A DNA stretch of 64,000 bases from Bdellovibrio sp. 22V (lineage in GTDB: Bacteria; Bdellovibrionota; Bdellovibrionia; Bdellovibrionales; Bdellovibrionaceae), in the NCBI RefSeq assembly GCF_030169785.1, contig NZ_CP125854.1:2976001-3040000 (forward strand). Reading direction: 5' to 3'. The position numbers and the translations under genes are program-made. The notes below the pieces were generated by a model. That model ran no database searches. It saw only the letters and a program-made list of their open reading frames with translations, and was not told the origin of the DNA. Shown one piece after another: positions 1 to 64,000 of the stretch. Position 1 is the first letter of the stretch, and each line of letters opens with the position of its first letter.

Positions 1-852
1 CGTCCGGTGGGTTTGTCAGACACGGTCCGCGGAGACTGGCAATCCGATGACCGCTTTCAAACAATCAGCAAAGCTCTGAACGAAAAAGATCAGTGGAGTG
101 CTGAAGATTTTAAATTCCTCCAAACTGAGAACTACAATGCGCAAACAAAGGTTCTTCTGGAAAAACTTTTTGATAAACTTCATTTAGACAAAAAGGATGA
201 AGAAAAATACAGCGAAAGAATTGCAAAGCTCAAAAACTGGAACCTTCGTTCGGAAACACATTCAACAGAAGCGAGCTTCTATCATCAGTGGCACAACGAA
301 AACATCCTCCTTATGCTAAACGACTGGGATGAAGAAACGAAAAGAGCTTACCTGAACACACCTTACGCTTGGGTGTTTTACGAAAGAGCTTTATTAAACG
401 AAAACTCCGCGGTCTGGAAGAAGCGCTCTATGGAAAACATTGTGACTGAAGGATTTAAAGCGACCCTTAAAAAATTCCGTCACAATCCCGAGTGGGGCGA
501 AATTCACACCGTAGAGTACACGCATCCCTTGGGGCGCAGTTTCCCGCTCAATAAAATATTCAACTTAGGTCCCTATCCTATGAGCGGCGCCTACAACGAA
601 ATAAACAACAATAAAATGCGCGCGCTGGGCGGAGATTTCAAAGTCGTTGCAGGTCCCTCTACCCGCAGAATCGTCGACTTTGCGAATCCTCAAAAAAGCT
701 GGGGCATAAATCCGATTGGAATTTCGGGTCACCTTTTGTCACCCTTCTATGACAACCAAGTTCAGATGTTCCTTCATGGAAAATACCGAGAGCAATTGAT
801 GGACGAAAGCGACATCCAGAATGCGAAATCACACGAGCTGATTTTACAATAA
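1..852 (+). CDS. Penicillin acylase family protein, C-terminal part (5' end outside window)
   Basis: The frame is open from base 1 and ends with TAA at 850-852, so about 283 C-terminal residues of a longer protein are visible. The segments GPSTRRIVDF, GISGHLLSPFYDNQ and LHGKYREQLM match in order the end of the beta subunit of penicillin amidases (Ntn hydrolases that cut amide bonds such as acyl-homoserine lactones or acylated amines, usually in the periplasm). The catalytic N-terminal Ser of the beta chain and the signal peptide lie upstream of the window, so activity cannot be judged. The GTG at 7 has no ribosome binding site in front of it and is not a credible start. The next gene follows on the same strand after 82 bp. 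The family call rests on recognised motifs; the substrate is unknown. Confidence 0.8.
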   Translation, partial: RPVGLSDTVRGDWQSDDRFQTISKALNEKDQWSAEDFKFLQTENYNAQTKVLLEKLFDKLHLDKKDEEKYSERIAKLKNWNLRSETHSTEASFYHQWHNENILLMLNDWDEETKRAYLNTPYAWVFYERALLNENSAVWKKRSMENIVTEGFKATLKKFRHNPEWGEIHTVEYTHPLGRSFPLNKIFNLGPYPMSGAYNEINNNKMRALGGDFKVVAGPSTRRIVDFANPQKSWGINPIGISGHLLSPFYDNQVQMFLHGKYREQLMDESDIQNAKSHELILQ

Positions 853-934
853 TGTATCCTCACAGATGACGAAAAGTTCAGGTCTCCTCGGGGGCGGGCT
901 GTGCCATCCTCAGTCTTGCAAAGTAGGAGGTCCC

Positions 935-1426
935 ATGTTTTCTCGAATGATGATCTTTTCTTTCTCAATTCTATTTGGGAGTACGGTTCTTGCTTACCCT
1001 AATGTCGGAGACAAAGTCAGCTGGACCGGTTCCATCAATCAAGCCGATGGCACCGTTGTTCCGGTAAAGATCACGAAAGAAGTGATCGACTATAATAAAT
1101 CGACGAAAAAATGGTCGGTGAAATACGAAGCGACAATGGGAAAAGAAACTTCAACCCAGCTTCTTGACGTCGACAATCTTTACTCGAAAGAACGCTACAA
1201 AGAAATTATCAGCAAATGCGAATCTCAGGGCGGCAAGATTGAAGTGATCACGACCGACCCAGGAATTTATGAAACCTGCAAAATGACGATCGTGACACCC
1301 GAGGGAGTCGTCGTCGAAAAATGGTGGGGCAATATTCCCTTCGGAGTCGTGAGCAAAAATACGCGTAATGAAAAGCCTTCTAAATACGAAAAACCGGATC
1401 TTGATTCGATTATTGCAGGATTATAG
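935..1426 (+). CDS. Small exported protein of unknown function
   Basis: I start this gene at the ATG at 935 because AGGAGG at 925-930 sits 4 nt upstream; the frame is open back to 866 but that start has no ribosome binding site. The 163-residue product begins with a clear signal peptide (MFSRMMIFSFSILFGSTVLA, cleavage after LA), so the mature protein should be periplasmic or secreted. The mature part starts YPNVGDKVSWTG, is rich in Lys, Thr and Val, and contains two Cys (SKCES and ETCKM) that could form one disulfide. I do not recognise a family. It faces the convergent histidine kinase gene and is followed by an inverted repeat at 1434-1463. Confidence 0.75.
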   Translation: MFSRMMIFSFSILFGSTVLAYPNVGDKVSWTGSINQADGTVVPVKITKEVIDYNKSTKKWSVKYEATMGKETSTQLLDVDNLYSKERYKEIISKCESQGGKIEVITTDPGIYETCKMTIVTPEGVVVEKWWGNIPFGVVSKNTRNEKPSKYEKPDLDSIIAGL

Positions 1427-1433
1427 TTTTGCC

Positions 1434-1463
1434 GGCGTTCCAGCTTCTCTCTGCTGGAATGCC
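1434..1463. terminator. Possible terminator hairpin between convergent genes
   Basis: GGCGTTCCAGC and GCTGGAATGCC form an 11-bp stem with one G-T pair around an 8-nt loop. It lies between two convergent genes, where a terminator is expected, but neither side has a run of T, so efficiency is uncertain. Confidence 0.45.
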
Positions 1464-1472
1464 TGATCCCAT

Positions 1473-3194
1473 TTACTTCGGCAAAAACACTTTTACGGTG
1501 GTTCCTTCTCCCAAAACGGAATCAATCGACAAACACCCATTCAGTTTTTCGATGAAACCCAACGTAAAACGCATTCCTAAACCATAACCTTCGCCGGCCA
1601 TTTTTCTTTTCGAATGCGGATCCAAGATTTGTTTCGCCGTCTCTTGCGACATGCCCTGCCCTTTGTCGGCAACGAGTATCTCAACTCCTTCCTTGCGCGA
1701 AGTTATGAGAACTCCAATACTGGAGTCAGAAGCGCTATAGCGTACAGCGTTTGAAAGCAGATTTCTAAAAATAGACTCAAGCACAAAGCTCGAAGTATTG
1801 ATCGTAATTCCTTTTTCGGAAATATTCTTTTCAAGGTGAATCGTTTTCTGCAACGCTTGAGGCAGCAATTGCCGCCAAGCCTTATCCAGACAGTTTTCGA
1901 CATCCTGATTGACGGCGTGATCCGCATCCTGAGTCCAGGCCAGAATATTCTGCAGCAATTCAATAGCTCCAAAATTCGCTTGTTGTATTGTTGCGATTTT
2001 CTCTGCCAAATCTGTTTGCGAGGTCTCTTTGGCAAGGTCACGCGTATGGTGCAATAAGATATTCACGGAAGAAAGTGCTCCTGTCATATCGTGAGAAAGA
2101 ACGGCTTGCACCTTACGGTTGAAATCAGTCATCCGCAGAATTTCGTCGTTAAGTCCGCGCAGGACCAAATTGCTTTCTTCGAGCTCTTGATTCAGTTCAA
2201 GAAGGCGGCTGATGTCGTTCAATACATAAACCGAAGCTTTCTTTCCATCAAAGCTTCCACGAATTTCATGATGAAACAGCTGATATTTTTTCTCTTCAAT
2301 TTCCACAATCTCGCGGCTGTTTGTGATCTTGGCGATAATTGGAATATCTTGCGAAGGTTTTCCCATATCCCTGGGACTCAGATTTAAGCAGCGGCTCGCG
2401 GCCCTATTTAAATCCCAGAGCTCCCCACGCGAACTGAGTGTTATTACGGGGCTTGGTAAATCGGCGAAGACCCGTTCTTGCGCTAAAGTTTTAATATCCA
2501 GGAATTCCAAACGCGTAATCGCCATATAAAACATCAAAACCATAGGCCACGCGAAAGTCGAGCTGACCTGCATCGCCAATGGATCACGCACGATGTAGCG
2601 AAAATAGATTTCACTCGATATATGACAAAGTCCTCCCGCCGCAAAAAGCAAAGCGTACTTTCGCAGCGGGCCCCTTTTTCTGAAAACCGTAAGAATATAG
2701 ATAGTGTAGATAGAGAAAAGACACATCAAACTGTGCAGTAGGAACAAACGAAAAACAGGTCCAAACTTATACGTAAGAAAACCGAAATGCTTTGCTTCAA
2801 AAAAATCGTAAAGGACTAAGTTCTGCGCAAAAGGCATACCGAGAATGGCCGCTAAAGAAACAACGAAGGAAACCGCCGGATATATCCACAGAAGGAAGAC
2901 CCATTTTCTCCAGCGCTCCCATTGCTCCCGAAAGAAAACGCCCCACGCTAAGATGAGCCAGTTCGCCGGAATAAATGCGACAACGACGGGCCTGAGTCTT
3001 GTCAAAAGAACCCGTGTTTCAAATTCAGGAATCACGAATATCGCCAAAACCAGAATCATCCAGATGGCATAGGCGGCTTCATTTATAAGAAGTAAACGAT
3101 GAAGAGGCGACCTGCGATGGGGCCACACCTTCACCACTAAGATCGAACAAAGCACCAAGGTGAAAAGCGCCGAGAAAAAGGCGACAAGAAACAA
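1473..3194 (-). CDS. Membrane sensor histidine kinase with 7TM-type input region
   Basis: A 573-residue orphan sensor kinase. Residues 1-225 hold about seven hydrophobic segments, as in the 7TM sensor region of histidine kinases. A PAS-like segment follows (about 235-330, FADLPSPVITLSSRGELWDLN). The phosphoacceptor region is LSHDMTGAL with His at residue 368. The ATPase domain shows the N box (FRNLLSNAVRYS), G1 box (VADKGQGMS) and G2 box (GEGYGLGMRF), so all catalytic boxes look intact. Its start is 15 bp after the cysS stop on the same strand, so it is probably the last gene of the gltX-cysS transcript. No response regulator gene lies next to it and there is no fused receiver, so its partner is elsewhere. 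The signal sensed is unknown. Confidence 0.88.
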   Translation of the reverse strand: MFLVAFFSALFTLVLCSILVVKVWPHRRSPLHRLLLINEAAYAIWMILVLAIFVIPEFETRVLLTRLRPVVVAFIPANWLILAWGVFFREQWERWRKWVFLLWIYPAVSFVVSLAAILGMPFAQNLVLYDFFEAKHFGFLTYKFGPVFRLFLLHSLMCLFSIYTIYILTVFRKRGPLRKYALLFAAGGLCHISSEIYFRYIVRDPLAMQVSSTFAWPMVLMFYMAITRLEFLDIKTLAQERVFADLPSPVITLSSRGELWDLNRAASRCLNLSPRDMGKPSQDIPIIAKITNSREIVEIEEKKYQLFHHEIRGSFDGKKASVYVLNDISRLLELNQELEESNLVLRGLNDEILRMTDFNRKVQAVLSHDMTGALSSVNILLHHTRDLAKETSQTDLAEKIATIQQANFGAIELLQNILAWTQDADHAVNQDVENCLDKAWRQLLPQALQKTIHLEKNISEKGITINTSSFVLESIFRNLLSNAVRYSASDSSIGVLITSRKEGVEILVADKGQGMSQETAKQILDPHSKRKMAGEGYGLGMRFTLGFIEKLNGCLSIDSVLGEGTTVKVFLPK

Positions 3195-3209
3195 TGCTTG
3201 CTCCTTTTT

Positions 3210-4661
3210 CTACTTCGTAACTTCCCAGAAACTTCCTGTTGGCGTATCGCTTACGGAAATACCCATGCCCGTAAGCTTCGCACGCAATTCGTCGGACTTT
3301 GCAAAGTCTTTTGCATCACGAGCTTGTGAGCGTTCGGCAACTAGCGCGTTCACGGCGGCTCTTTCAACATTCATTTTTTTCAAAAGCATGTCGTCAAGTT
3401 TCACTAAGAATTCATGCGCAGGCTCTTGGAACAAGCTCATCAAAGCGCCGAATTTCTTTACGAACTTTTGGAAAGCCAAGGCTTTACCTTGAACGGCCGG
3501 GTTTGATTTCATTCCGCGACGAACTTGGTTGTTGAACTGGCGCACCACTTCGAACACTGTCGCAAATGCATCGGGAGTTCCGAAATCATCATCCAAGGCT
3601 TTTTCAATTTTTGTCCAAGCTTCCGTTGTGACTTTCTCAAAGCTCGCATCGGCAGCCGAGACCTCTTCAGAAAGATAATCTTCCGCCAAAGACAATGCAG
3701 AATAAACACGCGCCAATCCTGAAACAGCTCTTTCGACAGCCGCATCACTAAAGTCACTCATTGTTCGATAGTGCACGGACAAGACCATCCATTTATAAAT
3801 TTCAGAATTGTTCTCTTCCAAGAACTCGCGCATCGTCACGATATTACCCAAGGACTTCGACATCTTCTGACCGCCGAAGTTGAGCATATTGTTGTGCATC
3901 CAGTATTTTACAAAATGTTTGCCGGTGCAGCCTTCACTTTGCGCGATCTCATTTTCATGATGCGGGAAAATCAAATCCATTCCCCCGCCGTGAATATCAA
4001 TCTGATCACCGAAGATTTTTTTAATCATCGCCGAGCACTCAATATGCCAGCCAGGACGACCCGGCCCCCAAGGAGACGGCCAGGAAATTTCACCCGGCTT
4101 CGCTGCTTTCCAAAGAGCGAAGTCCCCTGGGTTGCGTTTTTTCTCGTCAACGTCAACGCGCGCACCAGCCTGCAACTCTTCCGGATTTCTGCCGGAAAGT
4201 TTGCCATAGCCGTCGAACGATTCGATGGAGTACATCACGTCACCGTGAGTTTCGTACGCCTTCTTCTTATCAACCAAGGTTTGCACCATGGACGTAATAT
4301 CATCCATGCTTTCAGTGACTTTGGGATTGAAATCGTGAGGACGAAGCCCCAACGAAGCAAAATCTTTTTTGTATTCGGCAATATACTTCTCTGAAAGATC
4401 ATGAGGAGTCATCCCCAACTCATGCGCACGGTTGATGATTTTATCATCCACGTCGGTAAAATTCAGAGCATAAGAGACTTTCAGCCCCTTAGATTCAAGC
4501 CAGTTGCGCACAAGATTGAAAAACACAACCCCGCGGAAATTTCCGACATGCAGGAAGTTGTAAACCGTTGGACCGCACACATACATTTTCACTTGGCCCG
4601 GGGTTAGCGGTACAAAGTCTTCAAGCTGTTTCGACTGGGAGTTGTAAATCTTCAAAGACAT
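3210..4661 (-). CDS. cysS: Cysteinyl-tRNA synthetase
   Basis: Charges tRNA-Cys with cysteine in the cytoplasm. The 483-residue product has normal length for a class I CysRS. Seen: the zinc-site Cys in YVCGPTVYN, the HIGH-type signature as HVGN, the second zinc Cys in WHIECSAM, the HHENE motif (FPHHENEIAQSE) and the KMSKS loop (KMSKSLGN). The C-terminal helical part ends SDTPTGSFWEV, typical of the family. It starts 7 bp after the gltX stop on the same strand, so the two synthetase genes form an operon. Confidence 0.97.
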   Translation of the reverse strand: MSLKIYNSQSKQLEDFVPLTPGQVKMYVCGPTVYNFLHVGNFRGVVFFNLVRNWLESKGLKVSYALNFTDVDDKIINRAHELGMTPHDLSEKYIAEYKKDFASLGLRPHDFNPKVTESMDDITSMVQTLVDKKKAYETHGDVMYSIESFDGYGKLSGRNPEELQAGARVDVDEKKRNPGDFALWKAAKPGEISWPSPWGPGRPGWHIECSAMIKKIFGDQIDIHGGGMDLIFPHHENEIAQSEGCTGKHFVKYWMHNNMLNFGGQKMSKSLGNIVTMREFLEENNSEIYKWMVLSVHYRTMSDFSDAAVERAVSGLARVYSALSLAEDYLSEEVSAADASFEKVTTEAWTKIEKALDDDFGTPDAFATVFEVVRQFNNQVRRGMKSNPAVQGKALAFQKFVKKFGALMSLFQEPAHEFLVKLDDMLLKKMNVERAAVNALVAERSQARDAKDFAKSDELRAKLTGMGISVSDTPTGSFWEVTK

Positions 4662-4668
4662 GAATCAC

Positions 4669-6150
4669 CTATGTTTGCGCCAAAGCCTGCTCAGCACGCG
4701 CGATCAAAGACGTTTTCTTCATTAACGGAACCAAAATTTTCAGCTCTGCCCCGTGCGGCTTTCCGATAACGGCCACACGAATCGGCATGAATAAATTTTT
4801 GCCTTTCGCTCCCGTTTTATTTTTCACTTCGTCTTGGTACTTCAGGAACTCATCTTCCGTCATATATTCCGATGGATGTGCACTGACCAATTCCTTCCAA
4901 GCTGTTAGAACGGCTTTAGTAGGCTCCCATTTCAAAGTCTCTTCGGCCTCTGGCAAAATCACGTAAGACTTGTCATTCAGAGGTTTATAAAGTTCGATCG
5001 CATCGGCCAGGATTTCCATGTAAGGCTTAAACACTTCGATGGATTTTTCCTGCCACACAGGATCCTGGGGAAGTTCCATTTTTTCACGCGCCAAGAAAGG
5101 TTGAATCGCCTTCCACAGTTCCATATTCGGAAGAGCACGCAAATGCACAGAGTTCATCCATTTAAATTTCACACGGTCAAAAATCGCACCGGACTGATTC
5201 AAGCGACTGATATCGAAAGCCTGAATCATATCGTCGACAGTCATGATCTCTTTACCTTCGGGATGCGACCAACCCAAAAGCGCGATGAAGTTCAAAACCG
5301 CCGAAGCCAGATAGCCTTCTTCTTTAAGCTGACCGCAAGCCACTGCCCCTTTACGCTTGGAAAGTTTTTGGCGGTCTTCATCAAGGATCAAAGCCATGTG
5401 ACCAAACTCCGGCAAAGGCCAGCCGAGGCCTTCATAGATCATCATTTGACGAAGAGTGTTCGGCAGATGTTCTTCCGCGCGGAAGACGTGCGTGATCTTC
5501 ATCAAATGATCGTCAATCACACAGCAGAAGTTATAAACAGGCATTCCGTCAGAGCGCAGAAGAACAAAGTCACCCACCATGTCGGAAGGGAACTTCACCT
5601 CACCACGCACAAGGTCTGTGAACACATAATCCTTCGCCAAACCTTTTGTTTTAAAGCGCACGACGCCCTTGTTGCCTTTTTCAATATGCGCGAGGGCTTT
5701 TTGCAAATCCCAATCTTGATAAGGAGAATTTACGTGAGGAGAACGGCCCGCAGCTTTCGCTTCTTCTCTTTGCTTTTCGATTTCTTCATCCGTGAGGAAG
5801 CAATAGTAAGCTTTGCCAGCGTTTAAAAGCTGATCGGCGAATTTCTTGTAGATGTCCTGGCGCTCACTTTGACGATAAGGTCCCATGGGCCCCACGTCTT
5901 TTAAAGTTTTTGGATCGACACCTTCGTCCCAAAGAAGATTCAACCATACTAAATCATCAACCACGCCACGCAGAGATTCCTCTGTTGAACGCGCCTCGTC
6001 CGTATCTTCAATACGCAGGATGAACTCACCGCCATTTTTTTTCGCGAAAAGATAATTGTACAAAGCTGTTCTTGCGCCACCCACGTGCAGATAACCTGTT
6101 GGTGAAGGGGCAAAACGAACACGAGGATGCGGAGAAATTTTTGAGGTCAT
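4669..6150 (-). CDS. gltX: Glutamyl-tRNA synthetase
   Basis: Charges tRNA-Glu (and possibly tRNA-Gln in organisms that use the amidotransferase route) with glutamate. The 493-residue class I synthetase shows the HIGH-type region PSPTGYLHVGGARTAL near the N terminus and the KMSKS-type loop KLSKRKGAV. Length and motif order are normal. The start ATG at 6150 is preceded by GGAG 6 nt upstream. That ribosome binding site directly follows the T-run of an intrinsic terminator (6164-6194), so transcription either begins very close to the gene or arrives as read-through from carD. Confidence 0.97.
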   Translation of the reverse strand: MTSKISPHPRVRFAPSPTGYLHVGGARTALYNYLFAKKNGGEFILRIEDTDEARSTEESLRGVVDDLVWLNLLWDEGVDPKTLKDVGPMGPYRQSERQDIYKKFADQLLNAGKAYYCFLTDEEIEKQREEAKAAGRSPHVNSPYQDWDLQKALAHIEKGNKGVVRFKTKGLAKDYVFTDLVRGEVKFPSDMVGDFVLLRSDGMPVYNFCCVIDDHLMKITHVFRAEEHLPNTLRQMMIYEGLGWPLPEFGHMALILDEDRQKLSKRKGAVACGQLKEEGYLASAVLNFIALLGWSHPEGKEIMTVDDMIQAFDISRLNQSGAIFDRVKFKWMNSVHLRALPNMELWKAIQPFLAREKMELPQDPVWQEKSIEVFKPYMEILADAIELYKPLNDKSYVILPEAEETLKWEPTKAVLTAWKELVSAHPSEYMTEDEFLKYQDEVKNKTGAKGKNLFMPIRVAVIGKPHGAELKILVPLMKKTSLIARAEQALAQT

Positions 6151-6163
6151 GACAGCTCCAAAT

Positions 6164-6194
6164 AAAAAAAGGCCTGGTTAAAAAACCAAGCCTT
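6164..6194 (-). terminator. Intrinsic terminator after carD, in the gltX leader
   Basis: Read on the minus strand, AAGGCTTGGTT and AACCAGGCCTT form an 11-bp stem (one U-G wobble) with a TTTT loop, followed by seven T. The wobble pairs only in minus-strand RNA, so this is a minus-strand terminator. Its T-run ends 13 nt before the gltX start. Confidence 0.85.
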
Positions 6195-6231
6195 GAATTT
6201 ATTATGTTTTTTGGAGTTCGTCTAGGCTGGA

Positions 6232-6726
6232 TTAGCCTGTGATACCGAAGATCGCTTTGACTTCTTCTTCTTTGAAAAGCTCTTCTTGGCTTGTTGCCAA
6301 AGTGAGCTCTTTTAGAAGAAGGCTGCGAGCTGAATCAAGCATCTTGCGCTCACCAAAAGAAAGCTCTTTGTCCGCTTTCAACAGGAACAAGTCGCGTAAA
6401 ACTTCAGCAATTTCGAATACAGATCCTGTCTTGATTTTCTCCATGTACTCGCGATAACGGCGGTTCCATGTTTGGTTGTCGATCTTGATGTCTTTTTCTT
6501 TGAGAATGCCTACTACGCGCGCAGCTTCCGTTTTAGAAATGATCGGACGAAGCCCCGCAGATTTAACATTTGTCGTAGGAATCATGATTTTCAGGCCTGT
6601 GTCCACCAACTGCATATTATAAAATGTTGTTTTTGTGCCCAACATTTCTTTGGTTTCAATAGAAACCACTTTAACAACGCCATAGCCGGGATAAACTGCA
6701 TTATCACCGATATTAAACGTCTGCAT
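6232..6726 (-). CDS. CarD/CdnL-family RNA polymerase-binding regulator
   Basis: The 164-residue protein matches CarD_CdnL_TRCF-type regulators along its whole length: an N-terminal RNAP-interaction domain (about 1-60, FNIGDNAVYPGYGVVKV) and a helical C-terminal DNA-binding part (about 65-164, with NRRYREYMEKIKTG and LSFGERKMLDSARSLL). In the family, the protein binds the beta subunit and stabilises open promoter complexes, notably at rRNA promoters. The start is supported by a strong GGGGGAGG ribosome binding site 6 nt upstream. It is followed by an intrinsic terminator before gltX. I give no symbol because carD and cdnL are both used. Confidence 0.93.
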   Translation of the reverse strand: MQTFNIGDNAVYPGYGVVKVVSIETKEMLGTKTTFYNMQLVDTGLKIMIPTTNVKSAGLRPIISKTEAARVVGILKEKDIKIDNQTWNRRYREYMEKIKTGSVFEIAEVLRDLFLLKADKELSFGERKMLDSARSLLLKELTLATSQEELFKEEEVKAIFGITG

Positions 6727-6841
6727 TGAACCTCCCCCTGAAAGTTTAGGGATTTACGACCTTGTCCGTTCTATCAAATTTGACACGAGTTATCAAATGA
6801 GAGCGCTGTGGCAGGAAATATTTTCAGAGGAAATTTCAAAT

Positions 6842-6870
6842 GCAAAAGGGCTCGACAGCATCGAGCCCTT
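6842..6870 (-). terminator. Intrinsic terminator downstream of the subtilase gene
   Basis: AAGGGCTCGA and TCGAGCCCTT form a perfect 10-bp stem with a 5-nt loop. Read on the minus strand it is followed by TTTT, so it ends the leftward subtilase transcript. Confidence 0.8.
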
Positions 6871-6902
6871 TATTAACAATTTCAGCTATTTAGATATGAA
6901 TC

Positions 6903-9044
6903 TTAGAGCTCTTTTGCTGTGTACACAAGAGCGTAAGCTTGAGCCCCACCCTTACCTTGCGGAACTTTAAAGCCTTTTACTGAAAGCTTGTAAGTGCCCG
7001 CTGGAAGATTCGCCTTCTCGATCATCTCAAGATTGTTGATGTGATCGTTCATGCTCAACGTTTGACCGTTAGGCATTGTCAGAACCAAATCCAAGTCATT
7101 GACCAAAGCTTGCGCCGCATTGGCCGAACCCGGAGCATCCGTCCAAACAAGGTTCGCATAAAGGTTGCCTGGGCGAGATAATGTGAATTCGTAGGAAACC
7201 TCAGCTCCTTGAGCAACACCTTGGCGGTTGTCGATCATTTGCGTTTGTGATCCCAAATTTACGATATTTGAAACATCCACGCGACCATAACCCTCATCCG
7301 AATTTGGACGACGAGTCAAAATCTCTTGCCCACGAGAAGCACCGATCTCACCGAATTGACCTGGATACATGTCAACCGCCGTGTGGATCATCGTCGCTTT
7401 CATCAAAGCCGCTGAAGGATTTTGGAAGCCCAATTTTTCTACCAACACTTGACGAGCAATTGCCGCAGCCCCTGCCGTCAATGGAGTCGCCATTGAAGTC
7501 CCGCCAGACCAAGCATAGTCTTTATTGTAAGCGCCCCAAAGATCTGAAGCATCTTTCACCTGAGATTTCACGCTTAGGATGTTTGTTCCCGGAGCCACGA
7601 TATCAGGCTTCACGCGACCATCAATTGTTGGACCACGAGAAGAGAACATCGCAATACCGTTTTCATTGTTGGAGATATAGTCGCTGTAGATAGGTTCTGC
7701 AGGCCACTCATCTTTAGCCGCTCTCAATTTGCTGATAGGAACTTGGATACCGCCCGTCGAAACTTTGTTTTCAGAAGCTCCTACAGTCAGAACGTTTTTC
7801 GCTGTACCCGGAGACGCCATAGAGTTCGCATCAATACGGCCGTCTTTATTCTTATCCGCACCAGAGTTCCCTGCTGCGAAAAGAATTAGCATATCCGGAT
7901 TTGCGTAAAGCCACTCATCCACTTGCACCGCGAAGTTGTCGTAAGCTCCGAAAGTACGTGCGCCACCCCAAGAGTTTGTGTGGATGCGCGCGCCATCAGC
8001 GTAAGCTTTTGTGAAAAGATCACCCAATTTTGAAGGAACGCTGAGGTTCTTCATCATTGGCGACCACATGCCTTCAGCAACCATTTTCGCCTCAAACGCT
8101 CCGCCTTTAAGAAGACCTTTTGAAGCAGTACCGCGACCCAAAACAGAACCCGCAACATGCGTTCCGTGTCCCATTGGATCATCCCAAGACTTCGACCACA
8201 AACCAAATGGATAACCGGAGATCACACCACCTGCGAAATCTTGATGGATCGTCGCGATGTTACCAGAATCCAAACCTGTATCGGCCATAGAAACAACCTG
8301 ACCGCGGCCTGTGAAGCCCATGCTCCAAGCAGCGTCAAATTTCATCACACGTGTGCCGGGCTCATCACCTGTCAAATCAGAGTAGTCGCCGGCAGCCGTC
8401 GCAACGACGTCTGAAGTCAAAGTCTCGTCCATCACGAAATGGAAGGATTCGATTTCAGGAGTCGGTTGAACGTGCTCAACACCTGTCAAAGCTGCGACTT
8501 GCGCAACAGATCCGCGAGGAACCAAAGCCATGATGGACTTTCCATCAACAACTTGAAGTTCTACTTGAGGATTTAGTTTCGCCATTTTCGCCGCGATAAT
8601 GCGAGCTTCGTTAGCTTTGAATGTCTTTACAGTGACACTTTGAACAGTGTCTTTGTTGAAGATGCTCGCCGCATCAAAAGAAGAGCTTATTTTATAAGCA
8701 GGAGCATATTTCACAACCGCTTGCACTTCTGGGTGAGAATTTTTGAAAGAGATCAATTTCGCAAACGTACCACGAACAACCAAAGCATCGTCTGGAAGAT
8801 AGCCGAACACTTCAAATTCAGCTTTCAAATTCGCTTTGTCGTTTTCCGTGATCGCTTTTTTGAATTGAACGATGTACTCCGTGGCATGACTTTCCATCAT
8901 CCATGAAGCTGCATAGTTATTTGCGAGTTTGCTTGTCTCAATCGCCCCCGCGTTGAGCTTAAGCACTGTGCCCGCTTGTGCCGCACTAACGGAAAGAACC
9001 GCAACGGCCGTGGTCACTGTGAGATTTTTCACAAGTTGAATCAT
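6903..9044 (-). CDS. Secreted subtilisin-like serine protease (S8)
   Basis: A 713-residue preproprotein. Residues 1-24 are a signal peptide (ending SAAQA). About 25-225 form a propeptide with an inhibitor-like segment (EYIVQFKKAI). The S8 catalytic domain follows with Asp255 (SMADTGLD), His293 (GHGTHVAG), the oxyanion Asn393 (AAGNSG) and Ser517 (SGGTSMATP), so the triad is complete. The last ~110 residues form a beta-rich C-terminal domain (NLVWTDAPGS, LVLTMPNG) like those that follow many secreted subtilases. The enzyme should be exported and cut proteins outside the cell or in prey, which is an inference. A ribosome binding site (AGAGGGGG) lies in the loop of a possible hairpin that includes the start codon (9043-9074). 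Confidence 0.93.
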   Translation of the reverse strand: MIQLVKNLTVTTAVAVLSVSAAQAGTVLKLNAGAIETSKLANNYAASWMMESHATEYIVQFKKAITENDKANLKAEFEVFGYLPDDALVVRGTFAKLISFKNSHPEVQAVVKYAPAYKISSSFDAASIFNKDTVQSVTVKTFKANEARIIAAKMAKLNPQVELQVVDGKSIMALVPRGSVAQVAALTGVEHVQPTPEIESFHFVMDETLTSDVVATAAGDYSDLTGDEPGTRVMKFDAAWSMGFTGRGQVVSMADTGLDSGNIATIHQDFAGGVISGYPFGLWSKSWDDPMGHGTHVAGSVLGRGTASKGLLKGGAFEAKMVAEGMWSPMMKNLSVPSKLGDLFTKAYADGARIHTNSWGGARTFGAYDNFAVQVDEWLYANPDMLILFAAGNSGADKNKDGRIDANSMASPGTAKNVLTVGASENKVSTGGIQVPISKLRAAKDEWPAEPIYSDYISNNENGIAMFSSRGPTIDGRVKPDIVAPGTNILSVKSQVKDASDLWGAYNKDYAWSGGTSMATPLTAGAAAIARQVLVEKLGFQNPSAALMKATMIHTAVDMYPGQFGEIGASRGQEILTRRPNSDEGYGRVDVSNIVNLGSQTQMIDNRQGVAQGAEVSYEFTLSRPGNLYANLVWTDAPGSANAAQALVNDLDLVLTMPNGQTLSMNDHINNLEMIEKANLPAGTYKLSVKGFKVPQGKGGAQAYALVYTAKEL

Positions 9045-9074
9045 CTGATACCCCCTCTACGGGAAAAATCAGAT
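9043..9074 (-). promoter_or_regulatory. Possible hairpin around the subtilase ribosome binding site
   Basis: ATCTGAT and ATCAGAT (7-bp arms, 18-nt loop) flank the purine-rich ribosome binding site; the second arm includes the first two bases of the start codon. In RNA this could lower translation, but the stem is short and weak. Confidence 0.3.
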
Positions 9075-9140
9075 CACGACCGAGGTCGGGGTGCAATAAG
9101 GAAAATGATTACGCGCTGAGCGAAAACTCGAGAAGTGTTC

Positions 9141-9548
9141 TTAGAGTTTATGGGCCATCACTGCGAGAGAAAGATTTCCCGCTGTTCTGCCTTTGGAGTT
9201 CATGCCGAATTCCATCTCTTGATTCTCGGGAGCGAAGACTTGGGCGCGCTCCGTGATCTTGCTCTGCCCTCTCACACGTTTTGTGACGACGACATCCATA
9301 TAAAGACCGTCTTTTTTGTTCACGTGAGATTTTTTTGAATAAACTTCGACCAACGTTTCCGTTTGTCCGTCATCAGAGAACTGACTGACAAAACTCTTTT
9401 TGCCGGATTTCGCCACTGTGTTGATTGAAATAGGAGATTGGCCTTTAAGACCAACACGCATATTCACCTTGTAAGCAGGTGTTGCCGCGAAAGAAGAAAT
9501 AGAAAATAAAACGGATGCCGTTACTGCGCTGAAAAAACTTTTTGTCAT
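9141..9548 (-). CDS. Small exported protein of unknown function
   Basis: I place the start at the ATG at 9548, with AAGGA about 11 nt upstream; the frame is open for another 65 codons but that stretch is unlike a protein start and overlaps the divergent gene. The 135-residue product has a signal peptide (MTKSFFSAVTASVLFSISSF, then AA). The mature part is rich in Lys, Ser and Val with alternating hydrophobic residues, suggesting a small beta-sandwich or lipocalin-like fold (YKVNMRVGLKGQSPISINT). It has no cysteines. I do not recognise a family. It is divergently oriented to the solute-binding protein gene. Confidence 0.7.
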   Translation of the reverse strand: MTKSFFSAVTASVLFSISSFAATPAYKVNMRVGLKGQSPISINTVAKSGKKSFVSQFSDDGQTETLVEVYSKKSHVNKKDGLYMDVVVTKRVRGQSKITERAQVFAPENQEMEFGMNSKGRTAGNLSLAVMAHKL

Positions 9549-9665
9549 ATCGAACACGTCCTTGTGATCTCTGTTTTCATAGTGACAAGGAATTACACAC
9601 GTATCAAGAGGAATATTCTGGCTTCCTTGTTTTTTTGCCACTACTCTTTTAGAAAAGGAGCTCTC

Positions 9666-10478
9666 TTGATTTGCGCAAAAATCGCCTTGGCATTGCTTCT
9701 TGTTTTCTTCGCAACCGACACTTTCGCGAAAGAAGAAATCCATCTTTCCACAGGCGATTGGTCCCCGTACATTTCAGAATCCTTAGAGCATCAAGGCTTG
9801 ATCGCGCAACTGGCCCGCGAAGCCTTCGCTAACGCCGGCATCACCATGGATCTCGGTTTTTTTCCGTGGGTGCGCGCCACGGAACTTTCTAAGGCCGGGA
9901 CTACGGACGGGACGATCGCTTTTGTACGCCTTAAAGAACGTGAAAAGTTTTACTACTACAGCGACGTGCTTTATACCGGCCAATATGTCTTTTTTCATTT
10001 AAAGTCGCGTCCCTTGAAGTGGAATAACATCAGCGATCTGAAAAACATCACCATTGCCGCCACTCGCGGATATGGCGGAATGGGTGAGGAGTTTATTCAA
10101 GCAGAGCAAAAAGGAATTATTAAAGTTTTAAGGCTGACCTCGGATAAGCAGAGTTTCAACATGCTTCTTAGCCAACGTGTCGATGCCGTGCCGAGCGACT
10201 TGGAAGTGGGATACGTGTATTTGCGCAAACTTTACGGTAAAGACGCGGAAAAATTCACGCACAACTCGCGCGCCATTCAAAAAGCAGAGTATCATCTGGT
10301 CATATCCAAAAAAGCCAAAAACGGACCGGCTCTTATTGAGAAATTCAATGCCGGACTTAAAAAACTTCATAAGTCGGGACGCTACAAAGAAATCGTCAGA
10401 GAATGGCACGACAAACCGATTTATCGTCAGGCTCTACCCGCAAGCTATCTTGAACAAGCCGAACGCAATCAACACTAA
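9666..10478 (+). CDS. Extracellular solute-binding protein, family 3
   Basis: The start is the TTG at 9666, with AAGGAG at 9655-9660; this yields a proper signal peptide (LICAKIALALLLVFFATDTF, then AKEE). The 270-residue protein has the two-lobe SBP_bac_3 layout of polar-amino-acid receptors (EIHLSTGDWSPYI, YSDVLYTGQYVFF, NITIAATRGYGGMGEEF, then the closing helix VDAVPSDLEVGYVYLRKL). No permease or ATPase gene is beside it, so it could be a stand-alone periplasmic binding protein, as found in many Bdellovibrio loci, instead of a part of a local transporter. Its TAA directly abuts the stop codon of the convergent RCC1-repeat gene, with no spacer. The ligand is unknown. Confidence 0.85.
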   Translation: MICAKIALALLLVFFATDTFAKEEIHLSTGDWSPYISESLEHQGLIAQLAREAFANAGITMDLGFFPWVRATELSKAGTTDGTIAFVRLKEREKFYYYSDVLYTGQYVFFHLKSRPLKWNNISDLKNITIAATRGYGGMGEEFIQAEQKGIIKVLRLTSDKQSFNMLLSQRVDAVPSDLEVGYVYLRKLYGKDAEKFTHNSRAIQKAEYHLVISKKAKNGPALIEKFNAGLKKLHKSGRYKEIVREWHDKPIYRQALPASYLEQAERNQH

Positions 10479-13088
10479 CTATTCTCCGATGAGCAAAAGA
10501 TCCTCAAGGACTTTACTTGAACCATATTTGATATGATTGTCGGTGCCGGCCTGCCCGTCTCTGTTGCGACCCCAACACTTAAGCTCATCCCCATCCAAAA
10601 TGGCGCAGACATGCTGAGCAACAGCAAGACTTTGCACCGTGCGACCCGCCCCCAGACTCACCTCTGTAAGAGGCGTCATAGAAGCCGCCGTTCCTCCGCG
10701 AGAGACTGTGTCTTCATAGCCGAGCTGACCATCGGAATTTCGGCCCCAGCATTTCATTTGGTCGTTATCGAGAATCACACACGTGGCGTACCATCCCATC
10801 TTAACCGCTTTCGCCGTTCTTCCGGCGCCGAGATTCACAGTCGTCAAGCCTGCCATCGAGCCCGCCACATTCCCACGATGTGTGAAGTTGCCATAACCGA
10901 GTTGGCCATCTGTGTTTTCTCCCCAGCATTTGAGATCGCCGGTATCAAGCAAAACGCATGTCGAATGCAATCCTGCGGCGATAGCAAGAGCAGTTCTGCC
11001 CGCTCCTATATTGACCTCTGCAAGAGTCGCCATAGAACCCACGCTGTTTCCTTTGTTTGCGGTCGAATCCGTTCCCAGATTTCCATACCAACCATAACCC
11101 CAGCACTTCACGCCGTTGGTATCCAGAATCACGCACGTGTGCATCGCACCCGCTGCAATGGCTTTTGCCGTTCGCCCCGCACCTAAATTCACATAAGCCA
11201 GTGTCGCCATTGAACCCGCGACGTTTCCTTTGTTTGTGGTTGAGTCGTAGCCAAGTTCACCGTTGAGGTTCGAGCCCCAGCATTTCACTTGATCATTATC
11301 TAATATGGCACACGTGTGCCCCGTGCCTACTGCGAGGCTTTTTGCAGTTCGTCCCGCTCCAAGATTGACATACCCCAGTCCTGCCATCGAGCCCGCCGTG
11401 TTTCCTTTCGCTGTCGTACTGTCATAACCTAATTGTCCCGAACCATTCGAACCCCAGCACTTGACTTGATCATTATCGAGAATCGCGCACGTGTAACCTC
11501 CCGCGAGGACCACGGCTTTCGCTGTTCGGCCTGCGCCTAAATTGACCGGGGCTAAGGCCGCGATACTGCCTGCGGTGCCTCCGCGCGCGACCGTGTCGTC
11601 ATAGCCCAATTGCCCTGCGGTATTGCTGCCCCAACATTTAAGATCCCCAGAAGACAGAATGGCGCAAGTGTGGTTAACGCCTGTAACGACTTGAGCGACA
11701 GCACCCACCCCGACCGGCGGCAAATCTGCGAGATTAGCGTCAACGGCAGCGAAGTTGTGGGAAATTTCTTGTCCCAGTTTTCCGTGAGTATTGTCGCCCC
11801 AACATTTAAGAACGTCGGTGTCTAAAACGGCGCAAGAATAAGAATTCCCCAAAGAGAGCGACTTCGCAGTTCGCCCACTGCCAAGATTCACCGTCGGCAA
11901 AGCGGCCATCGAGCCCGGGGTATTCCCGTATTCTTCCGTGTTGTTGTATCCTAACTGACCGGAGACGTTATTTCCGAAACACTTCACTTGATTGTTATCG
12001 AGAATCACACACGTGTGATAATAACCAGCTTTGATTTCTTTGGCGGTGCGACCGACGCCGAGATTGACGGGCACCAACGCCGCCATGTCGCCGGGATCTC
12101 CGCCGCGATAGTTTTCATCGTCGTAACCGGTTTCTCCGTTATTGCTGTTGCCCCAACATTTCACTTCATTGGTATCTAAAATCACGCAGGTGTGTTCTTC
12201 TGCGAGTGCGACTTGTTGGGCCTTGCGACCAGCGCCGATATTCACGGGACCCAAAGCCGCCATTTGTCCCGGAAGATCACCGATGTTATCCCAACTGTCA
12301 TATCCGAGCTGACCGCTGCCATTATATCCCCAGCACTTTAGATCGTCGTTATCCAGAATGGCACATGTATGCAGACCGCCTGCTGCAATGTATTTTACTT
12401 TTCTACCGGCCCCGACATTCACGATCGCGAGGGTCGCCATCTCGTTTGCGTCATCGCCCAAGTCGAAGCTGTCGTCAGAACCAAGCTGCCCATCGCCGCC
12501 ATTGCCCCAACATTTTATATCATCCGTATCAAGAATCGCGCAGACGTGATCGTATCCCGCCGTGATCATTTTCGCCGTTCTTCCCGCACCGAGATTCACG
12601 GCGGAAAGAGCCGCCATACTTCCGACCGTGCCGCCTCGATTGGCGATATCGTTTTGTCCTAGCTGTCCCGCCCAATTATCGCCCCAACATTTGACGTCGC
12701 CATTGTCCAAGACCGCACATGTAAAGTAAGAGCCCGTTGCAATATCAATCGCCGTTCGTCCCGCACCTAAATGCACCGGTGCCAGAGAAGAAACCGATCC
12801 CGCCGAGGCTCCGCGCGCGACTTGATCGTCATAACCAAGCTGACCGTAATTATTAGACCCCCAGCATTTTACTTCGCCGGAAAATAGCAGCACGCACGTG
12901 TGATGAAAGCCCGTTGCGACTTTCTGCACGCGACCGCCGATTTGAATTTTTCCTGTCGGGGTTAAAGGCGGAGTGATCGAGCCCAGATCAGGAAGACTGC
13001 CTGTTGGACGAAAAAAATGCGCATCGATATTACAACCACTCAGCAAGAGAACTGCGAAAAATAATTTTAAAAAAGGCTGCCAATTCAT
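10479..13088 (-). CDS. RCC1-repeat lipoprotein (14 blades)
   Basis: An 869-residue lipoprotein: signal peptide with lipobox LLLSGC, Cys at residue 20. From about residue 50 to the end I count 14 RCC1/BLIP-II-type repeats of about 59 residues with the pattern GRTAK-I-AG-HTCAILD-D-VKCWG-N--GQLGYD---GSMA-L--VNLGA. Each repeat carries two Cys (TCAIL and KCWG), which fits export and one disulfide per blade. RCC1 repeats form seven-bladed propellers; repeat 7 is degenerate and repeat 8 restarts like repeat 1, so two stacked seven-blade propellers are likely. A GGAG ribosome binding site precedes the start. Role unknown; surface binding or adhesion is a guess from the fold. The near-identical repeats will be prone to recombination. 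Confidence 0.88.
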   Translation of the reverse strand: MNWQPFLKLFFAVLLLSGCNIDAHFFRPTGSLPDLGSITPPLTPTGKIQIGGRVQKVATGFHHTCVLLFSGEVKCWGSNNYGQLGYDDQVARGASAGSVSSLAPVHLGAGRTAIDIATGSYFTCAVLDNGDVKCWGDNWAGQLGQNDIANRGGTVGSMAALSAVNLGAGRTAKMITAGYDHVCAILDTDDIKCWGNGGDGQLGSDDSFDLGDDANEMATLAIVNVGAGRKVKYIAAGGLHTCAILDNDDLKCWGYNGSGQLGYDSWDNIGDLPGQMAALGPVNIGAGRKAQQVALAEEHTCVILDTNEVKCWGNSNNGETGYDDENYRGGDPGDMAALVPVNLGVGRTAKEIKAGYYHTCVILDNNQVKCFGNNVSGQLGYNNTEEYGNTPGSMAALPTVNLGSGRTAKSLSLGNSYSCAVLDTDVLKCWGDNTHGKLGQEISHNFAAVDANLADLPPVGVGAVAQVVTGVNHTCAILSSGDLKCWGSNTAGQLGYDDTVARGGTAGSIAALAPVNLGAGRTAKAVVLAGGYTCAILDNDQVKCWGSNGSGQLGYDSTTAKGNTAGSMAGLGYVNLGAGRTAKSLAVGTGHTCAILDNDQVKCWGSNLNGELGYDSTTNKGNVAGSMATLAYVNLGAGRTAKAIAAGAMHTCVILDTNGVKCWGYGWYGNLGTDSTANKGNSVGSMATLAEVNIGAGRTALAIAAGLHSTCVLLDTGDLKCWGENTDGQLGYGNFTHRGNVAGSMAGLTTVNLGAGRTAKAVKMGWYATCVILDNDQMKCWGRNSDGQLGYEDTVSRGGTAASMTPLTEVSLGAGRTVQSLAVAQHVCAILDGDELKCWGRNRDGQAGTDNHIKYGSSKVLEDLLLIGE

Positions 13089-13307
13089 GAACGCTCCGAC
13101 CGTGTTTACGCAACACTCTTCGGTGTTCCCTACATATTTCTTAGTTTATATCTGATAAGTAATCGAAATTCCCTTTGGGCTTTTCAGGGAACGCTGGCTG
13201 ACGGTCTGGATGTCCTGAAACTTTTCAACCGGAAAAAAATTGCAAAGTGCTTACGGCTCCATTTCGCCGATCTAGGGATCCTCGCGTTTTCGTGGTATTT
13301 CTATGTC

Positions 13308-14075
13308 ATGAATTTTCTTGTTCTTCTCTTTGTTTTGCTGACTTCCAATAGCGCTTTCGCGGGCGAAGTCATTGACCACGTATTCACCTCGGGTGGTTAT
13401 ACGTACAAAGCGACGATTATGGACAGCTTCCCTTATCCGTTTGTGACCGTTACAAGTGACAAAGTTCTTTTAATCACACACAACTCCACGTACTGGGATC
13501 GCGAACAGATCACCTGGAGAGGAACGGCAAAGCTGGCGGCTTTTTTCCGCCAACAAAATTTTTCTTTATTTTATTTAGCCGATATTCAAGACCGAGCGCA
13601 TATCGCTAAAGAAAATTACCTGCCTGTGCCGATCGCAGCGAATGAAGTCTATCCGTTTCAGGGCGACACGCACAGAATTATTATGCAAGGCCGACACGTG
13701 GTTATTGCGGGAGGAAACTTTACAGTTTGCGCCTGTCAGACGACGCGTTCGGTGATTGCCCTCGCACAAACGCAAGATTTGAACGTTCATTTAGCCATGG
13801 ATGCCATCTATGAAGGCGTCGGCGGCCAAACGCTGACGCTTAAAGAAATCTCGGACAAGCTTAACGACGAACAGTTTTTGCAGTATTTAAAGCAAGATTA
13901 CTTCAATCCAGATTTTCTGCCTTGTCCTGAAGCCCTTTTAACGACGAACCGGACGTTTAAGTACAGAATCTATCGCCACGACAAATTTCTCGGCGAGGTT
14001 GGCAACGGAACGACTTCGGTTCATCTTTATTTTGCTGACAGCGAGGCTGTTGTTCAAAGGCTTGCATCCTACTAA
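13308..14075 (+). CDS. Exported protein of unknown function, possible isochorismatase-like fold
   Basis: A 255-residue protein with a signal peptide (MNFLVLLFVLLTSNSAFA, then GEV). The mature part alternates strands and helices. A segment near residues 135-165 (VVIAGGNFTVCACQTTRSVI, then VHLAMDAIYEG) resembles the isochorismatase-hydrolase pattern where a Cys follows a central strand and a DA pair follows the next strand. The similarity is weak, and the usual Asp and Lys of the triad are not obvious to me, so this is only a fold suggestion. Three Cys lie in CACQ and LPCPEA. No strong ribosome binding site is visible. It is convergent with the large fibre gene, 12 bp away. Confidence 0.65.
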   Translation: MNFLVLLFVLLTSNSAFAGEVIDHVFTSGGYTYKATIMDSFPYPFVTVTSDKVLLITHNSTYWDREQITWRGTAKLAAFFRQQNFSLFYLADIQDRAHIAKENYLPVPIAANEVYPFQGDTHRIIMQGRHVVIAGGNFTVCACQTTRSVIALAQTQDLNVHLAMDAIYEGVGGQTLTLKEISDKLNDEQFLQYLKQDYFNPDFLPCPEALLTTNRTFKYRIYRHDKFLGEVGNGTTSVHLYFADSEAVVQRLASY

Positions 14076-14087
14076 TATTTGCCGCTG

Positions 14088-17000
14088 CTATTTTTGATAA
14101 ACAGCCTTCTCCAGACGATCCAGGCGCGATTTGATTTCTGCAAGTTCTTTCTCTTTTTGAGCCTTCTCATTTTCGAGCATTTGGATGCGCTGATCTTTTT
14201 CTGCCACGGTGGATTTTAACTGTGTTATTTCAGCGTATAAAGCCTTGAGAGCCGAGACAAAGGGCGCCACCAAGTGAGAGTAGTTCACCGATTTCATCCC
14301 GTGGGCGTCGGTGTCGACAAGCTCTGGATAAATCTTCTCAATTTCTTGCGCGATAAATCCCAATTGCAGACGCTCGCCGTGTTCGGGGTTTTTCCAGTGG
14401 TAGCTGACACCTTCGACTTGCAATAGCTTATTCAACTCTTGCTGAGGCGACAGAGATGCGATGTCTCGCTTTAAACGAACGTCAGAAGAGTCGGTGATAC
14501 CAAACGCCCGCAGCGTGCCGTTCACATCCAGCCTATAACCCGGAGCTGTTGTGCCAATGCCGACATTACCTAAGGTATTGACGTGAATTCTTGGCGAGTT
14601 GTTTGTCCAAAGTTCTAAGACACCGTCCGAAACCCAGTCCAGTCCCGTGTCGTTATCACCAATTGTCAGCGCAAGAGAAGGTGTTGTCGAACCCCACCCG
14701 GAAGTATCGTACACATAAAGTTTGTCCTTGATGAAAGTGTTACCCTCAACGTGGAGTTTCGTATTTGGATTTGTCGTCCCGAGACCCACATTTCCGCCGA
14801 AATAACTTTTCGTGCTTCCATCCGCATAAATCGCGAAGTTATTCGTGGCCTTCGTCAGGTTTTGTATAAAGAGTCCGTATTGATTTGTGGGAGTTCCCGT
14901 TCCTCCGCCGTTTTCCGCGTAGTAACCGTAGGCATTCGTGAGCGTCTGCCCCGCGCTGCTGTCTACCCTCGCCCAATGCGACATGGCCTCTGTTGTTGTT
15001 CCACCGGCTGCTCCGCCTACGATAAGCGATTGGACTCCCACCGTTTTGGCAAGCGTGCCACTTGTATGACTGGGGTAAACGTTAGCGCGAATGCCGGCTT
15101 TCCAGTTCGCACTGTTTTGCGTGAAATAGGTCTGTGTCAGCAACCCGTATTCTTCCCCTGCATTATTCACATTGAAGTTCTTGTAAACATGCAGCGGATA
15201 GGTTGGCGACGTTGTTCCAATACCGATATTTCCGTCGTCATTGATCGTCATACGCACAGCACTGTTGGTTGTGCCATTAGGGATCGTCGAAAAGTGCATC
15301 GCGCCCCCTTGCGCCGTGGTCGAGTGATCTTCCGTCGCAAGCACTTGTATATTGTTTGTAGGAGGCGTGATCGAATTGGCGTCGACGAATGAAATCATTC
15401 CAAGACTTGCGCCATTACTCACGGTGCCGGATCTCATTGTCTGAAAAACAGGCGCGGTCGCGCTCGATGTAGCTGTCGTGTTATAAAAAGTGGTGCCGAC
15501 AGCATTAAAGCGAGCCACAAAAGTTCCACTGGCAGAGATACCGACCTGCCCCGCCGTGGGTGAGTAAATTCCCGTCGTTGTGCTGCCAGAGAAGGCCAAC
15601 GATGGAGCCGTGTTCGTTCCATTCGGCATTAAAATCTGTCCGGTGCCGATATGCAAAGTGGAACTCGGTGAGCTCGTACCAATACCCACATATCCTGAAC
15701 CAGAAATGCGCATGCGCTCACTCACGGTCGTGGTGTTGTCAGTCCGAGTAGAAAAAGAAATGTTGGTGCCAAATCCGCTGGCGCCGCCGGTGCCCTCCAA
15801 AGACGACATGATATAAGCATCCCCGCCTGTCGTCCCAGGAGACACGTTATTTAAAGACGTAAACTGAATGGCTCCGATTCTATCCCCACTGGCTGCCGTT
15901 GGCTGATCTCCTCCCAAACGAAGAACACCATGGGATTGATTTGAGTTGCCACCCGTTCCCGTGATACCGACATAACGAGAAAATGAGTTGGATGTTTTTC
16001 CCAGCGTAGGGCTATTCGTACCGATAGCGATGTTACCATTCGTATCGACGGTCATTCGCGTGGTTCCGGCAGTTTCAAAGCTAAGATTAAAAGCGTCATT
16101 CGTTCCGAGGATTGTTGCGCCTCCAAAACTATTACCGCCATTCGTAAAAAATCCCAGCGAGGTATTACTGGAACATCCCATCACTCCGGAAGCATCGAAA
16201 GTGATAAGCTCACCCAAAGCACAATTAAATACGGTGACGGCAGAACCCGTTCCATTGCTTGCAAGAAGGCGGTTTGCCGTTAAAGATGTCACACCCGTTC
16301 CGCCTTTGCTGACTGGCACCGTGGGCAGTTGTGACGTCGCGATAGTTCCGCTGATATCACTAAAACCTAAAAGAGCATTCACCCAGTTTGTGCCGTCGTA
16401 TCTCAGCGTCTGACCTGCAGCATAAGCGACAGGCGCCACTGTTTTGCCTTTGATTTTATCGACACTTGTTGTGCTTGAAGTTCCGCTGACGTCTCCACTA
16501 AACGTAGAGGCCGTACCTAACTTATCATTGAAAGTATTCCAGTCCGTCGAAGTTAAAAGCCCTGTCGTAGAGGTGTTTGCTGTTGGAATCGCAACATTGC
16601 TTGCCGCCGTCAAACGCCCTTGCGCATCGACGGTGAAGGTTGGGACTTGCGTGGCTGAACCGTAAGAGCCCGCCGTCACTGAAGTGTTCGCCAAAGAAAT
16701 CGTTCCCGTCGTCGTCACAGGTCCGCCGGTAAGTCCCGTTCCGGTTGCAACACTCGTCACTGTTCCACCGCTTCCGTTAGCGGAAGCAATCACATCCCAA
16801 GAAGTTCCATTGTCGCGATAGATTTTTAAAGTGTCCGACGCGACATAAAGACGTCCCGCAGTACCGGCGCTTCCTTTCGTCGCATCGGTGCCGGATTTAA
16901 TGCTCGGTGTTCCCCCGGTATTTTGAACGGCGTCGGTGACTCCGTAACCACTGAGAGTCGTTGGTTTTCCCGTTGTGATTTTACTCCAATCCAACGCCGG

Positions 17001-18758
17001 AATGTCCGTGGCAGACAAAGTCGTTCCCGAGGTCACTCGGCCTTGCGCATCTGTTGTCACTTTCGTGTAGGTTCCCGCCGTGCCCGTGTTCTTAAGACTG
17101 ACGGCTCCAGTTCCTGAGATCGTCGCATCCCCACTGAAGGACGACGGAGCATACTGAGTTCCATTGTAAATTAAAACTTGCCCTGTCGTGGGCGCCGTTG
17201 CGCTCACCGCGGTGCCTTTGATTTTGTCTACGCTTGTCGCATTGTAAGTTCCGGAAATATCACCGCTGAAAGAAGTCGCTGTGCCAAGTTTGTTATTAAA
17301 AGTATTCCAATCCGCGGAAGTAAGTAAACCCGTCGTGGCAGTATTAGCCGTTGGAACCGCAACATTGCTTGCCGCTGTCAAACGCCCTTGTGCATCGACC
17401 GTGAAACTTGGAACTTGCGTGCCCGAGCCGTAAGAACCTGCCGTCACTGAAGTGTTCGCCAAGGAAATCGTTCCCGTCGTCGTCACAGGTCCACCGGTAA
17501 GTCCCGTGCCGGTTGCAACACTCGTCACTGTTCCGCCAGCATTGCTGTCATTCGCAGGCGCCCACTTAGTTCCGTCATATTTAAGAATCTGCCCGGATGT
17601 CAGCCCTGTCGTATCAACGGTGACACCTTTGATTTTATTTACAGTGACCGCGCCAATCGTTCCACTCACGTCACCTGCGACCGACACATTGATCGCCTGA
17701 CATAAAAACGAACCGGAGACGGAATTCCAATAAGGCGTTTCATAGACCGCACAGTTCGCCCCACCTACTGCAGAATTAAAGGCCGATACCGTAAGGTAGT
17801 TGCTCAAAGTCGAATTCAGATTCGTCACATCACTCATGGCAATTGCGGAGCCCACCCATTGTGTGCCGTCATACTTTAAGAAATGACCATTCGACGGAGC
17901 TGCGGAAGAAACAGCCACACCTTGGATTTTAGCGACCGAAGGGTTCGGATAAGTGCCGCTCAGATCTCCACCAGCACCGCCTGTGGGAGGACGAGCGTCG
18001 CTGAATCGGGCATCATCCCCTGCAGCCACTGTTCCCGCTGTCGTACCAACATGTAAAGTTAAAGCCGGAGTGGATGTCCCATTCACCACGCTAAGATAAG
18101 AATTCGTCGACGTCACCGAAGTGACCGTACCTCCGCTGGCGCCGCTGACGGGAGCACACGCCAACGTCGTTCCATTCCAACTCAGAAATTCATTTGTCGC
18201 ACAAGTCGGAATTCCCGCTTTCAACAAAAAATCACTGGCGATATTCGTTCCCAATTTTTGCGATGAAAGCGCATAAGCAGAGTACGGAACGGAACGAATC
18301 ATATTGTCGGGAGAAATCAATCTCCATCCGTTGCCGTCGTGAAACTGCGCTCGCAATAATCGTCCGTCCGAACTCACGGGAGTGTAAGTGCTCGTCCCAT
18401 CCGCACAAGTATAACCAGCGCAAGCGCCGCAATTAAAAGTCTTGGAGTTATTAAAAGCCTCAAGAATATTCGTGCTTCCACTCAATGGATAATTAACAGT
18501 TCCCTTGCCAATCGGAACGTCAAACACCCCTTTGGAGTTTGCCATGTTGATGCCGGTAACTTGCTCTTGAAAAACCACGCACTGGCCCGAGGGATCGGTA
18601 ATCTGAAAAATAAAACTGACGTTGGAATATTCAAGCGGGTTTCCGTCGGATTTTAAAATACGCCCTTGATAAGTCAAAGACCCTGGCGACGCGAACAAAG
18701 CGCTCGACCAGAGAATCATAAAACTGATCCAAGAGACGTACCGACAAAAGAGTGTCAT
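14088..18758 (-). CDS. Large trimeric fibre protein with C-terminal S74 chaperone domain (prey-adhesin type)
   Basis: 1556 residues. A signal peptide (ending SSALFA, residue 23) is followed by a head domain (24-185, [31 protein letters not shown]). A very long Gly/Ser/Thr/Asn-rich shaft of repeated modules follows ([62 protein letters not shown]). The C-terminal intramolecular chaperone domain (about 1420-1556) carries the Ser1425/Lys1430 dyad in SDVRLK, spaced as in phage endosialidase tailspikes, and ends in a coiled coil. This matches the mosaic adhesive trimer fibres described in Bdellovibrio. It is probably exported, trimeric and prey-binding; the ligand is unknown. A sigma-28-type promoter ends 7 nt before the ATG, and there is no Shine-Dalgarno sequence. 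Confidence 0.88.
16551..16763. repeat. Direct repeat copy A inside the fibre gene
   Basis: This ~210-bp block is nearly identical to 17318-17540 in the same orientation. It encodes the module from [14 protein letters not shown] through [14 protein letters not shown] to the TSxDWNTF segment. The differences are scattered single bases. Confidence 0.85.
17318..17540. repeat. Direct repeat copy B inside the fibre gene
   Basis: Second copy of the block at 16551-16763. A shorter relative of the same module ([11 protein letters not shown]) is present in the second fibre gene at about 54.5 kb, which suggests shuffling of cassettes between fibre genes. Confidence 0.85.
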
Positions 18759-18765
18759 AGATTAT

Positions 18766-18792
18766 TTATCGGATTTTTTTGATGATTATTTA
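18766..18792 (-). promoter_or_regulatory. Sigma-28 (FliA)-type promoter of the large fibre gene
   Basis: On the minus strand TAAA (18792-18789), a 15-nt spacer and TCCGATAA (18773-18766) match the sigma-28 consensus TAAA-N15-GCCGATAA at all but one position. The -10 ends 7 nt before the ATG at 18758, so the transcript should begin at or next to the start codon. Confidence 0.75.
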
Positions 18793-18831
18793 ACAGGCCT
18801 ATATAAAACTGCTCGCATTTCTCATGAGTTC

Positions 18832-18862
18832 ATTAATCCGTCTCAGAATGAAACGGATTAAT
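18832..18862. terminator. Inverted repeat after the Asp-box lipoprotein gene
   Basis: ATTAATCCGT and ACGGATTAAT form a perfect 10-bp stem with an 11-nt loop; GTTCAT and ATGAAC extend it outside a 3-nt bulge. It lies between the stop of the Asp-box gene and the fibre promoter. There is no T-run on the minus-strand side, so it may be a weak terminator or a protein-binding site. Confidence 0.45.
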
Positions 18863-18872
18863 TACATGAACT

Positions 18873-21377
18873 TTAGTGCGACGACGTAGTCAGCGATCTT
18901 AGCATTGCGCGTGCACCAAGATATGGATCATTGTAGGTGTAATTCAACAGAATATCCGACGGTCCAAGATATATAAATTTATCCTCGTGCAATTCCACGT
19001 CATATTCATCGACGGTTTCACCGACTAATCGTCGTTGCTGCGAACTTTCCATGACGACCCAAGCCCCCGACGCTTCTCCCGCTTTCACAACGGCCGTTTT
19101 ATGTGCGGTATCTGCCACCATGAAATAGATTTCATTATCGATCCATGCAATATCTTTGATACTGCTGCTCGGGGCATTGCTAGATGAACTCCAACTTACA
19201 CCGTGGTCGGTAGAAACGAAAAGACCACCGCCATCAGAAACGAATATTTCACCTGAGGGGCTCTGCCTTAAGGCTGAGTTAAAACTATAGTAGTCTCCCA
19301 CAAAAGCTCCTCTAAAGGATTCTGTCCAGGTCACACCACCATCTCTTGATTGATGCACAACGCATCTGCCATTGCCTCCGGTTCTCTCACGAAGCTCGAC
19401 ATAAAGATTCCCTATATCGTCGACCAACACGGATTTTAAAGTTATGTCGTCAATTCCTCCGGGGGTCGTTAGTGCCGTGACTTCGCTCCAAGTCACTCCA
19501 TCCGTTGACTTGTGGATGCGAATGGTTAAGCCGTCATCATAGGCGAAGATGGTTTCAGTATTCCCTCGCTTTGCGAGCAGCATCTTATCACTGTATCCTG
19601 CGCCGGCATAAAGCACGTCCGTCCACGTCACACCGTCTGGAGAGCGGCGGATAAGTCGATCGGCTCCTTTTATTCCTACGGCGTAAAGACCCCCATCATG
19701 ACCTTGTATAAAATCGTGAACGTAAGTTTGGCCGGAAGGAAGTTTGAAGCGATCTGCCTCTTGCCAGGACACCCCATTGTCCAAGCTTTTCATAATCAAC
19801 CACGGCCAACCGCCTTCTTCGTCGCCAGTATCAAAAACTGCATACAGTGTGGTTGACGATGCGCGAATGATCTTCGTCAACGAACTCCAAAAGGCCCAGT
19901 AAAAACGTACTTTTCCCCGCTCACTCCAATTCACTCCATCGTCCGCAGAAAAGGCGCTTGTCGATTGATCGCCGACATGATTGTAACTAAATGCCAACAC
20001 CTTGGAGCTGGTGGGATGGGATGCAATGGACAGTCCGTACGGTTTATTTGTTGATCCAAACTGCACATCCAAATCGACGACGTTCCAAGTGGCACCACTG
20101 TCAGCGGATCTCACGACTTTCCAATCCGCTGTGGATGAAACGCGATTACCGCCGACGGCGACAAGACTGCCAGAGCTTGTCAGCGTCATCCCCTGCAAGA
20201 AGCTTTGTCCGGAGTAAACTTCTGACCACGTAACTCCTGCATCCGTGGTTCTATAGATCTTGCCGGAGCTTGAAACCCGGCATGAGTAAAAGGCCGTCGT
20301 GTTGCTGACAACTTTGAGACTGCCACGAAGTTGATAATCTCCGTAGGGAGTGACTGCGGGAATGCTTGTTGCCGGAGTCCATGACCAAACTCCCGCATTT
20401 TCTTCGCCCCTCAAAAAATACATCGTATTCGTTTCACCCATAATGAACAGTTGACCGGACGGTGAAATTTCAATTTGATAAGCAAGCGCATAGCTTCCCC
20501 CACCCGGAACACCACGATAGATCGTTTGCCATGTCATTCCGTCATCTCGACTTTCTCGTACGATCCAATCAGAACCCAACCCCGAATCGGCATACCCCAC
20601 GGCATAAATAAATCCAGTTACCGGAGAAACAGCAATATCGTAACAAACATGGTCTCCCAGAGGCGGCTCCCACCAGGCGTCGACAGTGGTCCACGTCGTT
20701 CCCTCATCAGTAGAACGACGAACGAACCAACCAGAATTTGGATCTGATGGAGTCGTGTCATAAAGATAGGCATAACCACAAACAAAAACCATACTCCCCT
20801 TTGCCACCATGGAGAGAGGGTGTGATTCACCGAGGTAACTGAATCCCATAAACTGATCGACACGACTCCAGGTCGCACCATCGTCCGCGCTTCGATAAGT
20901 GGCCCAGCGCTCTCCCATATAGTCACTGCCAATCGCCGTTGCCAAAACATGGCCAGAACTCAACCATACGGCATCCGAGACATAGTTTTGATCCATCTCC
21001 GTAACTTGAGGCATTTCCACCTTCATAAAAGGCGCGAAGCCTTTTCGACGAATGGTAACGGCAAATGTTTTTCCAGTGCTGTCGGTGATTTCGACGGTCT
21101 CATTTTCAAGGGGAGCATTAACGGGAATTGAATACTCCCCCGCCGATGTGTCTAAATATCCAGAAGTTGCAGGCTTGTAACTAAAGGGCGGAGTGCCACC
21201 GAGTGGCTCCAATTTTTTTGTGGAACCTACATCCATTATAATAGAAAGAGGAATGGCTTCCTCTTTTAAAGATAATGCCTCCTTTTCAAGAAACGCTTCT
21301 ATCGTGCAACCTGACGATAGTAATACGATCATGAAAAGAACCAGTCCCTGAAACGCGCAAGAAATCGACTGAATCAT
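18873..21377 (-). CDS. Asp-box (BNR/sialidase-like propeller) lipoprotein
   Basis: 834 residues, starting with a lipoprotein signal peptide (VLLSSGC, Cys at residue 24). Residues about 45-115 look like a small beta-sandwich (SIIMDVGSTKKL, GTPPFSY, VTIRRKG). The rest contains at least eleven Asp-box motifs (S-D-G-TW type, for example SADDGATW, STDEGTTW, SRDDGMTW, TTDAGVTW, SLDNGVSW, STDHGVSW), the mark of sialidase- or sortilin-like beta-propellers. I see no sialidase Arg triad by eye, so binding is more likely than catalysis. A sigma-28-type promoter (21385-21411) lies just before the start, as for the neighbouring fibre gene, with no ribosome binding site. The signal peptide n-region lacks Lys and Arg, so the exact start is not certain. 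Confidence 0.82.
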   Translation of the reverse strand: MIQSISCAFQGLVLFMIVLLSSGCTIEAFLEKEALSLKEEAIPLSIIMDVGSTKKLEPLGGTPPFSYKPATSGYLDTSAGEYSIPVNAPLENETVEITDSTGKTFAVTIRRKGFAPFMKVEMPQVTEMDQNYVSDAVWLSSGHVLATAIGSDYMGERWATYRSADDGATWSRVDQFMGFSYLGESHPLSMVAKGSMVFVCGYAYLYDTTPSDPNSGWFVRRSTDEGTTWTTVDAWWEPPLGDHVCYDIAVSPVTGFIYAVGYADSGLGSDWIVRESRDDGMTWQTIYRGVPGGGSYALAYQIEISPSGQLFIMGETNTMYFLRGEENAGVWSWTPATSIPAVTPYGDYQLRGSLKVVSNTTAFYSCRVSSSGKIYRTTDAGVTWSEVYSGQSFLQGMTLTSSGSLVAVGGNRVSSTADWKVVRSADSGATWNVVDLDVQFGSTNKPYGLSIASHPTSSKVLAFSYNHVGDQSTSAFSADDGVNWSERGKVRFYWAFWSSLTKIIRASSTTLYAVFDTGDEEGGWPWLIMKSLDNGVSWQEADRFKLPSGQTYVHDFIQGHDGGLYAVGIKGADRLIRRSPDGVTWTDVLYAGAGYSDKMLLAKRGNTETIFAYDDGLTIRIHKSTDGVTWSEVTALTTPGGIDDITLKSVLVDDIGNLYVELRERTGGNGRCVVHQSRDGGVTWTESFRGAFVGDYYSFNSALRQSPSGEIFVSDGGGLFVSTDHGVSWSSSSNAPSSSIKDIAWIDNEIYFMVADTAHKTAVVKAGEASGAWVVMESSQQRRLVGETVDEYDVELHEDKFIYLGPSDILLNYTYNDPYLGARAMLRSLTTSSH

Positions 21378-21384
21378 GTTTTAT

Positions 21385-21411
21385 TTATCGGAGTTTTTTA
21401 ACGCTGTTTTA
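21385..21411 (-). promoter_or_regulatory. Sigma-28 (FliA)-type promoter of the Asp-box lipoprotein gene
   Basis: On the minus strand TAAA (21411-21408), a 15-nt spacer and TCCGATAA (21392-21385), identical in both boxes and spacing to the promoter at 18766-18792. Again exactly 7 nt separate the -10 from the ATG. Confidence 0.75.
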
Positions 21412-21476
21412 GCACCCAAAATAAGAAAAATTCGAAAACCCGTCTTAATTCGAGACAAGAAATCTGCTGATTTATT

Positions 21477-23564
21477 TTATGCAATCCCGGCGAGTGCCGC
21501 GGGACCATGCTCTCGTAAAAGCTCGGCGCGCAACTCTTGATTTTCGACGTAGCTGAGTTTGGGATCTTTCTTTAAAACTTCAAAGGCGGCTTGGCGAGCA
21601 TCTTGAAGAATCTGCATGTCGCGCACAAGATTTGCCATCTTAAATCCTGAAAGTCCTGATTGGCGTGTGCCCATGAATTCTCCGGGGCCGCGCATTTCCA
21701 GATCGAACTCGGCGATCTTAAAACCATCCGAAGTTTTTTCCATCATCTCCGTACGCTGACGTCCTTCTTCAGAGACCGCATAGCCCATAATCAGAATACA
21801 AAAACTTTTGTATTCTCCCCGACCGACACGTCCGCGCAATTGATGTAATTGCGAAAGACCGAAGCGTTCGGCGTGCTCGATAATCATGATGTTAGCATTG
21901 GGAACGTCAACGCCGACTTCGATAACGGTCGTAGAAACCAAAACTTGAATTTCTTGGTTTCGGAATTGTGTCATGACCTGATCTTTTTCGTCAGGCTTCA
22001 TTTTCCCGTGCAAAAGGCCGAACTTCACTTGCGGAAATTGTTCTTTGAGTTTTTCGTATTCGGAAACAGCGTCTTTGAGGTCAATCTTTTCACTCTCTTC
22101 CACAAGAGGATAAACGATGTACGCCTGCCGCCCTTTTTGCAATTGCTCAAGCATAAACTGCAAAGCTTGCGGTCTTTTACTTTCATAAGTCGCGCGCGTT
22201 TGAATCGGACTGCGTCCTGCCGGCATTTCATCGATAATGGAAACATCAAGGTCGCCGTACACGGTCATCGCTAAAGTTCTTGGAATCGGCGTCGCTGTCA
22301 TCACCAAAAAATGTGGTGATTTGCCTTTGTTTTTTAGAATCCCGCGCTGCTCAACACCGAAGCGATGTTGCTCGTCGATAATAACAAGCCCCAGATTTGC
22401 AAATTGCACTTCATCTTCAATCAAAGCGTGCGTTCCAATAATCAGGTCTACGTCGCCGGCTTGAAGGTTTGCGAGGATTTGTTTTTTCTCGGACGCTTTG
22501 GTTTTTCCTACGAGCAATGCCAAACGGATTCCCAAAGGTGATAAAACTTTTTGCGCGTTCTTAAAATGCTGTTCAGCGAGGATCTCCGTCGGCGCCATCA
22601 AGCAGGATTGAAAACCGCTTTCGGCCGCGTAAACCGCCGCCATAAAACTCACCAAAGTTTTACCGCTACCTACGTCGCCTTGAACCATGCGATGCATAGG
22701 GTGCGGCTTTTCCAAGTCTGCTTTGATTTCCGAAAAAACTCTTTTTTGCGCACCCGTCATTTCAAACGGCAGAGATTGCGCAAGAACTTTTAGTTTTTCG
22801 CCTTTGTTTTGAATTTGCGGAGCGCCTTCTTTTTGAAAGCCTGTTTTTTTGGACGCCAAATAAAGTTCAAGCCAGAAGAATTCATCGAAAATAATTCTTT
22901 TCTGCGCAGCACTTTTGAACTCCGCGTACTCTGCGGCTTTAGCGGGATCAGGAAAGTGAATTTCTTTAAGCGCGTCTTTGCGCGGACGCAGATTGTATTT
23001 TTCGAGAATCCATTTGGGCAAAGCTTCTGTCGGCCATTCCTCGACTTGCGCGAAGGCGGCACGTATCATCTTCATGATCTTTGCTGTCGCGAGCCCCTCA
23101 ATTTCGGTGTAAAGCGGAATCAACGCATCTTTCGTTTCTTCGTCAGGCTCAATGTCTCGAATGTCAGGATGATGGAATTCAATGCGACCGCGATACTCCG
23201 TCACTTTGCCGACAACTCGAACTTCGGTGTGTGGCTTAAAGCGTTCAAAATATCCTTTGTACGGGACACGAAAATATTTGCAGTGAATTTGTCCTGATGA
23301 GTCGCGCACGACAACATCATACATTTTGCGCGCCGATCGCCCCATATTGATACTGTGAACACCGACAACAGTCGCTTTGATACTCACGATATCGTCCGGT
23401 TTGAGACTGGCAATGTTGCGAGCGGCTCTCTGGTCTTCGTAAGCTCGCGGATAGAACTCAAACAAATCCCCTAGAGTCTTTAACCCTTTGCGCGTGAAGA
23501 GATCTCCCAGTTTGGGACCGACTCCTTTAAGGTACTGAATTTGCGTGTCTAGACGAAGGGCCAT
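21477..23564 (-). CDS. recG: ATP-dependent DNA helicase RecG
   Basis: Branch-migrating helicase that regresses stalled forks and processes Holliday junctions. The 695-residue protein has normal family length. An N-terminal wedge/OB domain (LKGVGPKLGDLFTRKGL, IKATVVGV, YFRVPYKGYF) precedes two helicase lobes with Walker A (GDVGSGKT), a DEQH motif II (VIIDEQHRFG), motif III (VMTATPIPRTLA), GLLHGKM and the motif VI region (QLHQLRGRVGRG). The C-terminal wedge is intact. It is divergent from the HD-GYP gene, with about 60 bp for both promoters. Confidence 0.97.
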   Translation of the reverse strand: MALRLDTQIQYLKGVGPKLGDLFTRKGLKTLGDLFEFYPRAYEDQRAARNIASLKPDDIVSIKATVVGVHSINMGRSARKMYDVVVRDSSGQIHCKYFRVPYKGYFERFKPHTEVRVVGKVTEYRGRIEFHHPDIRDIEPDEETKDALIPLYTEIEGLATAKIMKMIRAAFAQVEEWPTEALPKWILEKYNLRPRKDALKEIHFPDPAKAAEYAEFKSAAQKRIIFDEFFWLELYLASKKTGFQKEGAPQIQNKGEKLKVLAQSLPFEMTGAQKRVFSEIKADLEKPHPMHRMVQGDVGSGKTLVSFMAAVYAAESGFQSCLMAPTEILAEQHFKNAQKVLSPLGIRLALLVGKTKASEKKQILANLQAGDVDLIIGTHALIEDEVQFANLGLVIIDEQHRFGVEQRGILKNKGKSPHFLVMTATPIPRTLAMTVYGDLDVSIIDEMPAGRSPIQTRATYESKRPQALQFMLEQLQKGRQAYIVYPLVEESEKIDLKDAVSEYEKLKEQFPQVKFGLLHGKMKPDEKDQVMTQFRNQEIQVLVSTTVIEVGVDVPNANIMIIEHAERFGLSQLHQLRGRVGRGEYKSFCILIMGYAVSEEGRQRTEMMEKTSDGFKIAEFDLEMRGPGEFMGTRQSGLSGFKMANLVRDMQILQDARQAAFEVLKKDPKLSYVENQELRAELLREHGPAALAGIA

Positions 23565-23624
23565 GGCTTTCGATTATTCAGGATTTTGTATCTAAGTCAA
23601 TGTATCCATGGCAGAATTTTAACT

Positions 23625-24572
23625 ATGGAGTCTTCTTCTTTCTTTCGCATCCGTCTCAGCACCATCCGTCCTGACAAAGTCACCTCTTTCGACATCTACG
23701 TTTATGTAGATCAAAAGCATCTCTTGTATTTGCGCGCAGGCGACCGCCTGTCTGATGGAAAAATCAAAGCCATGCATCGCAAAGACACCGGGGATTCGTT
23801 CTTTGTGCGCACGGAAGACAAACAAAAGTATCGTGATTGGGTGCGTGAGGAAATGAACTCAAGCCTTATAGATCCTTTCGAAAAGGCGAAAATCCTGCGC
23901 GAGTCTTCAGTCGCTTTGATGGAAGATCTTTTCGAAAATCCTGACGTTAACAAAGCCCTCGACGATTCCCGCCCGATCATCAAAGACTTTATTGATTTGA
24001 TGGAGAATGCCCCTGAAGCGATGGGCTTTATGATTTCCCTTTCGGGCCATGACTTCTATACTTACAACCACTCCTTGGATGTGAGCATTTACTCTCTCGG
24101 CTTGGGCAAAGCCTTGGGCTATGACGCCAATACGTTGGAAGAACTCGGCGTCGGCGCTCTTTTCCATGACATCGGTAAACGCAACGTCAGTCTCGATATT
24201 CTGTGCAAAAAAGGCGGCTTGACGGATGCGGAGTGGGAGCAGATGAAAATGCATCCTCAATATGGCTTGGTCATTTTGAACAATCACCCGAACATCAGTG
24301 ACGCTATTAAAGCGGCGTGCTTTGAACATCATGAATCCTGGGCCGGCAACGGCTATCCTCAGCAACTGGTTGCCGATGAAATCCACCCGTTCGCACGTAT
24401 CGTGGCTATTACCGATACCTACGATGCGATGACGACACAAAGATCTTACAACGTCCCGATGACTCCAACAGACGCGGTGACGATGATGAAAGAAAAACTG
24501 GCGGGCCGTTATGATCCCGACATGTTGAAAGCGATGTATTCGGTTTTATTTAAGATCAAGGTGGCTTCATGA
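23625..24572 (+). CDS. HD-GYP domain protein, probable c-di-GMP phosphodiesterase
   Basis: I use the ATG at 23625 (315 residues); the frame is open back to a TTG at 23586. Residues 1-75 form a small N-terminal domain of beta strands (FDIYVYVDQKHLLYLRAGD) like those that precede HD-GYP domains. The HD-GYP domain (about 125-310) keeps the expected metal ligands: YNHSLDVS, FHDIGK with His181-Asp182, MKMHPQYG, FEHHESW and ITDTYDAM. The signature GYP is present at 243-245 (GNGYP). An intact set predicts hydrolysis of cyclic di-GMP, a key switch for predation and motility in Bdellovibrio. The next gene overlaps by 4 nt (ATGA), so they are co-translated. Confidence 0.9.
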   Translation: MESSSFFRIRLSTIRPDKVTSFDIYVYVDQKHLLYLRAGDRLSDGKIKAMHRKDTGDSFFVRTEDKQKYRDWVREEMNSSLIDPFEKAKILRESSVALMEDLFENPDVNKALDDSRPIIKDFIDLMENAPEAMGFMISLSGHDFYTYNHSLDVSIYSLGLGKALGYDANTLEELGVGALFHDIGKRNVSLDILCKKGGLTDAEWEQMKMHPQYGLVILNNHPNISDAIKAACFEHHESWAGNGYPQQLVADEIHPFARIVAITDTYDAMTTQRSYNVPMTPTDAVTMMKEKLAGRYDPDMLKAMYSVLFKIKVAS

Positions 24573-24961
24573 AGATCGTTTTTCATTCCTTGGCTCTTAT
24601 TGCGAGCGTGCCCCTTATTGCCTTCGCCATCGAACCGACAAACCCTTCCGGCTTCTGCGACCGCTTTATCGGTGAAAAAGATATTGAGCTTTGCAAAGGC
24701 CGCACAGAAAAAGACGAAGTTGATTGGTATGCCGCCACGATTTGCAATCTGCAAAAAGATGACAAAGCCTTTTGGACTTGTTGGGACAGCATCAAAGGAC
24801 AAAGTTTTAATCCTCAAGCACTCGATGCCTGCGGAGACAGTGCGGAGCTTTCCGACGAACAAAGACTTTCCTGCGTGCAAGCAGCCAAAGGTTCACGTAA
24901 ACCCGCTTCTACATCCCAAGACGGTCTTTTCCAGCCTTTAAAATCCAAGGTTCGCTATTAA
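24569..24961 (+). CDS. Small exported Cys-rich protein of unknown function
   Basis: 130 residues with a signal peptide (MKIVFHSLALIASVPLIAFA, then IEP). The mature part contains six Cys in the order FCD, LCK, ICN, TCW, ACG, SCV, a spacing that suggests three disulfides in a helical hairpin fold. No family recognised. Its ATG overlaps the stop of the HD-GYP gene (ATGA), so translation is coupled to it. Confidence 0.75.
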   Translation: MKIVFHSLALIASVPLIAFAIEPTNPSGFCDRFIGEKDIELCKGRTEKDEVDWYAATICNLQKDDKAFWTCWDSIKGQSFNPQALDACGDSAELSDEQRLSCVQAAKGSRKPASTSQDGLFQPLKSKVRY

Positions 24962-25064
24962 CAGCCCGGCGAGCTGCCGAATGTTTTAACACCCTTATGT
25001 AATTTATTCTATGCAACGCGAAGGTCTCCCCTTCGCAATGGGAAGTTTGCTAAAACCTTCCCTT

Positions 25065-25802
25065 ATGGAAAAAAAGTCGCTCCTTTTCTTGGTATTTTCA
25101 GTTCTTCTTGCCGGCGGTTGTAGCTATCCTTTTCAAGAACTCGGTCTTTACAAAACCGACGGTGCGGGTATTCCTGGCCTGGGCTCTTTGCAAACAAAAG
25201 CAGTGAATTTCGAGACTGTGAAACTCACAGCCATGCGAACATGTCTTGAATGTCACACGAGCGGCAGTCGCAGCATGGATACGGCTGAAGAGGTGCTCGC
25301 GCAAAAAGAATCGATCTTGAGTGCTGTTCACAAGGAAAGCATGCCTCCTCGTTCCAGCGGTTATAAGCCCTTGACGGCCTGTGAAAAACAGATTCTAGAG
25401 ACGTGGATTGAAGACCAAACTCATGAGCGCAAAAGCACGCAAAAAGTCGGACAACTCGCGGCTTGCGCAGGAGTTGAAGCTCCGAAAGAAAAACCTAAAA
25501 CCGATTTGAAATCCTTGGAGTTAAGCTTTGCCAATCTTCAAGCCGAAATCTTTGGTCCCAAATGTATGGCCTGCCACTCGCAAGAACGCGCCAAACGCAC
25601 TGTTCTTGAAGACGTCAATGTCATCAGAGAAAAAGGCTTCCTTAAAGAAAAAGCGGAAGACAGCATTCTTTATCAAATCGTCGTGCCGGGGCTTTATAAA
25701 CGCTTCATGCCCCCACAAAACGGCAAGTACGGCATCGCACCTTTAACTGCGGATGAAGTCGATTACCTCAAACGCTGGATTGATGCAGGGGCTCCTCTTT
25801 AA
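25065..25802 (+). CDS. Lipoprotein with two c-type heme motifs (planctomycete-type cytochrome c-like)
   Basis: Starting at the ATG at 25065 gives a lipoprotein signal (MEKKSLLFLVFSVLLAGGC). The frame is open upstream to 25011, and an ATG at 25038 is an alternative; none has a clear ribosome binding site. Two CxxCH heme-binding motifs are present, CLECH and CMACH. Each is followed by an MPP segment (SMPPRSSG and FMPPQNGKYG) and a helix ending in LETWIEDQ or LKRWIDAG. That heme-then-MPP arrangement is typical of the PSCyt1-type cytochrome domain. The protein is probably a diheme electron carrier anchored in a membrane facing the periplasm. No oxidase or reductase gene is adjacent, so its partner is unknown. 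Confidence 0.82.
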   Translation: MEKKSLLFLVFSVLLAGGCSYPFQELGLYKTDGAGIPGLGSLQTKAVNFETVKLTAMRTCLECHTSGSRSMDTAEEVLAQKESILSAVHKESMPPRSSGYKPLTACEKQILETWIEDQTHERKSTQKVGQLAACAGVEAPKEKPKTDLKSLELSFANLQAEIFGPKCMACHSQERAKRTVLEDVNVIREKGFLKEKAEDSILYQIVVPGLYKRFMPPQNGKYGIAPLTADEVDYLKRWIDAGAPL

Positions 25803-25816
25803 GAGCCCCTCTTTCT

Positions 25817-27757
25817 TTAAAATAAATAGCTCATTGTAAATCTGAAATCGCGACCCGGTTCGTACACGGTGTTCTCGCCTCCTTGCACTTGGTAAGGCGT
25901 TCCTTGCGCGATATACTTTTTATCGAAAATATTTAAGATGGAAAGTCCCCAGCGCCAATGCTCATTGGGAATCCAGCTCGCCGCTATGTCATGCGTATCG
26001 TATCCCGGTTGCTCCCGACTTCCTGAGGGTACATCGGTGAGTTTCAAAGTCACTAAACTGTCCCACGAAAGCAAAACATTGTAAGGCACGACTTTATAGT
26101 CAATACCCAAGACGAAGCGATCACCAAAAGAGCTTCCCTGATTGAAAGCGATGTATCCCAGCGGTTCGTCGCCGTACTCCGATTTATTATGCGCATATCC
26201 GCCCCGCAGGGAAAACACATCCTGCGAATAAATGGCGTTGATATTGACCCCTTGGAATTTCAAATCTTCCTTGGCATTCGAGCGAGTCATAACACCGGTG
26301 ATGCGGTTCGTGCTCACGTCGATCGCATCACGCATCACAGTTGAATAAAAAACGGTGTCAAGATGCACAGAAGCCCATTTCGCCTGCACGCCGACCTCGG
26401 ACGTTTCTGCGGTCGTCCCTTTAAGATGCACCACCGGAGTCACCGTTTTCACATTACTCATTACAAAGGCCTCCATCGGCGTAGGCCCTTTAAAGGCTTG
26501 CGACCAAGAGACGTAAGAACTCCAAACCAGGTTCCATTGATAGCTCAATTTAATATTGGGACTGAAGTGATGAGCATTGATTATTTGGCCGGCAACGTCT
26601 TCCAAATCATAGCTGTCAAAACGAAGACCGGCAGAGATCTTCCAATCTTCAGCCAGCTGGATCTGATCTTGCGCAAAGAGCCCGAAAATTTTTCCGGTTT
26701 CTGCTTCCGTCCCTGTCGCGCGCTCCCCTTCAGAGCGATCCACGTTATAGTCCGTCCCTATCACCATAGAGTGCAAAGAGTTGAATTCGGTTTTATTTGC
26801 AATCTGGCCGCCAAAACTTTGCGCGTACGCTTGCGATTTTCCCGTCGCACTCTCCTGACTTAACGTCGTTTTTGTTACGTAAAGTTCAGAGCGCAGATTC
26901 ACCCAGGAACTGATCGGAGCATAAACGTGTTGCAAAGTATACGTTTCACTTCCGAACTTCTGGTCGTTCGGAGGATTGAATGGCAAATCACCGAAGTGCG
27001 CGCGCAAAGAACGTTTGGCATTGTCTTCACGAAGATTCGCTGTGACCGTCAGCTTTTGCACTTCACTGACAGCAATAGTCAGCTTTGCAAGTCCGCTTTT
27101 GGGTGTTCCCGCGGTGTAGTTGACGGCGTCGCCGCCTCCGGCATGATAGTTTCCTGAATCTGCGAAATTTCCATAAAGCAAGTAACCGGCCGAGTCCGTG
27201 GCTTTACCAAAAACTCCAAGGCTTGCGCCTTTCTCGTCTGCGTTGGTTGTATAACGGAGTTTTGCAAAAGCACCATGACGTTGCCCCGGCAAAAGAAGGT
27301 CTTCTGGATCTTTCGTTTGAAAACGCAGACTGCCGCCTAAGGCACCGGGTCCTGCCAACGCGTTTCCTGTGCCCGCCTCAATATCGATTTCTTTTACCAG
27401 TTCCGTATCGATACTTAAACGACCTTGATGGTGAAAAAGATAACCGCTCTGGCGAGCGCCGTCGATAGTGACATTGAGCTGCGTGTCTTCCACACCGCGC
27501 ACGTAAACTTTTTGTCCAGCTTTCTGCCCTCCGCCGACAATCACATCGGCAACACCTTTCAAGGATTCTTTGACGTCCTCCGCCTGCGTTTGCTCTAAGC
27601 GCTCTGAGCTGATGATCGTTTTCGAGGGGGTTTTCGCGTCGTCTTTAATTTGAATAGTTTCAATTTCCGACTCATTGGCATTTTCTTGGGCGTGGACCAT
27701 CAGTGGCGAGAATAAAAAAACAAACACTGATAGTTTGAACCGCGAATTAAATTTCAT
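25817..27757 (-). CDS. TonB-dependent outer membrane receptor, heme/siderophore type
   Basis: 646 residues with a signal peptide ending VHAQ. The plug domain follows (about 30-165: TIISSERLEQTQAEDVKESL, VYVRGVEDTQLNVTIDGARQ, IEAGTGNALAGPGALGG) and a 22-strand-type barrel closes with an aromatic C terminus (FRFTMSYLF), the sorting signal for outer membrane insertion. The plug sequence around RQSGYLFHHQG is closest in style to hemin/hemoglobin receptors, but I do not see enough to name the ligand. GGAG lies 9 nt upstream of the ATG. A 42-codon reading frame directly upstream may be a leader peptide. Confidence 0.9.
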   Translation of the reverse strand: MKFNSRFKLSVFVFLFSPLMVHAQENANESEIETIQIKDDAKTPSKTIISSERLEQTQAEDVKESLKGVADVIVGGGQKAGQKVYVRGVEDTQLNVTIDGARQSGYLFHHQGRLSIDTELVKEIDIEAGTGNALAGPGALGGSLRFQTKDPEDLLLPGQRHGAFAKLRYTTNADEKGASLGVFGKATDSAGYLLYGNFADSGNYHAGGGDAVNYTAGTPKSGLAKLTIAVSEVQKLTVTANLREDNAKRSLRAHFGDLPFNPPNDQKFGSETYTLQHVYAPISSWVNLRSELYVTKTTLSQESATGKSQAYAQSFGGQIANKTEFNSLHSMVIGTDYNVDRSEGERATGTEAETGKIFGLFAQDQIQLAEDWKISAGLRFDSYDLEDVAGQIINAHHFSPNIKLSYQWNLVWSSYVSWSQAFKGPTPMEAFVMSNVKTVTPVVHLKGTTAETSEVGVQAKWASVHLDTVFYSTVMRDAIDVSTNRITGVMTRSNAKEDLKFQGVNINAIYSQDVFSLRGGYAHNKSEYGDEPLGYIAFNQGSSFGDRFVLGIDYKVVPYNVLLSWDSLVTLKLTDVPSGSREQPGYDTHDIAASWIPNEHWRWGLSILNIFDKKYIAQGTPYQVQGGENTVYEPGRDFRFTMSYLF

Positions 27758-27770
27758 TGCGCTTTCTCCT

Positions 27771-27899
27771 TCACAGAAGAGTTTCCATAAGCACTTCGCT
27801 TGCGGAACGCAAACGCTTCGGCGCCTTAGAAGCGAATTGAAAAGAGGAAGAAAGCGCAGAGATAACGTGTTGAGAAGACGAGGTGTTTTTAATATTCAT
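27771..27899 (-). CDS. Possible 42-residue leader peptide before the TonB receptor
   Basis: An ATG at 27899 opens a 42-residue frame (MNIKNTSSSQHVIS to VLMETLL) whose TGA lies 13 nt before the receptor ATG and next to its ribosome binding site. It is Ser-rich and basic (KAPKRLRSAS). Small genes such as hemP precede hemin receptors in other bacteria, but this peptide lacks the HemP pattern. No good ribosome binding site is visible in front of it, so it may not be translated. Confidence 0.3.
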   Translation of the reverse strand: MNIKNTSSSQHVISALSSSFQFASKAPKRLRSASEVLMETLL

Positions 27900-27985
27900 G
27901 TCTAATGTTTTGACAGCCTTAAAATGTTTTCTCTGTCTGTGCATCAAGGAACTGCACGTGAAGCCTCTCTGATATAGTCACGCCT

Positions 27986-28471
27986 ATGAAATGGGTTTTT
28001 CTTGTCACTATTCTTTTTGTTTTGTCGACATCTTCATTTGCCAGCGTAAAAACGCCCGCGTGCATGGATCGCAAAGATCGCATGACGTTTAATGAGAACA
28101 AGGTTCTTGTCTATCGCAATATGATGGAAAAGAAATTCACCGCGCGTGCCTTTGTTAAAGGCGCCATCGTGCGCCTGATGGAAGACCGACAAAAACACAT
28201 TCACTTCGAAGTCGACTTCGACAAAGACTTTTCCACCAGTGACGATCGCATCGAAGTCATCTACAACACCAAATTCGGAGAGATTCCCGATTTCCGCGCC
28301 GGTGATGAGATCATCGCTTGCGGTGACTTTGTGGCGGACCCTTATTCTCCTCACAAAGGCGTGATTCACTGGGTGCATATGAATCCGAAAAAGGGCGGTC
28401 CCCATGAGCACGGTTTTCTTATCATTAACGGCGTCCTGACTGGACAAGTGAATCCCAAGCCGGTGAAGTAA
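27986..28471 (+). CDS. Exported DUF3465-like protein
   Basis: 161 residues with a signal peptide (MKWVFLVTILFVLSTSSFA, then SVK). The C-terminal half has the order GDEIIACGDF, then HKGVIHWVHMNP and GPHEHGFLIINGVL. This resembles DUF3465 proteins, where a GVIHWTH-type motif follows a GD-containing strand. The fold is probably an OB-like barrel, and the conserved His residues could bind metal. No activity is known for the family. Its stop overlaps the start of the next gene (TAATG), so the two are co-translated. Confidence 0.72.
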   Translation: MKWVFLVTILFVLSTSSFASVKTPACMDRKDRMTFNENKVLVYRNMMEKKFTARAFVKGAIVRLMEDRQKHIHFEVDFDKDFSTSDDRIEVIYNTKFGEIPDFRAGDEIIACGDFVADPYSPHKGVIHWVHMNPKKGGPHEHGFLIINGVLTGQVNPKPVK

Positions 28472-29355
28472 TGTCTATCCTTCGCAAAACTCTTTGGGTT
28501 TCTTTCATCCTCACGGCTTGCGCTCCAAGCAAAGAAACTTACCAAACCGATGAGTTGCAAAAGAATGCGGTTATCTATGGCGACGACTCGCGCGCGGAAG
28601 TAAGCGCCGCTTCTTCCGTATATGCTCTCGCAAAAGCCACCGTCACTTTGGTGGAAGAACGCCGGCTCGCTGATAAAAAAACTTTTTGGCAAATAAAAAC
28701 CCCGACACTGCAGCAGTCTTTTCCGCTGTGCCCTGACGAAAAATTTTTAGATCAACCCGCTTTGGGGTTTTGCACAGGTGTTTTAGTGGCGCCGAAGGTT
28801 GTGCTTACGGCCGGTCATTGCGTCACCGCGAAAAACTTCTGCCAGGAAACCCGCTTCCTTTTCGGCTGGACCGCACCGGTGGCAAAAAGTTTGAGCGTTT
28901 CTAAAGACGACGTTTACCTCTGCAAACGCATTCTTAAAAGCACCCTACAGCGGGGAAAGTTGGATTATGCCCTTATCGAGCTTGATCGCGACGTCACGGA
29001 CGTCACACCCGTCACTTTCGCGACAAAAACTTCCGTGACCGTGGGAGAACGAGTTCTGAGCCTTTCGTATCCCTTGGGCCTGCCGTTGAAACAAGACTTC
29101 GGCAAAGTGTTAAGCTACAACGACAGCATGAGTTCGTTTAAGGTGGAGGTTGACACATTTAGTGGCAGCTCCGGCTCTCCGCTTTTCAATGCGCAAGGAG
29201 AGCTTCTGGGAATTCTTAGCACAGGTATGGAAGACATTCTGGAAGATGACATCTATCGCGTTCAGAAAGAAGGCGGCTGCCTTGGCTTCAACCGCTGTCA
29301 GAACGGCACTTGTTTCGGCGAAACCTTTACGAAGGCCTCGCACATTGACCTTTAG
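28471..29355 (+). CDS. Trypsin-like serine protease lipoprotein (S1)
   Basis: 294 residues. A short lipoprotein signal ends in LTAC (Cys at residue 17). The chymotrypsin-type triad is visible: His116 (LTAGHC), Asp165 (LDYALIELD) and Ser234 (GSSGSP). Extra Cys pairs (FCTG/GHC and the C-terminal GGCLGFNRCQNGTC) suggest disulfides. The enzyme should be tethered to a membrane on the periplasmic or outer side and act on proteins there. It is coupled to the upstream DUF3465-like gene by a 1-nt overlap. Confidence 0.88.
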   Translation: MSILRKTLWVSFILTACAPSKETYQTDELQKNAVIYGDDSRAEVSAASSVYALAKATVTLVEERRLADKKTFWQIKTPTLQQSFPLCPDEKFLDQPALGFCTGVLVAPKVVLTAGHCVTAKNFCQETRFLFGWTAPVAKSLSVSKDDVYLCKRILKSTLQRGKLDYALIELDRDVTDVTPVTFATKTSVTVGERVLSLSYPLGLPLKQDFGKVLSYNDSMSSFKVEVDTFSGSSGSPLFNAQGELLGILSTGMEDILEDDIYRVQKEGGCLGFNRCQNGTCFGETFTKASHIDL

Positions 29356-29408
29356 CACTTTTACGAGTCGCTCTTCGTAAGACCTCTATAAAGTAATACA
29401 ATACCGCT

Positions 29409-31547
29409 ATGGATACAAAACGCCTTCCATGGTGGACTTGGGTCGCCCCTTTATTGCTCTTAATGCTAGCTACTTTAGTGAGCGTGCCCTTCACGACTGC
29501 TCAAAGCGTTTATTGGCTCTACTTCCCGATAAATCTTGGCGTGGTGATGGCCCTCTGGTGGGGCCCGCGAGTTCTTATTGCCGTTTATTTAAATGCGCTC
29601 TTTGCCATGCCATTGATCGGACTTCCTAAACCGCAACTCTACCCGCTCTATGCTCTCCCGGAATTGGCAGAGGTTTTTATGGCATACATGCTCGTGCGTG
29701 AACGCTTTAAAAGTCTTTCTTCTTGGAAGCCGACGCCAAAAAATATCAGTCTGTTTTTTGTCTATGGCTTGTTGATTCCCTCCATCGTTGCGTCGTTTGC
29801 GATTCAGGCAATCTTTGTCGCCACAGGCTTCATGCAAAAGGAAGTTTTTCTTTGGAACACTCTCATCACCGCCGTTGGCGATCTGACGGGAGCCGTGTTT
29901 TTGACGTTTCCTCTTTTGATTATTTTTACGCCGTTTTTATACAAGAAAGGTCTTTCTCTTTTTGTCTATCACACGATGCCGCCCCTGCGACTTGAAAAAC
30001 TCACGCGCAAAGAAAAGTTTATGCTGGCCGGAGTGATGGCCGGAAGCCTTGTGCTTGCGTTGTCTTTGCCTCTTTCGCAAACCTGGTACGTGTACGGAAT
30101 TCTTATTCTGATTCTGTCCGCGTGGTATGGACTGTATGCGGCTCTTTTGATTAACACCTGGGTGATGGCGTTGACGATCACTCTGCCGCGCTCATTGAAT
30201 CTGCCGTGGGCGGATGAGCCGGTTTTAATTCAGACACCCGCGACCTTGCTGACTTTATGTTTTTGCTCACTTATTACAGGCGCCGCCGTCAGTTCCTTGA
30301 CCGAAAAAATCGATAAACTGCGCGAAACGGAAGGCGCCTTGAAAGCCGCTCGCGACAGCGCGGAAGAAGCGTCGCAAGCCAAGTCCGAGTTCTTGGCACG
30401 TATGAGCCATGAAATCAGAACTCCTTTAAATTCCGTTCTAGGCATGTTGGAGCTGTTAAAAGAAACCCAGCTTTCCCGTGATCAGGAACGCTATTTGACA
30501 TTATTCAGTCATGCCGGCGAAAATCTTAAAGCGTTGATCAATGACCTTCTGGACTTTTCCAAAATCGAAGCCAAAGCGCTCACCGTTGAAGACGTCAGTT
30601 ACAACTTGCATGCGACTGTGCGCAGTGTTTTTGAAATTCTGCAAATCAAAGCCGAAGAAAAAGGTCTGCGCTTTGAGCTTATGATTGATAAAGAGGTCCC
30701 CGTCTTTCAGCGCGGAGACCCGACCCGTATTCGCCAGGTGCTTTTTAATCTTATTGGAAACGCTTTGAAGTTCACAACCGAAGGCGCGGTTCACGTCGGC
30801 GTGCGCATTGATCGTGAGCAAGGCGAAAAACTTTTGATTGAAGTGCAAGACACGGGAATTGGCATTCCCCGCGAAAAACAAGCCCGACTGTTTTCTCCTT
30901 TTTTTCAGGCGGATCCCGGCATTAACAGAAAATACGGCGGCACCGGCCTAGGGCTTGTGATCTCGAAAAATCTTGTCGAGATCATGGGCGGAAAAATGGA
31001 AATGAAAAGTCTGGCCGGCCGAGGCACAACGTTTCGCATTCTTTTACCGCACCGGCCCGATCTTGCGAGTTCTCAAGAAAAGAAAACCACCGCCCCGATT
31101 CGCTGGAATATTCCCGCAGGAAAACGTTTCCACATTCTTTTAGTCGATGATTCGGAAGACAACCGCGTCCTTATTATTCACTATCTCAAAAATCTTCCCT
31201 TTGCGTGTGACGAAGCCATCAACGGACAAGAGGCGGTCGATAAGTTCAAGCAGAATAAATACGATCTGGTCTTTATGGATATGCAAATGCCTATTATGAC
31301 CGGATACAAAGCGACCGAGACCATTCGCCACTATGAGGAACAGAACGGCTTGCCGCACACACCGATCATCGCCTTGACAGCCACCGCCGTTGTTGAAGAC
31401 CTGGAACGCGCGATCACCTCGGGTTGTGACTCTTATGCCGTGAAACCCGTGAAAAAAAGCGAGATCATTGATATCTTATATCAAAGCTTAACGACAAATA
31501 CGCCCGTCAAGACCGCTTTTAAAGAGCCCCCGTCAGCCACGATCTGA
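29409..31547 (+). CDS. MASE1 hybrid sensor histidine kinase with receiver domain
   Basis: 712 residues. About eight membrane helices (1-290) form a MASE1-type sensor (YWLYFPINLGVVMALWWG). A short coiled-coil linker leads to the HisKA domain with His334 (ARMSHEIRTPLN), then the ATPase domain with N box (LFNLIGNALKFT), G1 (DTGIGIP) and G2 (GGTGLGL). The C-terminal receiver (about 575-700) has the acidic pair (LLVDDSED), Asp624 (FMDMQMP) and the switch Thr/Lys (ALTATA, AVKPV). All key residues are present, so it can autophosphorylate and pass phosphate to its own receiver. The output partner is not nearby. Its last 67 bp overlap the convergent thioesterase gene. Confidence 0.93.
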   Translation: MDTKRLPWWTWVAPLLLLMLATLVSVPFTTAQSVYWLYFPINLGVVMALWWGPRVLIAVYLNALFAMPLIGLPKPQLYPLYALPELAEVFMAYMLVRERFKSLSSWKPTPKNISLFFVYGLLIPSIVASFAIQAIFVATGFMQKEVFLWNTLITAVGDLTGAVFLTFPLLIIFTPFLYKKGLSLFVYHTMPPLRLEKLTRKEKFMLAGVMAGSLVLALSLPLSQTWYVYGILILILSAWYGLYAALLINTWVMALTITLPRSLNLPWADEPVLIQTPATLLTLCFCSLITGAAVSSLTEKIDKLRETEGALKAARDSAEEASQAKSEFLARMSHEIRTPLNSVLGMLELLKETQLSRDQERYLTLFSHAGENLKALINDLLDFSKIEAKALTVEDVSYNLHATVRSVFEILQIKAEEKGLRFELMIDKEVPVFQRGDPTRIRQVLFNLIGNALKFTTEGAVHVGVRIDREQGEKLLIEVQDTGIGIPREKQARLFSPFFQADPGINRKYGGTGLGLVISKNLVEIMGGKMEMKSLAGRGTTFRILLPHRPDLASSQEKKTTAPIRWNIPAGKRFHILLVDDSEDNRVLIIHYLKNLPFACDEAINGQEAVDKFKQNKYDLVFMDMQMPIMTGYKATETIRHYEEQNGLPHTPIIALTATAVVEDLERAITSGCDSYAVKPVKKSEIIDILYQSLTTNTPVKTAFKEPPSATI

Positions 31548-31933
31548 GACTTTAAGGTCCCTTTTACTTTTTTGTTTTTGACGAGTTCGTCATAGAAAGC
31601 GTTTTCCTCTTCGCGCGAAGGGAAAGCACAGATGATTTCAAAATCGGATTCTACAGGGCGAAGATACTGAATGTCCCCTTTGGCGATAACGATGTTTTCC
31701 GTCGGAATCTGGCGTGCATGCAGCCCTGCCAAAACCAGAGCGTAAGCCGCCATCACTGCCGTCGCATACTGACTGCCACCGAATGCCGTGCCTTTGTGAT
31801 TTTTATTCTTTTCCAAGGAAACGCGGAAACGCACTTTCTCAGAATTGATTTCAAGAACCTCAATTCCGAGATGCTCATACAGCGTGATTTTATTTTTAAG
31901 AGTCGCTATGAGCTCTTCCGCATTTACTTCCAT
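31481..31933 (-). CDS. Hotdog-fold thioesterase, YiiD C-terminal type
   Basis: 150 residues. The central segment NHKGTAFGGSQYATAVMAAY matches the hotdog thioesterase pattern in which a G-T-x-F-G-G loop starts the long helix. Together with the downstream strands (IVIAKGDIQYLRPV) it fits the thioesterase domain found at the C terminus of YiiD. Likely reaction: hydrolysis of an acyl-CoA or acyl-ACP in the cytoplasm; substrate unknown. The start overlaps the 3' end of the rhodanese-like gene by 10 bp, so the two are translationally coupled. Its 3' end overlaps the convergent hybrid kinase gene by 67 bp. Confidence 0.82.
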   Translation of the reverse strand: MEVNAEELIATLKNKITLYEHLGIEVLEINSEKVRFRVSLEKNKNHKGTAFGGSQYATAVMAAYALVLAGLHARQIPTENIVIAKGDIQYLRPVESDFEIICAFPSREEENAFYDELVKNKKVKGTLKSQIVADGGSLKAVLTGVFVVKL

Positions 31934-32769
31934 TGCTCGTAACCTCCGGCAAAGTTACGCACTTTTTTATAACCAAGATAATTGAGAGCATAAACGGCAG
32001 CTCCTGAACGAACGCCGTGATTGCTAATCACCAGAATTTGCGAATCTTTGCCAATGCCTTTTTCTGAAAGCAGTCGTTCTGATTGCTTGCGTGGCAAACC
32101 TTTTTCGTCAAAAAACTCTTTCCATTCCACATTTACAACGCCGGCTTTGACACCTTTGATTTGGGAAAGGTTGCGCAAAGCAAACTCCTGGCTGGAACGC
32201 ACATCAAGAATCACTAAAGGACTTTCTGTACTTTGCGCCAAAGTTTTAAAGTCTTTGAAATCAATCATCAGTTCTTCATGCACTTGCGGCTTCCAGTACG
32301 GTTTATTTTTCACCGCGGGAACTTCTTTCGTCGGATTTATTTGGCGGTAAGAATTGTGAGCCAAGGTATAGACATCTTTGACGCCAAGAACCTTCAGTGT
32401 CCACGCGACACGTCCCTCTTCACCTTGTCCCTGAGCACCTTTGCCGAGAACAAGAACCTTCGTTTCGGGATCAATTCCGATAAGAGATAAACGACGAGCG
32501 ATCGCAAACAAATCATTCTGCAAAACACCGCGGGACTTCGGATTCTGCTGAGAGAAATCCTCCCAACGCACATTGATCGCTCCGGGTACATGCGCAAGGT
32601 TGAATTCAAATGCGGGACGCGCATCGAGAATCACAGGCAAACCCTTTATAAGGCTTTCTGCCGTGACGTTTTCGCCCATGACCGGTTCTTGGTTAACAAC
32701 CTTTGTCGGTTTTTGCTGACACGCCATCATTGTGAAAACTGTGAGCAAGCTCAGCGCTATGTATTTCAT
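31924..32769 (-). CDS. Tandem rhodanese-like lipoprotein lacking catalytic Cys
   Basis: The ATG at 32769 is chosen because GAGG lies about 9 nt upstream and a clean lipoprotein signal follows (MKYIALSLLTVFTMMAC); the frame extends 9 codons further. Two rhodanese domains are visible: VILDARPAFEFNLAHVPGAI and VILDVRSSQEFALRN, the second ending in the typical NFAGGYEQW. The catalytic Cys that should open each active-site loop is absent. Loop 1 reads VLGKGAQGQGEEGR, and loop 2 reads VISNHGVRSG with Asn in place of Cys. It therefore should not work as a thiosulfate sulfurtransferase; a binding role in the envelope is more likely. A terminator separates it from lysS upstream. Confidence 0.85.
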   Translation of the reverse strand: MKYIALSLLTVFTMMACQQKPTKVVNQEPVMGENVTAESLIKGLPVILDARPAFEFNLAHVPGAINVRWEDFSQQNPKSRGVLQNDLFAIARRLSLIGIDPETKVLVLGKGAQGQGEEGRVAWTLKVLGVKDVYTLAHNSYRQINPTKEVPAVKNKPYWKPQVHEELMIDFKDFKTLAQSTESPLVILDVRSSQEFALRNLSQIKGVKAGVVNVEWKEFFDEKGLPRKQSERLLSEKGIGKDSQILVISNHGVRSGAAVYALNYLGYKKVRNFAGGYEQWK

Positions 32770-32794
32770 CGAAAAACCTCGGTGTTCAAAAATC

Positions 32795-32820
32795 AAAAAG
32801 GGAGCTTGCGCTCCCTTTTT
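32795..32820 (-). terminator. Intrinsic terminator after lysS
   Basis: AAAAAGGGAGC and GCTCCCTTTTT form a perfect 11-bp stem with a 4-nt loop; T-runs on both sides make it work in either direction. It sits 3 bp after the lysS stop and ends the aldolase-lysS transcript. Confidence 0.88.
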
Positions 32821-32823
32821 ATT

Positions 32824-34302
32824 TTACTTCGTAATTCTCATCGTCGGGAAGAAAATGATGTCTCGGATACTTGGACGATCCGTCATTATCATCACGATAC
32901 GTTCAATTCCGATACCCACGCCACCCGTTGGCGGCATGCCGGCATCAATCGCCAACAAGAAATCTTCATCCATAGGATGCGCTTCTTCGTCATTAGCACG
33001 ATTGGCTTCTTGTTCTTTCAAACGAGCTAACTGATCTTCTGGATCATTCAACTCCGAGTAAGCATTGCCGATTTCCATACAAGCTGCGAATGGTTCAAAA
33101 CGCTCAACCAGACGGTTGTCGCGACGGTGAATCTTCGTCAATGGCGAAATCTCGACCGGATGATCCAAAACGAACGTCGGTTGCCACAAGTGCTGTTCTG
33201 CCGTGAGTTCGAAAAGCTCCATGATCATTTCGCCTTTTTTACCAGGCTTTTCAATGTCGCCACCGTTTTTACGGATCGCTTGGAACAATTCTTCCTCTGT
33301 GGCCTTATCGGGATCGATGCCTGCGTACTCGCGAACACCGTCAAAGACCGTCAAACGTCTCCACGGCGGAGTGAAGTCGATCTCTTTTCCTTGATAAGAC
33401 ACTTTCATGCTGCCAGTGATTTTCAAAGCCAAAGACGAAATCAACTCTTCAAACTGTTTCATTTGATAGTTGTAGTCTGTATAAGCCTCGTAGAACTCCA
33501 GCAATGCGAACTCAGGATTGTGAGTGCGATCGATACCTTCGTTACGGAAGTTTTTAGAGATCTCGTAAACTTTTTCAAAACCGCCTACGATCAGGCGCTT
33601 CAAATAAAGCTCTGGAGAAATTCTCATGTAAAGCTTCATGTCCAAAGCTTTGTGGTGAGTCGTGAAAGGCGTTGCCGCAGCTCCACCGTAAACCGGTTGA
33701 AGCGTCGGTGTTTCCACTTCCATAAATCCGCGGTCATCCAAGAAACGACGAATTTCTTTGATGATCTTAGAGCGTGTTTCAAAGACCTTGCGTGAATCCG
33801 CATCGGAGATCAAATCCAAGTGTCTGTGACGGTACTTGATCTCGATATCTTGCACGCCGTGGAATTTTTCTGGAAGAGGCTCGATCGTCTTCGTCAAAAT
33901 TTGGAAGCTCTTCGCGTAAATCGAGAACTCGCCTTTTTGCGACTTAAATACAAAGCCGTCGATACCAACGATATCCCCCAAGTCCACCAAGTTGAACGCT
34001 TCACGGTCTTGCTCTGAAAGCTCTTCCGTTTTCACGTAAACTTGCACAGTGCCTGTTTGATCCTGGATATTAAAGAAAGACGCTTTACCCATCATACGCA
34101 AAGTCATCAAGCGCCCTGCGATACGATAAGCGAACTCCGGCTTCTTTTCGCCTGGCTGAAGAGTCGCCGCATGTTCTGCCACGACTTCGGAGATCTTCGC
34201 TTTATTTTCGAAAACGTACGGGTACGGATTGATGCCCTTCTCGCGAAGAGCATGCAATTTTTTACGTTTTTCGGCTCTTAATGGATTTTCATGAATACTC
34301 AT
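32824..34302 (-). CDS. lysS: Lysyl-tRNA synthetase, class II
   Basis: Charges tRNA-Lys. The 492-residue protein has an N-terminal OB-fold anticodon domain (about 60-150, YRIAGRLMTLRMMGKASF) and the class II catalytic core. Motif 2 reads FRNEGIDRTHNPEF. Motif 3 reads GIGIERIVMIMTDRPSIRD and continues to the C terminus. Normal length. The start ATG overlaps the aldolase stop by one base (TAATG), so the two genes form an operon. Confidence 0.97.
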   Translation of the reverse strand: MSIHENPLRAEKRKKLHALREKGINPYPYVFENKAKISEVVAEHAATLQPGEKKPEFAYRIAGRLMTLRMMGKASFFNIQDQTGTVQVYVKTEELSEQDREAFNLVDLGDIVGIDGFVFKSQKGEFSIYAKSFQILTKTIEPLPEKFHGVQDIEIKYRHRHLDLISDADSRKVFETRSKIIKEIRRFLDDRGFMEVETPTLQPVYGGAAATPFTTHHKALDMKLYMRISPELYLKRLIVGGFEKVYEISKNFRNEGIDRTHNPEFALLEFYEAYTDYNYQMKQFEELISSLALKITGSMKVSYQGKEIDFTPPWRRLTVFDGVREYAGIDPDKATEEELFQAIRKNGGDIEKPGKKGEMIMELFELTAEQHLWQPTFVLDHPVEISPLTKIHRRDNRLVERFEPFAACMEIGNAYSELNDPEDQLARLKEQEANRANDEEAHPMDEDFLLAIDAGMPPTGGVGIGIERIVMIMTDRPSIRDIIFFPTMRITK

Positions 34303-35225
34303 TACAGTTTTTTCCCTGCGAATGCTTCCATCACGTTGTGCAACAATTGAATCGCTTCTTTTTTAGGACGTTGGAATGCATTACGGCCCATGATGGAACC
34401 GAAGCCGCCACCTTGAGCAAGCTCCGTCACTTCTTTCAAGATATCTTCCGTGCCTTTAGCTTCGCCACCAGAGAAGATCACGATGCGTTTGCCGTTGAAA
34501 GAAGACTGAACAACGTGACGAGCACGGTCTGCCAATGTCGCTACTTTAATGCCTTGTTCTTGGTAAACTTTCGCAGCCGCTGCTTGTTCGATGTGCGCAG
34601 TTGGCGGTTTTACCTTGATGATGTGAGCGCCCAATTGAGCGGCGATGTGAGCGGCATAAGCAATCACGTCGATCGCAGTTTCACCTTCTTTAGAAATTTG
34701 TTCACCACGCGCGTAAGACCAGATCACAACGACCAGACCCGCTTGTTTCGCCAAACGAGACGCTTCCGCGATCTCTTCGTACATGTGCTTGCGTTCGCCA
34801 GATCCCGGGTAGATTGTGAAACCAATTCCCGCACAACCCAATCGCAAAGCATCGTCAATGTAAGACGTCAATGCAGAGATTGGACGTTTATCGCCGTAAA
34901 GTGTGTCAGAGTTGTTGATTTTCAAGATCAAAGGAATTTCGCCGGCATAGTCGCGAGCAATAGCTTCGATCGCGCCGAGTGGAGCCGCGTAGGCGTTGCA
35001 ACCTGATTCGATCGCAAGTTCTACGTGGTACGCAGGATCGTATCCATCTGGATTTTTCGCAAAAGAACGAGCAGGACCATGTTCAAAACCTTGATCCACT
35101 GGCAAAATCACCAACTTACCTGTGCCGGCAAGTTTACCGTGATTCATCATGCGAGCTAAATTCGTAAGTACTCCTGGGTTGTCAGCTCCGTACCAGCTTA
35201 AAATCTCTCTAACTCTTGGCGTCAT
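34302..35225 (-). CDS. Class I fructose-bisphosphate aldolase, DhnA/FbaB type
   Basis: 307 residues. Reversible cleavage of fructose 1,6-bisphosphate in glycolysis/gluconeogenesis, by a Schiff-base mechanism. The family order is clear: LPVDQGFEHGPARSF, LKINNSDTLYG, GFTIYPGSGERKHMYEE, then IIKVKPP, whose Lys204 or Lys206 is the expected Schiff-base lysine, and IVIFSGGEAKG with GGGFGSIMGRNAFQRP for phosphate binding. The start ATG follows AGGAGAT. Transcribed with lysS, divergent from the nfu gene. Confidence 0.93.
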   Translation of the reverse strand: MTPRVREILSWYGADNPGVLTNLARMMNHGKLAGTGKLVILPVDQGFEHGPARSFAKNPDGYDPAYHVELAIESGCNAYAAPLGAIEAIARDYAGEIPLILKINNSDTLYGDKRPISALTSYIDDALRLGCAGIGFTIYPGSGERKHMYEEIAEASRLAKQAGLVVVIWSYARGEQISKEGETAIDVIAYAAHIAAQLGAHIIKVKPPTAHIEQAAAAKVYQEQGIKVATLADRARHVVQSSFNGKRIVIFSGGEAKGTEDILKEVTELAQGGGFGSIMGRNAFQRPKKEAIQLLHNVMEAFAGKKL

Positions 35226-35372
35226 CTCTATCTCCTGTTGTTCTTAGAAAAGTCCAGTGCGCCAAGAATTTATTGAGTTTTTCCCATATAATCAAGTGCG
35301 TCTCAGAGATTAACACGCTTGGCAGAAGACACTCTGTGATATACTGTTCGCTCTGTCCGCATTGAGGTTCCT

Positions 35373-35933
35373 ATGAATATGAGCACAAATAACCAAGTCA
35401 CTTTCGAATCCACCCCTAATCCAGCGACAATGAAGTTCTTGCTTCACCGCCAGGTCACGGCGGAAGGCTTTGATTGCCCGACAGCTCAAGAGGCCGAACG
35501 TTCGCCTTTGGCTTCAAAGATTTTTGGCTTTCCTTGGACAAGCTCAGTTTATGTAGGTCCTGATTTCATCACTGTGACAAAACAAGACTGGGTCGACTGG
35601 GAGCTTTTGGCGCAGCCGTTGAGCGGCTTGATCCAAGAGCATTTGGATCGCAATGAGCCGATCGTTGTCGAATTTGTGGCGGCTCCGGAAGATGACGAAA
35701 ATGACTCTCCGATGGTTCGTAATATCAAGTCGGTACTCAATCGCGAAATCCGTCCTGTTGTTGCATTGGATGGCGGCGATATCGTGTTCTATAAATACGA
35801 AAACAATATTCTTTATATCCACATGAAGGGCGCTTGCTCGGGATGCCCAAGTTCGTCGATCACTCTGAAAGAGGGTATCGAAACGCGCATGAAAGAACTT
35901 TTCCCGGAGATTCAAGAAGTTGTCGCGGTCTAA
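35373..35933 (+). CDS. Nfu-type iron-sulfur cluster carrier
   Basis: 186 residues: an N-terminal Nfu_N domain (about 8-95, ESTPNPATMKF, TSSVYVGPDFITVTK) and a C-terminal NifU-like domain with the cluster-binding CxxC (KGACSGCPSS). Such proteins carry a 4Fe-4S cluster and hand it to target enzymes. The first ATG is preceded by GAGG; a second in-frame ATG two codons later is also possible. The next gene starts inside the last 14 bases. Confidence 0.92.
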   Translation: MNMSTNNQVTFESTPNPATMKFLLHRQVTAEGFDCPTAQEAERSPLASKIFGFPWTSSVYVGPDFITVTKQDWVDWELLAQPLSGLIQEHLDRNEPIVVEFVAAPEDDENDSPMVRNIKSVLNREIRPVVALDGGDIVFYKYENNILYIHMKGACSGCPSSSITLKEGIETRMKELFPEIQEVVAV

Positions 35934-37263
35934 GTTTCTTCACGAAAGCAAGTTCCTTGCTAAACTCGCAGGTCCCATTGTTGTCGGTCAGGTTGGTCAA
36001 AACCTGATCACACTTGCCGACACTATCATGGTCGGTAAGCTCGGTCCCGCCGCTTTAGGGGCTTCCGCTTTCGCCGGAAGCGTCTTTATCGTCTTTCTTA
36101 TTTTTGGTATCGGGATGCTTTCCCCGCTCACGGCGTTGTTTGCGCGCATGCAGGGACAGGAAAACTATCCTTACGGCGGCACGCTCTTAAAACACAGCGT
36201 GGTCATCGCCCTCGGCATTAGTTTTTTTACGATAGGCCTTCTTTATATTTTATTGCCGAATCTGCATCTCTTCGGGCAAACGCCTGAAGTTTTGGCTTTG
36301 GGAAAAGGTTTTTTTCAAATCACGATTTGGTCTGTTTTGCCGAGCTTGATTTATCAAACTTATAAACAGTTCACAGACGGCATCGGTAAAACCAAAGTTT
36401 CGATGTACGTGATGCTCTTTGGAGTTATCTTTAACGTTCTTGGAAATTACATTCTCATTTATGGTAAATGGGGATTTCCAGAGCTGGGCCTCAACGGTGC
36501 TGCGTGGGCGACTCTCATTGCGCGTGTTGCGATGGCGTTGATCATGATAGCTTACGTGCATTTCCACCCGCACTTTCATCACTACCTTACGGAAAGATGG
36601 ACGCATCGTTTTGATCACCACTTGATGAAGAATATTTTGCGTTTGGGGATTCCGAACGGCCTCACTTACCTTTTCGAAGTCGGTGCTTTTTCTTCCGCGG
36701 CTGTGATGATGGGTTGGTTCGGAGCAACACCTCTGGCCGCTCACCAAATTACGATCAGCTTGGCCAGCACAAGCTTCCTTATCACGCTGGGCATTGGCAT
36801 CGCCGCAAGCATCCGTGTCGGTTATGAGTTAGGGCGCGGAGATTACAGCCTCGCACGTTTTGCGGGATTCACCGCGATCAAGCTTGGCGGAGCTTATATG
36901 AGCTTGTGTGCTTTGGGTTTCTTCTTTCTTCGTCACTGGTTCCCGACAATCTATGTGAAAGATGAAGACGTGATCATGTGGGCCGCCCAGTTCTTTATCG
37001 TGGTTGCGATTTTTGAAATCTTCGATGGAATTCAGGCCGTCGCAATCGGCGCTCTGCGCGGAATGAGTGATACGCAGTGGCCGAGTGTGATCGCGTTCTT
37101 TGCTTACTGGATTATGGGTCTTCCACTTGGTTATTTGCTCGCCTTTCATTTAGGCGTTGGCCCCGTGGGAATTTGGATTGGCCTTCTTGTCGGATTGATC
37201 TTCGCCTCTGTTTTATTGACGTGGCGTTTTCATATTCTTAGCAATCGCTTTATCACAAAATAA
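35920..37263 (+). CDS. MATE-family multidrug/sodium antiporter
   Basis: 447 residues with about twelve membrane helices and the MATE pattern in both halves (LAGPIVVGQVGQNLITLADT, then LRLGIPNGLTYLFEVGAFSS). The family exports drugs or metabolites against Na+ or H+. It begins with a TTG at 35920, 10 nt after GGAG and within the last codons of the nfu gene, so translation is probably coupled. Its stop is 2 bp from the stop of the convergent lipoprotein gene. Substrate unknown. Confidence 0.92.
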   Translation: MSRSKFLHESKFLAKLAGPIVVGQVGQNLITLADTIMVGKLGPAALGASAFAGSVFIVFLIFGIGMLSPLTALFARMQGQENYPYGGTLLKHSVVIALGISFFTIGLLYILLPNLHLFGQTPEVLALGKGFFQITIWSVLPSLIYQTYKQFTDGIGKTKVSMYVMLFGVIFNVLGNYILIYGKWGFPELGLNGAAWATLIARVAMALIMIAYVHFHPHFHHYLTERWTHRFDHHLMKNILRLGIPNGLTYLFEVGAFSSAAVMMGWFGATPLAAHQITISLASTSFLITLGIGIAASIRVGYELGRGDYSLARFAGFTAIKLGGAYMSLCALGFFFLRHWFPTIYVKDEDVIMWAAQFFIVVAIFEIFDGIQAVAIGALRGMSDTQWPSVIAFFAYWIMGLPLGYLLAFHLGVGPVGIWIGLLVGLIFASVLLTWRFHILSNRFITK

Positions 37264-37265
37264 TT

Positions 37266-40079
37266 CTACGGATTGTAGACACAGCGGAATCCGCCCGTGG
37301 TTTTTCCTTGATTCGACTGAAGATCGCGAACGGCGGTGAAAACTCCGGCGGCATTACCGTCTCCTCCCGAACCTCCACGCCAGATCACCGGGCCTGATAA
37401 AGTAAAATCCAATTTTCCATAACCGCAATAGTCAGGGCTTCCGCCGGGAGTGCACGAATTGAGCGTGCCGTACTTGCTGCGCAACTGACCCGCTGTGGAG
37501 ATCAAAGCCGCCACCCACCCGCTTGTCGGTGAATAAACGATATTATCCGTGTCGTAAGTCACTTCCGCAACGTTTCCGGAAATATCCCAGATCACTTGTC
37601 CATAAGGCAGGTGATGTGTGCGGCGAAGAGCATTGCTCTGACAAATCGATGCCGAGTTGGGATAACAAGGATCGCCTTCACTCGCAACGGCAGGTGTCGA
37701 CACTTGATTGTTTCCCCTTTGCAAAACGCCTTTTTCAACAATGCTTTCGTAAACGCCACCGTTGTTGTAAGTCCAGTTCGCGGCTTGACTGCGAATCCAG
37801 TCCGCCAGCGTATTCCACTCTTGATTGCTGATAAGTTTATATCCAGCCCCCATGCTTGAGCACGCCCCTGTTGCCTGCTGCAAGGTCACGTTAACAAGCG
37901 GAGCCCCCGCAGCGGTGAACTGCGGATTGGCTATTGAGTTTTTCGCCTCAAACTTCGCAACACAAAACGGATCTACAGCCGGTGCCGCAGGATTAAATAC
38001 ATAAACAAAATCTGCGGGACACTGAAAAGACGTGTAAAGCTGAGAGTTCGTTGTCGTGTTTCCAAGCGAATCCGCCAAAACGATTTCTATTCTATATTGC
38101 GCGCCTAAAACGACATTCCCCTGAGGAATCGCAAAACCGGAGCCAGTGGTAAAATCCGTAACCGTGCTTACAACGAAATTATCTGAAACGCGAACAAGCT
38201 TTCCCGTCACTGTCAGAACATCCGGATCTGCAGGCAAAGTAAAATTCACCAGTGGCGAGTCAATGACTCTGGTCGGAACAGCAGACAAGCTGAAACTTGT
38301 CAGATCCAGAGGCGGCTGCGAATCAATCGTGATATTCTGTGAAGCCAAAGAGTTTGGATTTGACGAAGAATTATTCGGCAATGTTCTTGAAGCTAGAACC
38401 TCATTATTGAATCCGTCTTTGATTGTCGCGCCATTAAGCTCGATCTCCGTGCCCTGCACATTCAACGGTGCCGCATATTTATTGGGCGGAACGATATAAA
38501 TAAATTTGATGACACGATCGCCGACCAACCCGGCAGAGAAAGCATATTCGCCGGTATTGAGAAGGACCTTCACATCCCCAGTCAGTGTGATAGGGCGGTC
38601 ATATTCCGCATAAATCGTGATGGTCGCTCCGCCGCCGTGCCGAGTGCTCACTGTCATCGGTGTAGTAACACGTGTGACAACGGGAACTGGAAACTGCGTT
38701 GTAAACGTAAAAGGATTCTGCCCGGCTGAGGTGCCATTGCCATTGGCATCCTTTGCTTGGGCGTAAATTCTATAAGACGTGCTTTGCTGCAAAACACAGG
38801 ACGTGAAGATCACGTAACTATTTGTCGTGCTTTGCATGGGGCAGACCGTGACACCGGCGGAGTCCTTTACCATCACTTCATAAGTCGCAGCCCCGTTTGA
38901 CGAAGACAGATCCACACGCAAGCCCTTGTCCGTCAAAAGAGCATCAATCGCCACATCTGCAGGTCCTTCGGAAGATCGCACTCCGCTGATGCTGAAGCTG
39001 CCCGGGCCCGTTGTGTCTTTCTCGAGAGAAAGCAGTAAAGAGGCGCCTTCATTGCCAGCATCATCGGCTTGTTTCGCCGTCAGCGTAAAAGGTCCCTCGG
39101 GCACGACGACATCGGCGGCGAACGTTCCCGCGGCCGAACAAGTGGCATTTGCAAGCGAGCTGGCACCGTTCAATTCAATGGCGACAGCCTTCATCGTCTC
39201 TGAACACGTCCCGGCAAGATGAACCGTGCCCACCGTCACAAAGTCAACGGAGGTAAAGATCTTGCCGGAAGAAGGCTCTGTAAAGGTCACAACCGGAGCG
39301 GTGAAATCGACCGTAACTTGAGTTGAAGCAACTCCATAAGCACGGAAATTTGTTCCGATCATGTGCGCGACTTTGAGCTCACTGATTTTTTCAGGAGTGC
39401 TTGTATTCACAGACACCGGAATAGAAAAGCCGTTGTCGGTACAAGTTCCTTCAAAGGCGCTCGTCAGAAACTCGGCATTGATTTCAATTCTACCGCCATT
39501 TTCAGCGCACGTTCCCGTCACCACATACTGCCCGTTCGCTGCATTCGCCAAAGAGGCATTGGGAGCTGCGACTGTCACCGCGGGCGCTTTAAAGAATGCC
39601 GACAGCGTTCGATAATAAACGGACGTTTCCCCTTCCAGATTCTTCACCATCCAACGGATCTGGAAGTCTTTGCGCTGATCACCGGCGGACGTCGGAGCAC
39701 TGAAAGGCACGATCTGTTGCAAAGGGATTTGCAAAGACACGGTTCCCGTCGCCGCGCAATCGAACGTCGCACCGGCCACAAGTTCAGAAACTTTTTTCCA
39801 GGCTTTCGATTCTGCGTTTTGAATCTCGAAGCTTGTCACCGCCTTATTGCACGTAATCTCAAAAGGAATAAACTCGTTCGCAGCGTCAGGCAGCATATCG
39901 CCCGTTCCTTGAACGTTGGTGATTTTGAATTCCGATTTTTCAGAGAGGGCTTTGTTGAGAAAACCGATTTGCAGTTCACGCTCACTACAAGCGCTGAGAA
40001 TAAAAACAAACAAAAGGGGTAACCAAGTCCCCTTCAGTCCGAAAGCCTGTGCTATCCCCTCTCCACCGCGAATGTGCAT
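37266..40079 (-). CDS. Large lipoprotein with Ig-like repeats and a C-terminal FGE/C-type-lectin-like domain
   Basis: 937 residues from the ATG at 40079; the lipobox is ILSAC with Cys at residue 31. The middle consists of repeated Ig-like beta-sandwich domains (TFDCAATGTVSLQIPL, VTFTEPSSGKIFTSV, SFSISGVRSSEG). The last ~230 residues look like an FGE-sulfatase (C-type-lectin-like) domain: FCVAKFEAKN, LISNQEWNTLADWI, VIWDISGNVAEVTYD, VIWRGGSGGDGNAAG, GGFRCVYNP. The paired active-site Cys of true formylglycine-generating enzymes is not apparent, so ligand binding is more likely than catalysis. A sigma-28-like -10 box ends 7 nt before the ATG with no ribosome binding site. A start further inside, for example CTG at residue 15, cannot be excluded. 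Confidence 0.82.
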   Translation of the reverse strand: MHIRGGEGIAQAFGLKGTWLPLLFVFILSACSERELQIGFLNKALSEKSEFKITNVQGTGDMLPDAANEFIPFEITCNKAVTSFEIQNAESKAWKKVSELVAGATFDCAATGTVSLQIPLQQIVPFSAPTSAGDQRKDFQIRWMVKNLEGETSVYYRTLSAFFKAPAVTVAAPNASLANAANGQYVVTGTCAENGGRIEINAEFLTSAFEGTCTDNGFSIPVSVNTSTPEKISELKVAHMIGTNFRAYGVASTQVTVDFTAPVVTFTEPSSGKIFTSVDFVTVGTVHLAGTCSETMKAVAIELNGASSLANATCSAAGTFAADVVVPEGPFTLTAKQADDAGNEGASLLLSLEKDTTGPGSFSISGVRSSEGPADVAIDALLTDKGLRVDLSSSNGAATYEVMVKDSAGVTVCPMQSTTNSYVIFTSCVLQQSTSYRIYAQAKDANGNGTSAGQNPFTFTTQFPVPVVTRVTTPMTVSTRHGGGATITIYAEYDRPITLTGDVKVLLNTGEYAFSAGLVGDRVIKFIYIVPPNKYAAPLNVQGTEIELNGATIKDGFNNEVLASRTLPNNSSSNPNSLASQNITIDSQPPLDLTSFSLSAVPTRVIDSPLVNFTLPADPDVLTVTGKLVRVSDNFVVSTVTDFTTGSGFAIPQGNVVLGAQYRIEIVLADSLGNTTTNSQLYTSFQCPADFVYVFNPAAPAVDPFCVAKFEAKNSIANPQFTAAGAPLVNVTLQQATGACSSMGAGYKLISNQEWNTLADWIRSQAANWTYNNGGVYESIVEKGVLQRGNNQVSTPAVASEGDPCYPNSASICQSNALRRTHHLPYGQVIWDISGNVAEVTYDTDNIVYSPTSGWVAALISTAGQLRSKYGTLNSCTPGGSPDYCGYGKLDFTLSGPVIWRGGSGGDGNAAGVFTAVRDLQSNQGKTTGGFRCVYNP

Positions 40080-40086
40080 AGGAAAC

Positions 40087-40094
40087 TTATCGGA
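40087..40094 (-). promoter_or_regulatory. Sigma-28-like -10 element before the Ig-like lipoprotein gene
   Basis: TCCGATAA on the minus strand ends exactly 7 nt before the ATG at 40079, the same placement as at 18766 and 21385. The expected -35 position reads CAGA instead of TAAA, so the match is partial. Confidence 0.5.
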
Positions 40095-40136
40095 TTTTTA
40101 CGAGGGATATCTGAGTCATTTTTCAGACAAGGAGCG

Positions 40137-40165
40137 CCTTCTCGTCTCGATTTGAAACGAGAAGG
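40137..40165. terminator. Hairpin after the ABC1-kinase-like gene
   Basis: CCTTCTCGT and ACGAGAAGG form a perfect 9-bp stem with an 11-nt loop, 11 bp beyond the stop of the leftward kinase-like gene. A T-run follows only on the plus strand, so it is a weak terminator for the minus strand. Confidence 0.5.
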
Positions 40166-40175
40166 ATTAGTTTTT

Positions 40176-42269
40176 CTATTGGAAAACCATCTCACAGCGA
40201 ACGGCTGCGCCTAAAGATGTTGAAGGAGCCGGTTGTTTCATTTTTGTCACGGGAGTTTCACCGACGACCATGCTCTTAAGCTCCGACCAGCCCAGTTTGA
40301 TCAGGTCCTTGTGCGATACTTTTTCCTCGAGCACGAGTTTTTTATAGACCAGAAGCGGATTGCTTTTGGCGAAGGTTTTCATCAAGGACGTCAATGTCAA
40401 AGTGCTCCCCGCATCCGCCAGAAGTTTGTTCACGATCACGATTCCGCGATTAAGACTGATGAACTCGTACGGAAGCTTAAGGCCATTGTCCATCGCCCAA
40501 GCGGTCCAGTGTTCTAAAGAGCGGTTCGGCTCTTTTCCGGAAATCACGTCATTCATACGGGCACGCACCAGCGACTTGAACTGAGTCTCGTTCACGGAGT
40601 TCTTTTCTTTATTGCTTAACTTCCAGAAAGCACGCGCGACAAGCTCATGACTGTTCAGCTCAGTTCCGGCTCCTAACACCATCACCTGTTTTTGCATCTC
40701 GGAAGAAATCACACCGCCCATACCGTAATCCAGAACGTTGACGCGGATTTTAGGCTCCGTCAGCTGAATCATGAAATTTCCTTGATGCAAATCCGAGTGG
40801 TAAAAACCTCCTCCGAACAAAACCTCAAACGCCCACACTTTGGCCATCTCTTCGATAATGCCACGTTTTAATTGTGGCGCTACTTCCGCGTAAATCGCCG
40901 CTTCTTTATCAAGCTTTTTACCGATCACCAATTCCTGAACCATGAATTGGGATTTTTCTTTCGAGTCGTAGATTTTTGGCACATTGAACTCGATATAGTT
41001 TTTGTAATCTGGCGTCTTCATAAAGACTGTTTTATCGTAGCGGGTTTTCGCAAGTTTTTGTCGAGCCACCGTGTCTTCTTGGCTGAGCTCCGCCGTCACT
41101 GTCGCTGTGATATCTTCAATAATCGGCGTGAGCTTTGGCGCGCCGGTCTTTCTAAATTCCGGATTGGCATCCAGGATTTCCGCGACATGTGTGAGTACGC
41201 GTTTGTCTTCTTCCACACGCTCTGCAATGCCCGGCTTGATAAAACGGACAACGACATCTTTTCTTTCACCGTCGACAAGGATTTTTGCGCGGTGAACCTG
41301 CGCCATTGTCCCAACGCCTAAAGCCTTACGTTCGAAATACGTAAATTTGAAATTACTTTTTTCATTTTTCAGAATCTCTTCCACCTGCACCCAAGGAACT
41401 GGGCGGACGGAATTCTCAAGACCGCGAAAAACCTCGAGCATCTCGGGACTCAAATCCGCTTGACGAGCGACCACCTGCAAAAGCTTTTGCAACTGCGGGC
41501 CGCTGTTTTGCACCATGACTTCAAACTTTTTGATGTCACTGATGTTAAGGTCTCCGCCCAAATAAGACGACACAATGAGTTTTTTGGAATCAGAACTTAA
41601 GCGCGAGAAGTATTCACTGAACATCGTCTCCATAAAGATACGCATCGTCGCATCTTGCTGTTGCGCGAAGCTTGAAGACGCCATCTTTTCACCGACACGG
41701 TCGAGCTCTTTCATTTTCTCAGAGAGAATCGCATCGCTTTCAGCCAAAGCCCATTTCTCTGCGATTTGCTGTCCATTTGGATTTTGCAAAAGACCCATCA
41801 CTCGAGCGCCGATCGCTTCTGTATTGAGATTTGCCTTGTTAGCGCCCGACATCTCTGCCAGCTGATTTTGTTGCCATTCGATATAACGATCAATCTGTCT
41901 TTGTACGCGCGGACTTTCCGCTTCAAACACCATCAAAGCGCGCGCGCCCTGTTTTTCGATAAGAGCGACATCCAAATCCACACTGTGCGTGTTAGGCCAA
42001 GAACCTTTGAAAAGCTTCAGGAACTCATCAAAGTTTTTCACTTTTACAGTCTGAATTTCTTGTTGCGAAACGCCAGAGAAATAATTTTTAGCGCGCTTAA
42101 GAATTTCTTGCTTCTTTTCCTCACTCTCACCTTGAGCGAGAAGAGCGTAAGTAATGGCCAAGCGTTGCTCGAATGACAAATGCAGCCCGGTCGCTTCCGG
42201 AGCCGCGGCCCAAACAAAGCGAAACGCAAAAACGCACAAAAACAACAGGAATTTGAGCTGTCTCAACAT
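40176..42269 (-). CDS. Exported ABC1/UbiB-type atypical kinase
   Basis: 697 residues. The N terminus is a signal peptide (MLRQLKFLLFLCVFAFRFVW, then AAAPE), unusual for this family. Residues 25-230 are a helical region unlike anything I know. From about 235 the UbiB/ABC1 order is clear: GPQLQKLLQVVARQADLSPE (the KxGQ region, here KLLQ), ALGVGTMAQVHRA (nucleotide loop near 316), VVVRFIKPGI (near 338), FYHSDLHQGN (near 490) and VLDYGMGG (near 512). The Asp and Asn of the catalytic and metal-binding motifs are kept. The Ala-rich loop is replaced by GVGT, and the usual VAIK-type Lys is Arg. Family members act in ubiquinone metabolism or as protein/lipid kinases; here the protein is predicted to leave the cytoplasm. 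A perfect inverted repeat spans the ribosome binding site. Confidence 0.85.
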   Translation of the reverse strand: MLRQLKFLLFLCVFAFRFVWAAAPEATGLHLSFEQRLAITYALLAQGESEEKKQEILKRAKNYFSGVSQQEIQTVKVKNFDEFLKLFKGSWPNTHSVDLDVALIEKQGARALMVFEAESPRVQRQIDRYIEWQQNQLAEMSGANKANLNTEAIGARVMGLLQNPNGQQIAEKWALAESDAILSEKMKELDRVGEKMASSSFAQQQDATMRIFMETMFSEYFSRLSSDSKKLIVSSYLGGDLNISDIKKFEVMVQNSGPQLQKLLQVVARQADLSPEMLEVFRGLENSVRPVPWVQVEEILKNEKSNFKFTYFERKALGVGTMAQVHRAKILVDGERKDVVVRFIKPGIAERVEEDKRVLTHVAEILDANPEFRKTGAPKLTPIIEDITATVTAELSQEDTVARQKLAKTRYDKTVFMKTPDYKNYIEFNVPKIYDSKEKSQFMVQELVIGKKLDKEAAIYAEVAPQLKRGIIEEMAKVWAFEVLFGGGFYHSDLHQGNFMIQLTEPKIRVNVLDYGMGGVISSEMQKQVMVLGAGTELNSHELVARAFWKLSNKEKNSVNETQFKSLVRARMNDVISGKEPNRSLEHWTAWAMDNGLKLPYEFISLNRGIVIVNKLLADAGSTLTLTSLMKTFAKSNPLLVYKKLVLEEKVSHKDLIKLGWSELKSMVVGETPVTKMKQPAPSTSLGAAVRCEMVFQ

Positions 42270-42272
42270 GAT

Positions 42273-42334
42273 ACACCCTTAAATCTAATGAGTCAGGGTT
42301 CTTAGCTGCACTTCTTAGACCTGCTAAGGGTGTA
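42273..42334 (-). promoter_or_regulatory. Inverted repeat that can mask the ribosome binding site of the exported kinase gene
   Basis: TACACCCTTA (minus-strand upstream arm, 42334-42325) pairs perfectly over 10 bp with TAAGGGTGTA (42282-42273), which holds the AAGGG ribosome binding site just before the ATG. The loop is 42 nt. In RNA it would hide the ribosome binding site. Confidence 0.5.
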
Positions 42335-42843
42335 ATTTAATTTGCACTGAGCTGCCTAAGAAATAAACACGTTACCAACTTCGGCGCTTTTGCGTGCGAG
42401 CAGCTATAGGGACGGTGCTCTTCGAAGAAGACTTCCGTAAGAAGATTTTGAGGAAAGCTCATTGGAATGGCCTTCAAAAAATACAAGCGTCGAGAGACAC
42501 TATTTATTAAAAAGTTTTTTAGAAAATTGTGACAGAATCATAGAAACAAAACATTTTTTATAAAATTGTTGACGAGGTTTTCTTCGCGAGAGGAATCCTT
42601 CAGCGCATTGATTTTTGTAAAGCGATAGCCGGCCCTTCGAGTGAAATTTACTCTCTTGCAGAAGGCGATGAAGCGCTTGTGTCGCCCTAATATTACACTT
42701 TTTGTAAATATCTTCGTAGATTCAAAAAGCTCAAAAATTGAAAAATAAAACCCGTGATACAAGGTTCTTACGAATGAAAAACTCATTCGTGGCTTCGTCG
42801 ATTATGAGGCGCAATCTTCTCAGCAATAAAGAAGGAGCAAAAT
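42335..42843. other. AT-rich intergenic region before the HNH gene
   Basis: About 510 bp without a credible gene. A minus-strand frame at 42538-42786 (82 codons) has no ribosome binding site and a composition like random AT-rich DNA, so I do not call it. The region holds a perfect inverted repeat ACGAATGA-N5-TCATTCGT at 42770-42790, 53 bp before the HNH start, and several A/T runs that could serve as promoters. The drop in GC begins at about 42480 and continues into the HNH gene. Confidence 0.6.
42770..42790. promoter_or_regulatory. Palindrome upstream of the HNH nuclease gene
   Basis: ACGAATGA and TCATTCGT are perfect 8-bp arms around AAAAC. It lies 53 bp before the HNH start codon, so it could be an operator or a leader hairpin. 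No second copy was seen in the window. Confidence 0.45.
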
Positions 42844-43767
42844 ATGGATCTTTCAAAAATTTCTAATGTCGAATTATTAAATCGTTTAGAAAAGCTGGCT
42901 CGCACGGAAAGAAAAATTACGCATTTGATTTTGTGGCACATAAATGAAGTCGAGTCGCGCAGACTGTTTGCTGAGTTGGGATTTGATTCCATGTTTAAAT
43001 ATTTAACTAAGCATCTCGGTTACGGCGAAGACAGCGCCTATCGAAGACTTCAGGCCGCGAGACTTTTAAAACAAGTTCCGGCAGTCGCAGAAAAACTCGA
43101 AGAAGGTTCTTTGAATCTCACGCAGCTGACCCAAGTTCAAAAATGCATAAAACAAGAAATCAAAATAGGAAATCGAGTTGAAACCGCGAAGACAGAGCAA
43201 ATTCTGGAAGACATCCAAAACAAGTCGAGTTTTGAAACTTTAAAATACTTGGCGCAAGAATTTGATCAACCTATCCAAGCTCACGAGATCAGAAAACCAC
43301 AACAAGACAACAGCGTAAGACTCGAAATTACGTTCAGCGAAGATCAAATGGAAATATTGGAAGAAGCAAAAAGCCTTTTATCCCACGTCCTCCCAGGAAG
43401 AACCTGGGCCGACTTGTTCACTCATCTTGCAAAGAAACACATCCAAAAGGAATTGGGAAAATCCAACCCAAATCAAAAATCTCCGAAAATGCCAGATCAA
43501 ACCGCGCTGCCAAGAAACCCAGCGTCATCAACAAAACGCGCTCACATTAAGCTTACTTTAAAAAGAGAGCTTCTTCGAAATGCGGGTTACTGTTGCGAGT
43601 ACATCAATCCTAAGACGAAAAAGAAATGCGACAGCGTATATCAACTGCAAATTGATCATCGGCTTCCGCTGGCAAAAGGCGGAAGCGACAAGAAAGAAAA
43701 TCTGAGAGTCTTATGCCGAACACACAACCTGCTTGCGGCGAAGCAGTGGGGTTTATCCTCGAGATAG
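42844..43767 (+). CDS. HNH endonuclease domain protein
   Basis: 307 residues; GAAGGAG lies 6 nt before the ATG. The N-terminal ~150 residues are helical (LLNRLEKLARTERKITHLI, LGYGEDSAYRRLQAARLL), like the helical domain that precedes HNH nucleases in several bacterial families. The HNH domain is at the C terminus: CCEYINPKTKKKCDSV supplies Cys residues for a structural zinc site, then LQIDHRLPLAKGGSDKKENLRVLCRTHN gives the H...N...H core, split here only by the limit of a motif. The gene and its upstream region are visibly richer in A and T than their neighbours, which hints at acquisition. Its target is unknown; no methylase or mobile-element gene is adjacent. Confidence 0.85.
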   Translation: MDLSKISNVELLNRLEKLARTERKITHLILWHINEVESRRLFAELGFDSMFKYLTKHLGYGEDSAYRRLQAARLLKQVPAVAEKLEEGSLNLTQLTQVQKCIKQEIKIGNRVETAKTEQILEDIQNKSSFETLKYLAQEFDQPIQAHEIRKPQQDNSVRLEITFSEDQMEILEEAKSLLSHVLPGRTWADLFTHLAKKHIQKELGKSNPNQKSPKMPDQTALPRNPASSTKRAHIKLTLKRELLRNAGYCCEYINPKTKKKCDSVYQLQIDHRLPLAKGGSDKKENLRVLCRTHNLLAAKQWGLSSR

Positions 43768-43795
43768 AACTTCCACCGGAATATCGAACCGCAAA

Positions 43796-44584
43796 TTACT
43801 CTAAAACTTCGACGGTGTCGCCCTTGCGGATAACTCCTTCATTTTCGGGGATCCACAGGGTGCCAAAGAAGATGTCTTTATCTTCGCGGCGGTAGGTTGC
43901 CAAAGTCTTTAAAGGATCGGGACCTGAAGGGACACCCGTTTCTTGGTTGATGGTGATAATCGTACAACGCGCGCATTTTTTTGGCAGGGAAAAAACCACG
44001 TCGCCGATCCGGATGCGTTTCCACTGCTCTTCTTCGTAGGCGTTGACACCAGAGTATAGAATGTTCGTGCGGAAGCGGTCGACACCAATGGGCTGGGCCA
44101 AACGGGAATTCAGCTCTTCAAGACTTTTTAAGTTTACGAGTTGCAATGGTCGTCCGTCAGCAAAACGAACTTCAGGTTTCCATTCCATCGTCGTCGAACG
44201 CACGCGGCGTTGCGAATACGGCGCATAGCGGACCAAGCGCGCATTCACACCGAGGTGCTGTGACAACGCCTGCGAAAAAAGATCGGGTTCAAGAGCCGCC
44301 TCAAACGTGTCGTTCCAAACTTGCACTTTCACTTTTCTTTGAAAGGAGTTTTTGGGAACTTTGAAGAACATTTTCTGCAGTCCAAGACTTAATGTGTCCT
44401 GCTCATAGAAAACGTCCACGGTTGCGAGGCGCGGAACTGTTCTTTGCGAAATAAATTTCCCGTTTTCATCAACCAACATCCATTGACGATCCCCTTCCGG
44501 GCCTTCGGAGGTGATTTTCATCTCTTTGATGTTTTGCGCGCGTGCGGACTTCAATGGATAAATATAGAGCTCTTCAACTTGCAT
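43796..44584 (-). CDS. MOSC domain protein, YcbX-like
   Basis: 262 residues. The N-terminal MOSC_N beta-barrel domain (VEELYIYPLKSARAQ, EGDRQWMLVDENG) is followed by the MOSC domain with RFRTNILYSG, then the conserved cysteine segment KKCARCTIITINQETG and the closing GDTVEVL strand. In YcbX-type proteins the conserved Cys binds the molybdenum cofactor, and the protein reduces N-hydroxylated compounds with a reductase partner. No ferredoxin domain is fused at the C terminus here, so the redox partner must be separate. Confidence 0.87.
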   Translation of the reverse strand: MQVEELYIYPLKSARAQNIKEMKITSEGPEGDRQWMLVDENGKFISQRTVPRLATVDVFYEQDTLSLGLQKMFFKVPKNSFQRKVKVQVWNDTFEAALEPDLFSQALSQHLGVNARLVRYAPYSQRRVRSTTMEWKPEVRFADGRPLQLVNLKSLEELNSRLAQPIGVDRFRTNILYSGVNAYEEEQWKRIRIGDVVFSLPKKCARCTIITINQETGVPSGPDPLKTLATYRREDKDIFFGTLWIPENEGVIRKGDTVEVLE

Positions 44585-44890
44585 AGAACTATCGTAAGCT
44601 GGGCCGTTTTGAAATCAAGGTTTAAGTCCTTCGAATCGCGTTTTAATTTTTGTTTATGCTTGTTTTTTAACTCGGTTTCTTCCAGAATAAAAATGCCAAA
44701 CGGCTTACAGGCTCATCTATGGCCGACATAGATACTCGCGGAGCTGATTCTTTTCGATGTCATTCAGCTCATACCCAAGATCAAAATATTTTTTCTCACA
44801 AACGAGAATTCACAACTCGTTTTAGAGAATTTTGTTTCTGAATCAGGAAAGTTTATCAAAACTAATCTTGGTTTGGTCGAAAGGTCTTTT
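44585..44890. other. Divergent intergenic region with a palindromic site
   Basis: About 306 bp between the MOSC gene and the regulator gene. It holds no credible gene. The main feature is a perfect palindrome at 44800-44822. The rest contains scattered AT-rich stretches for two divergent promoters but no exact consensus match that I trust. Confidence 0.55.
44800..44822. promoter_or_regulatory. Palindrome AAACGAG-N9-CTCGTTT, possible operator of the adjacent regulator
   Basis: Perfect 7-bp arms with a 9-nt centre, 68 bp before the start of the Cro/CI-type regulator gene. The geometry fits a dimeric helix-turn-helix protein, so autoregulation is plausible. No second copy was found in the window. 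Confidence 0.5.
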
Positions 44891-45160
44891 ATGAGCCTGG
44901 CAAAAAGCTTACGCCGTATTTTGGAAATTCGAAAGATGACCGTCGCACAACTTTCGCGCAGCACGGGGGTTCCCGCGAAGACCATTTATCATTGGCTTTC
45001 GGGGCAACAACCGCGGAAGATCGAACATGTGTTTAAAGTCTGCGACACGCTTAACGTCTCTATTGAGGAAATGTACGGCCGAAAACGCAGAAATTCGTTG
45101 GAAGATGAATTCAGCGCCGGCGTTTACGAGGTGATTCTTCGCCCCATCAGCAAACCGTGA
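44891..45160 (+). CDS. Cro/CI (XRE)-family transcriptional regulator
   Basis: The ATG at 44891 has AAAGG 6 nt upstream; the frame is open 6 codons further back. The 89-residue protein is a single helix-turn-helix domain (MTVAQLSRSTGVPAKTIYHW, recognition helix in the last part) with a short tail (ALEDEF-type, ending LRPISKP). It has no effector domain, so it probably responds by partner binding or concentration. The next gene begins 7 bp downstream, so they form an operon. Confidence 0.87.
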   Translation: MSLAKSLRRILEIRKMTVAQLSRSTGVPAKTIYHWLSGQQPRKIEHVFKVCDTLNVSIEEMYGRKRRNSLEDEFSAGVYEVILRPISKP

Positions 45161-45167
45161 GGCCGCG

Positions 45168-45713
45168 ATGTTTTCAACTCCGCGCTGGCCACTGACGGCC
45201 CTGACCGTGGCTCTGATTCTTATTGCGTTAGCAGAAGTTCACTCAGAAAGCCACTTTCTAAGAGAAGAGATTTTTGTTCGCCTGCAGTTTCGCAAAGCCG
45301 TCCGCCGCGTGATGGAAAATGCCCAAGAGACTTTACAAAACCCACAAACCTGTCGAAAACTTCTGCGTCCAGCACGAGGCCTTTCACTGCTTTATGACGG
45401 AAAAGAACAAAAACAGAATCAAGATCCACGCTATCAATTAAAATACGAAAAAGACGGGCCCTTCCAAAGAAAGTTTTCGGTATCGCGCCTTTTTCTGAGA
45501 AGCCTTTGGCTCGATGCCGAGACATCAAGAAGCCTCACTCATAAGTTAGACGGACAAATCTACACGCTTCACCGCACCCATCTTATTTTTGATATTGCTT
45601 CACTCAAGGCCGAGCACATTCAGGAACTCGCGACGGTTCCATTGACGATTACGACGGGCCCGGGTTCCTCACCTCAGGTTATCGACTGCTACTCTTCTTC
45701 GATTTACCCTTAA
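45168..45713 (+). CDS. Membrane-anchored or exported protein of unknown function
   Basis: 181 residues. The first 25 residues hold one hydrophobic segment (RWPLTALTVALILIALAEV) that could be a signal peptide or anchor; no clear cleavage site. The following helix (LREEIFVRLQFRKAVRRVM) and the small size resemble pilin-like or secretion pseudopilin proteins, but the prepilin motif is missing, so I do not name it. It is transcribed with the upstream regulator gene and followed by a strong terminator. Confidence 0.65.
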   Translation: MFSTPRWPLTALTVALILIALAEVHSESHFLREEIFVRLQFRKAVRRVMENAQETLQNPQTCRKLLRPARGLSLLYDGKEQKQNQDPRYQLKYEKDGPFQRKFSVSRLFLRSLWLDAETSRSLTHKLDGQIYTLHRTHLIFDIASLKAEHIQELATVPLTITTGPGSSPQVIDCYSSSIYP

Positions 45714-45717
45714 GCAA

Positions 45718-45745
45718 AAAGCCCCTTGTTTTCACAAGGGGCTTT
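45718..45745. terminator. Bidirectional terminator between convergent genes
   Basis: AAAGCCCCTTGT and ACAAGGGGCTTT form a perfect 12-bp stem with a TTTC loop. A T-run follows on the minus strand (TTTTT) and a T-rich stretch on the plus strand, so both convergent transcripts can end here. Confidence 0.9.
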
Positions 45746-45771
45746 CATCATTTTTCAAATTTCTGTGGATA

Positions 45772-46743
45772 CTACCAACCCAACACGTAACCGAAGATCA
45801 ACGGAGCACAGATAGTTGCATCCGATTCAACGATGTAGCTTGGCGTTGTTGGAGCCAATTTACCCCAAGTGATTTTCTCATTTGGAATAGCGCCAGAGTA
45901 TGAACCGTAAGAAGTTGTTGAGTCAGAGATTTGGCAGAAGTAGCTCCACAAAGGAACGTCTTCGTGACCCAAGTCTTGCTCAAGCATTGGCACTACGCAA
46001 ATTGGGAAGTCACCCGCGATACCGCCGCCGATTTGGAAGAAGCCGACAGGAGCCGCTTTAGAAGCGCCCATGTACCACTCCGCCCAAGTCTTCATGTACT
46101 CGATACCACCTTTAACAGTCGTGGATTTCTTGATGTCGCCTTTAATGCAGTGACCAGCGAAAATGTTACCCAACGTAGAGTCTTCCCAACCTGGAACAAC
46201 CATTGGAAGGTTTTTCTCTGCCGCAGCCAACAACCAAGAGTTCTTAGGATCGATTTGGTAGTACTGCTCCAACTTTCCAGAAAGAAGGATTTTGTACATG
46301 AACTCATGCGGGAAGTAAGACTCGCCTTTTTTGTCAGCGTCTTGCCAGTACTCAAGAACAACGTTCTCGATACGACGGATCGCTTCTTCTTCAGGGATGC
46401 ACGTGTCGGTCACGCGGTTCAAATGCTTTTCCAAAAGTTTTTGCTCATCTTGCGGAGTCAAATCACGGTAGTTCGGAATACGCTCGTAGTGATTGTGCGC
46501 AACCAAGTTGAAAACGTCTTCTTCAAGGTTTGCACCTGTGCAAGAGATCGCGTGAACTTTTCCTTGGCGGATCATCTCTGCCAATGAAAGACCCAATTCG
46601 GCTGTCGACATAGCACCCGCTAGAGTCACAAGCATTTGGCCTTTGTTATCGATATGCTTTTTGTAGCCTTTAGCTGCGTCTTTCAATGCAGCGGCATTAA
46701 AGTGGCGGTAGTGATGATCGATAAACTGTGTAATAGGTCCCAT
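45772..46743 (-). CDS. Deoxyhypusine synthase-like enzyme
   Basis: 323 residues. The family is recognised from VTLAGAMSTAELG, AISCTGANLEED, YFPHEFMYKIL, GGGIAGDFPICVVPML, DSTTSYGSYSGA and WGKLAP. Lys295 in WGK corresponds to the lysine that forms the enzyme-aminobutyl intermediate in eukaryotic deoxyhypusine synthase, so the chemistry should be intact: NAD-dependent transfer of an aminobutyl group from spermidine. Bacteria lack eIF5A, and bacterial relatives are thought to make homospermidine or modify other amines. The ribosome binding site AAGGAG lies next to the ATG within a possible hairpin. No other polyamine gene is adjacent. Confidence 0.9.
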   Translation of the reverse strand: MGPITQFIDHHYRHFNAAALKDAAKGYKKHIDNKGQMLVTLAGAMSTAELGLSLAEMIRQGKVHAISCTGANLEEDVFNLVAHNHYERIPNYRDLTPQDEQKLLEKHLNRVTDTCIPEEEAIRRIENVVLEYWQDADKKGESYFPHEFMYKILLSGKLEQYYQIDPKNSWLLAAAEKNLPMVVPGWEDSTLGNIFAGHCIKGDIKKSTTVKGGIEYMKTWAEWYMGASKAAPVGFFQIGGGIAGDFPICVVPMLEQDLGHEDVPLWSYFCQISDSTTSYGSYSGAIPNEKITWGKLAPTTPSYIVESDATICAPLIFGYVLGW

Positions 46744-46776
46744 TTCAGCTCCTTGTGTTTTTAATGAAAGCTGAAA
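46743..46776 (-). promoter_or_regulatory. Hairpin at the ribosome binding site of the deoxyhypusine synthase-like gene
   Basis: On the minus strand TTTCAGCT pairs perfectly with AGCTGAAA, whose last base is the A of the ATG. The 18-nt loop holds AAGG of the ribosome binding site. Folding would cover the end of the ribosome binding site and the start codon. Confidence 0.4.
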
Positions 46777-46854
46777 GGCTTCACACCGGCGGACCGTTTA
46801 AAGACTTCTAGCTGCCATCAAAGGACCCCGAAAGTAGCACTTTTAACGTAAAAC

Positions 46855-47910
46855 TCAAGAAGAGAATGGCTTTTGCCCGACAACAGCCTTGGCAAAAAAT
46901 CCTCGCTCCTTGTGGATCTTTTCAAAGCCTTGGTGGAGCAGCAAACCCTCCATCGGATTCATGATGTAGTTCTTATAGAAAGGTTCGTGAAAATCCACGG
47001 GAAATTGCTCTAAAGCCCACTCAAACTCTTTGGCGTCCTCTTTTTGCACAGAGTCGACCAAACCATAAAGACCACCCGGCTTTAAAACTCGATAGCCTTC
47101 GCTGACGGCCTGACGGCGAATTTCAATCGGCAACTCATGAAAAAGAAAGCAGGAATAGACCAAATCGAACTTTTGATCCTGAAAAGGCAAATCCTCCGCC
47201 GCTCCTTGCACAAAATCTAGGCGATCGAACTCGTGCAAATTGTCCTGAGCTTTTTTCAAGTACGGATAACTGAGGTCCAACACGGTTATCTTTGCTTTAG
47301 GATATGCCAGCTTCATAAACCGAGTCAGCCGCCCCGTTCCCGCGGCCGTTTCCAAAAAGTGCAATCCTTCTCCATTGCCAGGGTGCGCTTTTTTCACCAG
47401 AGGAATAATCAGACGTCTCATCGCATCCGCAGCGCCAGAGAAAAGAATCTCCACTTGATGCTCGTAAAGCTCAGCAGAGTCTTTTGTCAGATATCCGCCG
47501 GTCTGAAAATGAAAGTTTCGCTGATAATACTCGGGCAGTTCGCGCAGAAACTCTTCCGCTTCTCTGTCAAAATCGTGAGCCTTGTGATCAGCGCGGCGCT
47601 TGGAGATTTGATAGCCATCCATAACAATGCGCGGATAACGCATAAAATGCTGCGTGATTTTCTCGGGCTTCAAGACCTCGATCGGATAATATCCTTGCGC
47701 AATATTCTCGCTGTCTTTTTTTAAAAGATGAAAAAGTTCAAGATAAGCCGCCTTCATTTTTTGCGGCTCGAGAGAGTGCTTTCGGCGGGTCTTGCCAGTC
47801 GTCAGAAACTCAAAAATAGGCAAGGACAGCTGTTGAGCCGCGAAATGCGCCGTCCGCGCCAAAGAGTATCCTAAAGTCACTTTGTCTTGATAGGGAATTT
47901 TGAGTTTCAT
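46855..47910 (-). CDS. Class I SAM-dependent methyltransferase
   Basis: 351 residues. The C-terminal half (about 160-350) is a Rossmann-type methyltransferase: motif I (FLETAAGTGRLTRF), the acidic end of strand 2 (ITVLDLSYPYL), motif II (LDFVQGAAEDLPF), motif IV (FDLVYSCFLFHELP) and motif V (VLKPGGLYGLVDS). The N-terminal ~150 residues are helical and not recognised. The motif set is of the UbiE/Methyltransf_11 kind, acting on a small molecule; the substrate is unknown. It stands 111 bp upstream of the deoxyhypusine synthase-like gene in the same direction. Confidence 0.85.
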   Translation of the reverse strand: MKLKIPYQDKVTLGYSLARTAHFAAQQLSLPIFEFLTTGKTRRKHSLEPQKMKAAYLELFHLLKKDSENIAQGYYPIEVLKPEKITQHFMRYPRIVMDGYQISKRRADHKAHDFDREAEEFLRELPEYYQRNFHFQTGGYLTKDSAELYEHQVEILFSGAADAMRRLIIPLVKKAHPGNGEGLHFLETAAGTGRLTRFMKLAYPKAKITVLDLSYPYLKKAQDNLHEFDRLDFVQGAAEDLPFQDQKFDLVYSCFLFHELPIEIRRQAVSEGYRVLKPGGLYGLVDSVQKEDAKEFEWALEQFPVDFHEPFYKNYIMNPMEGLLLHQGFEKIHKERGFFAKAVVGQKPFSS

Positions 47911-47968
47911 GAACCCTTCTTTCCCTTAGAAGCATACTGCGGGAGCCTTTTTTACTCAAGACTCCACG

Positions 47969-48814
47969 TCACATGGTTTTATGTTCCTTGGCATTATTTA
48001 GAAACAGCTTTACCGATACGACTCCGCTACTAAGAGGAATATCTATCGTGTCGGCGGTTCCCTCACTATCATAAGCTGTTATTCTCACCGTGTCGCCGTT
48101 TTGCCATGAATAATCCGAAGGAACGGGAACATACTCTAACGCAGCAGATGCAAAAGGTCCCATCGTTACTATCGGAGCACCTGCTCTGATAATTTCAAAT
48201 CGATATTGATATTGCTTTTTATTCGTAAGCCCAATGTTGCGAACAATGCCGCTCGCATTCGGTCCACCGACTCCGGAATAAGCCGTGATAAACGCGCCTG
48301 AGTCATTTAAGGACGCAGATACGTCCAGAGGAAACCGAGTGGGAGAGAATAAAACAGATACCTGAGCGTTCGATGCGGCAGAACCCGTTTCCGTGACCAA
48401 AACTCCTGGAAAAGATCCACCTTTTAATCCATCACCCCCGCCTGTTAAAACTCCTCCCATAAAAAGGCCACTAGCAGCGTCAATACTCCATGTACCGTCG
48501 GAACCACAGAACGTTCCTTCTTGCGTAACGATTCGCGCGGCTAACTGAACCTGAACCCGTATCGCCGAACCCGGAGTGCATTTACCGCCAATAACCGCCG
48601 AGGTTGTGTTTTCATCGTAAACACCATAATAATCCGTATTGTTGGCTTTGAAAACCGCCGTAAAACTTTGATTTGAATTGCCGGTCACAAAGTCACCCTT
48701 GCCGCCAATAAGAGATCCTGAACCGAGCTGCGAAACATCACCTTCCAGTGCACAGCCAACGGCCGTGGCCGAGATATAAAGCACACAAAGTGAAAATAAA
48801 CCTCTTAAGCGCAT
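47969..48814 (-). CDS. Lipoprotein of unknown function
   Basis: The ATG at 48814 has GGGGAG 5 nt upstream; an in-frame ATG four codons earlier has none. The 281-residue product begins with a lipoprotein signal (MRLRGLFSLCVLYISATAVG, then Cys21). The mature part is Gly/Ser/Asn-rich and beta-predicted (SFTAVFKANNTDYYG, FCGSDGTWSIDAASG), resembling a chain of small beta-sandwich domains. A Cys pair (GKCTPG, TFCGSD) may form a disulfide. No family recognised. It follows the next gene upstream by 21 bp and is co-transcribed with it. Confidence 0.72.
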   Translation of the reverse strand: MRLRGLFSLCVLYISATAVGCALEGDVSQLGSGSLIGGKGDFVTGNSNQSFTAVFKANNTDYYGVYDENTTSAVIGGKCTPGSAIRVQVQLAARIVTQEGTFCGSDGTWSIDAASGLFMGGVLTGGGDGLKGGSFPGVLVTETGSAASNAQVSVLFSPTRFPLDVSASLNDSGAFITAYSGVGGPNASGIVRNIGLTNKKQYQYRFEIIRAGAPIVTMGPFASAALEYVPVPSDYSWQNGDTVRITAYDSEGTADTIDIPLSSGVVSVKLFLNNAKEHKTM

Positions 48815-48835
48815 ACGCTCCCCCACGCCATTTTT

Positions 48836-49750
48836 TTAAAAATCTCTGCTTGAAAAAAAACTGTCTTGTTTCTCTTTGAGTTTGTACCGACGGGTCATCA
48901 TCTGAAAAATATTGTCTTCGGCGATTCCGATAGGTTCACCGTTGAAGTTCTTTTGCAGTCCAGCCAGTTGCGATGGATCGCGCTCTAAAGGATTTCTTTC
49001 GACAACTTTCGCAGCGATAGGTTCTTCAGCAAAAGAGCCAGCGCTGATCTCCGAAGCCGTACCCCGACCCTCTTCAAAACCGTTTGCTTTCGTTCTTGCG
49101 ACATTCATCTTGTCGTACTTTTCTTCAACTTTTTTTGCGGCTTTTCCGTAAAACTCCATGGCTCCCAGGACGGCGCCTTTAGGAATGCCTCCATCAATCA
49201 TGGAGTTCATCGAATCTGAGGCGTTGAAGGTCTTTCCATCCGGCAACGTGATCTGTCCTGTTTTTGAATTAAAAATGGGCTTAAGAGTATCGAGATTCTT
49301 TTTCAGCGCCGCCACGTTCGGATCTTTTGTCAGAGGATGCTTGGGACTTGTAATGGGAATATCAGAGCTTCCATCGTTGCCATTACCCAGTGAACTATCC
49401 ATAAAACCATCGGATTGATTGCTCGTAAGACCGGCTTGGCGCGCCGCCTGATCGTGAGCCTTTGCCTGCTTCATGGAGTCAGAGCCGAGCTTTGCCAACA
49501 ACGCCGCCATCGCACAAGCAGCAAAATCCATCGCCATGCACGCGGCCGTTCTTTCTGCCGCCATCGCAAACATCAAAGCTCCCGTCATGTTGGATTTGTC
49601 GCTGCCTTTTTCGTTTTCTTTTTTAACTTGTTCCGCCCCTTGGTGCACGGAGGGAGTCGCACTTCTCGTCTCAACCCCTTGGGATCCGCCCGAGGCGACA
49701 GCGTTAGCGCTGTAGACAATCAAAAAAAGGCCGATGATTCCGCTTCTCAT
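48836..49750 (-). CDS. Exported Ala/Lys-rich protein of unknown function
   Basis: The ATG at 49750 follows GAGGGG (about 9 nt); the frame is open back to a GTG at 49780. The 304-residue product has a signal peptide (MRSGIIGLFLIVYSANAVA, then SGG). The mature part is low in hydrophobics with a small Ala-rich patch (AACMAMDFAACAMAALLAKL) that could be a weak membrane or helix-bundle segment. The remainder is charged and rich in Asn, Ser and Gly. No family recognised. A sigma-28-like -10 element (49788-49795) lies upstream. Confidence 0.7.
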   Translation of the reverse strand: MRSGIIGLFLIVYSANAVASGGSQGVETRSATPSVHQGAEQVKKENEKGSDKSNMTGALMFAMAAERTAACMAMDFAACAMAALLAKLGSDSMKQAKAHDQAARQAGLTSNQSDGFMDSSLGNGNDGSSDIPITSPKHPLTKDPNVAALKKNLDTLKPIFNSKTGQITLPDGKTFNASDSMNSMIDGGIPKGAVLGAMEFYGKAAKKVEEKYDKMNVARTKANGFEEGRGTASEISAGSFAEEPIAAKVVERNPLERDPSQLAGLQKNFNGEPIGIAEDNIFQMMTRRYKLKEKQDSFFSSRDF

Positions 49751-49787
49751 GGCGATGTTCCCCTCGGTGATTTTAATCACTGAGTCT

Positions 49788-49812
49788 TTATCGGTTTCGC
49801 AAAGCGTTCCAA
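49788..49812 (-). promoter_or_regulatory. Sigma-28-like -10 element with TTTGGA at -35
   Basis: ACCGATAA on the minus strand (49795-49788), preceded by 12 nt and TTTGGA. The same TTTGGA-N12-ACCGATAA arrangement occurs before the second fibre gene at 55268. The transcript would start near 49780 and use the ATG at 49750. Confidence 0.4.
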
Positions 49813-49859
49813 ACAGGCATTAGACTATGATTCCGAACGCAAAAAATATGCGATCGTGA

Positions 49860-50561
49860 TCAGCGCAAAATAGTAGGCTCTGGAGGAGGAGAAACGTTGA
49901 TGATGTACATCAGTCTCAAAGTGAGAATATCACCGGCACTCAGTCCCCGGTCTTTGAATTCCCGAGTCACACAGTAACTCATGACGGATTCGCGATCGTA
50001 CTCCGTGTACCCGCGCACATAGACAAGTTCCTTGTTGTCCTCTGTGCGGACCGAGCAACCCTGCGCCTGCGGATGATCGTGTTCATGATAAAGTCCGGCA
50101 ACGTGACCAAACTCGTGCACAACAGTGGCTTTATCAAAACCACCGACGAAAAAATGAACTTCACTGACAGCGCCGGGGAAATCTTTTGAAACAAAGGACA
50201 GCTGTTCACCCACCGTTGCACTCGCCCAAGTGATGCCGCCTAGACCCAATGATAGCTTTTTACGATAGTTAATGATCACCTTGCTTCGGTCTCCGCGCAC
50301 GCAATCCTGAAAACCGACAAAATGAACTCCGGTGCGAGAGGCGCTGTATTCCTCTTCAATCCAACGCTGAACTTGAAGCTTCTTTTCTTCAGTCCACGGT
50401 GCGCGTTTGTACTTTTCTTTAGAGTCAGGAACAGGATTCGCAAAACAGACTTTCACGGCGGGATTCAACCAGCGCACCCAAGTAAACATTCCTGCCTGCG
50501 CATGATTTGCCAGCAAAAGAAAACTCAATAAAGTTAAAATGCAGTTCAGAGAAAAGCGCAC
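49860..50561 (-). CDS. Secreted metzincin metalloprotease
   Basis: 233 residues. A signal peptide (ending ANHAQA) is followed by a catalytic domain with the zinc motif HEFGHVAGLYHEH at about residues 150-162, the extended HExxHxxGxxH of metzincins, followed by Glu as in astacins. The Met-turn is ESVMSYC. Both marks of an active metzincin are present, so it should cut proteins outside the cytoplasm. Cys in CFAN, QDCVRG, GCSV and SYCV suggest two disulfides. It follows the 268-residue exported protein gene by 15 bp and is probably co-transcribed with it. In a predator such an enzyme may act on prey proteins; that is an inference. Confidence 0.88.
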   Translation of the reverse strand: MRFSLNCILTLLSFLLLANHAQAGMFTWVRWLNPAVKVCFANPVPDSKEKYKRAPWTEEKKLQVQRWIEEEYSASRTGVHFVGFQDCVRGDRSKVIINYRKKLSLGLGGITWASATVGEQLSFVSKDFPGAVSEVHFFVGGFDKATVVHEFGHVAGLYHEHDHPQAQGCSVRTEDNKELVYVRGYTEYDRESVMSYCVTREFKDRGLSAGDILTLRLMYIINVSPPPEPTILR

Positions 50562-50576
50562 GAGTTCCTACCTTCC

Positions 50577-51383
50577 TTAAGGAGTCTTCGTTAAAGGAAG
50601 CATGCAACGTGCGTATGCCGAAAGCGCCTTTGGCATTTGCCCTTGTGCTAAAAGAGCTGCATCGTTCGCACGCACACGGGCCAACTGGTGAGTTCTCTCC
50701 AAAGAGGATTCAAAGTATTCAATGCCCACAACCTTTGCCGTTTCTAGATCACGGTAAATGATCGTGTGAGTAATCAGCGCAGGCACATATTTGTCAGCTC
50801 TATCAAGAGCGGCGATACCTTTTTCGTGAAAAACCTTTATCTGCTCATTGATATACTTTTCTTTATAACGGTCATGGGATTCAAGAGCGCCTTCGATCAC
50901 TTCAGTTGCCATAGCCTGACGACCGTCTGCCAACTGCACCACTCTGTAGGCTTTATGGAGTCGCGCTGAATTGTAGTAACCATTGATCGTTCTAAATCCG
51001 GAATAAAAACGGCGCGCAATCTCGGCAGCAGGGAAAGCCCCCGACCCATCAAGAGAGTGCGCATCAAATCCCGTACAATGATCAAAATGACGAGACTCCT
51101 CGTTTGTTTTCACTTCTTTGGCCCAAGACACAACAGGAGGCACCACGCGCACATAGTCCGTGGTATAGATATTATTCGTCGGCATTTTAAAGAGCTCAAC
51201 CCCGTTGATCGAAGTGAACTGATTGTTTTTATCAAGCGTATAGACCGCTTTTAAAAACTCGTAGGATTCATCAAAGAAAACTTTATCTTCGGAGCTGATC
51301 GAAATGGCGGGAGCCGCATATGACGAAAGCGCGATACTCATCGTAACCGCGAAGGCGCAAAACAGGGCAATGTTTGTTTTCAT
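50577..51383 (-). CDS. Exported protein of unknown function
   Basis: 268 residues with a signal peptide (MKTNIALFCAFAVTMSIALS, then SYAA). Mature part mainly helical with a conserved-looking core (FFDESYEFLKAVYTLD, YYNSARLHKAYRVVQL, RRFYSGFRTINGYYN). Two Cys (DHCTG and ARCML). I do not recognise a family. The start has a perfect AAGGAG 5 nt upstream, but this ribosome binding site forms one arm of a perfect 8-bp hairpin (51389-51413). A degenerate copy of the GAGCGC-N9-GCGCTC operator lies 77 bp upstream. The metzincin protease gene follows in the same direction. Confidence 0.78.
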   Translation of the reverse strand: MKTNIALFCAFAVTMSIALSSYAAPAISISSEDKVFFDESYEFLKAVYTLDKNNQFTSINGVELFKMPTNNIYTTDYVRVVPPVVSWAKEVKTNEESRHFDHCTGFDAHSLDGSGAFPAAEIARRFYSGFRTINGYYNSARLHKAYRVVQLADGRQAMATEVIEGALESHDRYKEKYINEQIKVFHEKGIAALDRADKYVPALITHTIIYRDLETAKVVGIEYFESSLERTHQLARVRANDAALLAQGQMPKALSAYARCMLPLTKTP

Positions 51384-51388
51384 ATAAA

Positions 51389-51413
51389 CTCCTTAGATAT
51401 GAATGCTAAGGAG
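51389..51413 (-). promoter_or_regulatory. Hairpin that masks the ribosome binding site of the 268-residue exported protein gene
   Basis: On the minus strand CTCCTTAG pairs perfectly with CTAAGGAG (9-nt loop CATTCATAT); the second arm contains the whole AAGGAG ribosome binding site, 5 nt before the ATG. CTCCTT is a built-in anti-Shine-Dalgarno sequence. It could act as a thermosensor or a switch. Confidence 0.6.
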
Positions 51414-51459
51414 CCATAATTATGCCACTCTCTACCCTGCTTATTTTTGATCCCGCCAC

Positions 51460-51480
51460 GCACGCTTGCCTATTGCGCTC
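51460..51480. promoter_or_regulatory. Degenerate copy of the GAGCGC-N9-GCGCTC operator
   Basis: GCACGC-N9-GCGCTC; the right arm is perfect and the left arm keeps 4 of 6 bases. Located 77 bp upstream of the 268-residue exported protein gene. Confidence 0.4.
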
Positions 51481-51551
51481 ACCGCGGTAACAATAATTGC
51501 CACTCGAGGATCTCGACGAACGTGTTTGGTTTATCTCTCTGAAGATCTTTA

Positions 51552-52061
51552 TTAGTATGGAAAGAACGAAGTTCCCGCTATCACCGTTATTTTTTGACGG
51601 TCATCCGAAGGCCCATTTTCCGCCGTCATCTCTCGAGGCGACGCGCGGGTAATAACATAATCGACCAAATATGCCGAGCCTCTGCGGGATTGCAAAACCG
51701 TATTCAATCTGAATACAACCGTGCCTGTATCGGGATCTTTTTCCTCAGCAATAAAAGCATAAACAATCTGATTAGGTGTTTCGGCTTTGAAAATTCGCGA
51801 TAAAATCACATCCCCCTTCATGGCTTCTGTCAATGCCTGCATCAAACTTGGCGACGGCGATTTCACGGCACTGACCTTGTAAGGAAAGATATTGTTACCT
51901 TCCCCATCTCTCATAGAGAAATCTGTAAGATCGATCGTTCTCATCGACTCGGAATTCAAATATCTTTCGACCGAGGAAAGTTCCCGGGCCTGTAAAGTTT
52001 CTCTCGGAACACTGGCGCAGCCAAAAACCAAACCCGACAAAATCAAAACGAAAAGTCTCAT
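51552..52061 (-). CDS. Small lipoprotein of unknown function
   Basis: 169 residues with a lipoprotein signal (MRLFVLILSGLVFGC). The mature part contains YKVSAVKSPSPSLMQALTEA and the beta-rich IVYAFIAEEKDPDTGTVVF. No family recognised. AAGGAG lies 5 nt before the ATG. It is divergent from the 160-residue exported protein gene, with an exact GAGCGC-N9-GCGCTC site (52164-52184) between them, about 100 bp upstream of each start. Confidence 0.75.
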   Translation of the reverse strand: MRLFVLILSGLVFGCASVPRETLQARELSSVERYLNSESMRTIDLTDFSMRDGEGNNIFPYKVSAVKSPSPSLMQALTEAMKGDVILSRIFKAETPNQIVYAFIAEEKDPDTGTVVFRLNTVLQSRRGSAYLVDYVITRASPREMTAENGPSDDRQKITVIAGTSFFPY

Positions 52062-52163
52062 TTCTTCTCCTTTATTAGGAAGCCATATACTGCAAAACTC
52101 CAGCAGTATCTCATTGACGATAGTCAGACTTTCCCATTCAGTCGCGAAAAAAGATTTTTCTTC

Positions 52164-52184
52164 GAGCGCCGAAAAACTGCGCTC
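52164..52184. promoter_or_regulatory. GAGCGC-N9-GCGCTC operator, copy 1
   Basis: Perfect 6-bp arms with centre CGAAAAACT, in the divergent region 103 bp from the lipoprotein start (52061) and 85 bp from the exported protein start (52269). Confidence 0.7.
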
Positions 52185-52268
52185 ACTTAATCTTGAAAGC
52201 TTGCGGATTTTGTATGACTTCTTTGGCAGCGCTGCTATTTATCCGCCACCAAACAAACAGGAGGAAAC

Positions 52269-52751
52269 ATGCGTTTCTTGATTTTATTATCTTTGCTTTT
52301 AGGTCCCTCTTTGTCCCTAGCTCAGAATGTAAAAGTGGATGCTCCGACAGACTCAAAATACCTTTGCGGCCCCGACAAAAACACTGTGATTCGCGAACTT
52401 CTGTTTCCCCAGGTCCGTCTGACAATCACGAAAAATGATATTACGAAAGTAGTTCTGACCGTGGCGGCGGGGAACTGCGAATATGGAAAAATGGTCCCAA
52501 TTTACTCAGATCATTTCGCAAGGGCGTTTTTGTCTGACTTGGATTTTTCTTCAAGCAACGCCATCGCAGAGACTCCAAGAGTTTCTCGTCTCGATGATGT
52601 GACTCACCAAGTGATTTTATATTTTAACAACGAAGATATTTACACTGGGGACACTCGTCGTTTCCTTTTGCGCCTTCCAACTTCTAATGGTTCTTACGAA
52701 ATGTATGTGATCTTTGACCAAGCGGGAACGGTTCACGTACAAATGAAATAA
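52269..52751 (+). CDS. Small exported protein of unknown function
   Basis: 160 residues; AGGAGG lies 5 nt before the ATG. Signal peptide MRFLILLSLLLGPSLSLAQ. The mature part is beta-rich (QVRLTITKNDITKVVLTVA, HQVILYFNNEDIYTGDTRRF) with one Cys pair (YLCGP, GNCEYG). No family recognised. Divergent from the 169-residue lipoprotein gene and convergent with the second fibre gene (29 bp between stops). Confidence 0.75.
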   Translation: MRFLILLSLLLGPSLSLAQNVKVDAPTDSKYLCGPDKNTVIRELLFPQVRLTITKNDITKVVLTVAAGNCEYGKMVPIYSDHFARAFLSDLDFSSSNAIAETPRVSRLDDVTHQVILYFNNEDIYTGDTRRFLLRLPTSNGSYEMYVIFDQAGTVHVQMK

Positions 52752-52780
52752 ATCCTCACCGCGCAGATACCTTCTGCGCG

Positions 52781-55237
52781 TTATTTCGCGTTGAGAATCG
52801 TCTCAATTCTATCGAGGCGCGCTTTTATTTCCGCGTTTTCCTGGCGAAGCCGTGCATTTTCACTCGTGATGCGAATGTTTTCTGTGGCAAGTGACTGACT
52901 CTGCCCATGCAGGGCTTTGACGGCTTCGATTAACGGTGCAACTAAGTGATCGTAGGCCACCGTTTTATACCCGGTTTTTTTATCCGTCACCACCACTTCA
53001 GGATACACCTTTTCAACTTCCTGCGCGATGACCCCCACTTGATGTCTGGCGCTGAATTTTTCTTTGTCTTTATAATCGTACTCTACACCTTGCAGTCGTA
53101 AGATTTTTTCCAGCGAGTCTTCAAGAGGTTTAATGTTTTCTTTGAGTCTTTCGTCAGACGCAGAAGTACATCCTGAACTTGTACAAACAGCAACGCCTGC
53201 AAACCGTAAAGCAGATCCCGAGGCGATATTAATATCACCGCCAACATCAAGCTTAGAGGCCGGCGTTAAATTTCCTATTCCCACGTTACCGCCAATACGA
53301 TTGATGCTTAGATGGCCTGCGGCTCCCGAAAAATCGATTCCCTGAATCAAACCTGTAGAGGTACCGCTTGAACCTAAAGCCACTCCGCCCATTGCCGTGC
53401 TGGCTTGAAACATGGAGGCCAAACCGGTTCCGTTATCTTTAACAACATGAATGCCGGCAAGAGGGTTGACCGTTCCGACGCCGACGTTGCTGCCGTTATT
53501 AAAATAAGTCGACATTCCTGAGGAGGCCCCGATTCTCACTTGCGTAGGCCCTCCCCGATCTATGAACAGATCACCTGTGATGTTAACGGGGTAAATAGAT
53601 CTGATGTAGCCTCCGCTAAACGCCCACTGCGATGCAGATGTTTGGGTGCTGCCATCAGGGAACTTGAATCCTCCGGATAAAGATTCGATCACACCAAGAA
53701 CGGAAAGCTTTTGCGTCGGCGTATTCGTTCCTATGCCGACATTCCCACTGTAATAAATCCCGCCGCTTCCTCCCTGGCTCCATACTTTCGCAGAAGATGG
53801 CAAATCTTGCCATGTCGCTAAACCCGCCGCATCCGAAGTTAAAACTTTTCCCGCTCCCGGTGTGCCGCCGGTGACTTTTATCTGTCCGTTGACTTCAAGT
53901 TTCGCACCAGGAGAAACAGTCCCAATACCAATATCGCCTGTTGGTGCAACGACTAGAAGATAACTGAAGGTCGCATAATCGAATAATCCAAGATAACCGG
54001 GCCCTGTCGAATTCGAAGTGCCCGTCGAGATCCAAGAGTATTCGCGCCCTCCTGCTCCAGAACTTTTCAACGAAAGATTCGCACCCGCCCCCCCTTTGTT
54101 TTCAATCATGAGTCCCTGGTCCTGAGCAGATTCATCATAGAGCAAATGCAATCTGCGCTCAGGAAGATTCGTTCCCACGCCGACATTGCCCGCATTGTAA
54201 AAAGTGTCGGTGCCATTAATACTCCAAGGACCTACGGGAGGTGCGGACCAACTGCCATCACCGCGCAGATACGTCGTTGCATCCGCGACTCCAGTTCCTA
54301 AGCGCGACGTCGCGATCGTCCCTGATGTAATTCCACTCGCATCTATGGCGATACTTGCGCAAGCAAACTGAGAACTGACAGAATTCCAATACATTGTTTG
54401 TCCTGCAGTACAATTCGCTGTCGATACGTATCCCGCAAACACCGTTGTTGTAACATAGTTCGCAAGTGTCGCCGAAAGGTCCGTCACCTGACTTGTACTT
54501 ACACTCAGAGCGGAGTGAGAAGCACTCGTCAAACGTCCTTGGGCATCGACCGTGAAACTCGGAATCTGCGAACTAGAACCATAGGTCCCCGGCACCACCG
54601 TCGTATTCGCAAGACTGAATGTCGCAGAAATACAGCTTAAATTCGTGCCGTTATAAGAAAGAAATGTATTTGCCGGGCATGTCGGCACACCTGTTTTCAA
54701 AACAAAGTCAGACGCCGAGTACGCCCCGAGCTTTTCTGAAAACTTCGCATAGGACGCATAGGGCACGGTGCGAATCACATTATCAGGAGAAATCGTTTTC
54801 CAGCCGACTCCATCATAAAAAGAAACGCGAAGCTTACGCAGGTCTCCCGCCGAAGCATTGTAAGTATGCGTGCCATTCACGCAAGAATAAAGACTTCCGG
54901 AAATAGAGCAAACACCACACGAAAAATTCGCTGAATTATTAAAGGCATCTAGAACGCTGGAAGGACCGCTTAAGGGATATTGAACGGCCCCGTTACCGAT
55001 AGGCACATCAAAGATGCCTCCGGAGTTCACCATATTATAACCCGTCAACTGTTCTTGATAAATCACGCAGCTTCCCGAAGGATCCGTAATTTGAAATAGA
55101 AAGGAAACGTTTCCATATTCCAACGGAGTTCCGTCAGATTTCAGAATACGCCCTTGATAGGTCAGAGACGAAGGAGAAGCATAACTCGAAGAAACCCCGA
55201 GAAATGCTACGAGTCCTGAAACGATCCAAGTTTTCAT
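52781..55237 (-). CDS. Second trimeric fibre protein with S74 chaperone domain (prey-adhesin type)
   Basis: 818 residues, about half the length of the first fibre. Signal peptide (ending SSSYA) and the same head domain ([31 protein letters not shown]). The shaft is shorter, with one [14 protein letters not shown] module and several NVGIGTNTP-type pattern repeats. The C-terminal chaperone domain shows Ser694/Lys699 in SDERLK, the dyad spacing of self-cleaving endosialidase chaperones, and ends in a coiled coil. The two fibres share head and tail while the middle differs, the mosaic pattern of the Bdellovibrio adhesive trimer family. The gene has a normal GGGGAG ribosome binding site, unlike the first fibre, and a GAGCGC-N9-GCGCTC site 77 bp upstream of its start. 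Confidence 0.87.
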   Translation of the reverse strand: MKTWIVSGLVAFLGVSSSYASPSSLTYQGRILKSDGTPLEYGNVSFLFQITDPSGSCVIYQEQLTGYNMVNSGGIFDVPIGNGAVQYPLSGPSSVLDAFNNSANFSCGVCSISGSLYSCVNGTHTYNASAGDLRKLRVSFYDGVGWKTISPDNVIRTVPYASYAKFSEKLGAYSASDFVLKTGVPTCPANTFLSYNGTNLSCISATFSLANTTVVPGTYGSSSQIPSFTVDAQGRLTSASHSALSVSTSQVTDLSATLANYVTTTVFAGYVSTANCTAGQTMYWNSVSSQFACASIAIDASGITSGTIATSRLGTGVADATTYLRGDGSWSAPPVGPWSINGTDTFYNAGNVGVGTNLPERRLHLLYDESAQDQGLMIENKGGAGANLSLKSSGAGGREYSWISTGTSNSTGPGYLGLFDYATFSYLLVVAPTGDIGIGTVSPGAKLEVNGQIKVTGGTPGAGKVLTSDAAGLATWQDLPSSAKVWSQGGSGGIYYSGNVGIGTNTPTQKLSVLGVIESLSGGFKFPDGSTQTSASQWAFSGGYIRSIYPVNITGDLFIDRGGPTQVRIGASSGMSTYFNNGSNVGVGTVNPLAGIHVVKDNGTGLASMFQASTAMGGVALGSSGTSTGLIQGIDFSGAAGHLSINRIGGNVGIGNLTPASKLDVGGDINIASGSALRFAGVAVCTSSGCTSASDERLKENIKPLEDSLEKILRLQGVEYDYKDKEKFSARHQVGVIAQEVEKVYPEVVVTDKKTGYKTVAYDHLVAPLIEAVKALHGQSQSLATENIRITSENARLRQENAEIKARLDRIETILNAK

Positions 55238-55267
55238 AAGGTGGCTCCCCTATTGTCACTACGTTCC

Positions 55268-55293
55268 TTATCGGTTCTGAGGCCGCCTCCAAA
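55268..55293 (-). promoter_or_regulatory. Sigma-28-like -10 element with TTTGGA before the second fibre gene
   Basis: ACCGATAA on the minus strand (55275-55268), 30 nt before the ATG, preceded by 12 nt and TTTGGA. Same arrangement as at 49788. Confidence 0.4.
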
Positions 55294-55313
55294 AAGGATC
55301 TGCGTATTATTGC

Positions 55314-55334
55314 GAGCGCAGGATCTGCGCGCTC
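55314..55334. promoter_or_regulatory. GAGCGC-N9-GCGCTC operator, copy 2
   Basis: Perfect arms with centre AGGATCTGC, 77 bp upstream of the second fibre gene. GGATCTGCG and ATTGCG also recur around it as short direct repeats. Confidence 0.7.
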
Positions 55335-55379
55335 ATTGCGCCGATGATAAACCTCACGCCAATTTGCGTTCTGAATGGT

Positions 55380-55400
55380 GAGCGCATTTTACACGCGCTC
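55380..55400. promoter_or_regulatory. GAGCGC-N9-GCGCTC operator, copy 3
   Basis: Perfect arms with centre ATTTTACAC, 96 bp upstream of the 127-residue exported protein gene. Copies 2 and 3 lie in one divergent region, each nearer to one of the two genes. Confidence 0.7.
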
Positions 55401-55495
55401 TTCTAGTGTCATTTTAAAACGATTTTCAGTTTGGATTAGGTTTTGAAGAGCCAACGCAGAAGATTTTAAAAAACAATTCAACCAAAGGAGTAAAA

Positions 55496-55879
55496 ATGAA
55501 AACAATCTTACTAACAACGGCCTTATTAACAGGATTCGCAAGCAGTGCTTATGCGAAGTGCGATGCCGATATGAAAACAGTTCTTTCGTGTAAATCCACT
55601 CCGCAAGAGGGTGATCATGAAATCGCAGGCCAAATCGCCGACACGATCGAAATTTGCACGAAGGGATCTAAGACATTCATCGCGGTGGAAGCCGAAGGCT
55701 CAGGGCCTGAACCCGTTCTGACGAAACCAAGCGTGCGTGCCGGAGCCACCGTTTTTCCCATTGAAGACTTGGCAGAATTCTCTGTCGGGAGTCGTCCTTT
55801 CCCCGGTAAAGTCAAAATCGGACGCTTGTACGTAAAACTAGGCAGCGAAAGCGTCTCTTCCACTTTCACATGTAAGTAA
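55496..55879 (+). CDS. Small exported protein of unknown function
   Basis: 127 residues; AAAGGAG lies 6 nt before the ATG. Signal peptide MKTILLTTALLTGFASSAYA. The mature part begins KCDADMKTVLSC and ends STFTCK; four Cys suggest two disulfides that tie the termini, and the strands VKIGRLYVKL suggest a small beta domain. No family recognised. Divergent from the second fibre gene, with two exact operator copies between them. Confidence 0.75.
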   Translation: MKTILLTTALLTGFASSAYAKCDADMKTVLSCKSTPQEGDHEIAGQIADTIEICTKGSKTFIAVEAEGSGPEPVLTKPSVRAGATVFPIEDLAEFSVGSRPFPGKVKIGRLYVKLGSESVSSTFTCK

Positions 55880-55903
55880 ATACAAGGCCGCCCGCTTACA
55901 GCT

Positions 55904-56512
55904 TTATCGGCGAAGGAGCGCGTTGACGACCGTGCTACGAACTGATTCCGGTGTTGGCGTTGAGTGGCCTTCTTTTTCGAGATGAATATAAATAATTTCG
56001 TGGAAAAGCAGAACGGCCTTTTGTTCGATACTCAATCTCTCGAAACTTGCTGTCGTGCAAACACGGTAGTTTTTTGTTTGCGGATCGTAAAAATTAATCG
56101 CAAGCAAAGCAAAATCAGAAACAGCAGGATCTGCCTGAAGATTTGACTTAAGCTGCTCAGCTGTGGAGACGTAGGTATAGTCGGTTTGCGAGCGGTTAAA
56201 ATCTTCCACTGAACACGGAGTGATTATCAGAGATTTGAAAACGGACAACACCATAATCGGATATTGCAAGCGGAAAATATAATCTGTGACCTTGGCATCC
56301 AATAACACTTGCGGAGAATACACCGGCATGTGTGCGCTTTGTTTTTGCAAATCATAGATATCGTGAGCGAGCCACACGTCATGAACCCGAATCCCAAACC
56401 CACCGTTACCGCGAATGAATATGGCTTGAGCGTTTGTTGCAAAAAACGTCAATAAAACCAAAACGGAAAACGCTTTTTTAAGACCAAGGGAAAAGCTGAA
56501 CATTGATTTCAT
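55904..56512 (-). CDS. Exported protein of unknown function with an HExxxxH segment
   Basis: 202 residues. Signal peptide MKSMFSFSLGLKKAFSVLVL, then LTFFATNAQA. The C-terminal part has LLFHEIIYIHLEKEGH, in which His-Glu is followed by a second His three residues later than in a normal HExxH zinc site. Its pattern is that of the HE-containing exported proteins common in this group, for which activity has not been shown. Two Cys (TPCSVE, RVCTTA). The start lies within the last 35 bases of the TIGR02147 regulator gene, so the pair is translationally coupled. Confidence 0.75.
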   Translation of the reverse strand: MKSMFSFSLGLKKAFSVLVLLTFFATNAQAIFIRGNGGFGIRVHDVWLAHDIYDLQKQSAHMPVYSPQVLLDAKVTDYIFRLQYPIMVLSVFKSLIITPCSVEDFNRSQTDYTYVSTAEQLKSNLQADPAVSDFALLAINFYDPQTKNYRVCTTASFERLSIEQKAVLLFHEIIYIHLEKEGHSTPTPESVRSTVVNALLRR

Positions 56513-57200
56513 AAACTTCCTTTTTATCTCCGCTTTCTAAAAAGCGCGCGGTTTTTTCGACAAAGTTCAAAATTCGTTTCTTTGCGATCGGCAATTTTTT
56601 GGGATCAATACAAACGCTCACGGAACAGACCTCTCTTTTTTCAAGAGGCACGTCATCCATACTGTTGATGATTCGCTGAAGGGACGTTTTATGGGAGCGA
56701 CGAAGGGCTTCCGAAGGGACATCCAGCGAAGTAATAATGTGCTCATGGCGGATCGTCAGCTTTTCCCCGTGAATCTCCACCAAGCCCACGGTCGTTAAGT
56801 TGTGGAGGATCTTTTCCACTTTGTCTTCGGTCAGTCGCAATTTCTGCGCGATCCAATCAACGTCTAAGACAAAGTCAGTGGCCGTGCTCAGCGCCAAGAA
56901 AGCAAAGTGTGCGGGATCAGAAATGATCGAAAAGTGCTCGACCTCGAGAGAATGGAGATTATTGGAATTGCTGTTGATGATTTTCAAAGCCTGGCGTTCT
57001 TGCTCTTCGGAAAGATTTAGGCTGAGAATGATTTTTTGCGCCGTTTTCGCGGAGCAGACTCGGCGGCCCGTCAAATAATCGTTCAGTTGGCCGATGGAAA
57101 TACCACAATGTTTGGCAAAGGCTCTTTTAGAATAGCGCTCGTTGCGGCTTTGGCGCTCTTCCAATAAGTTCTTCAGAAATTGTGGAAATTTCTTTCTCAT
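56478..57200 (-). CDS. TIGR02147-family (DUF4423) transcriptional regulator
   Basis: 240 residues. N-terminal helix-turn-helix (about 15-65, YSKRAFAKHCGISIGQLNDY, LTGRRVCSAKTAQKI). A helical/winged C-terminal part follows (about 75-240) with FAFLALSTATDFVLDVDWIA, TEDKVEKILHNLTTVGLVEI and CIDPKKLPIAKKRIL, the layout of the TIGR02147/DUF4423 family, abundant in Bdellovibrio and Fibrobacter and of unknown effector. An exact GAGCGC-N9-GCGCTC site lies 82 bp upstream of the start. Its neighbours for 7 kb carry the same site. I infer that this protein, or a paralogue, binds it. The downstream exported protein gene overlaps its 3' end. Confidence 0.88.
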   Translation of the reverse strand: MRKKFPQFLKNLLEERQSRNERYSKRAFAKHCGISIGQLNDYLTGRRVCSAKTAQKIILSLNLSEEQERQALKIINSNSNNLHSLEVEHFSIISDPAHFAFLALSTATDFVLDVDWIAQKLRLTEDKVEKILHNLTTVGLVEIHGEKLTIRHEHIITSLDVPSEALRRSHKTSLQRIINSMDDVPLEKREVCSVSVCIDPKKLPIAKKRILNFVEKTARFLESGDKKEVYEINVQLFPWS

Positions 57201-57281
57201 ATAAAGGCTCCCGAAGTGTCGACCTTAGTATCGCGGTATGTTTTCTGGCAAGAGCCTTTTTTAGAATAATTTTCAACAACT

Positions 57282-57302
57282 GAGCGCCTTTGGAGTGCGC
57301 TC
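57282..57302. promoter_or_regulatory. GAGCGC-N9-GCGCTC operator, copy 4, before the TIGR02147 regulator
   Basis: Perfect arms extended to 7 bp (TGAGCGC and GCGCTCA) with centre CTTTGGAGT, 82 bp upstream of the regulator start. The best copy stands before the regulator itself, which suggests autoregulation. Confidence 0.75.
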
Positions 57303-57316
57303 ACCCTGCAAAACGC

Positions 57317-57655
57317 TCAGTCTTCAAAATCGCCAAAATCGTCTTTCTTCTTAGGCAAAAAGGGAATTTCAACAACCACTCGCAGTCCATATTTCGCTAC
57401 AATCGCGATCAGCAATGTGCGAAGTCCTCCCACAGTCTTTCCTTTCTTACCAATAAGCTTTCCTAAATCGTCAGGGTGACAAGAAACTCTATACACGGTC
57501 GTATATTCGCCTGCTTCTATGCCGATATGGATGTGACTCTTGTGAGCCAAGAGTCGCTCTAATGTCGATTGAATAAAAAGACGCCCTTCTTCGACGCCTG
57601 CAAGATTCGCTGCTGGTACTCGTGCTTTTTTAAAAACGTCCATAAGCCCCTTCAT
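57317..57655 (-). CDS. KH-domain RNA-binding protein, KhpA-like
   Basis: 112 residues, slightly longer than KhpA. The KH domain carries the GxxG loop in LIGKKGKTVGGLRTLL. The N-terminal ~30 residues (FIQSTLERLLAHKSHIH) and the C-terminal acidic tail (KKKDDFGDFED) are extensions. KhpA-type proteins bind RNA, often with KhpB, and affect cell division and sRNA stability. An exact GAGCGC-N9-GCGCTC copy lies 70 bp upstream. Confidence 0.85.
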   Translation of the reverse strand: MKGLMDVFKKARVPAANLAGVEEGRLFIQSTLERLLAHKSHIHIGIEAGEYTTVYRVSCHPDDLGKLIGKKGKTVGGLRTLLIAIVAKYGLRVVVEIPFLPKKKDDFGDFED

Positions 57656-57724
57656 CGTGTAAGCCTATCTTAGGCGTTTGATGAAGAGATCCCGAAGATT
57701 TTGTGAATTCCTCGGCTTAAGATC

Positions 57725-57745
57725 GAGCGCCTGCACACGGCGCTC
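57725..57745. promoter_or_regulatory. GAGCGC-N9-GCGCTC operator, copy 5, before the KH protein gene
   Basis: Perfect arms with centre CTGCACACG, 70 bp upstream of the KH protein start and 6 bp after the stop of the small membrane protein. It could in principle be a terminator-type hairpin, but there is no T-run and the fixed 9-nt spacing matches the other operator copies. Confidence 0.65.
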
Positions 57746-57751
57746 GCAAGA

Positions 57752-57895
57752 TTATACTTTGAGATTGGAAGAGGTGTTTTGCAGCTTGCTGGCTTTTTTG
57801 TTTTCACGATACCAGTGCACGAAAGTCGCACCCAGCATCACAAAGCCCGCAAGAATAACCAATGCTACGATGGTGAACCAAGCCGCGACGATCAT
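57752..57895 (-). CDS. Small single-span membrane protein (47 residues)
   Basis: The ATG at 57895 overlaps the tcdA stop codon (ATGA) and has GGAGG 9 nt upstream, inside the tcdA 3' end. The 47-residue product has one hydrophobic segment near its N terminus (AWFTIVALVILAGFVMLGA) and a basic, polar tail (HWYRENKKASKLQN). This is the pattern of a single-span membrane protein with the tail in the cytoplasm. No function known. The strong ribosome binding site and the coupled stop-start make it likely to be translated. Confidence 0.75.
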   Translation of the reverse strand: MIVAAWFTIVALVILAGFVMLGATFVHWYRENKKASKLQNTSSNLKV

Positions 57896-58752
57896 GCGTT
57901 CGCCTCCGGATTTTTAACGGAAGAATAGATTTCGTTCACGATATGTGAAGCCATCGCCAAACCAAAGGCCCCCGTTACGAAACTCGCGGTACCCCAAATC
58001 ACATTGCGATTGTCACAACCATGAAGATTGTTTTTCGACCCCTGTGGGCACACGCATTTAAAGCCCTGACCGTTATCGTACTTCAATTCTTCCGGTTGCA
58101 TCGGAATCTCGTCAGAGAATACGCAAGGAATGCCGAATTTCTTTTCCGGGAAGTCGTACTTTTGGCGCAAGATTTTGCGCATTTGATGCGAAAGAGGATC
58201 GACGTAAGTATCCGCCAAATCCACAAGCTTAATGCGAAGTGGATCCATCTTCGCGGCAGAACCACCGGAAGTGATCACTTTCAAACCGCGCTGACGGCAT
58301 GTCGCCAGCAAGTGCGCTTTTGCCGTCAAGTTGTCGATTGCATCCACGATCCAATCCGGATTGTGCGCCAACATCATTTCAGAATTTTCTTCGTTGTAGA
58401 ATTCAGGGATCACGTTGACTGTCGCTTGCGGATTGATTTTACGCAAACGCTCACCCATCACTTCGGCTTTTTTCTTTCCGACCAAACCTTGCAACGCATG
58501 GATCTGGCGATTTGCATTCGTGATACAAACTTCGTCGTAATCAACAACCGTGATTTTGCCGACGCCTGAGCGAGCCAAAGACTCTGCCGCCCACGAACCC
58601 ACGCCGCCAAGACCGATCACCATCACATGCGTGTCGAAAAGCTTTTTCATCACTGTATCGCCAACGAGGCGACCCATACGATCAAAACGACGGTGCAAAA
58701 CGTATTCAGTTTCTTGCGGCTGAGGCAAAGTGTTTTCTACTTTAGTTTCCAT
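57892..58752 (-). CDS. tcdA: tRNA threonylcarbamoyladenosine dehydratase
   Basis: 286 residues. ThiF/E1-like fold with the ATP-binding loop MVIGLGGVGSWAAESLARSG, the DYDEVCITNANRQ segment and the adenylation-site Asp/Asn in DAIDNLTAK. TcdA uses ATP to cyclise t6A to ct6A at position 37 of tRNAs. The C-terminal part includes a Cys-rich insert (KCVCPQGSK, then HGCDNR) not present in every family member. Its start overlaps the end of the TatD gene by 16 bp, and the small membrane protein is coupled to its stop. Other E1-like dehydratases could look similar, but the length and motifs favour TcdA. Confidence 0.87.
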   Translation of the reverse strand: METKVENTLPQPQETEYVLHRRFDRMGRLVGDTVMKKLFDTHVMVIGLGGVGSWAAESLARSGVGKITVVDYDEVCITNANRQIHALQGLVGKKKAEVMGERLRKINPQATVNVIPEFYNEENSEMMLAHNPDWIVDAIDNLTAKAHLLATCRQRGLKVITSGGSAAKMDPLRIKLVDLADTYVDPLSHQMRKILRQKYDFPEKKFGIPCVFSDEIPMQPEELKYDNGQGFKCVCPQGSKNNLHGCDNRNVIWGTASFVTGAFGLAMASHIVNEIYSSVKNPEANA

Positions 58753-59552
58753 GAGGCAAACTCTCCAAAAAGACGACGGAAATTCTCCGTAGTGATATCT
58801 AATATTTCCAGGGGATCAAGTGATTTCAACTCCCCTATAGTTCTTGCCACCTCCCAAATGCTTTCAGGAGGGTTCAATTGGCCTTTATACGCCGGTGGAG
58901 CCTGATCCGGGCTGTCGCTTTCGATCAAGAGGAACTCCAAAGGCATTTCTTTCACGGCCTGGTGAAGCTTTTGGTTGTCGGGCCGGCACACCGGTCCACC
59001 GACAGAAAGGAACAAGCCTCTTTTTAGGAAATCCTGCGCCTTTCCCCAACTGCCGTTGAAGGAGTGTACCATGCCTTTTTGCTTTGGCAGCCCGTACAGG
59101 TCCATAATCCTGAGGCTTTCTTCGTGCGCTTGCACGAGGTGCAAAACCATAGGTTTGTTCGAGATATGCGCCAACTCCAGTTGATCGGTAAAGACGTCTA
59201 ATTGACGTTCCCGGGAGTCTTTCATGATATGCGGGCGGAAATCCAAGCCCATCTCTCCCAAGCCCATGGCATCGACAAGCTGAGTGGCCAGAAGATTCAA
59301 AGCTTCTTCACATTGCTCGTCATCATGATCCACGACCCAATAAGGGTGCAGACCAAAACAAAGACCGATATGCGTGGGGAATTGCGCTTTGAGCTCGCGC
59401 TGCTTTTGCCAGTCTTCGGGACCGACTCCGCCTTGCATAAAAAAATGGATCCCGCGCGAACGAGCGTCCTCAATAATCTGCGCCTGCTTTCCCTCCCAGC
59501 GAGGGTCTGCCAAGTGCCCATGTGCATCTATCCAGAATCCAAACCCGACCAT
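58737..59552 (-). CDS. TatD-family metal-dependent hydrolase/DNase
   Basis: Start taken at the ATG at 59552 (GFWIDAHGHLAD follows), because TatD proteins begin with the HxH motif close to the N terminus; an ATG at 59570 is possible and the frame is open further. The 271-residue TIM barrel has the metal ligands: DAHGHL, the Glu of GLGEMGLDF, the His of MVLHLVQAH, the His of GMVHSFNG and the Asp of LIESDSPDQAPP. TatD enzymes are Mg-dependent 3'-5' exonucleases with a role in DNA repair. Its 3' end overlaps the tcdA start by 16 bp. Confidence 0.88.
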   Translation of the reverse strand: MVGFGFWIDAHGHLADPRWEGKQAQIIEDARSRGIHFFMQGGVGPEDWQKQRELKAQFPTHIGLCFGLHPYWVVDHDDEQCEEALNLLATQLVDAMGLGEMGLDFRPHIMKDSRERQLDVFTDQLELAHISNKPMVLHLVQAHEESLRIMDLYGLPKQKGMVHSFNGSWGKAQDFLKRGLFLSVGGPVCRPDNQKLHQAVKEMPLEFLLIESDSPDQAPPAYKGQLNPPESIWEVARTIGELKSLDPLEILDITTENFRRLFGEFASWKLK

Positions 59553-59630
59553 AGTCCCTGTTTTTCTCATAAAAACCCGACTCGAACAACCTTCGACTTT
59601 CACCGATATGTGACAGGTGAAGGAGTATGT

Positions 59631-60689
59631 ATGAAGCACAAAAGCTTGCGTTTAGGTTTTGATGTCACGATGGAGAAAGGCTCCACTTGGAAGCCCTTGA
59701 AGGTTCAGTTCTGGAATCAGGAAGAGAACTACTCGAAATTTAAACCCAGCGAGCCGTTTAAATACATGGCCGATGCTTTGGTGGGTTTGTCTTTGGTCAA
59801 ACTGAATCACTATATCAAAAGCCCGGTAGCGACTCCTCACCTAGATTACTCCTTCGCCTTTGACGCCTGGAAAGCTTTGGACCCGCATGTCGAGCTTTTT
59901 GAACGCTCCCAACCTCGCGTGCGTGCTTTGCAATCTCATCTGGCAGTTGTGAATCCCGAGCTTTGTGCCGAGTTTGAAAATCATTTTAACGAACACTTCG
60001 AAATGGCGATCAAACCTTGGGGTGTGGATCTTACGGCACTCTGGCCTTTGCTGGATACTTTCACTTGGTTTGAAAATAAAGTCGGTGCGCCTTTGCTCTA
60101 TAACTTCGGTTTGAATTTCTCGAAGCCGTTTATGGATAAGCTTCACTCCCTGTACTCTTTCCTTTATCACTTGCGCAGCCTTGTGGCGGTAGATCATAAC
60201 GCGCACGTGGAAGATCCTTCGCATGAGGGTGTTAAAGTAGATGCGATCACAGACTATTTGCCGCGCGCGGAATACGTTGTGAACGACGCTTTGTTGTATT
60301 GGAATTTCAAAAAGTTTTCGCAACCGTTTGCGGGCCCTAAGACTCCCGACAGCCGTGTTGAGAAGCTTTTAGTCAATCCGTTGGAAAAGGCTTTCCACAA
60401 ATACTCACACAATGCATGTCACTTGGTCGATAATTTACCGAAGGACTTTATCAACTCCATGAATCCCGTGGAACTTGAAGAGGCCTTCTATCTTGTCCAA
60501 ATGGATTGGCTCTTGGGCTCTCCGGCGGGACTTCTTTTCAAAGTCCGTGAAGAGATTTTCTCTTTGCAAAGCGGTTACGAAAAGATTTTCTGGAAAGACA
60601 TCGAGCCGAAGTTTCATGCAAAACCGTTTCATTTGCAGCTCTGCTGCTCATTGACGGAAGAAGCTGTTTACGGAAAGAAAAGCGCTTAA
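59631..60689 (+). CDS. Cytoplasmic protein of unknown function
   Basis: The ATG at 59631 has GAAGGAG just upstream (6 nt spacing); the long open stretch 5' of it overlaps the TatD gene on the other strand. The 352-residue product has no signal peptide or membrane segment. It contains many aromatic residues (FTWFENKVGAPLLYNFGLNF, FLYHLRSLVAVDHNAHVED). His- and Asp-rich patches might bind a metal, but I recognise no family. A bidirectional terminator follows. Confidence 0.72.
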   Translation: MKHKSLRLGFDVTMEKGSTWKPLKVQFWNQEENYSKFKPSEPFKYMADALVGLSLVKLNHYIKSPVATPHLDYSFAFDAWKALDPHVELFERSQPRVRALQSHLAVVNPELCAEFENHFNEHFEMAIKPWGVDLTALWPLLDTFTWFENKVGAPLLYNFGLNFSKPFMDKLHSLYSFLYHLRSLVAVDHNAHVEDPSHEGVKVDAITDYLPRAEYVVNDALLYWNFKKFSQPFAGPKTPDSRVEKLLVNPLEKAFHKYSHNACHLVDNLPKDFINSMNPVELEEAFYLVQMDWLLGSPAGLLFKVREEIFSLQSGYEKIFWKDIEPKFHAKPFHLQLCCSLTEEAVYGKKSA

Positions 60690-60711
60690 TTTTGACGACA
60701 TTTCAAAAAAC

Positions 60712-60736
60712 AAAAGGCCCGTTCATCGGGCCTTTT
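60712..60736. terminator. Bidirectional terminator between convergent genes
   Basis: AAAAGGCCCG and CGGGCCTTTT form a perfect 10-bp stem with a 5-nt loop and T-runs on both sides, between the 352-residue protein gene and the DedA gene. Confidence 0.9.
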
Positions 60737-60744
60737 TTATTTGT

Positions 60745-61413
60745 TTAACTTTGCGGGCGAGCGGCCCAGCGTTCCCGCAGTTTCTTGACCAAGAAATACA
60801 CCAACAGCAAACCGATAATGGCGAAAACTACGAGCTTGAACTGACGAAGCTTATTCAGAATAGGCTCGCCATAATGAGCCAACAGGTAAATCTGCGTCGG
60901 CACACTGATCAAAGCCGCAACCCCATCAATGACGATAAACTTCCACGCAGGATATCGGAGCATTCCACAGGCCAAGTGTCCTGGGAAACGCAGACCCGGC
61001 GTAAAACGGAAGATCCCGCACGCATAGGCGCCGTACTTGTGAGTCCACTCCTCCACACGTTTCATCATGTGTGGCGGAAAGAGTTTATGCACGCGAGGAT
61101 GATAGAGTAATTTTCTTCCGAAGATCCGCCCTATTAAATAAATAAACGTGTCACTCATGACGACGGCAGAAAAAGCGATAATAGAGGCGGTATGAACGTT
61201 CACGACAGGCGCGCCTTCATAAGGCGGAGGAAAGTGTTGCGGGTGCGCGCCCATAAACGCCAGAATACCGACGCTGATGAGGGTCACCTCTTCCGGTAGC
61301 GGAAAGCCCACGGAAGACAGAATCATCATTCCGATCAATGCAGCATAGACAGTTCCCGGCTGATAGGCGAACTGCGACATCCACTGAAAAATCGGCTCGT
61401 TAGCAAATTCCAA
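60745..61413 (-). CDS. DedA-family membrane protein
   Basis: 222 residues with several membrane segments and the family marks: FPLPEEVTLISVG, DTFIYLIGRIFGRKLL and RFTPGLRFPGHLACGMLR with the conserved Arg residues, then a C-terminal helix. DedA proteins are thought to move phospholipids or isoprenoid carriers (such as undecaprenyl phosphate) across the inner membrane. It faces the 352-residue protein gene across a terminator. Confidence 0.9.
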   Translation of the reverse strand: MEFANEPIFQWMSQFAYQPGTVYAALIGMMILSSVGFPLPEEVTLISVGILAFMGAHPQHFPPPYEGAPVVNVHTASIIAFSAVVMSDTFIYLIGRIFGRKLLYHPRVHKLFPPHMMKRVEEWTHKYGAYACGIFRFTPGLRFPGHLACGMLRYPAWKFIVIDGVAALISVPTQIYLLAHYGEPILNKLRQFKLVVFAIIGLLLVYFLVKKLRERWAARPQS

Positions 61414-61511
61414 ATTTCCTGTCTCCTAAGGCACCTACTATGGAGTAAACTGTCCGACTTGAACACATATGCTACACCGTGCTATGTGTATTTCACTCAC
61501 TAAGGAATAGT

Positions 61512-62363
61512 ATGCAGAGTGCCAGAGGATTTGAATACGGAGTCCGACATATAATCAGCCCTCAGTCCGGAAGGCTGAGTGATGTTTTATTAAGCACTTT
61601 GGATCTTGATCGTGAAGAAATCACTTTTCTTTTGGACCTTGGCTCTATTTATTTGAATCACAAGAGAGTTAAAGAAGATTCCTCGGTTTCTTCCGGCGAT
61701 TATTTGCGCGTGCATACAAAACCCCGGCGCTTTCTGCGCGATGATGGAAATTGGTCAGAGCGCATTTTGTTTCAAAATAAACATTTTCTTGTTGTAAGGA
61801 AAGTCTCAGGCCTTCCCGTTCACGCCAGCGTCGACAATATTCAAGAGAACCTGCAAAAATATTTAGAAAATGCTCTAGGACATGAATTGTATGTCACTCA
61901 CCGCCTAGATGTACCCACACGCGGGTTGATCGTTTATGCCAAGACGGCCGAGTTTTTAAGCGCATTTAATAAAATGCTCGTCGATCGTGAGATGAAAAAA
62001 ATCTATCGCGCGATCGTCGAAGGCCAGAACATATCCACCGGAGTTCTAACTCATTATATGGAGCCGTCGCCTCGCGCACCGAAAACCGTGTCGCATGAAG
62101 CTCGCGAAGGCTGGCAGAACTGTGTCCTTGATATCTTAGCGAAGAAAGTTTTGCCGGAGAATCGCAGTGAGCTTTTGATTCATTTGCAGACAGGTCGCAC
62201 TCACCAGATCCGCGCTCAACTGGGATACGAAAAACATCCCATCGTGGGTGATCATACTTATGGCGCGCAGAAAATTTGGGAAGAGGAAAAGATCGAACTG
62301 GAAGCCTGTGAGCTCAGTTTCAAAAACCCGCTCACAGGAGAAGAACATCACTTCGTTCTTTAG
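61512..62363 (+). CDS. RluA-family 23S/tRNA pseudouridine synthase
   Basis: The ATG at 61512 has AAGGA 5 nt upstream; the frame extends 11 codons further back. 283 residues. An S4-like RNA-binding part (about 20-75, DREEITFLLDLGSIYLNHKR) precedes the catalytic domain with Asp133 in HRLDVPTRGL, the active-site Asp of the family. TGRTHQIRAQL and HPIVGDHTYG follow in the expected order. It converts U to pseudouridine in RNA; the specific site is not predictable. The stop overlaps the stop of the convergent barrel gene by 4 bp. Confidence 0.92.
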   Translation: MQSARGFEYGVRHIISPQSGRLSDVLLSTLDLDREEITFLLDLGSIYLNHKRVKEDSSVSSGDYLRVHTKPRRFLRDDGNWSERILFQNKHFLVVRKVSGLPVHASVDNIQENLQKYLENALGHELYVTHRLDVPTRGLIVYAKTAEFLSAFNKMLVDREMKKIYRAIVEGQNISTGVLTHYMEPSPRAPKTVSHEAREGWQNCVLDILAKKVLPENRSELLIHLQTGRTHQIRAQLGYEKHPIVGDHTYGAQKIWEEEKIELEACELSFKNPLTGEEHHFVL

Positions 62364-63280
62364 AAAAGGAACGCGTTCGTCATCAATGAGTATTGAATAT
62401 TCTCGGGCTTAAAGAACTCGATGTCTTTACCACGGTAAGAATTCAAGATCGCGCTGTTTTCCATCGCCACTGTGAATGTCAAACCACGCATAGGTCGAAT
62501 TTCCAAACCAAGACCATAGAAAGCTTTCGTCACGTGACTACCTTCAAGATCCTCAACGTCTGAAGAGTAATACCAGTCTTCGTCAAAGCCCACACGCGGC
62601 TTTAAAGAGAAGTATTTGTTGATATCCGCAACCACTTCAATTGTTTGCATCAAAGAGTATTGCTTGTTCGTTTGACGTGGATCCGTCACGTAATTGCCAT
62701 CGTCGAATTGTGGGATATCCTGATTGAAGCTCGCTGTTCTGCTCTGCCAGTAAAAATCAGGTTTGATACCGTAAGTGATCGAAGAAAAACGACCCAAAGC
62801 ATATTCAAAATACGCTTCCAAACGAAGCTTAGTGATCATGCCGGAATTTTCCGAATATTTGCTTGTTGGGAAATAAAGTTTTGCATTTCCTGAGATGTCA
62901 ACGTCGCCGATATAGCCAAGGTCGTACATCGAGTATGCGATGTGAATGTCAGAAAGTTGAAACTCTGATTTCACTTGATCGCCGTATTCGTTTTGTCCCG
63001 CTGTATTGAACAAGAATGGAAGTCGTAAAGAAGCCTTACGGTCTGAGTCGATTTTATAGTTGATACCGAAGTAAGTGTAAGAATCTTGCGAGCGGCCCGC
63101 TGTTTCGGTTTTTCCCGGCTTCATATTGGCTTGAGACGCGATAGAGAAAAGCGTCACGTTCCAGTTTTTGCGAAGGGAGTCACCGACCGACATCACCATG
63201 CTTTCTTCACGTTCCTGGGCCTGCGCAAGAGTTCCAAAACAAGACAAAGCTAAAGTGAGGGCCAAAGCCTTTTTAAACAT
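62360..63280 (-). CDS. Outer membrane beta-barrel protein of unknown function
   Basis: The ATG at 63280 has GGAGC 5 nt upstream; the frame is open further but upstream codons look non-coding. 306 residues, signal peptide ending LAQAQ. The mature part is a series of alternating amphipathic strands (YTYFGINYKI, ASLRLPFLFN, RLEAYFEYAL, KPRVGFDEDWYYS) closing with a terminal Phe (MTNAFLF), the outer membrane insertion signal. It resembles a transporter-type barrel of about 12-14 strands, but I recognise no family or cargo. Confidence 0.82.
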   Translation of the reverse strand: MFKKALALTLALSCFGTLAQAQEREESMVMSVGDSLRKNWNVTLFSIASQANMKPGKTETAGRSQDSYTYFGINYKIDSDRKASLRLPFLFNTAGQNEYGDQVKSEFQLSDIHIAYSMYDLGYIGDVDISGNAKLYFPTSKYSENSGMITKLRLEAYFEYALGRFSSITYGIKPDFYWQSRTASFNQDIPQFDDGNYVTDPRQTNKQYSLMQTIEVVADINKYFSLKPRVGFDEDWYYSSDVEDLEGSHVTKAFYGLGLEIRPMRGLTFTVAMENSAILNSYRGKDIEFFKPENIQYSLMTNAFLF

Positions 63281-63436
63281 GATCGCTCCAGTACAAATAT
63301 GCGGGAATTCTGAGGCAGGAATATGCCACAATGCGATATGTTACACAATAGTCAAAGTTTAGACAGCCCGAGTCTCAACCTATTCTTAAAACTCTTTCGG
63401 CTTGAGTCCTGCGTCTTAATTCCGATACAACAGGGG

Positions 63437-64000
63437 CATGAAAAAATTACTGTCATTTAAGAATCTGATCCTCGTCCTCCTCTTATCCTTCACAGTTGGC
63501 TGCGCCATCTCCTTCAAAAAGAAGCAATGGGATTTGCCTCCCCGTGCGGCCGACGAAGTGACTGTGATGTCATTTAACGTCGAAAACTTGTTCGACACCA
63601 CTCACGATAAGGACCGTGAGGATTGGACTTATTTGCCGCGTTCTTTGAAATTGCAGGATCCCGAAGTGCGTAAAGGCTGTGAGCAGAACGACAGCGCCTA
63701 TCGCCGTTCCGAGTGTCTTTCAACGGATTGGAACGAAACTCAGCTTGATAAGAAGCTCACGAACCTCACTCAGGTGGTTTTAGACGTTGATGGCAACGGC
63801 CCTGACGTTTTGATGTTGATCGAAGTTGAGAATGAAAATGTTCTGAATATCTGGAACGCGAAGTATCTGCAAAAAGCCGCTTACAAAACGATCGTGCTTT
63901 TGGAAGGTCCCGATAAGCGCGGTATCGACGTAGGCTTGATGTCTCGTTTCCCTGTCGTCGGTAAACCTGTTCTTCACCCGATTCCGTGGAAGCCTGCTAA
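63437..64000 (+). CDS. EEP-family (endonuclease/exonuclease/phosphatase) lipoprotein, N-terminal part (3' end outside window)
   Basis: The ATG at 63437 opens a frame that continues to the end of the window (188 codons, no stop). The N terminus is a lipoprotein signal (LLLSFTVGC). The EEP-fold marks appear in order: VTVMSFNVENLFDTT (metal-binding Asn and Glu region), DVLMLIEVENENVL (second Glu) and RGIDVGLMSRFPVV. Family members cut phosphodiester bonds in DNA, lipids or nucleotides; as a lipoprotein it would act outside the cytoplasm. The catalytic His/Asp pair lies beyond the window. Confidence 0.85.

Follow-up and report, generated by a model that had tools for sequence, protein, structure and literature searches.

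Predicted leaderless FliA promoters at a fixed distance from the start codon precede prey-recognition fibre and surface lipoprotein genes in Bdellovibrio

In Bdellovibrio bacteriovorus HD100, the flagellar-type sigma factor FliA (sigma-28) is essential, and in Escherichia coli, flagellin and TAD promoters are driven by FliA from either B. bacteriovorus or B. exovorus (PMC5430801). In HD100, FliA runs most attack-phase promoters, and the motif TTAAG-N16-CCGATA, taken as the FliA site, is present in 92 of the 140 mapped attack-phase promoters (PMC3627812). The mosaic adhesive trimer (MAT) proteins of HD100 have an invariant domain of ~130 aa directly behind the signal peptide, variable tips, and, in 13 of 21 cases, an S74 domain, and at least one of them was seen late, at 120 to 180 min into predation (PMC10769870). 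The distance between a sigma-28 -10 element and its start site has been described in other bacteria. The E. coli Ptar promoter, GCCGATAA-cgagatc-A(+1), has 7 nt from the -10 element to +1 (PMC4604602), and Campylobacter jejuni sigma-28 boxes are located 6 to 8 nt ahead of the start site (PMC3847290). In addition, Streptomyces whiH, which is transcribed under sigma-WhiG (GCCGACAA), provides a single-gene leaderless precedent for a sigma-28-type promoter.

The window analyzed here, a 64,000-nt stretch of the Bdellovibrio sp. 22V genome, contains two matches to TAAA-N14-16-TCCGATAA, both with a 15-nt spacer and both on the minus strand, one upstream of a large fibre gene (18766-18792) and the other upstream of an Asp-box lipoprotein gene (21385-21411). 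The chance expectation for this pattern is 0.02 per window on the basis of dinucleotide shuffles, and two matches were obtained in none of the 100 shuffles. Both -10 elements differ from the E. coli sigma-28 consensus by a single base (T in place of G at the first position of GCCGATAA). A sequence-only reading of this DNA had proposed twin TAAA-N15-TCCGATAA sites that are one base from the sigma-28 consensus and lie at the same place in both genes, and the searches bear this out, with exactly 7 nt separating CCGATAA from the ATG in each case (ATAATCT before the ATG at 18758 and ATAAAAC before the ATG at 21377). The stretch shared by the twins is longer than that reading gave, namely AAAAAA-n-TCCGATAAATAA-nnn-ATG, and in the 3.60-Mb genome only the twin sites match it, even when three mismatches are permitted. 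The fibre promoter consists of a putative -35 element, TTAAA (18789..18793, -35 to -31 from the ATG), the -10 element TCCGATAA (18766..18773, profile score 16.5), and the 7-nt spacer with the ATG (18756..18765), whereas the lipoprotein promoter has CTAAA (21408..21412), TCCGATAA (21385..21392), and its own spacer and ATG (21375..21384), all on the minus strand. Written as TTAAA-N16-CCGATA and CTAAA-N16-CCGATA, the twins share the register of the HD100 motif TTAAG-N16-CCGATA, and the fibre -35 element was assigned from this register and from the MAT promoter profile described below. A Shine-Dalgarno site is absent before both ATGs, and the preceding 20 nt consist of AT-rich sequence plus CCGATAA.

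The fibre gene (14088..18758, minus strand) encodes a protein of 1,556 aa with a signal peptide, an N-terminal domain of ~150 aa, and a C-terminal S74 domain (PF13884, Peptidase_S74, at residues 1425-1481, E 2e-16) in which SDVRLK fits the SDxxxK motif. Its N-terminal domain shows 55 to 63% identity to six paralogs over ~170 aa. By domain and sequence comparison, the product is a predicted MAT prey-recognition fibre of the S74 subgroup, the likeness of its N-terminal domain to those of HD100 being one of description. The lipoprotein gene (18873..21377, minus strand) encodes an Asp-box/BNR repeat protein of 834 aa with the lipobox LSSGC. It adjoins the MAT fibre gene here, and in three genomes (G001, G018, and G008) it immediately follows a MAT gene, in the opposite order; this adjacency suggests a functional link between the two proteins. 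A third -10 element registered to a start codon, CCGATAA-GTTTCCT-ATG (40080..40093, minus strand), heads a gene for a 937-aa lipoprotein-like surface protein with a weak Ig-like match (37266..40079, minus strand). The window also carries, at 10479-13088 on the minus strand, a gene for an 869-aa protein made mostly of RCC1 repeats (14 stretches), which has a Shine-Dalgarno-like site and no CCGATAA.

A single FliA gene (C1:936176; 281.8 bits versus a family cut-off of 189.6, E 6e-84) exceeds the cut-off in the one-contig, 3.60-Mb genome. CCGATAA is present in all five Asp-box lipoprotein orthologs with a recognisable start region, at 7, 7, 7, and 8 nt from the ATG in four genomes whose proteins are ~55% identical, and at 6 nt in the one genome where identity falls to 31%. 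The four ~55% identical orthologs also retain TAAA at N15-16 (about 16 to 17 nt) before the -10 element. The loose form TAAA-N14-16-NCCGATAA occurs 25 times genome-wide versus 11 times for the reversed pattern, and because this enrichment is only about 2-fold, the match to the -35 and -10 elements alone is modest evidence; it is the constant placement with respect to the ATG that makes the promoter evidence strong. A sigma-28 (FliA) promoter before both twin genes is thus well supported by sequence comparison. This part of the sequence-only reading stands, given the FliA gene, the fit to the HD100 motif, and the conservation among orthologs, but that reading missed the leaderless placement, the wider set of genes, and the fact that FliA control of surface genes had already been published. 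It had also placed the twins under the motility and prey-search programme. By analogy with HD100, attack-phase timing would be expected for both genes, although the MAT protein seen late in HD100 warns against labelling the whole family as attack-phase only, and not all members need be so. An A-tract plus CCGATAA was also considered as the true motif in place of a sigma-28 promoter, and it was dropped when the MAT profile showed T(-35) and the published register.

If the 7-nt offset of E. coli applies, the +1 of each twin would be the A of its ATG, at 18758 for the fibre and, as the spacing in the orthologs also suggests, at 21377 for the lipoprotein, and both mRNAs should therefore be leaderless, with neither a 5' leader nor a Shine-Dalgarno site. 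Transcription usually starts at a purine that follows a pyrimidine. In 47 of 47 non-redundant MAT promoters, the base adjoining the ATG is a pyrimidine, and positions -2 to -4 are almost uninformative. Where a start of this genome is led by a Shine-Dalgarno site, the corresponding proportion of pyrimidines is 58%. Among genomic CCGATAA sites, a pyrimidine occupies this position in 28 of 32 cases with the 7-nt spacing (N7) versus 40 of 80 at other spacings. These features are consistent with mRNAs that should begin at the A of the start codon. An unstructured 5' end, considered as a further mark of leaderless messages, was unsupported, as the initial 30 nt of the mRNA show no less structure than those of other genes.

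The spacing was counted in a genome sample of 1.62 Mb, made up of 1.56 Mb of evenly spread 20-kb stretches plus the window. In 13 cases, CCGATAA precedes the ATG of an open reading frame of at least 60 aa by exactly 7 nt, compared with 0.87 for permuted 7-mers, and every other spacing from 0 to 60 yields at most 4. The codon that follows CCGATAA-N7 is preferentially ATG (13), with fewer cases of GTG (3) and TTG (2), versus 0.9 to 1.3 at other spacings. In the whole genome, CCGATAA-N7-ATG occurs 32 times and the reversed pattern 4 times, and we estimate that the genome has a set of some 28 such sites, the twins included. The enrichment is strongest within the genus and weaker yet still present outside it, since 568 sites versus 55 for the reversed pattern are found in 24 same-genus genomes, 372 versus 107 in other genera of the family, and 524 versus 182 in the rest of the order. 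The genes outside the MAT family that have the N7 arrangement include those for lipoproteins with weak Ig-like matches, a histidine kinase, an HD-domain protein, and a PilZ protein. Four large genes that follow one another at G000:C1 536153-546060 encode three MAT fibres and one lipoprotein with weak Ig-like matches, and each has its own CCGATAA-N7-ATG.

At least seven of the N7 sites of this genome precede genes that encode the same N-terminal domain behind a signal peptide, and these fibre genes are assigned to the MAT family because this domain fits the description of the HD100 MATs. The domain is encoded by 25 genes in this genome and is present in 26 of the 30 genomes searched. For 78 MAT genes of this genome and its relatives, start codons were picked blind to the motif, and the 60 nt upstream were read. 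A perfect CCGATAA is present within these 60 nt in 52 of the 78 genes, and in 38 of the 52 it is at exactly 7 nt; a further 20 genes have CCGATAA with one mismatch, at 7 nt in 11 of them. The profile built from the MAT promoters has T(-35) in 77% and T(-34) in 57%, which is the register of TTAAG-N16-CCGATA. Only 13 of 47 MAT promoters have a complete T(T/A)AA in the zone searched for the -35 element, which is thus loose in this family. Some MAT genes are without the N7 arrangement (e.g., L216, L265, and L271). Distant MATs with 36 to 39% identity, from Bdellovibrio sp. qaytius and a Pseudobdellovibrio metagenome-assembled genome (MAG), also have the -10 element at 7 nt, followed by a GTG start in 7 of 10 loci; their starts were chosen with the motif in view, and their N-terminal peptides are alike. 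Five loci from these two sources (L284, L286, L287, L288, and L293) have GTG as the MAT start 7 nt past CCGATAA, and their annotated starts may be wrong.

Leadered FliA-type genes exist alongside this arrangement. The flagellin genes L032, L033, L036, and L037 have a Shine-Dalgarno site ahead of the ATG. Throughout the flagellin genes L032 to L037, there is no perfect CCGATAA near the start, and variants such as CCGAAAAG and CCGATCAG are found upstream of some of them. A FliA profile scan that is blind to start codons yielded 39 sites at a score of at least 16 versus 12 in the reversed control, which is weakly above background, and it was used for leader lengths only and not to list a regulon. 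In the sample, the predicted leaders are either 0 nt (16 cases) or 13 to 46 nt, with few between, the longer ones often having a Shine-Dalgarno site; MAT promoters with the 7-nt spacing to the ATG served to train the profile, and the peak at 0 therefore counts as independent evidence only outside the MAT genes. MAT genes of both kinds occur in the window, the predicted leaderless one at 18758 and a leadered one at 55237. The latter encodes an 818-aa S74 MAT fibre (52781..55237, minus strand) and is preceded by a FliA-type -10 element (CCGATAA at 55268-55274) and the Shine-Dalgarno site GGGGAG, with a predicted leader of 23 nt (55245..55274, minus strand).

We consider it very probable that a FliA promoter with CCGATAA 7 nt before the ATG gives rise to leaderless mRNA in a genus-wide set of genes that includes MAT genes. 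RNA polymerase with FliA would transcribe both twin genes from CCGATAA 7 nt ahead of the ATG, and transcription would begin at the A of the ATG, yielding a leaderless mRNA. Translation would then need no Shine-Dalgarno site and would most probably involve binding of the 70S ribosome to the 5' AUG. Throughout the genus, this start-codon-registered promoter would be common to the MAT prey-recognition fibres and to further proteins, most of them exported, while leaders with Shine-Dalgarno sites precede the flagellin genes and certain others predicted to be under FliA.

The same motif could instead belong to ordinary FliA promoters if the annotated ATG were not the real start and translation began at a later codon behind a leader. 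Alternative in-frame starts are present in a few MATs (L223, L224, L238, and L246), and the window MAT at 55237 is truly leadered, but with the ATG as the start, signal peptides and lipoboxes are normal, the conserved N-terminal peptides M(R/K)xGTYL of the MATs and MIQSxS of the lipoprotein begin at the ATG, and a later start would require neither the fixed 7 nt nor the -1 pyrimidine; we regard this explanation as very unlikely. Equally improbable in our view is that CCGATAA is bound by another sigma factor or regulator and resembles a sigma-28 element incidentally. The weak -35 element in many members and the common G(T)TAA-A-rich stretch immediately ahead of the -10 element would suit such a factor, whereas the experimentally derived HD100 attack-phase FliA motif has the same -10 element, spacing, -35 register, and G at -7, FliA of B. 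bacteriovorus and B. exovorus is active in E. coli on the promoters of flagellin and TAD genes, and a single FliA is found over the cut-off. The identity of the twins might also reflect a recent promoter duplication and chance, with no wider meaning, and the twins do resemble each other more than any third site. The same geometry, however, is present ahead of dozens of genes and in the ~55% identical lipoprotein orthologs, and with the counts disfavouring it, duplication is the least likely of these explanations. A FliA promoter registered to the start codon, with a predicted leaderless transcript, is therefore the reading that we prefer.

Such a promoter would provide a rule for the MAT fibre regulon, namely a fixed promoter-to-AUG distance that predicts start sites to the base. 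The rule would also correct start-codon calls, including GTG in the qaytius lineage, and make the regulon readable in unstudied predators. If true, this would be the first family-wide set of leaderless mRNAs from a flagellar-type sigma factor, as judged from the papers searched, and it would link the life-cycle switch of the predator to both transcription and translation. A more speculative extension, which we think rather doubtful, is that FliA may run two classes of transcripts, leadered ones for flagellins and others and leaderless ones for prey-recognition fibres and surface lipoproteins, in which case the non-growing attack cell could produce, or go on producing, its prey-binding surface with a type of translation initiation that differs from that of its remaining proteins.

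The control of surface genes by FliA in the attack phase has been described before, as have MAT fibres and leaderless mRNAs, and in the open-licence literature searched, no paper joins Bdellovibrio with leaderless mRNAs or FliA with MAT fibres. The HD100 attack-phase FliA promoters have the same -10 CCGATA, the same -35 register, and surface-protein targets (PMC3627812), and the texts searched on the HD100 FliA promoters say nothing of transcripts that lack a leader, of a constant spacing between promoter and start codon, or of the MAT family taken as a whole. The HD100 MATs, with about 20 paralogs per genome, likewise have the signal peptide, N-terminal domain, and S74 domain with SDxxxK that are seen in the protein encoded at 14088-18758, and the paper that describes them is silent on promoters, FliA, and 5' ends (PMC10769870). 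Bacterial leaderless mRNAs share with the twins a -10 element near the start codon and the lack of a Shine-Dalgarno site, and their +1 at the AUG is what is predicted for the twins (review, PMC9031893; survey, PMC3160421). The survey scanned sigma-70 Pribnow boxes only (PMC3160421), and the leaderless genes of C. jejuni are all sigma-70 dependent (PMC3847290), unlike the predicted sigma-28 sites here. Compared with these systems, what appears new is that promoter and start codon keep a fixed register in a large adhesin family and across a genus, in a predicted leaderless subset of FliA promoters that covers much of the MAT family.
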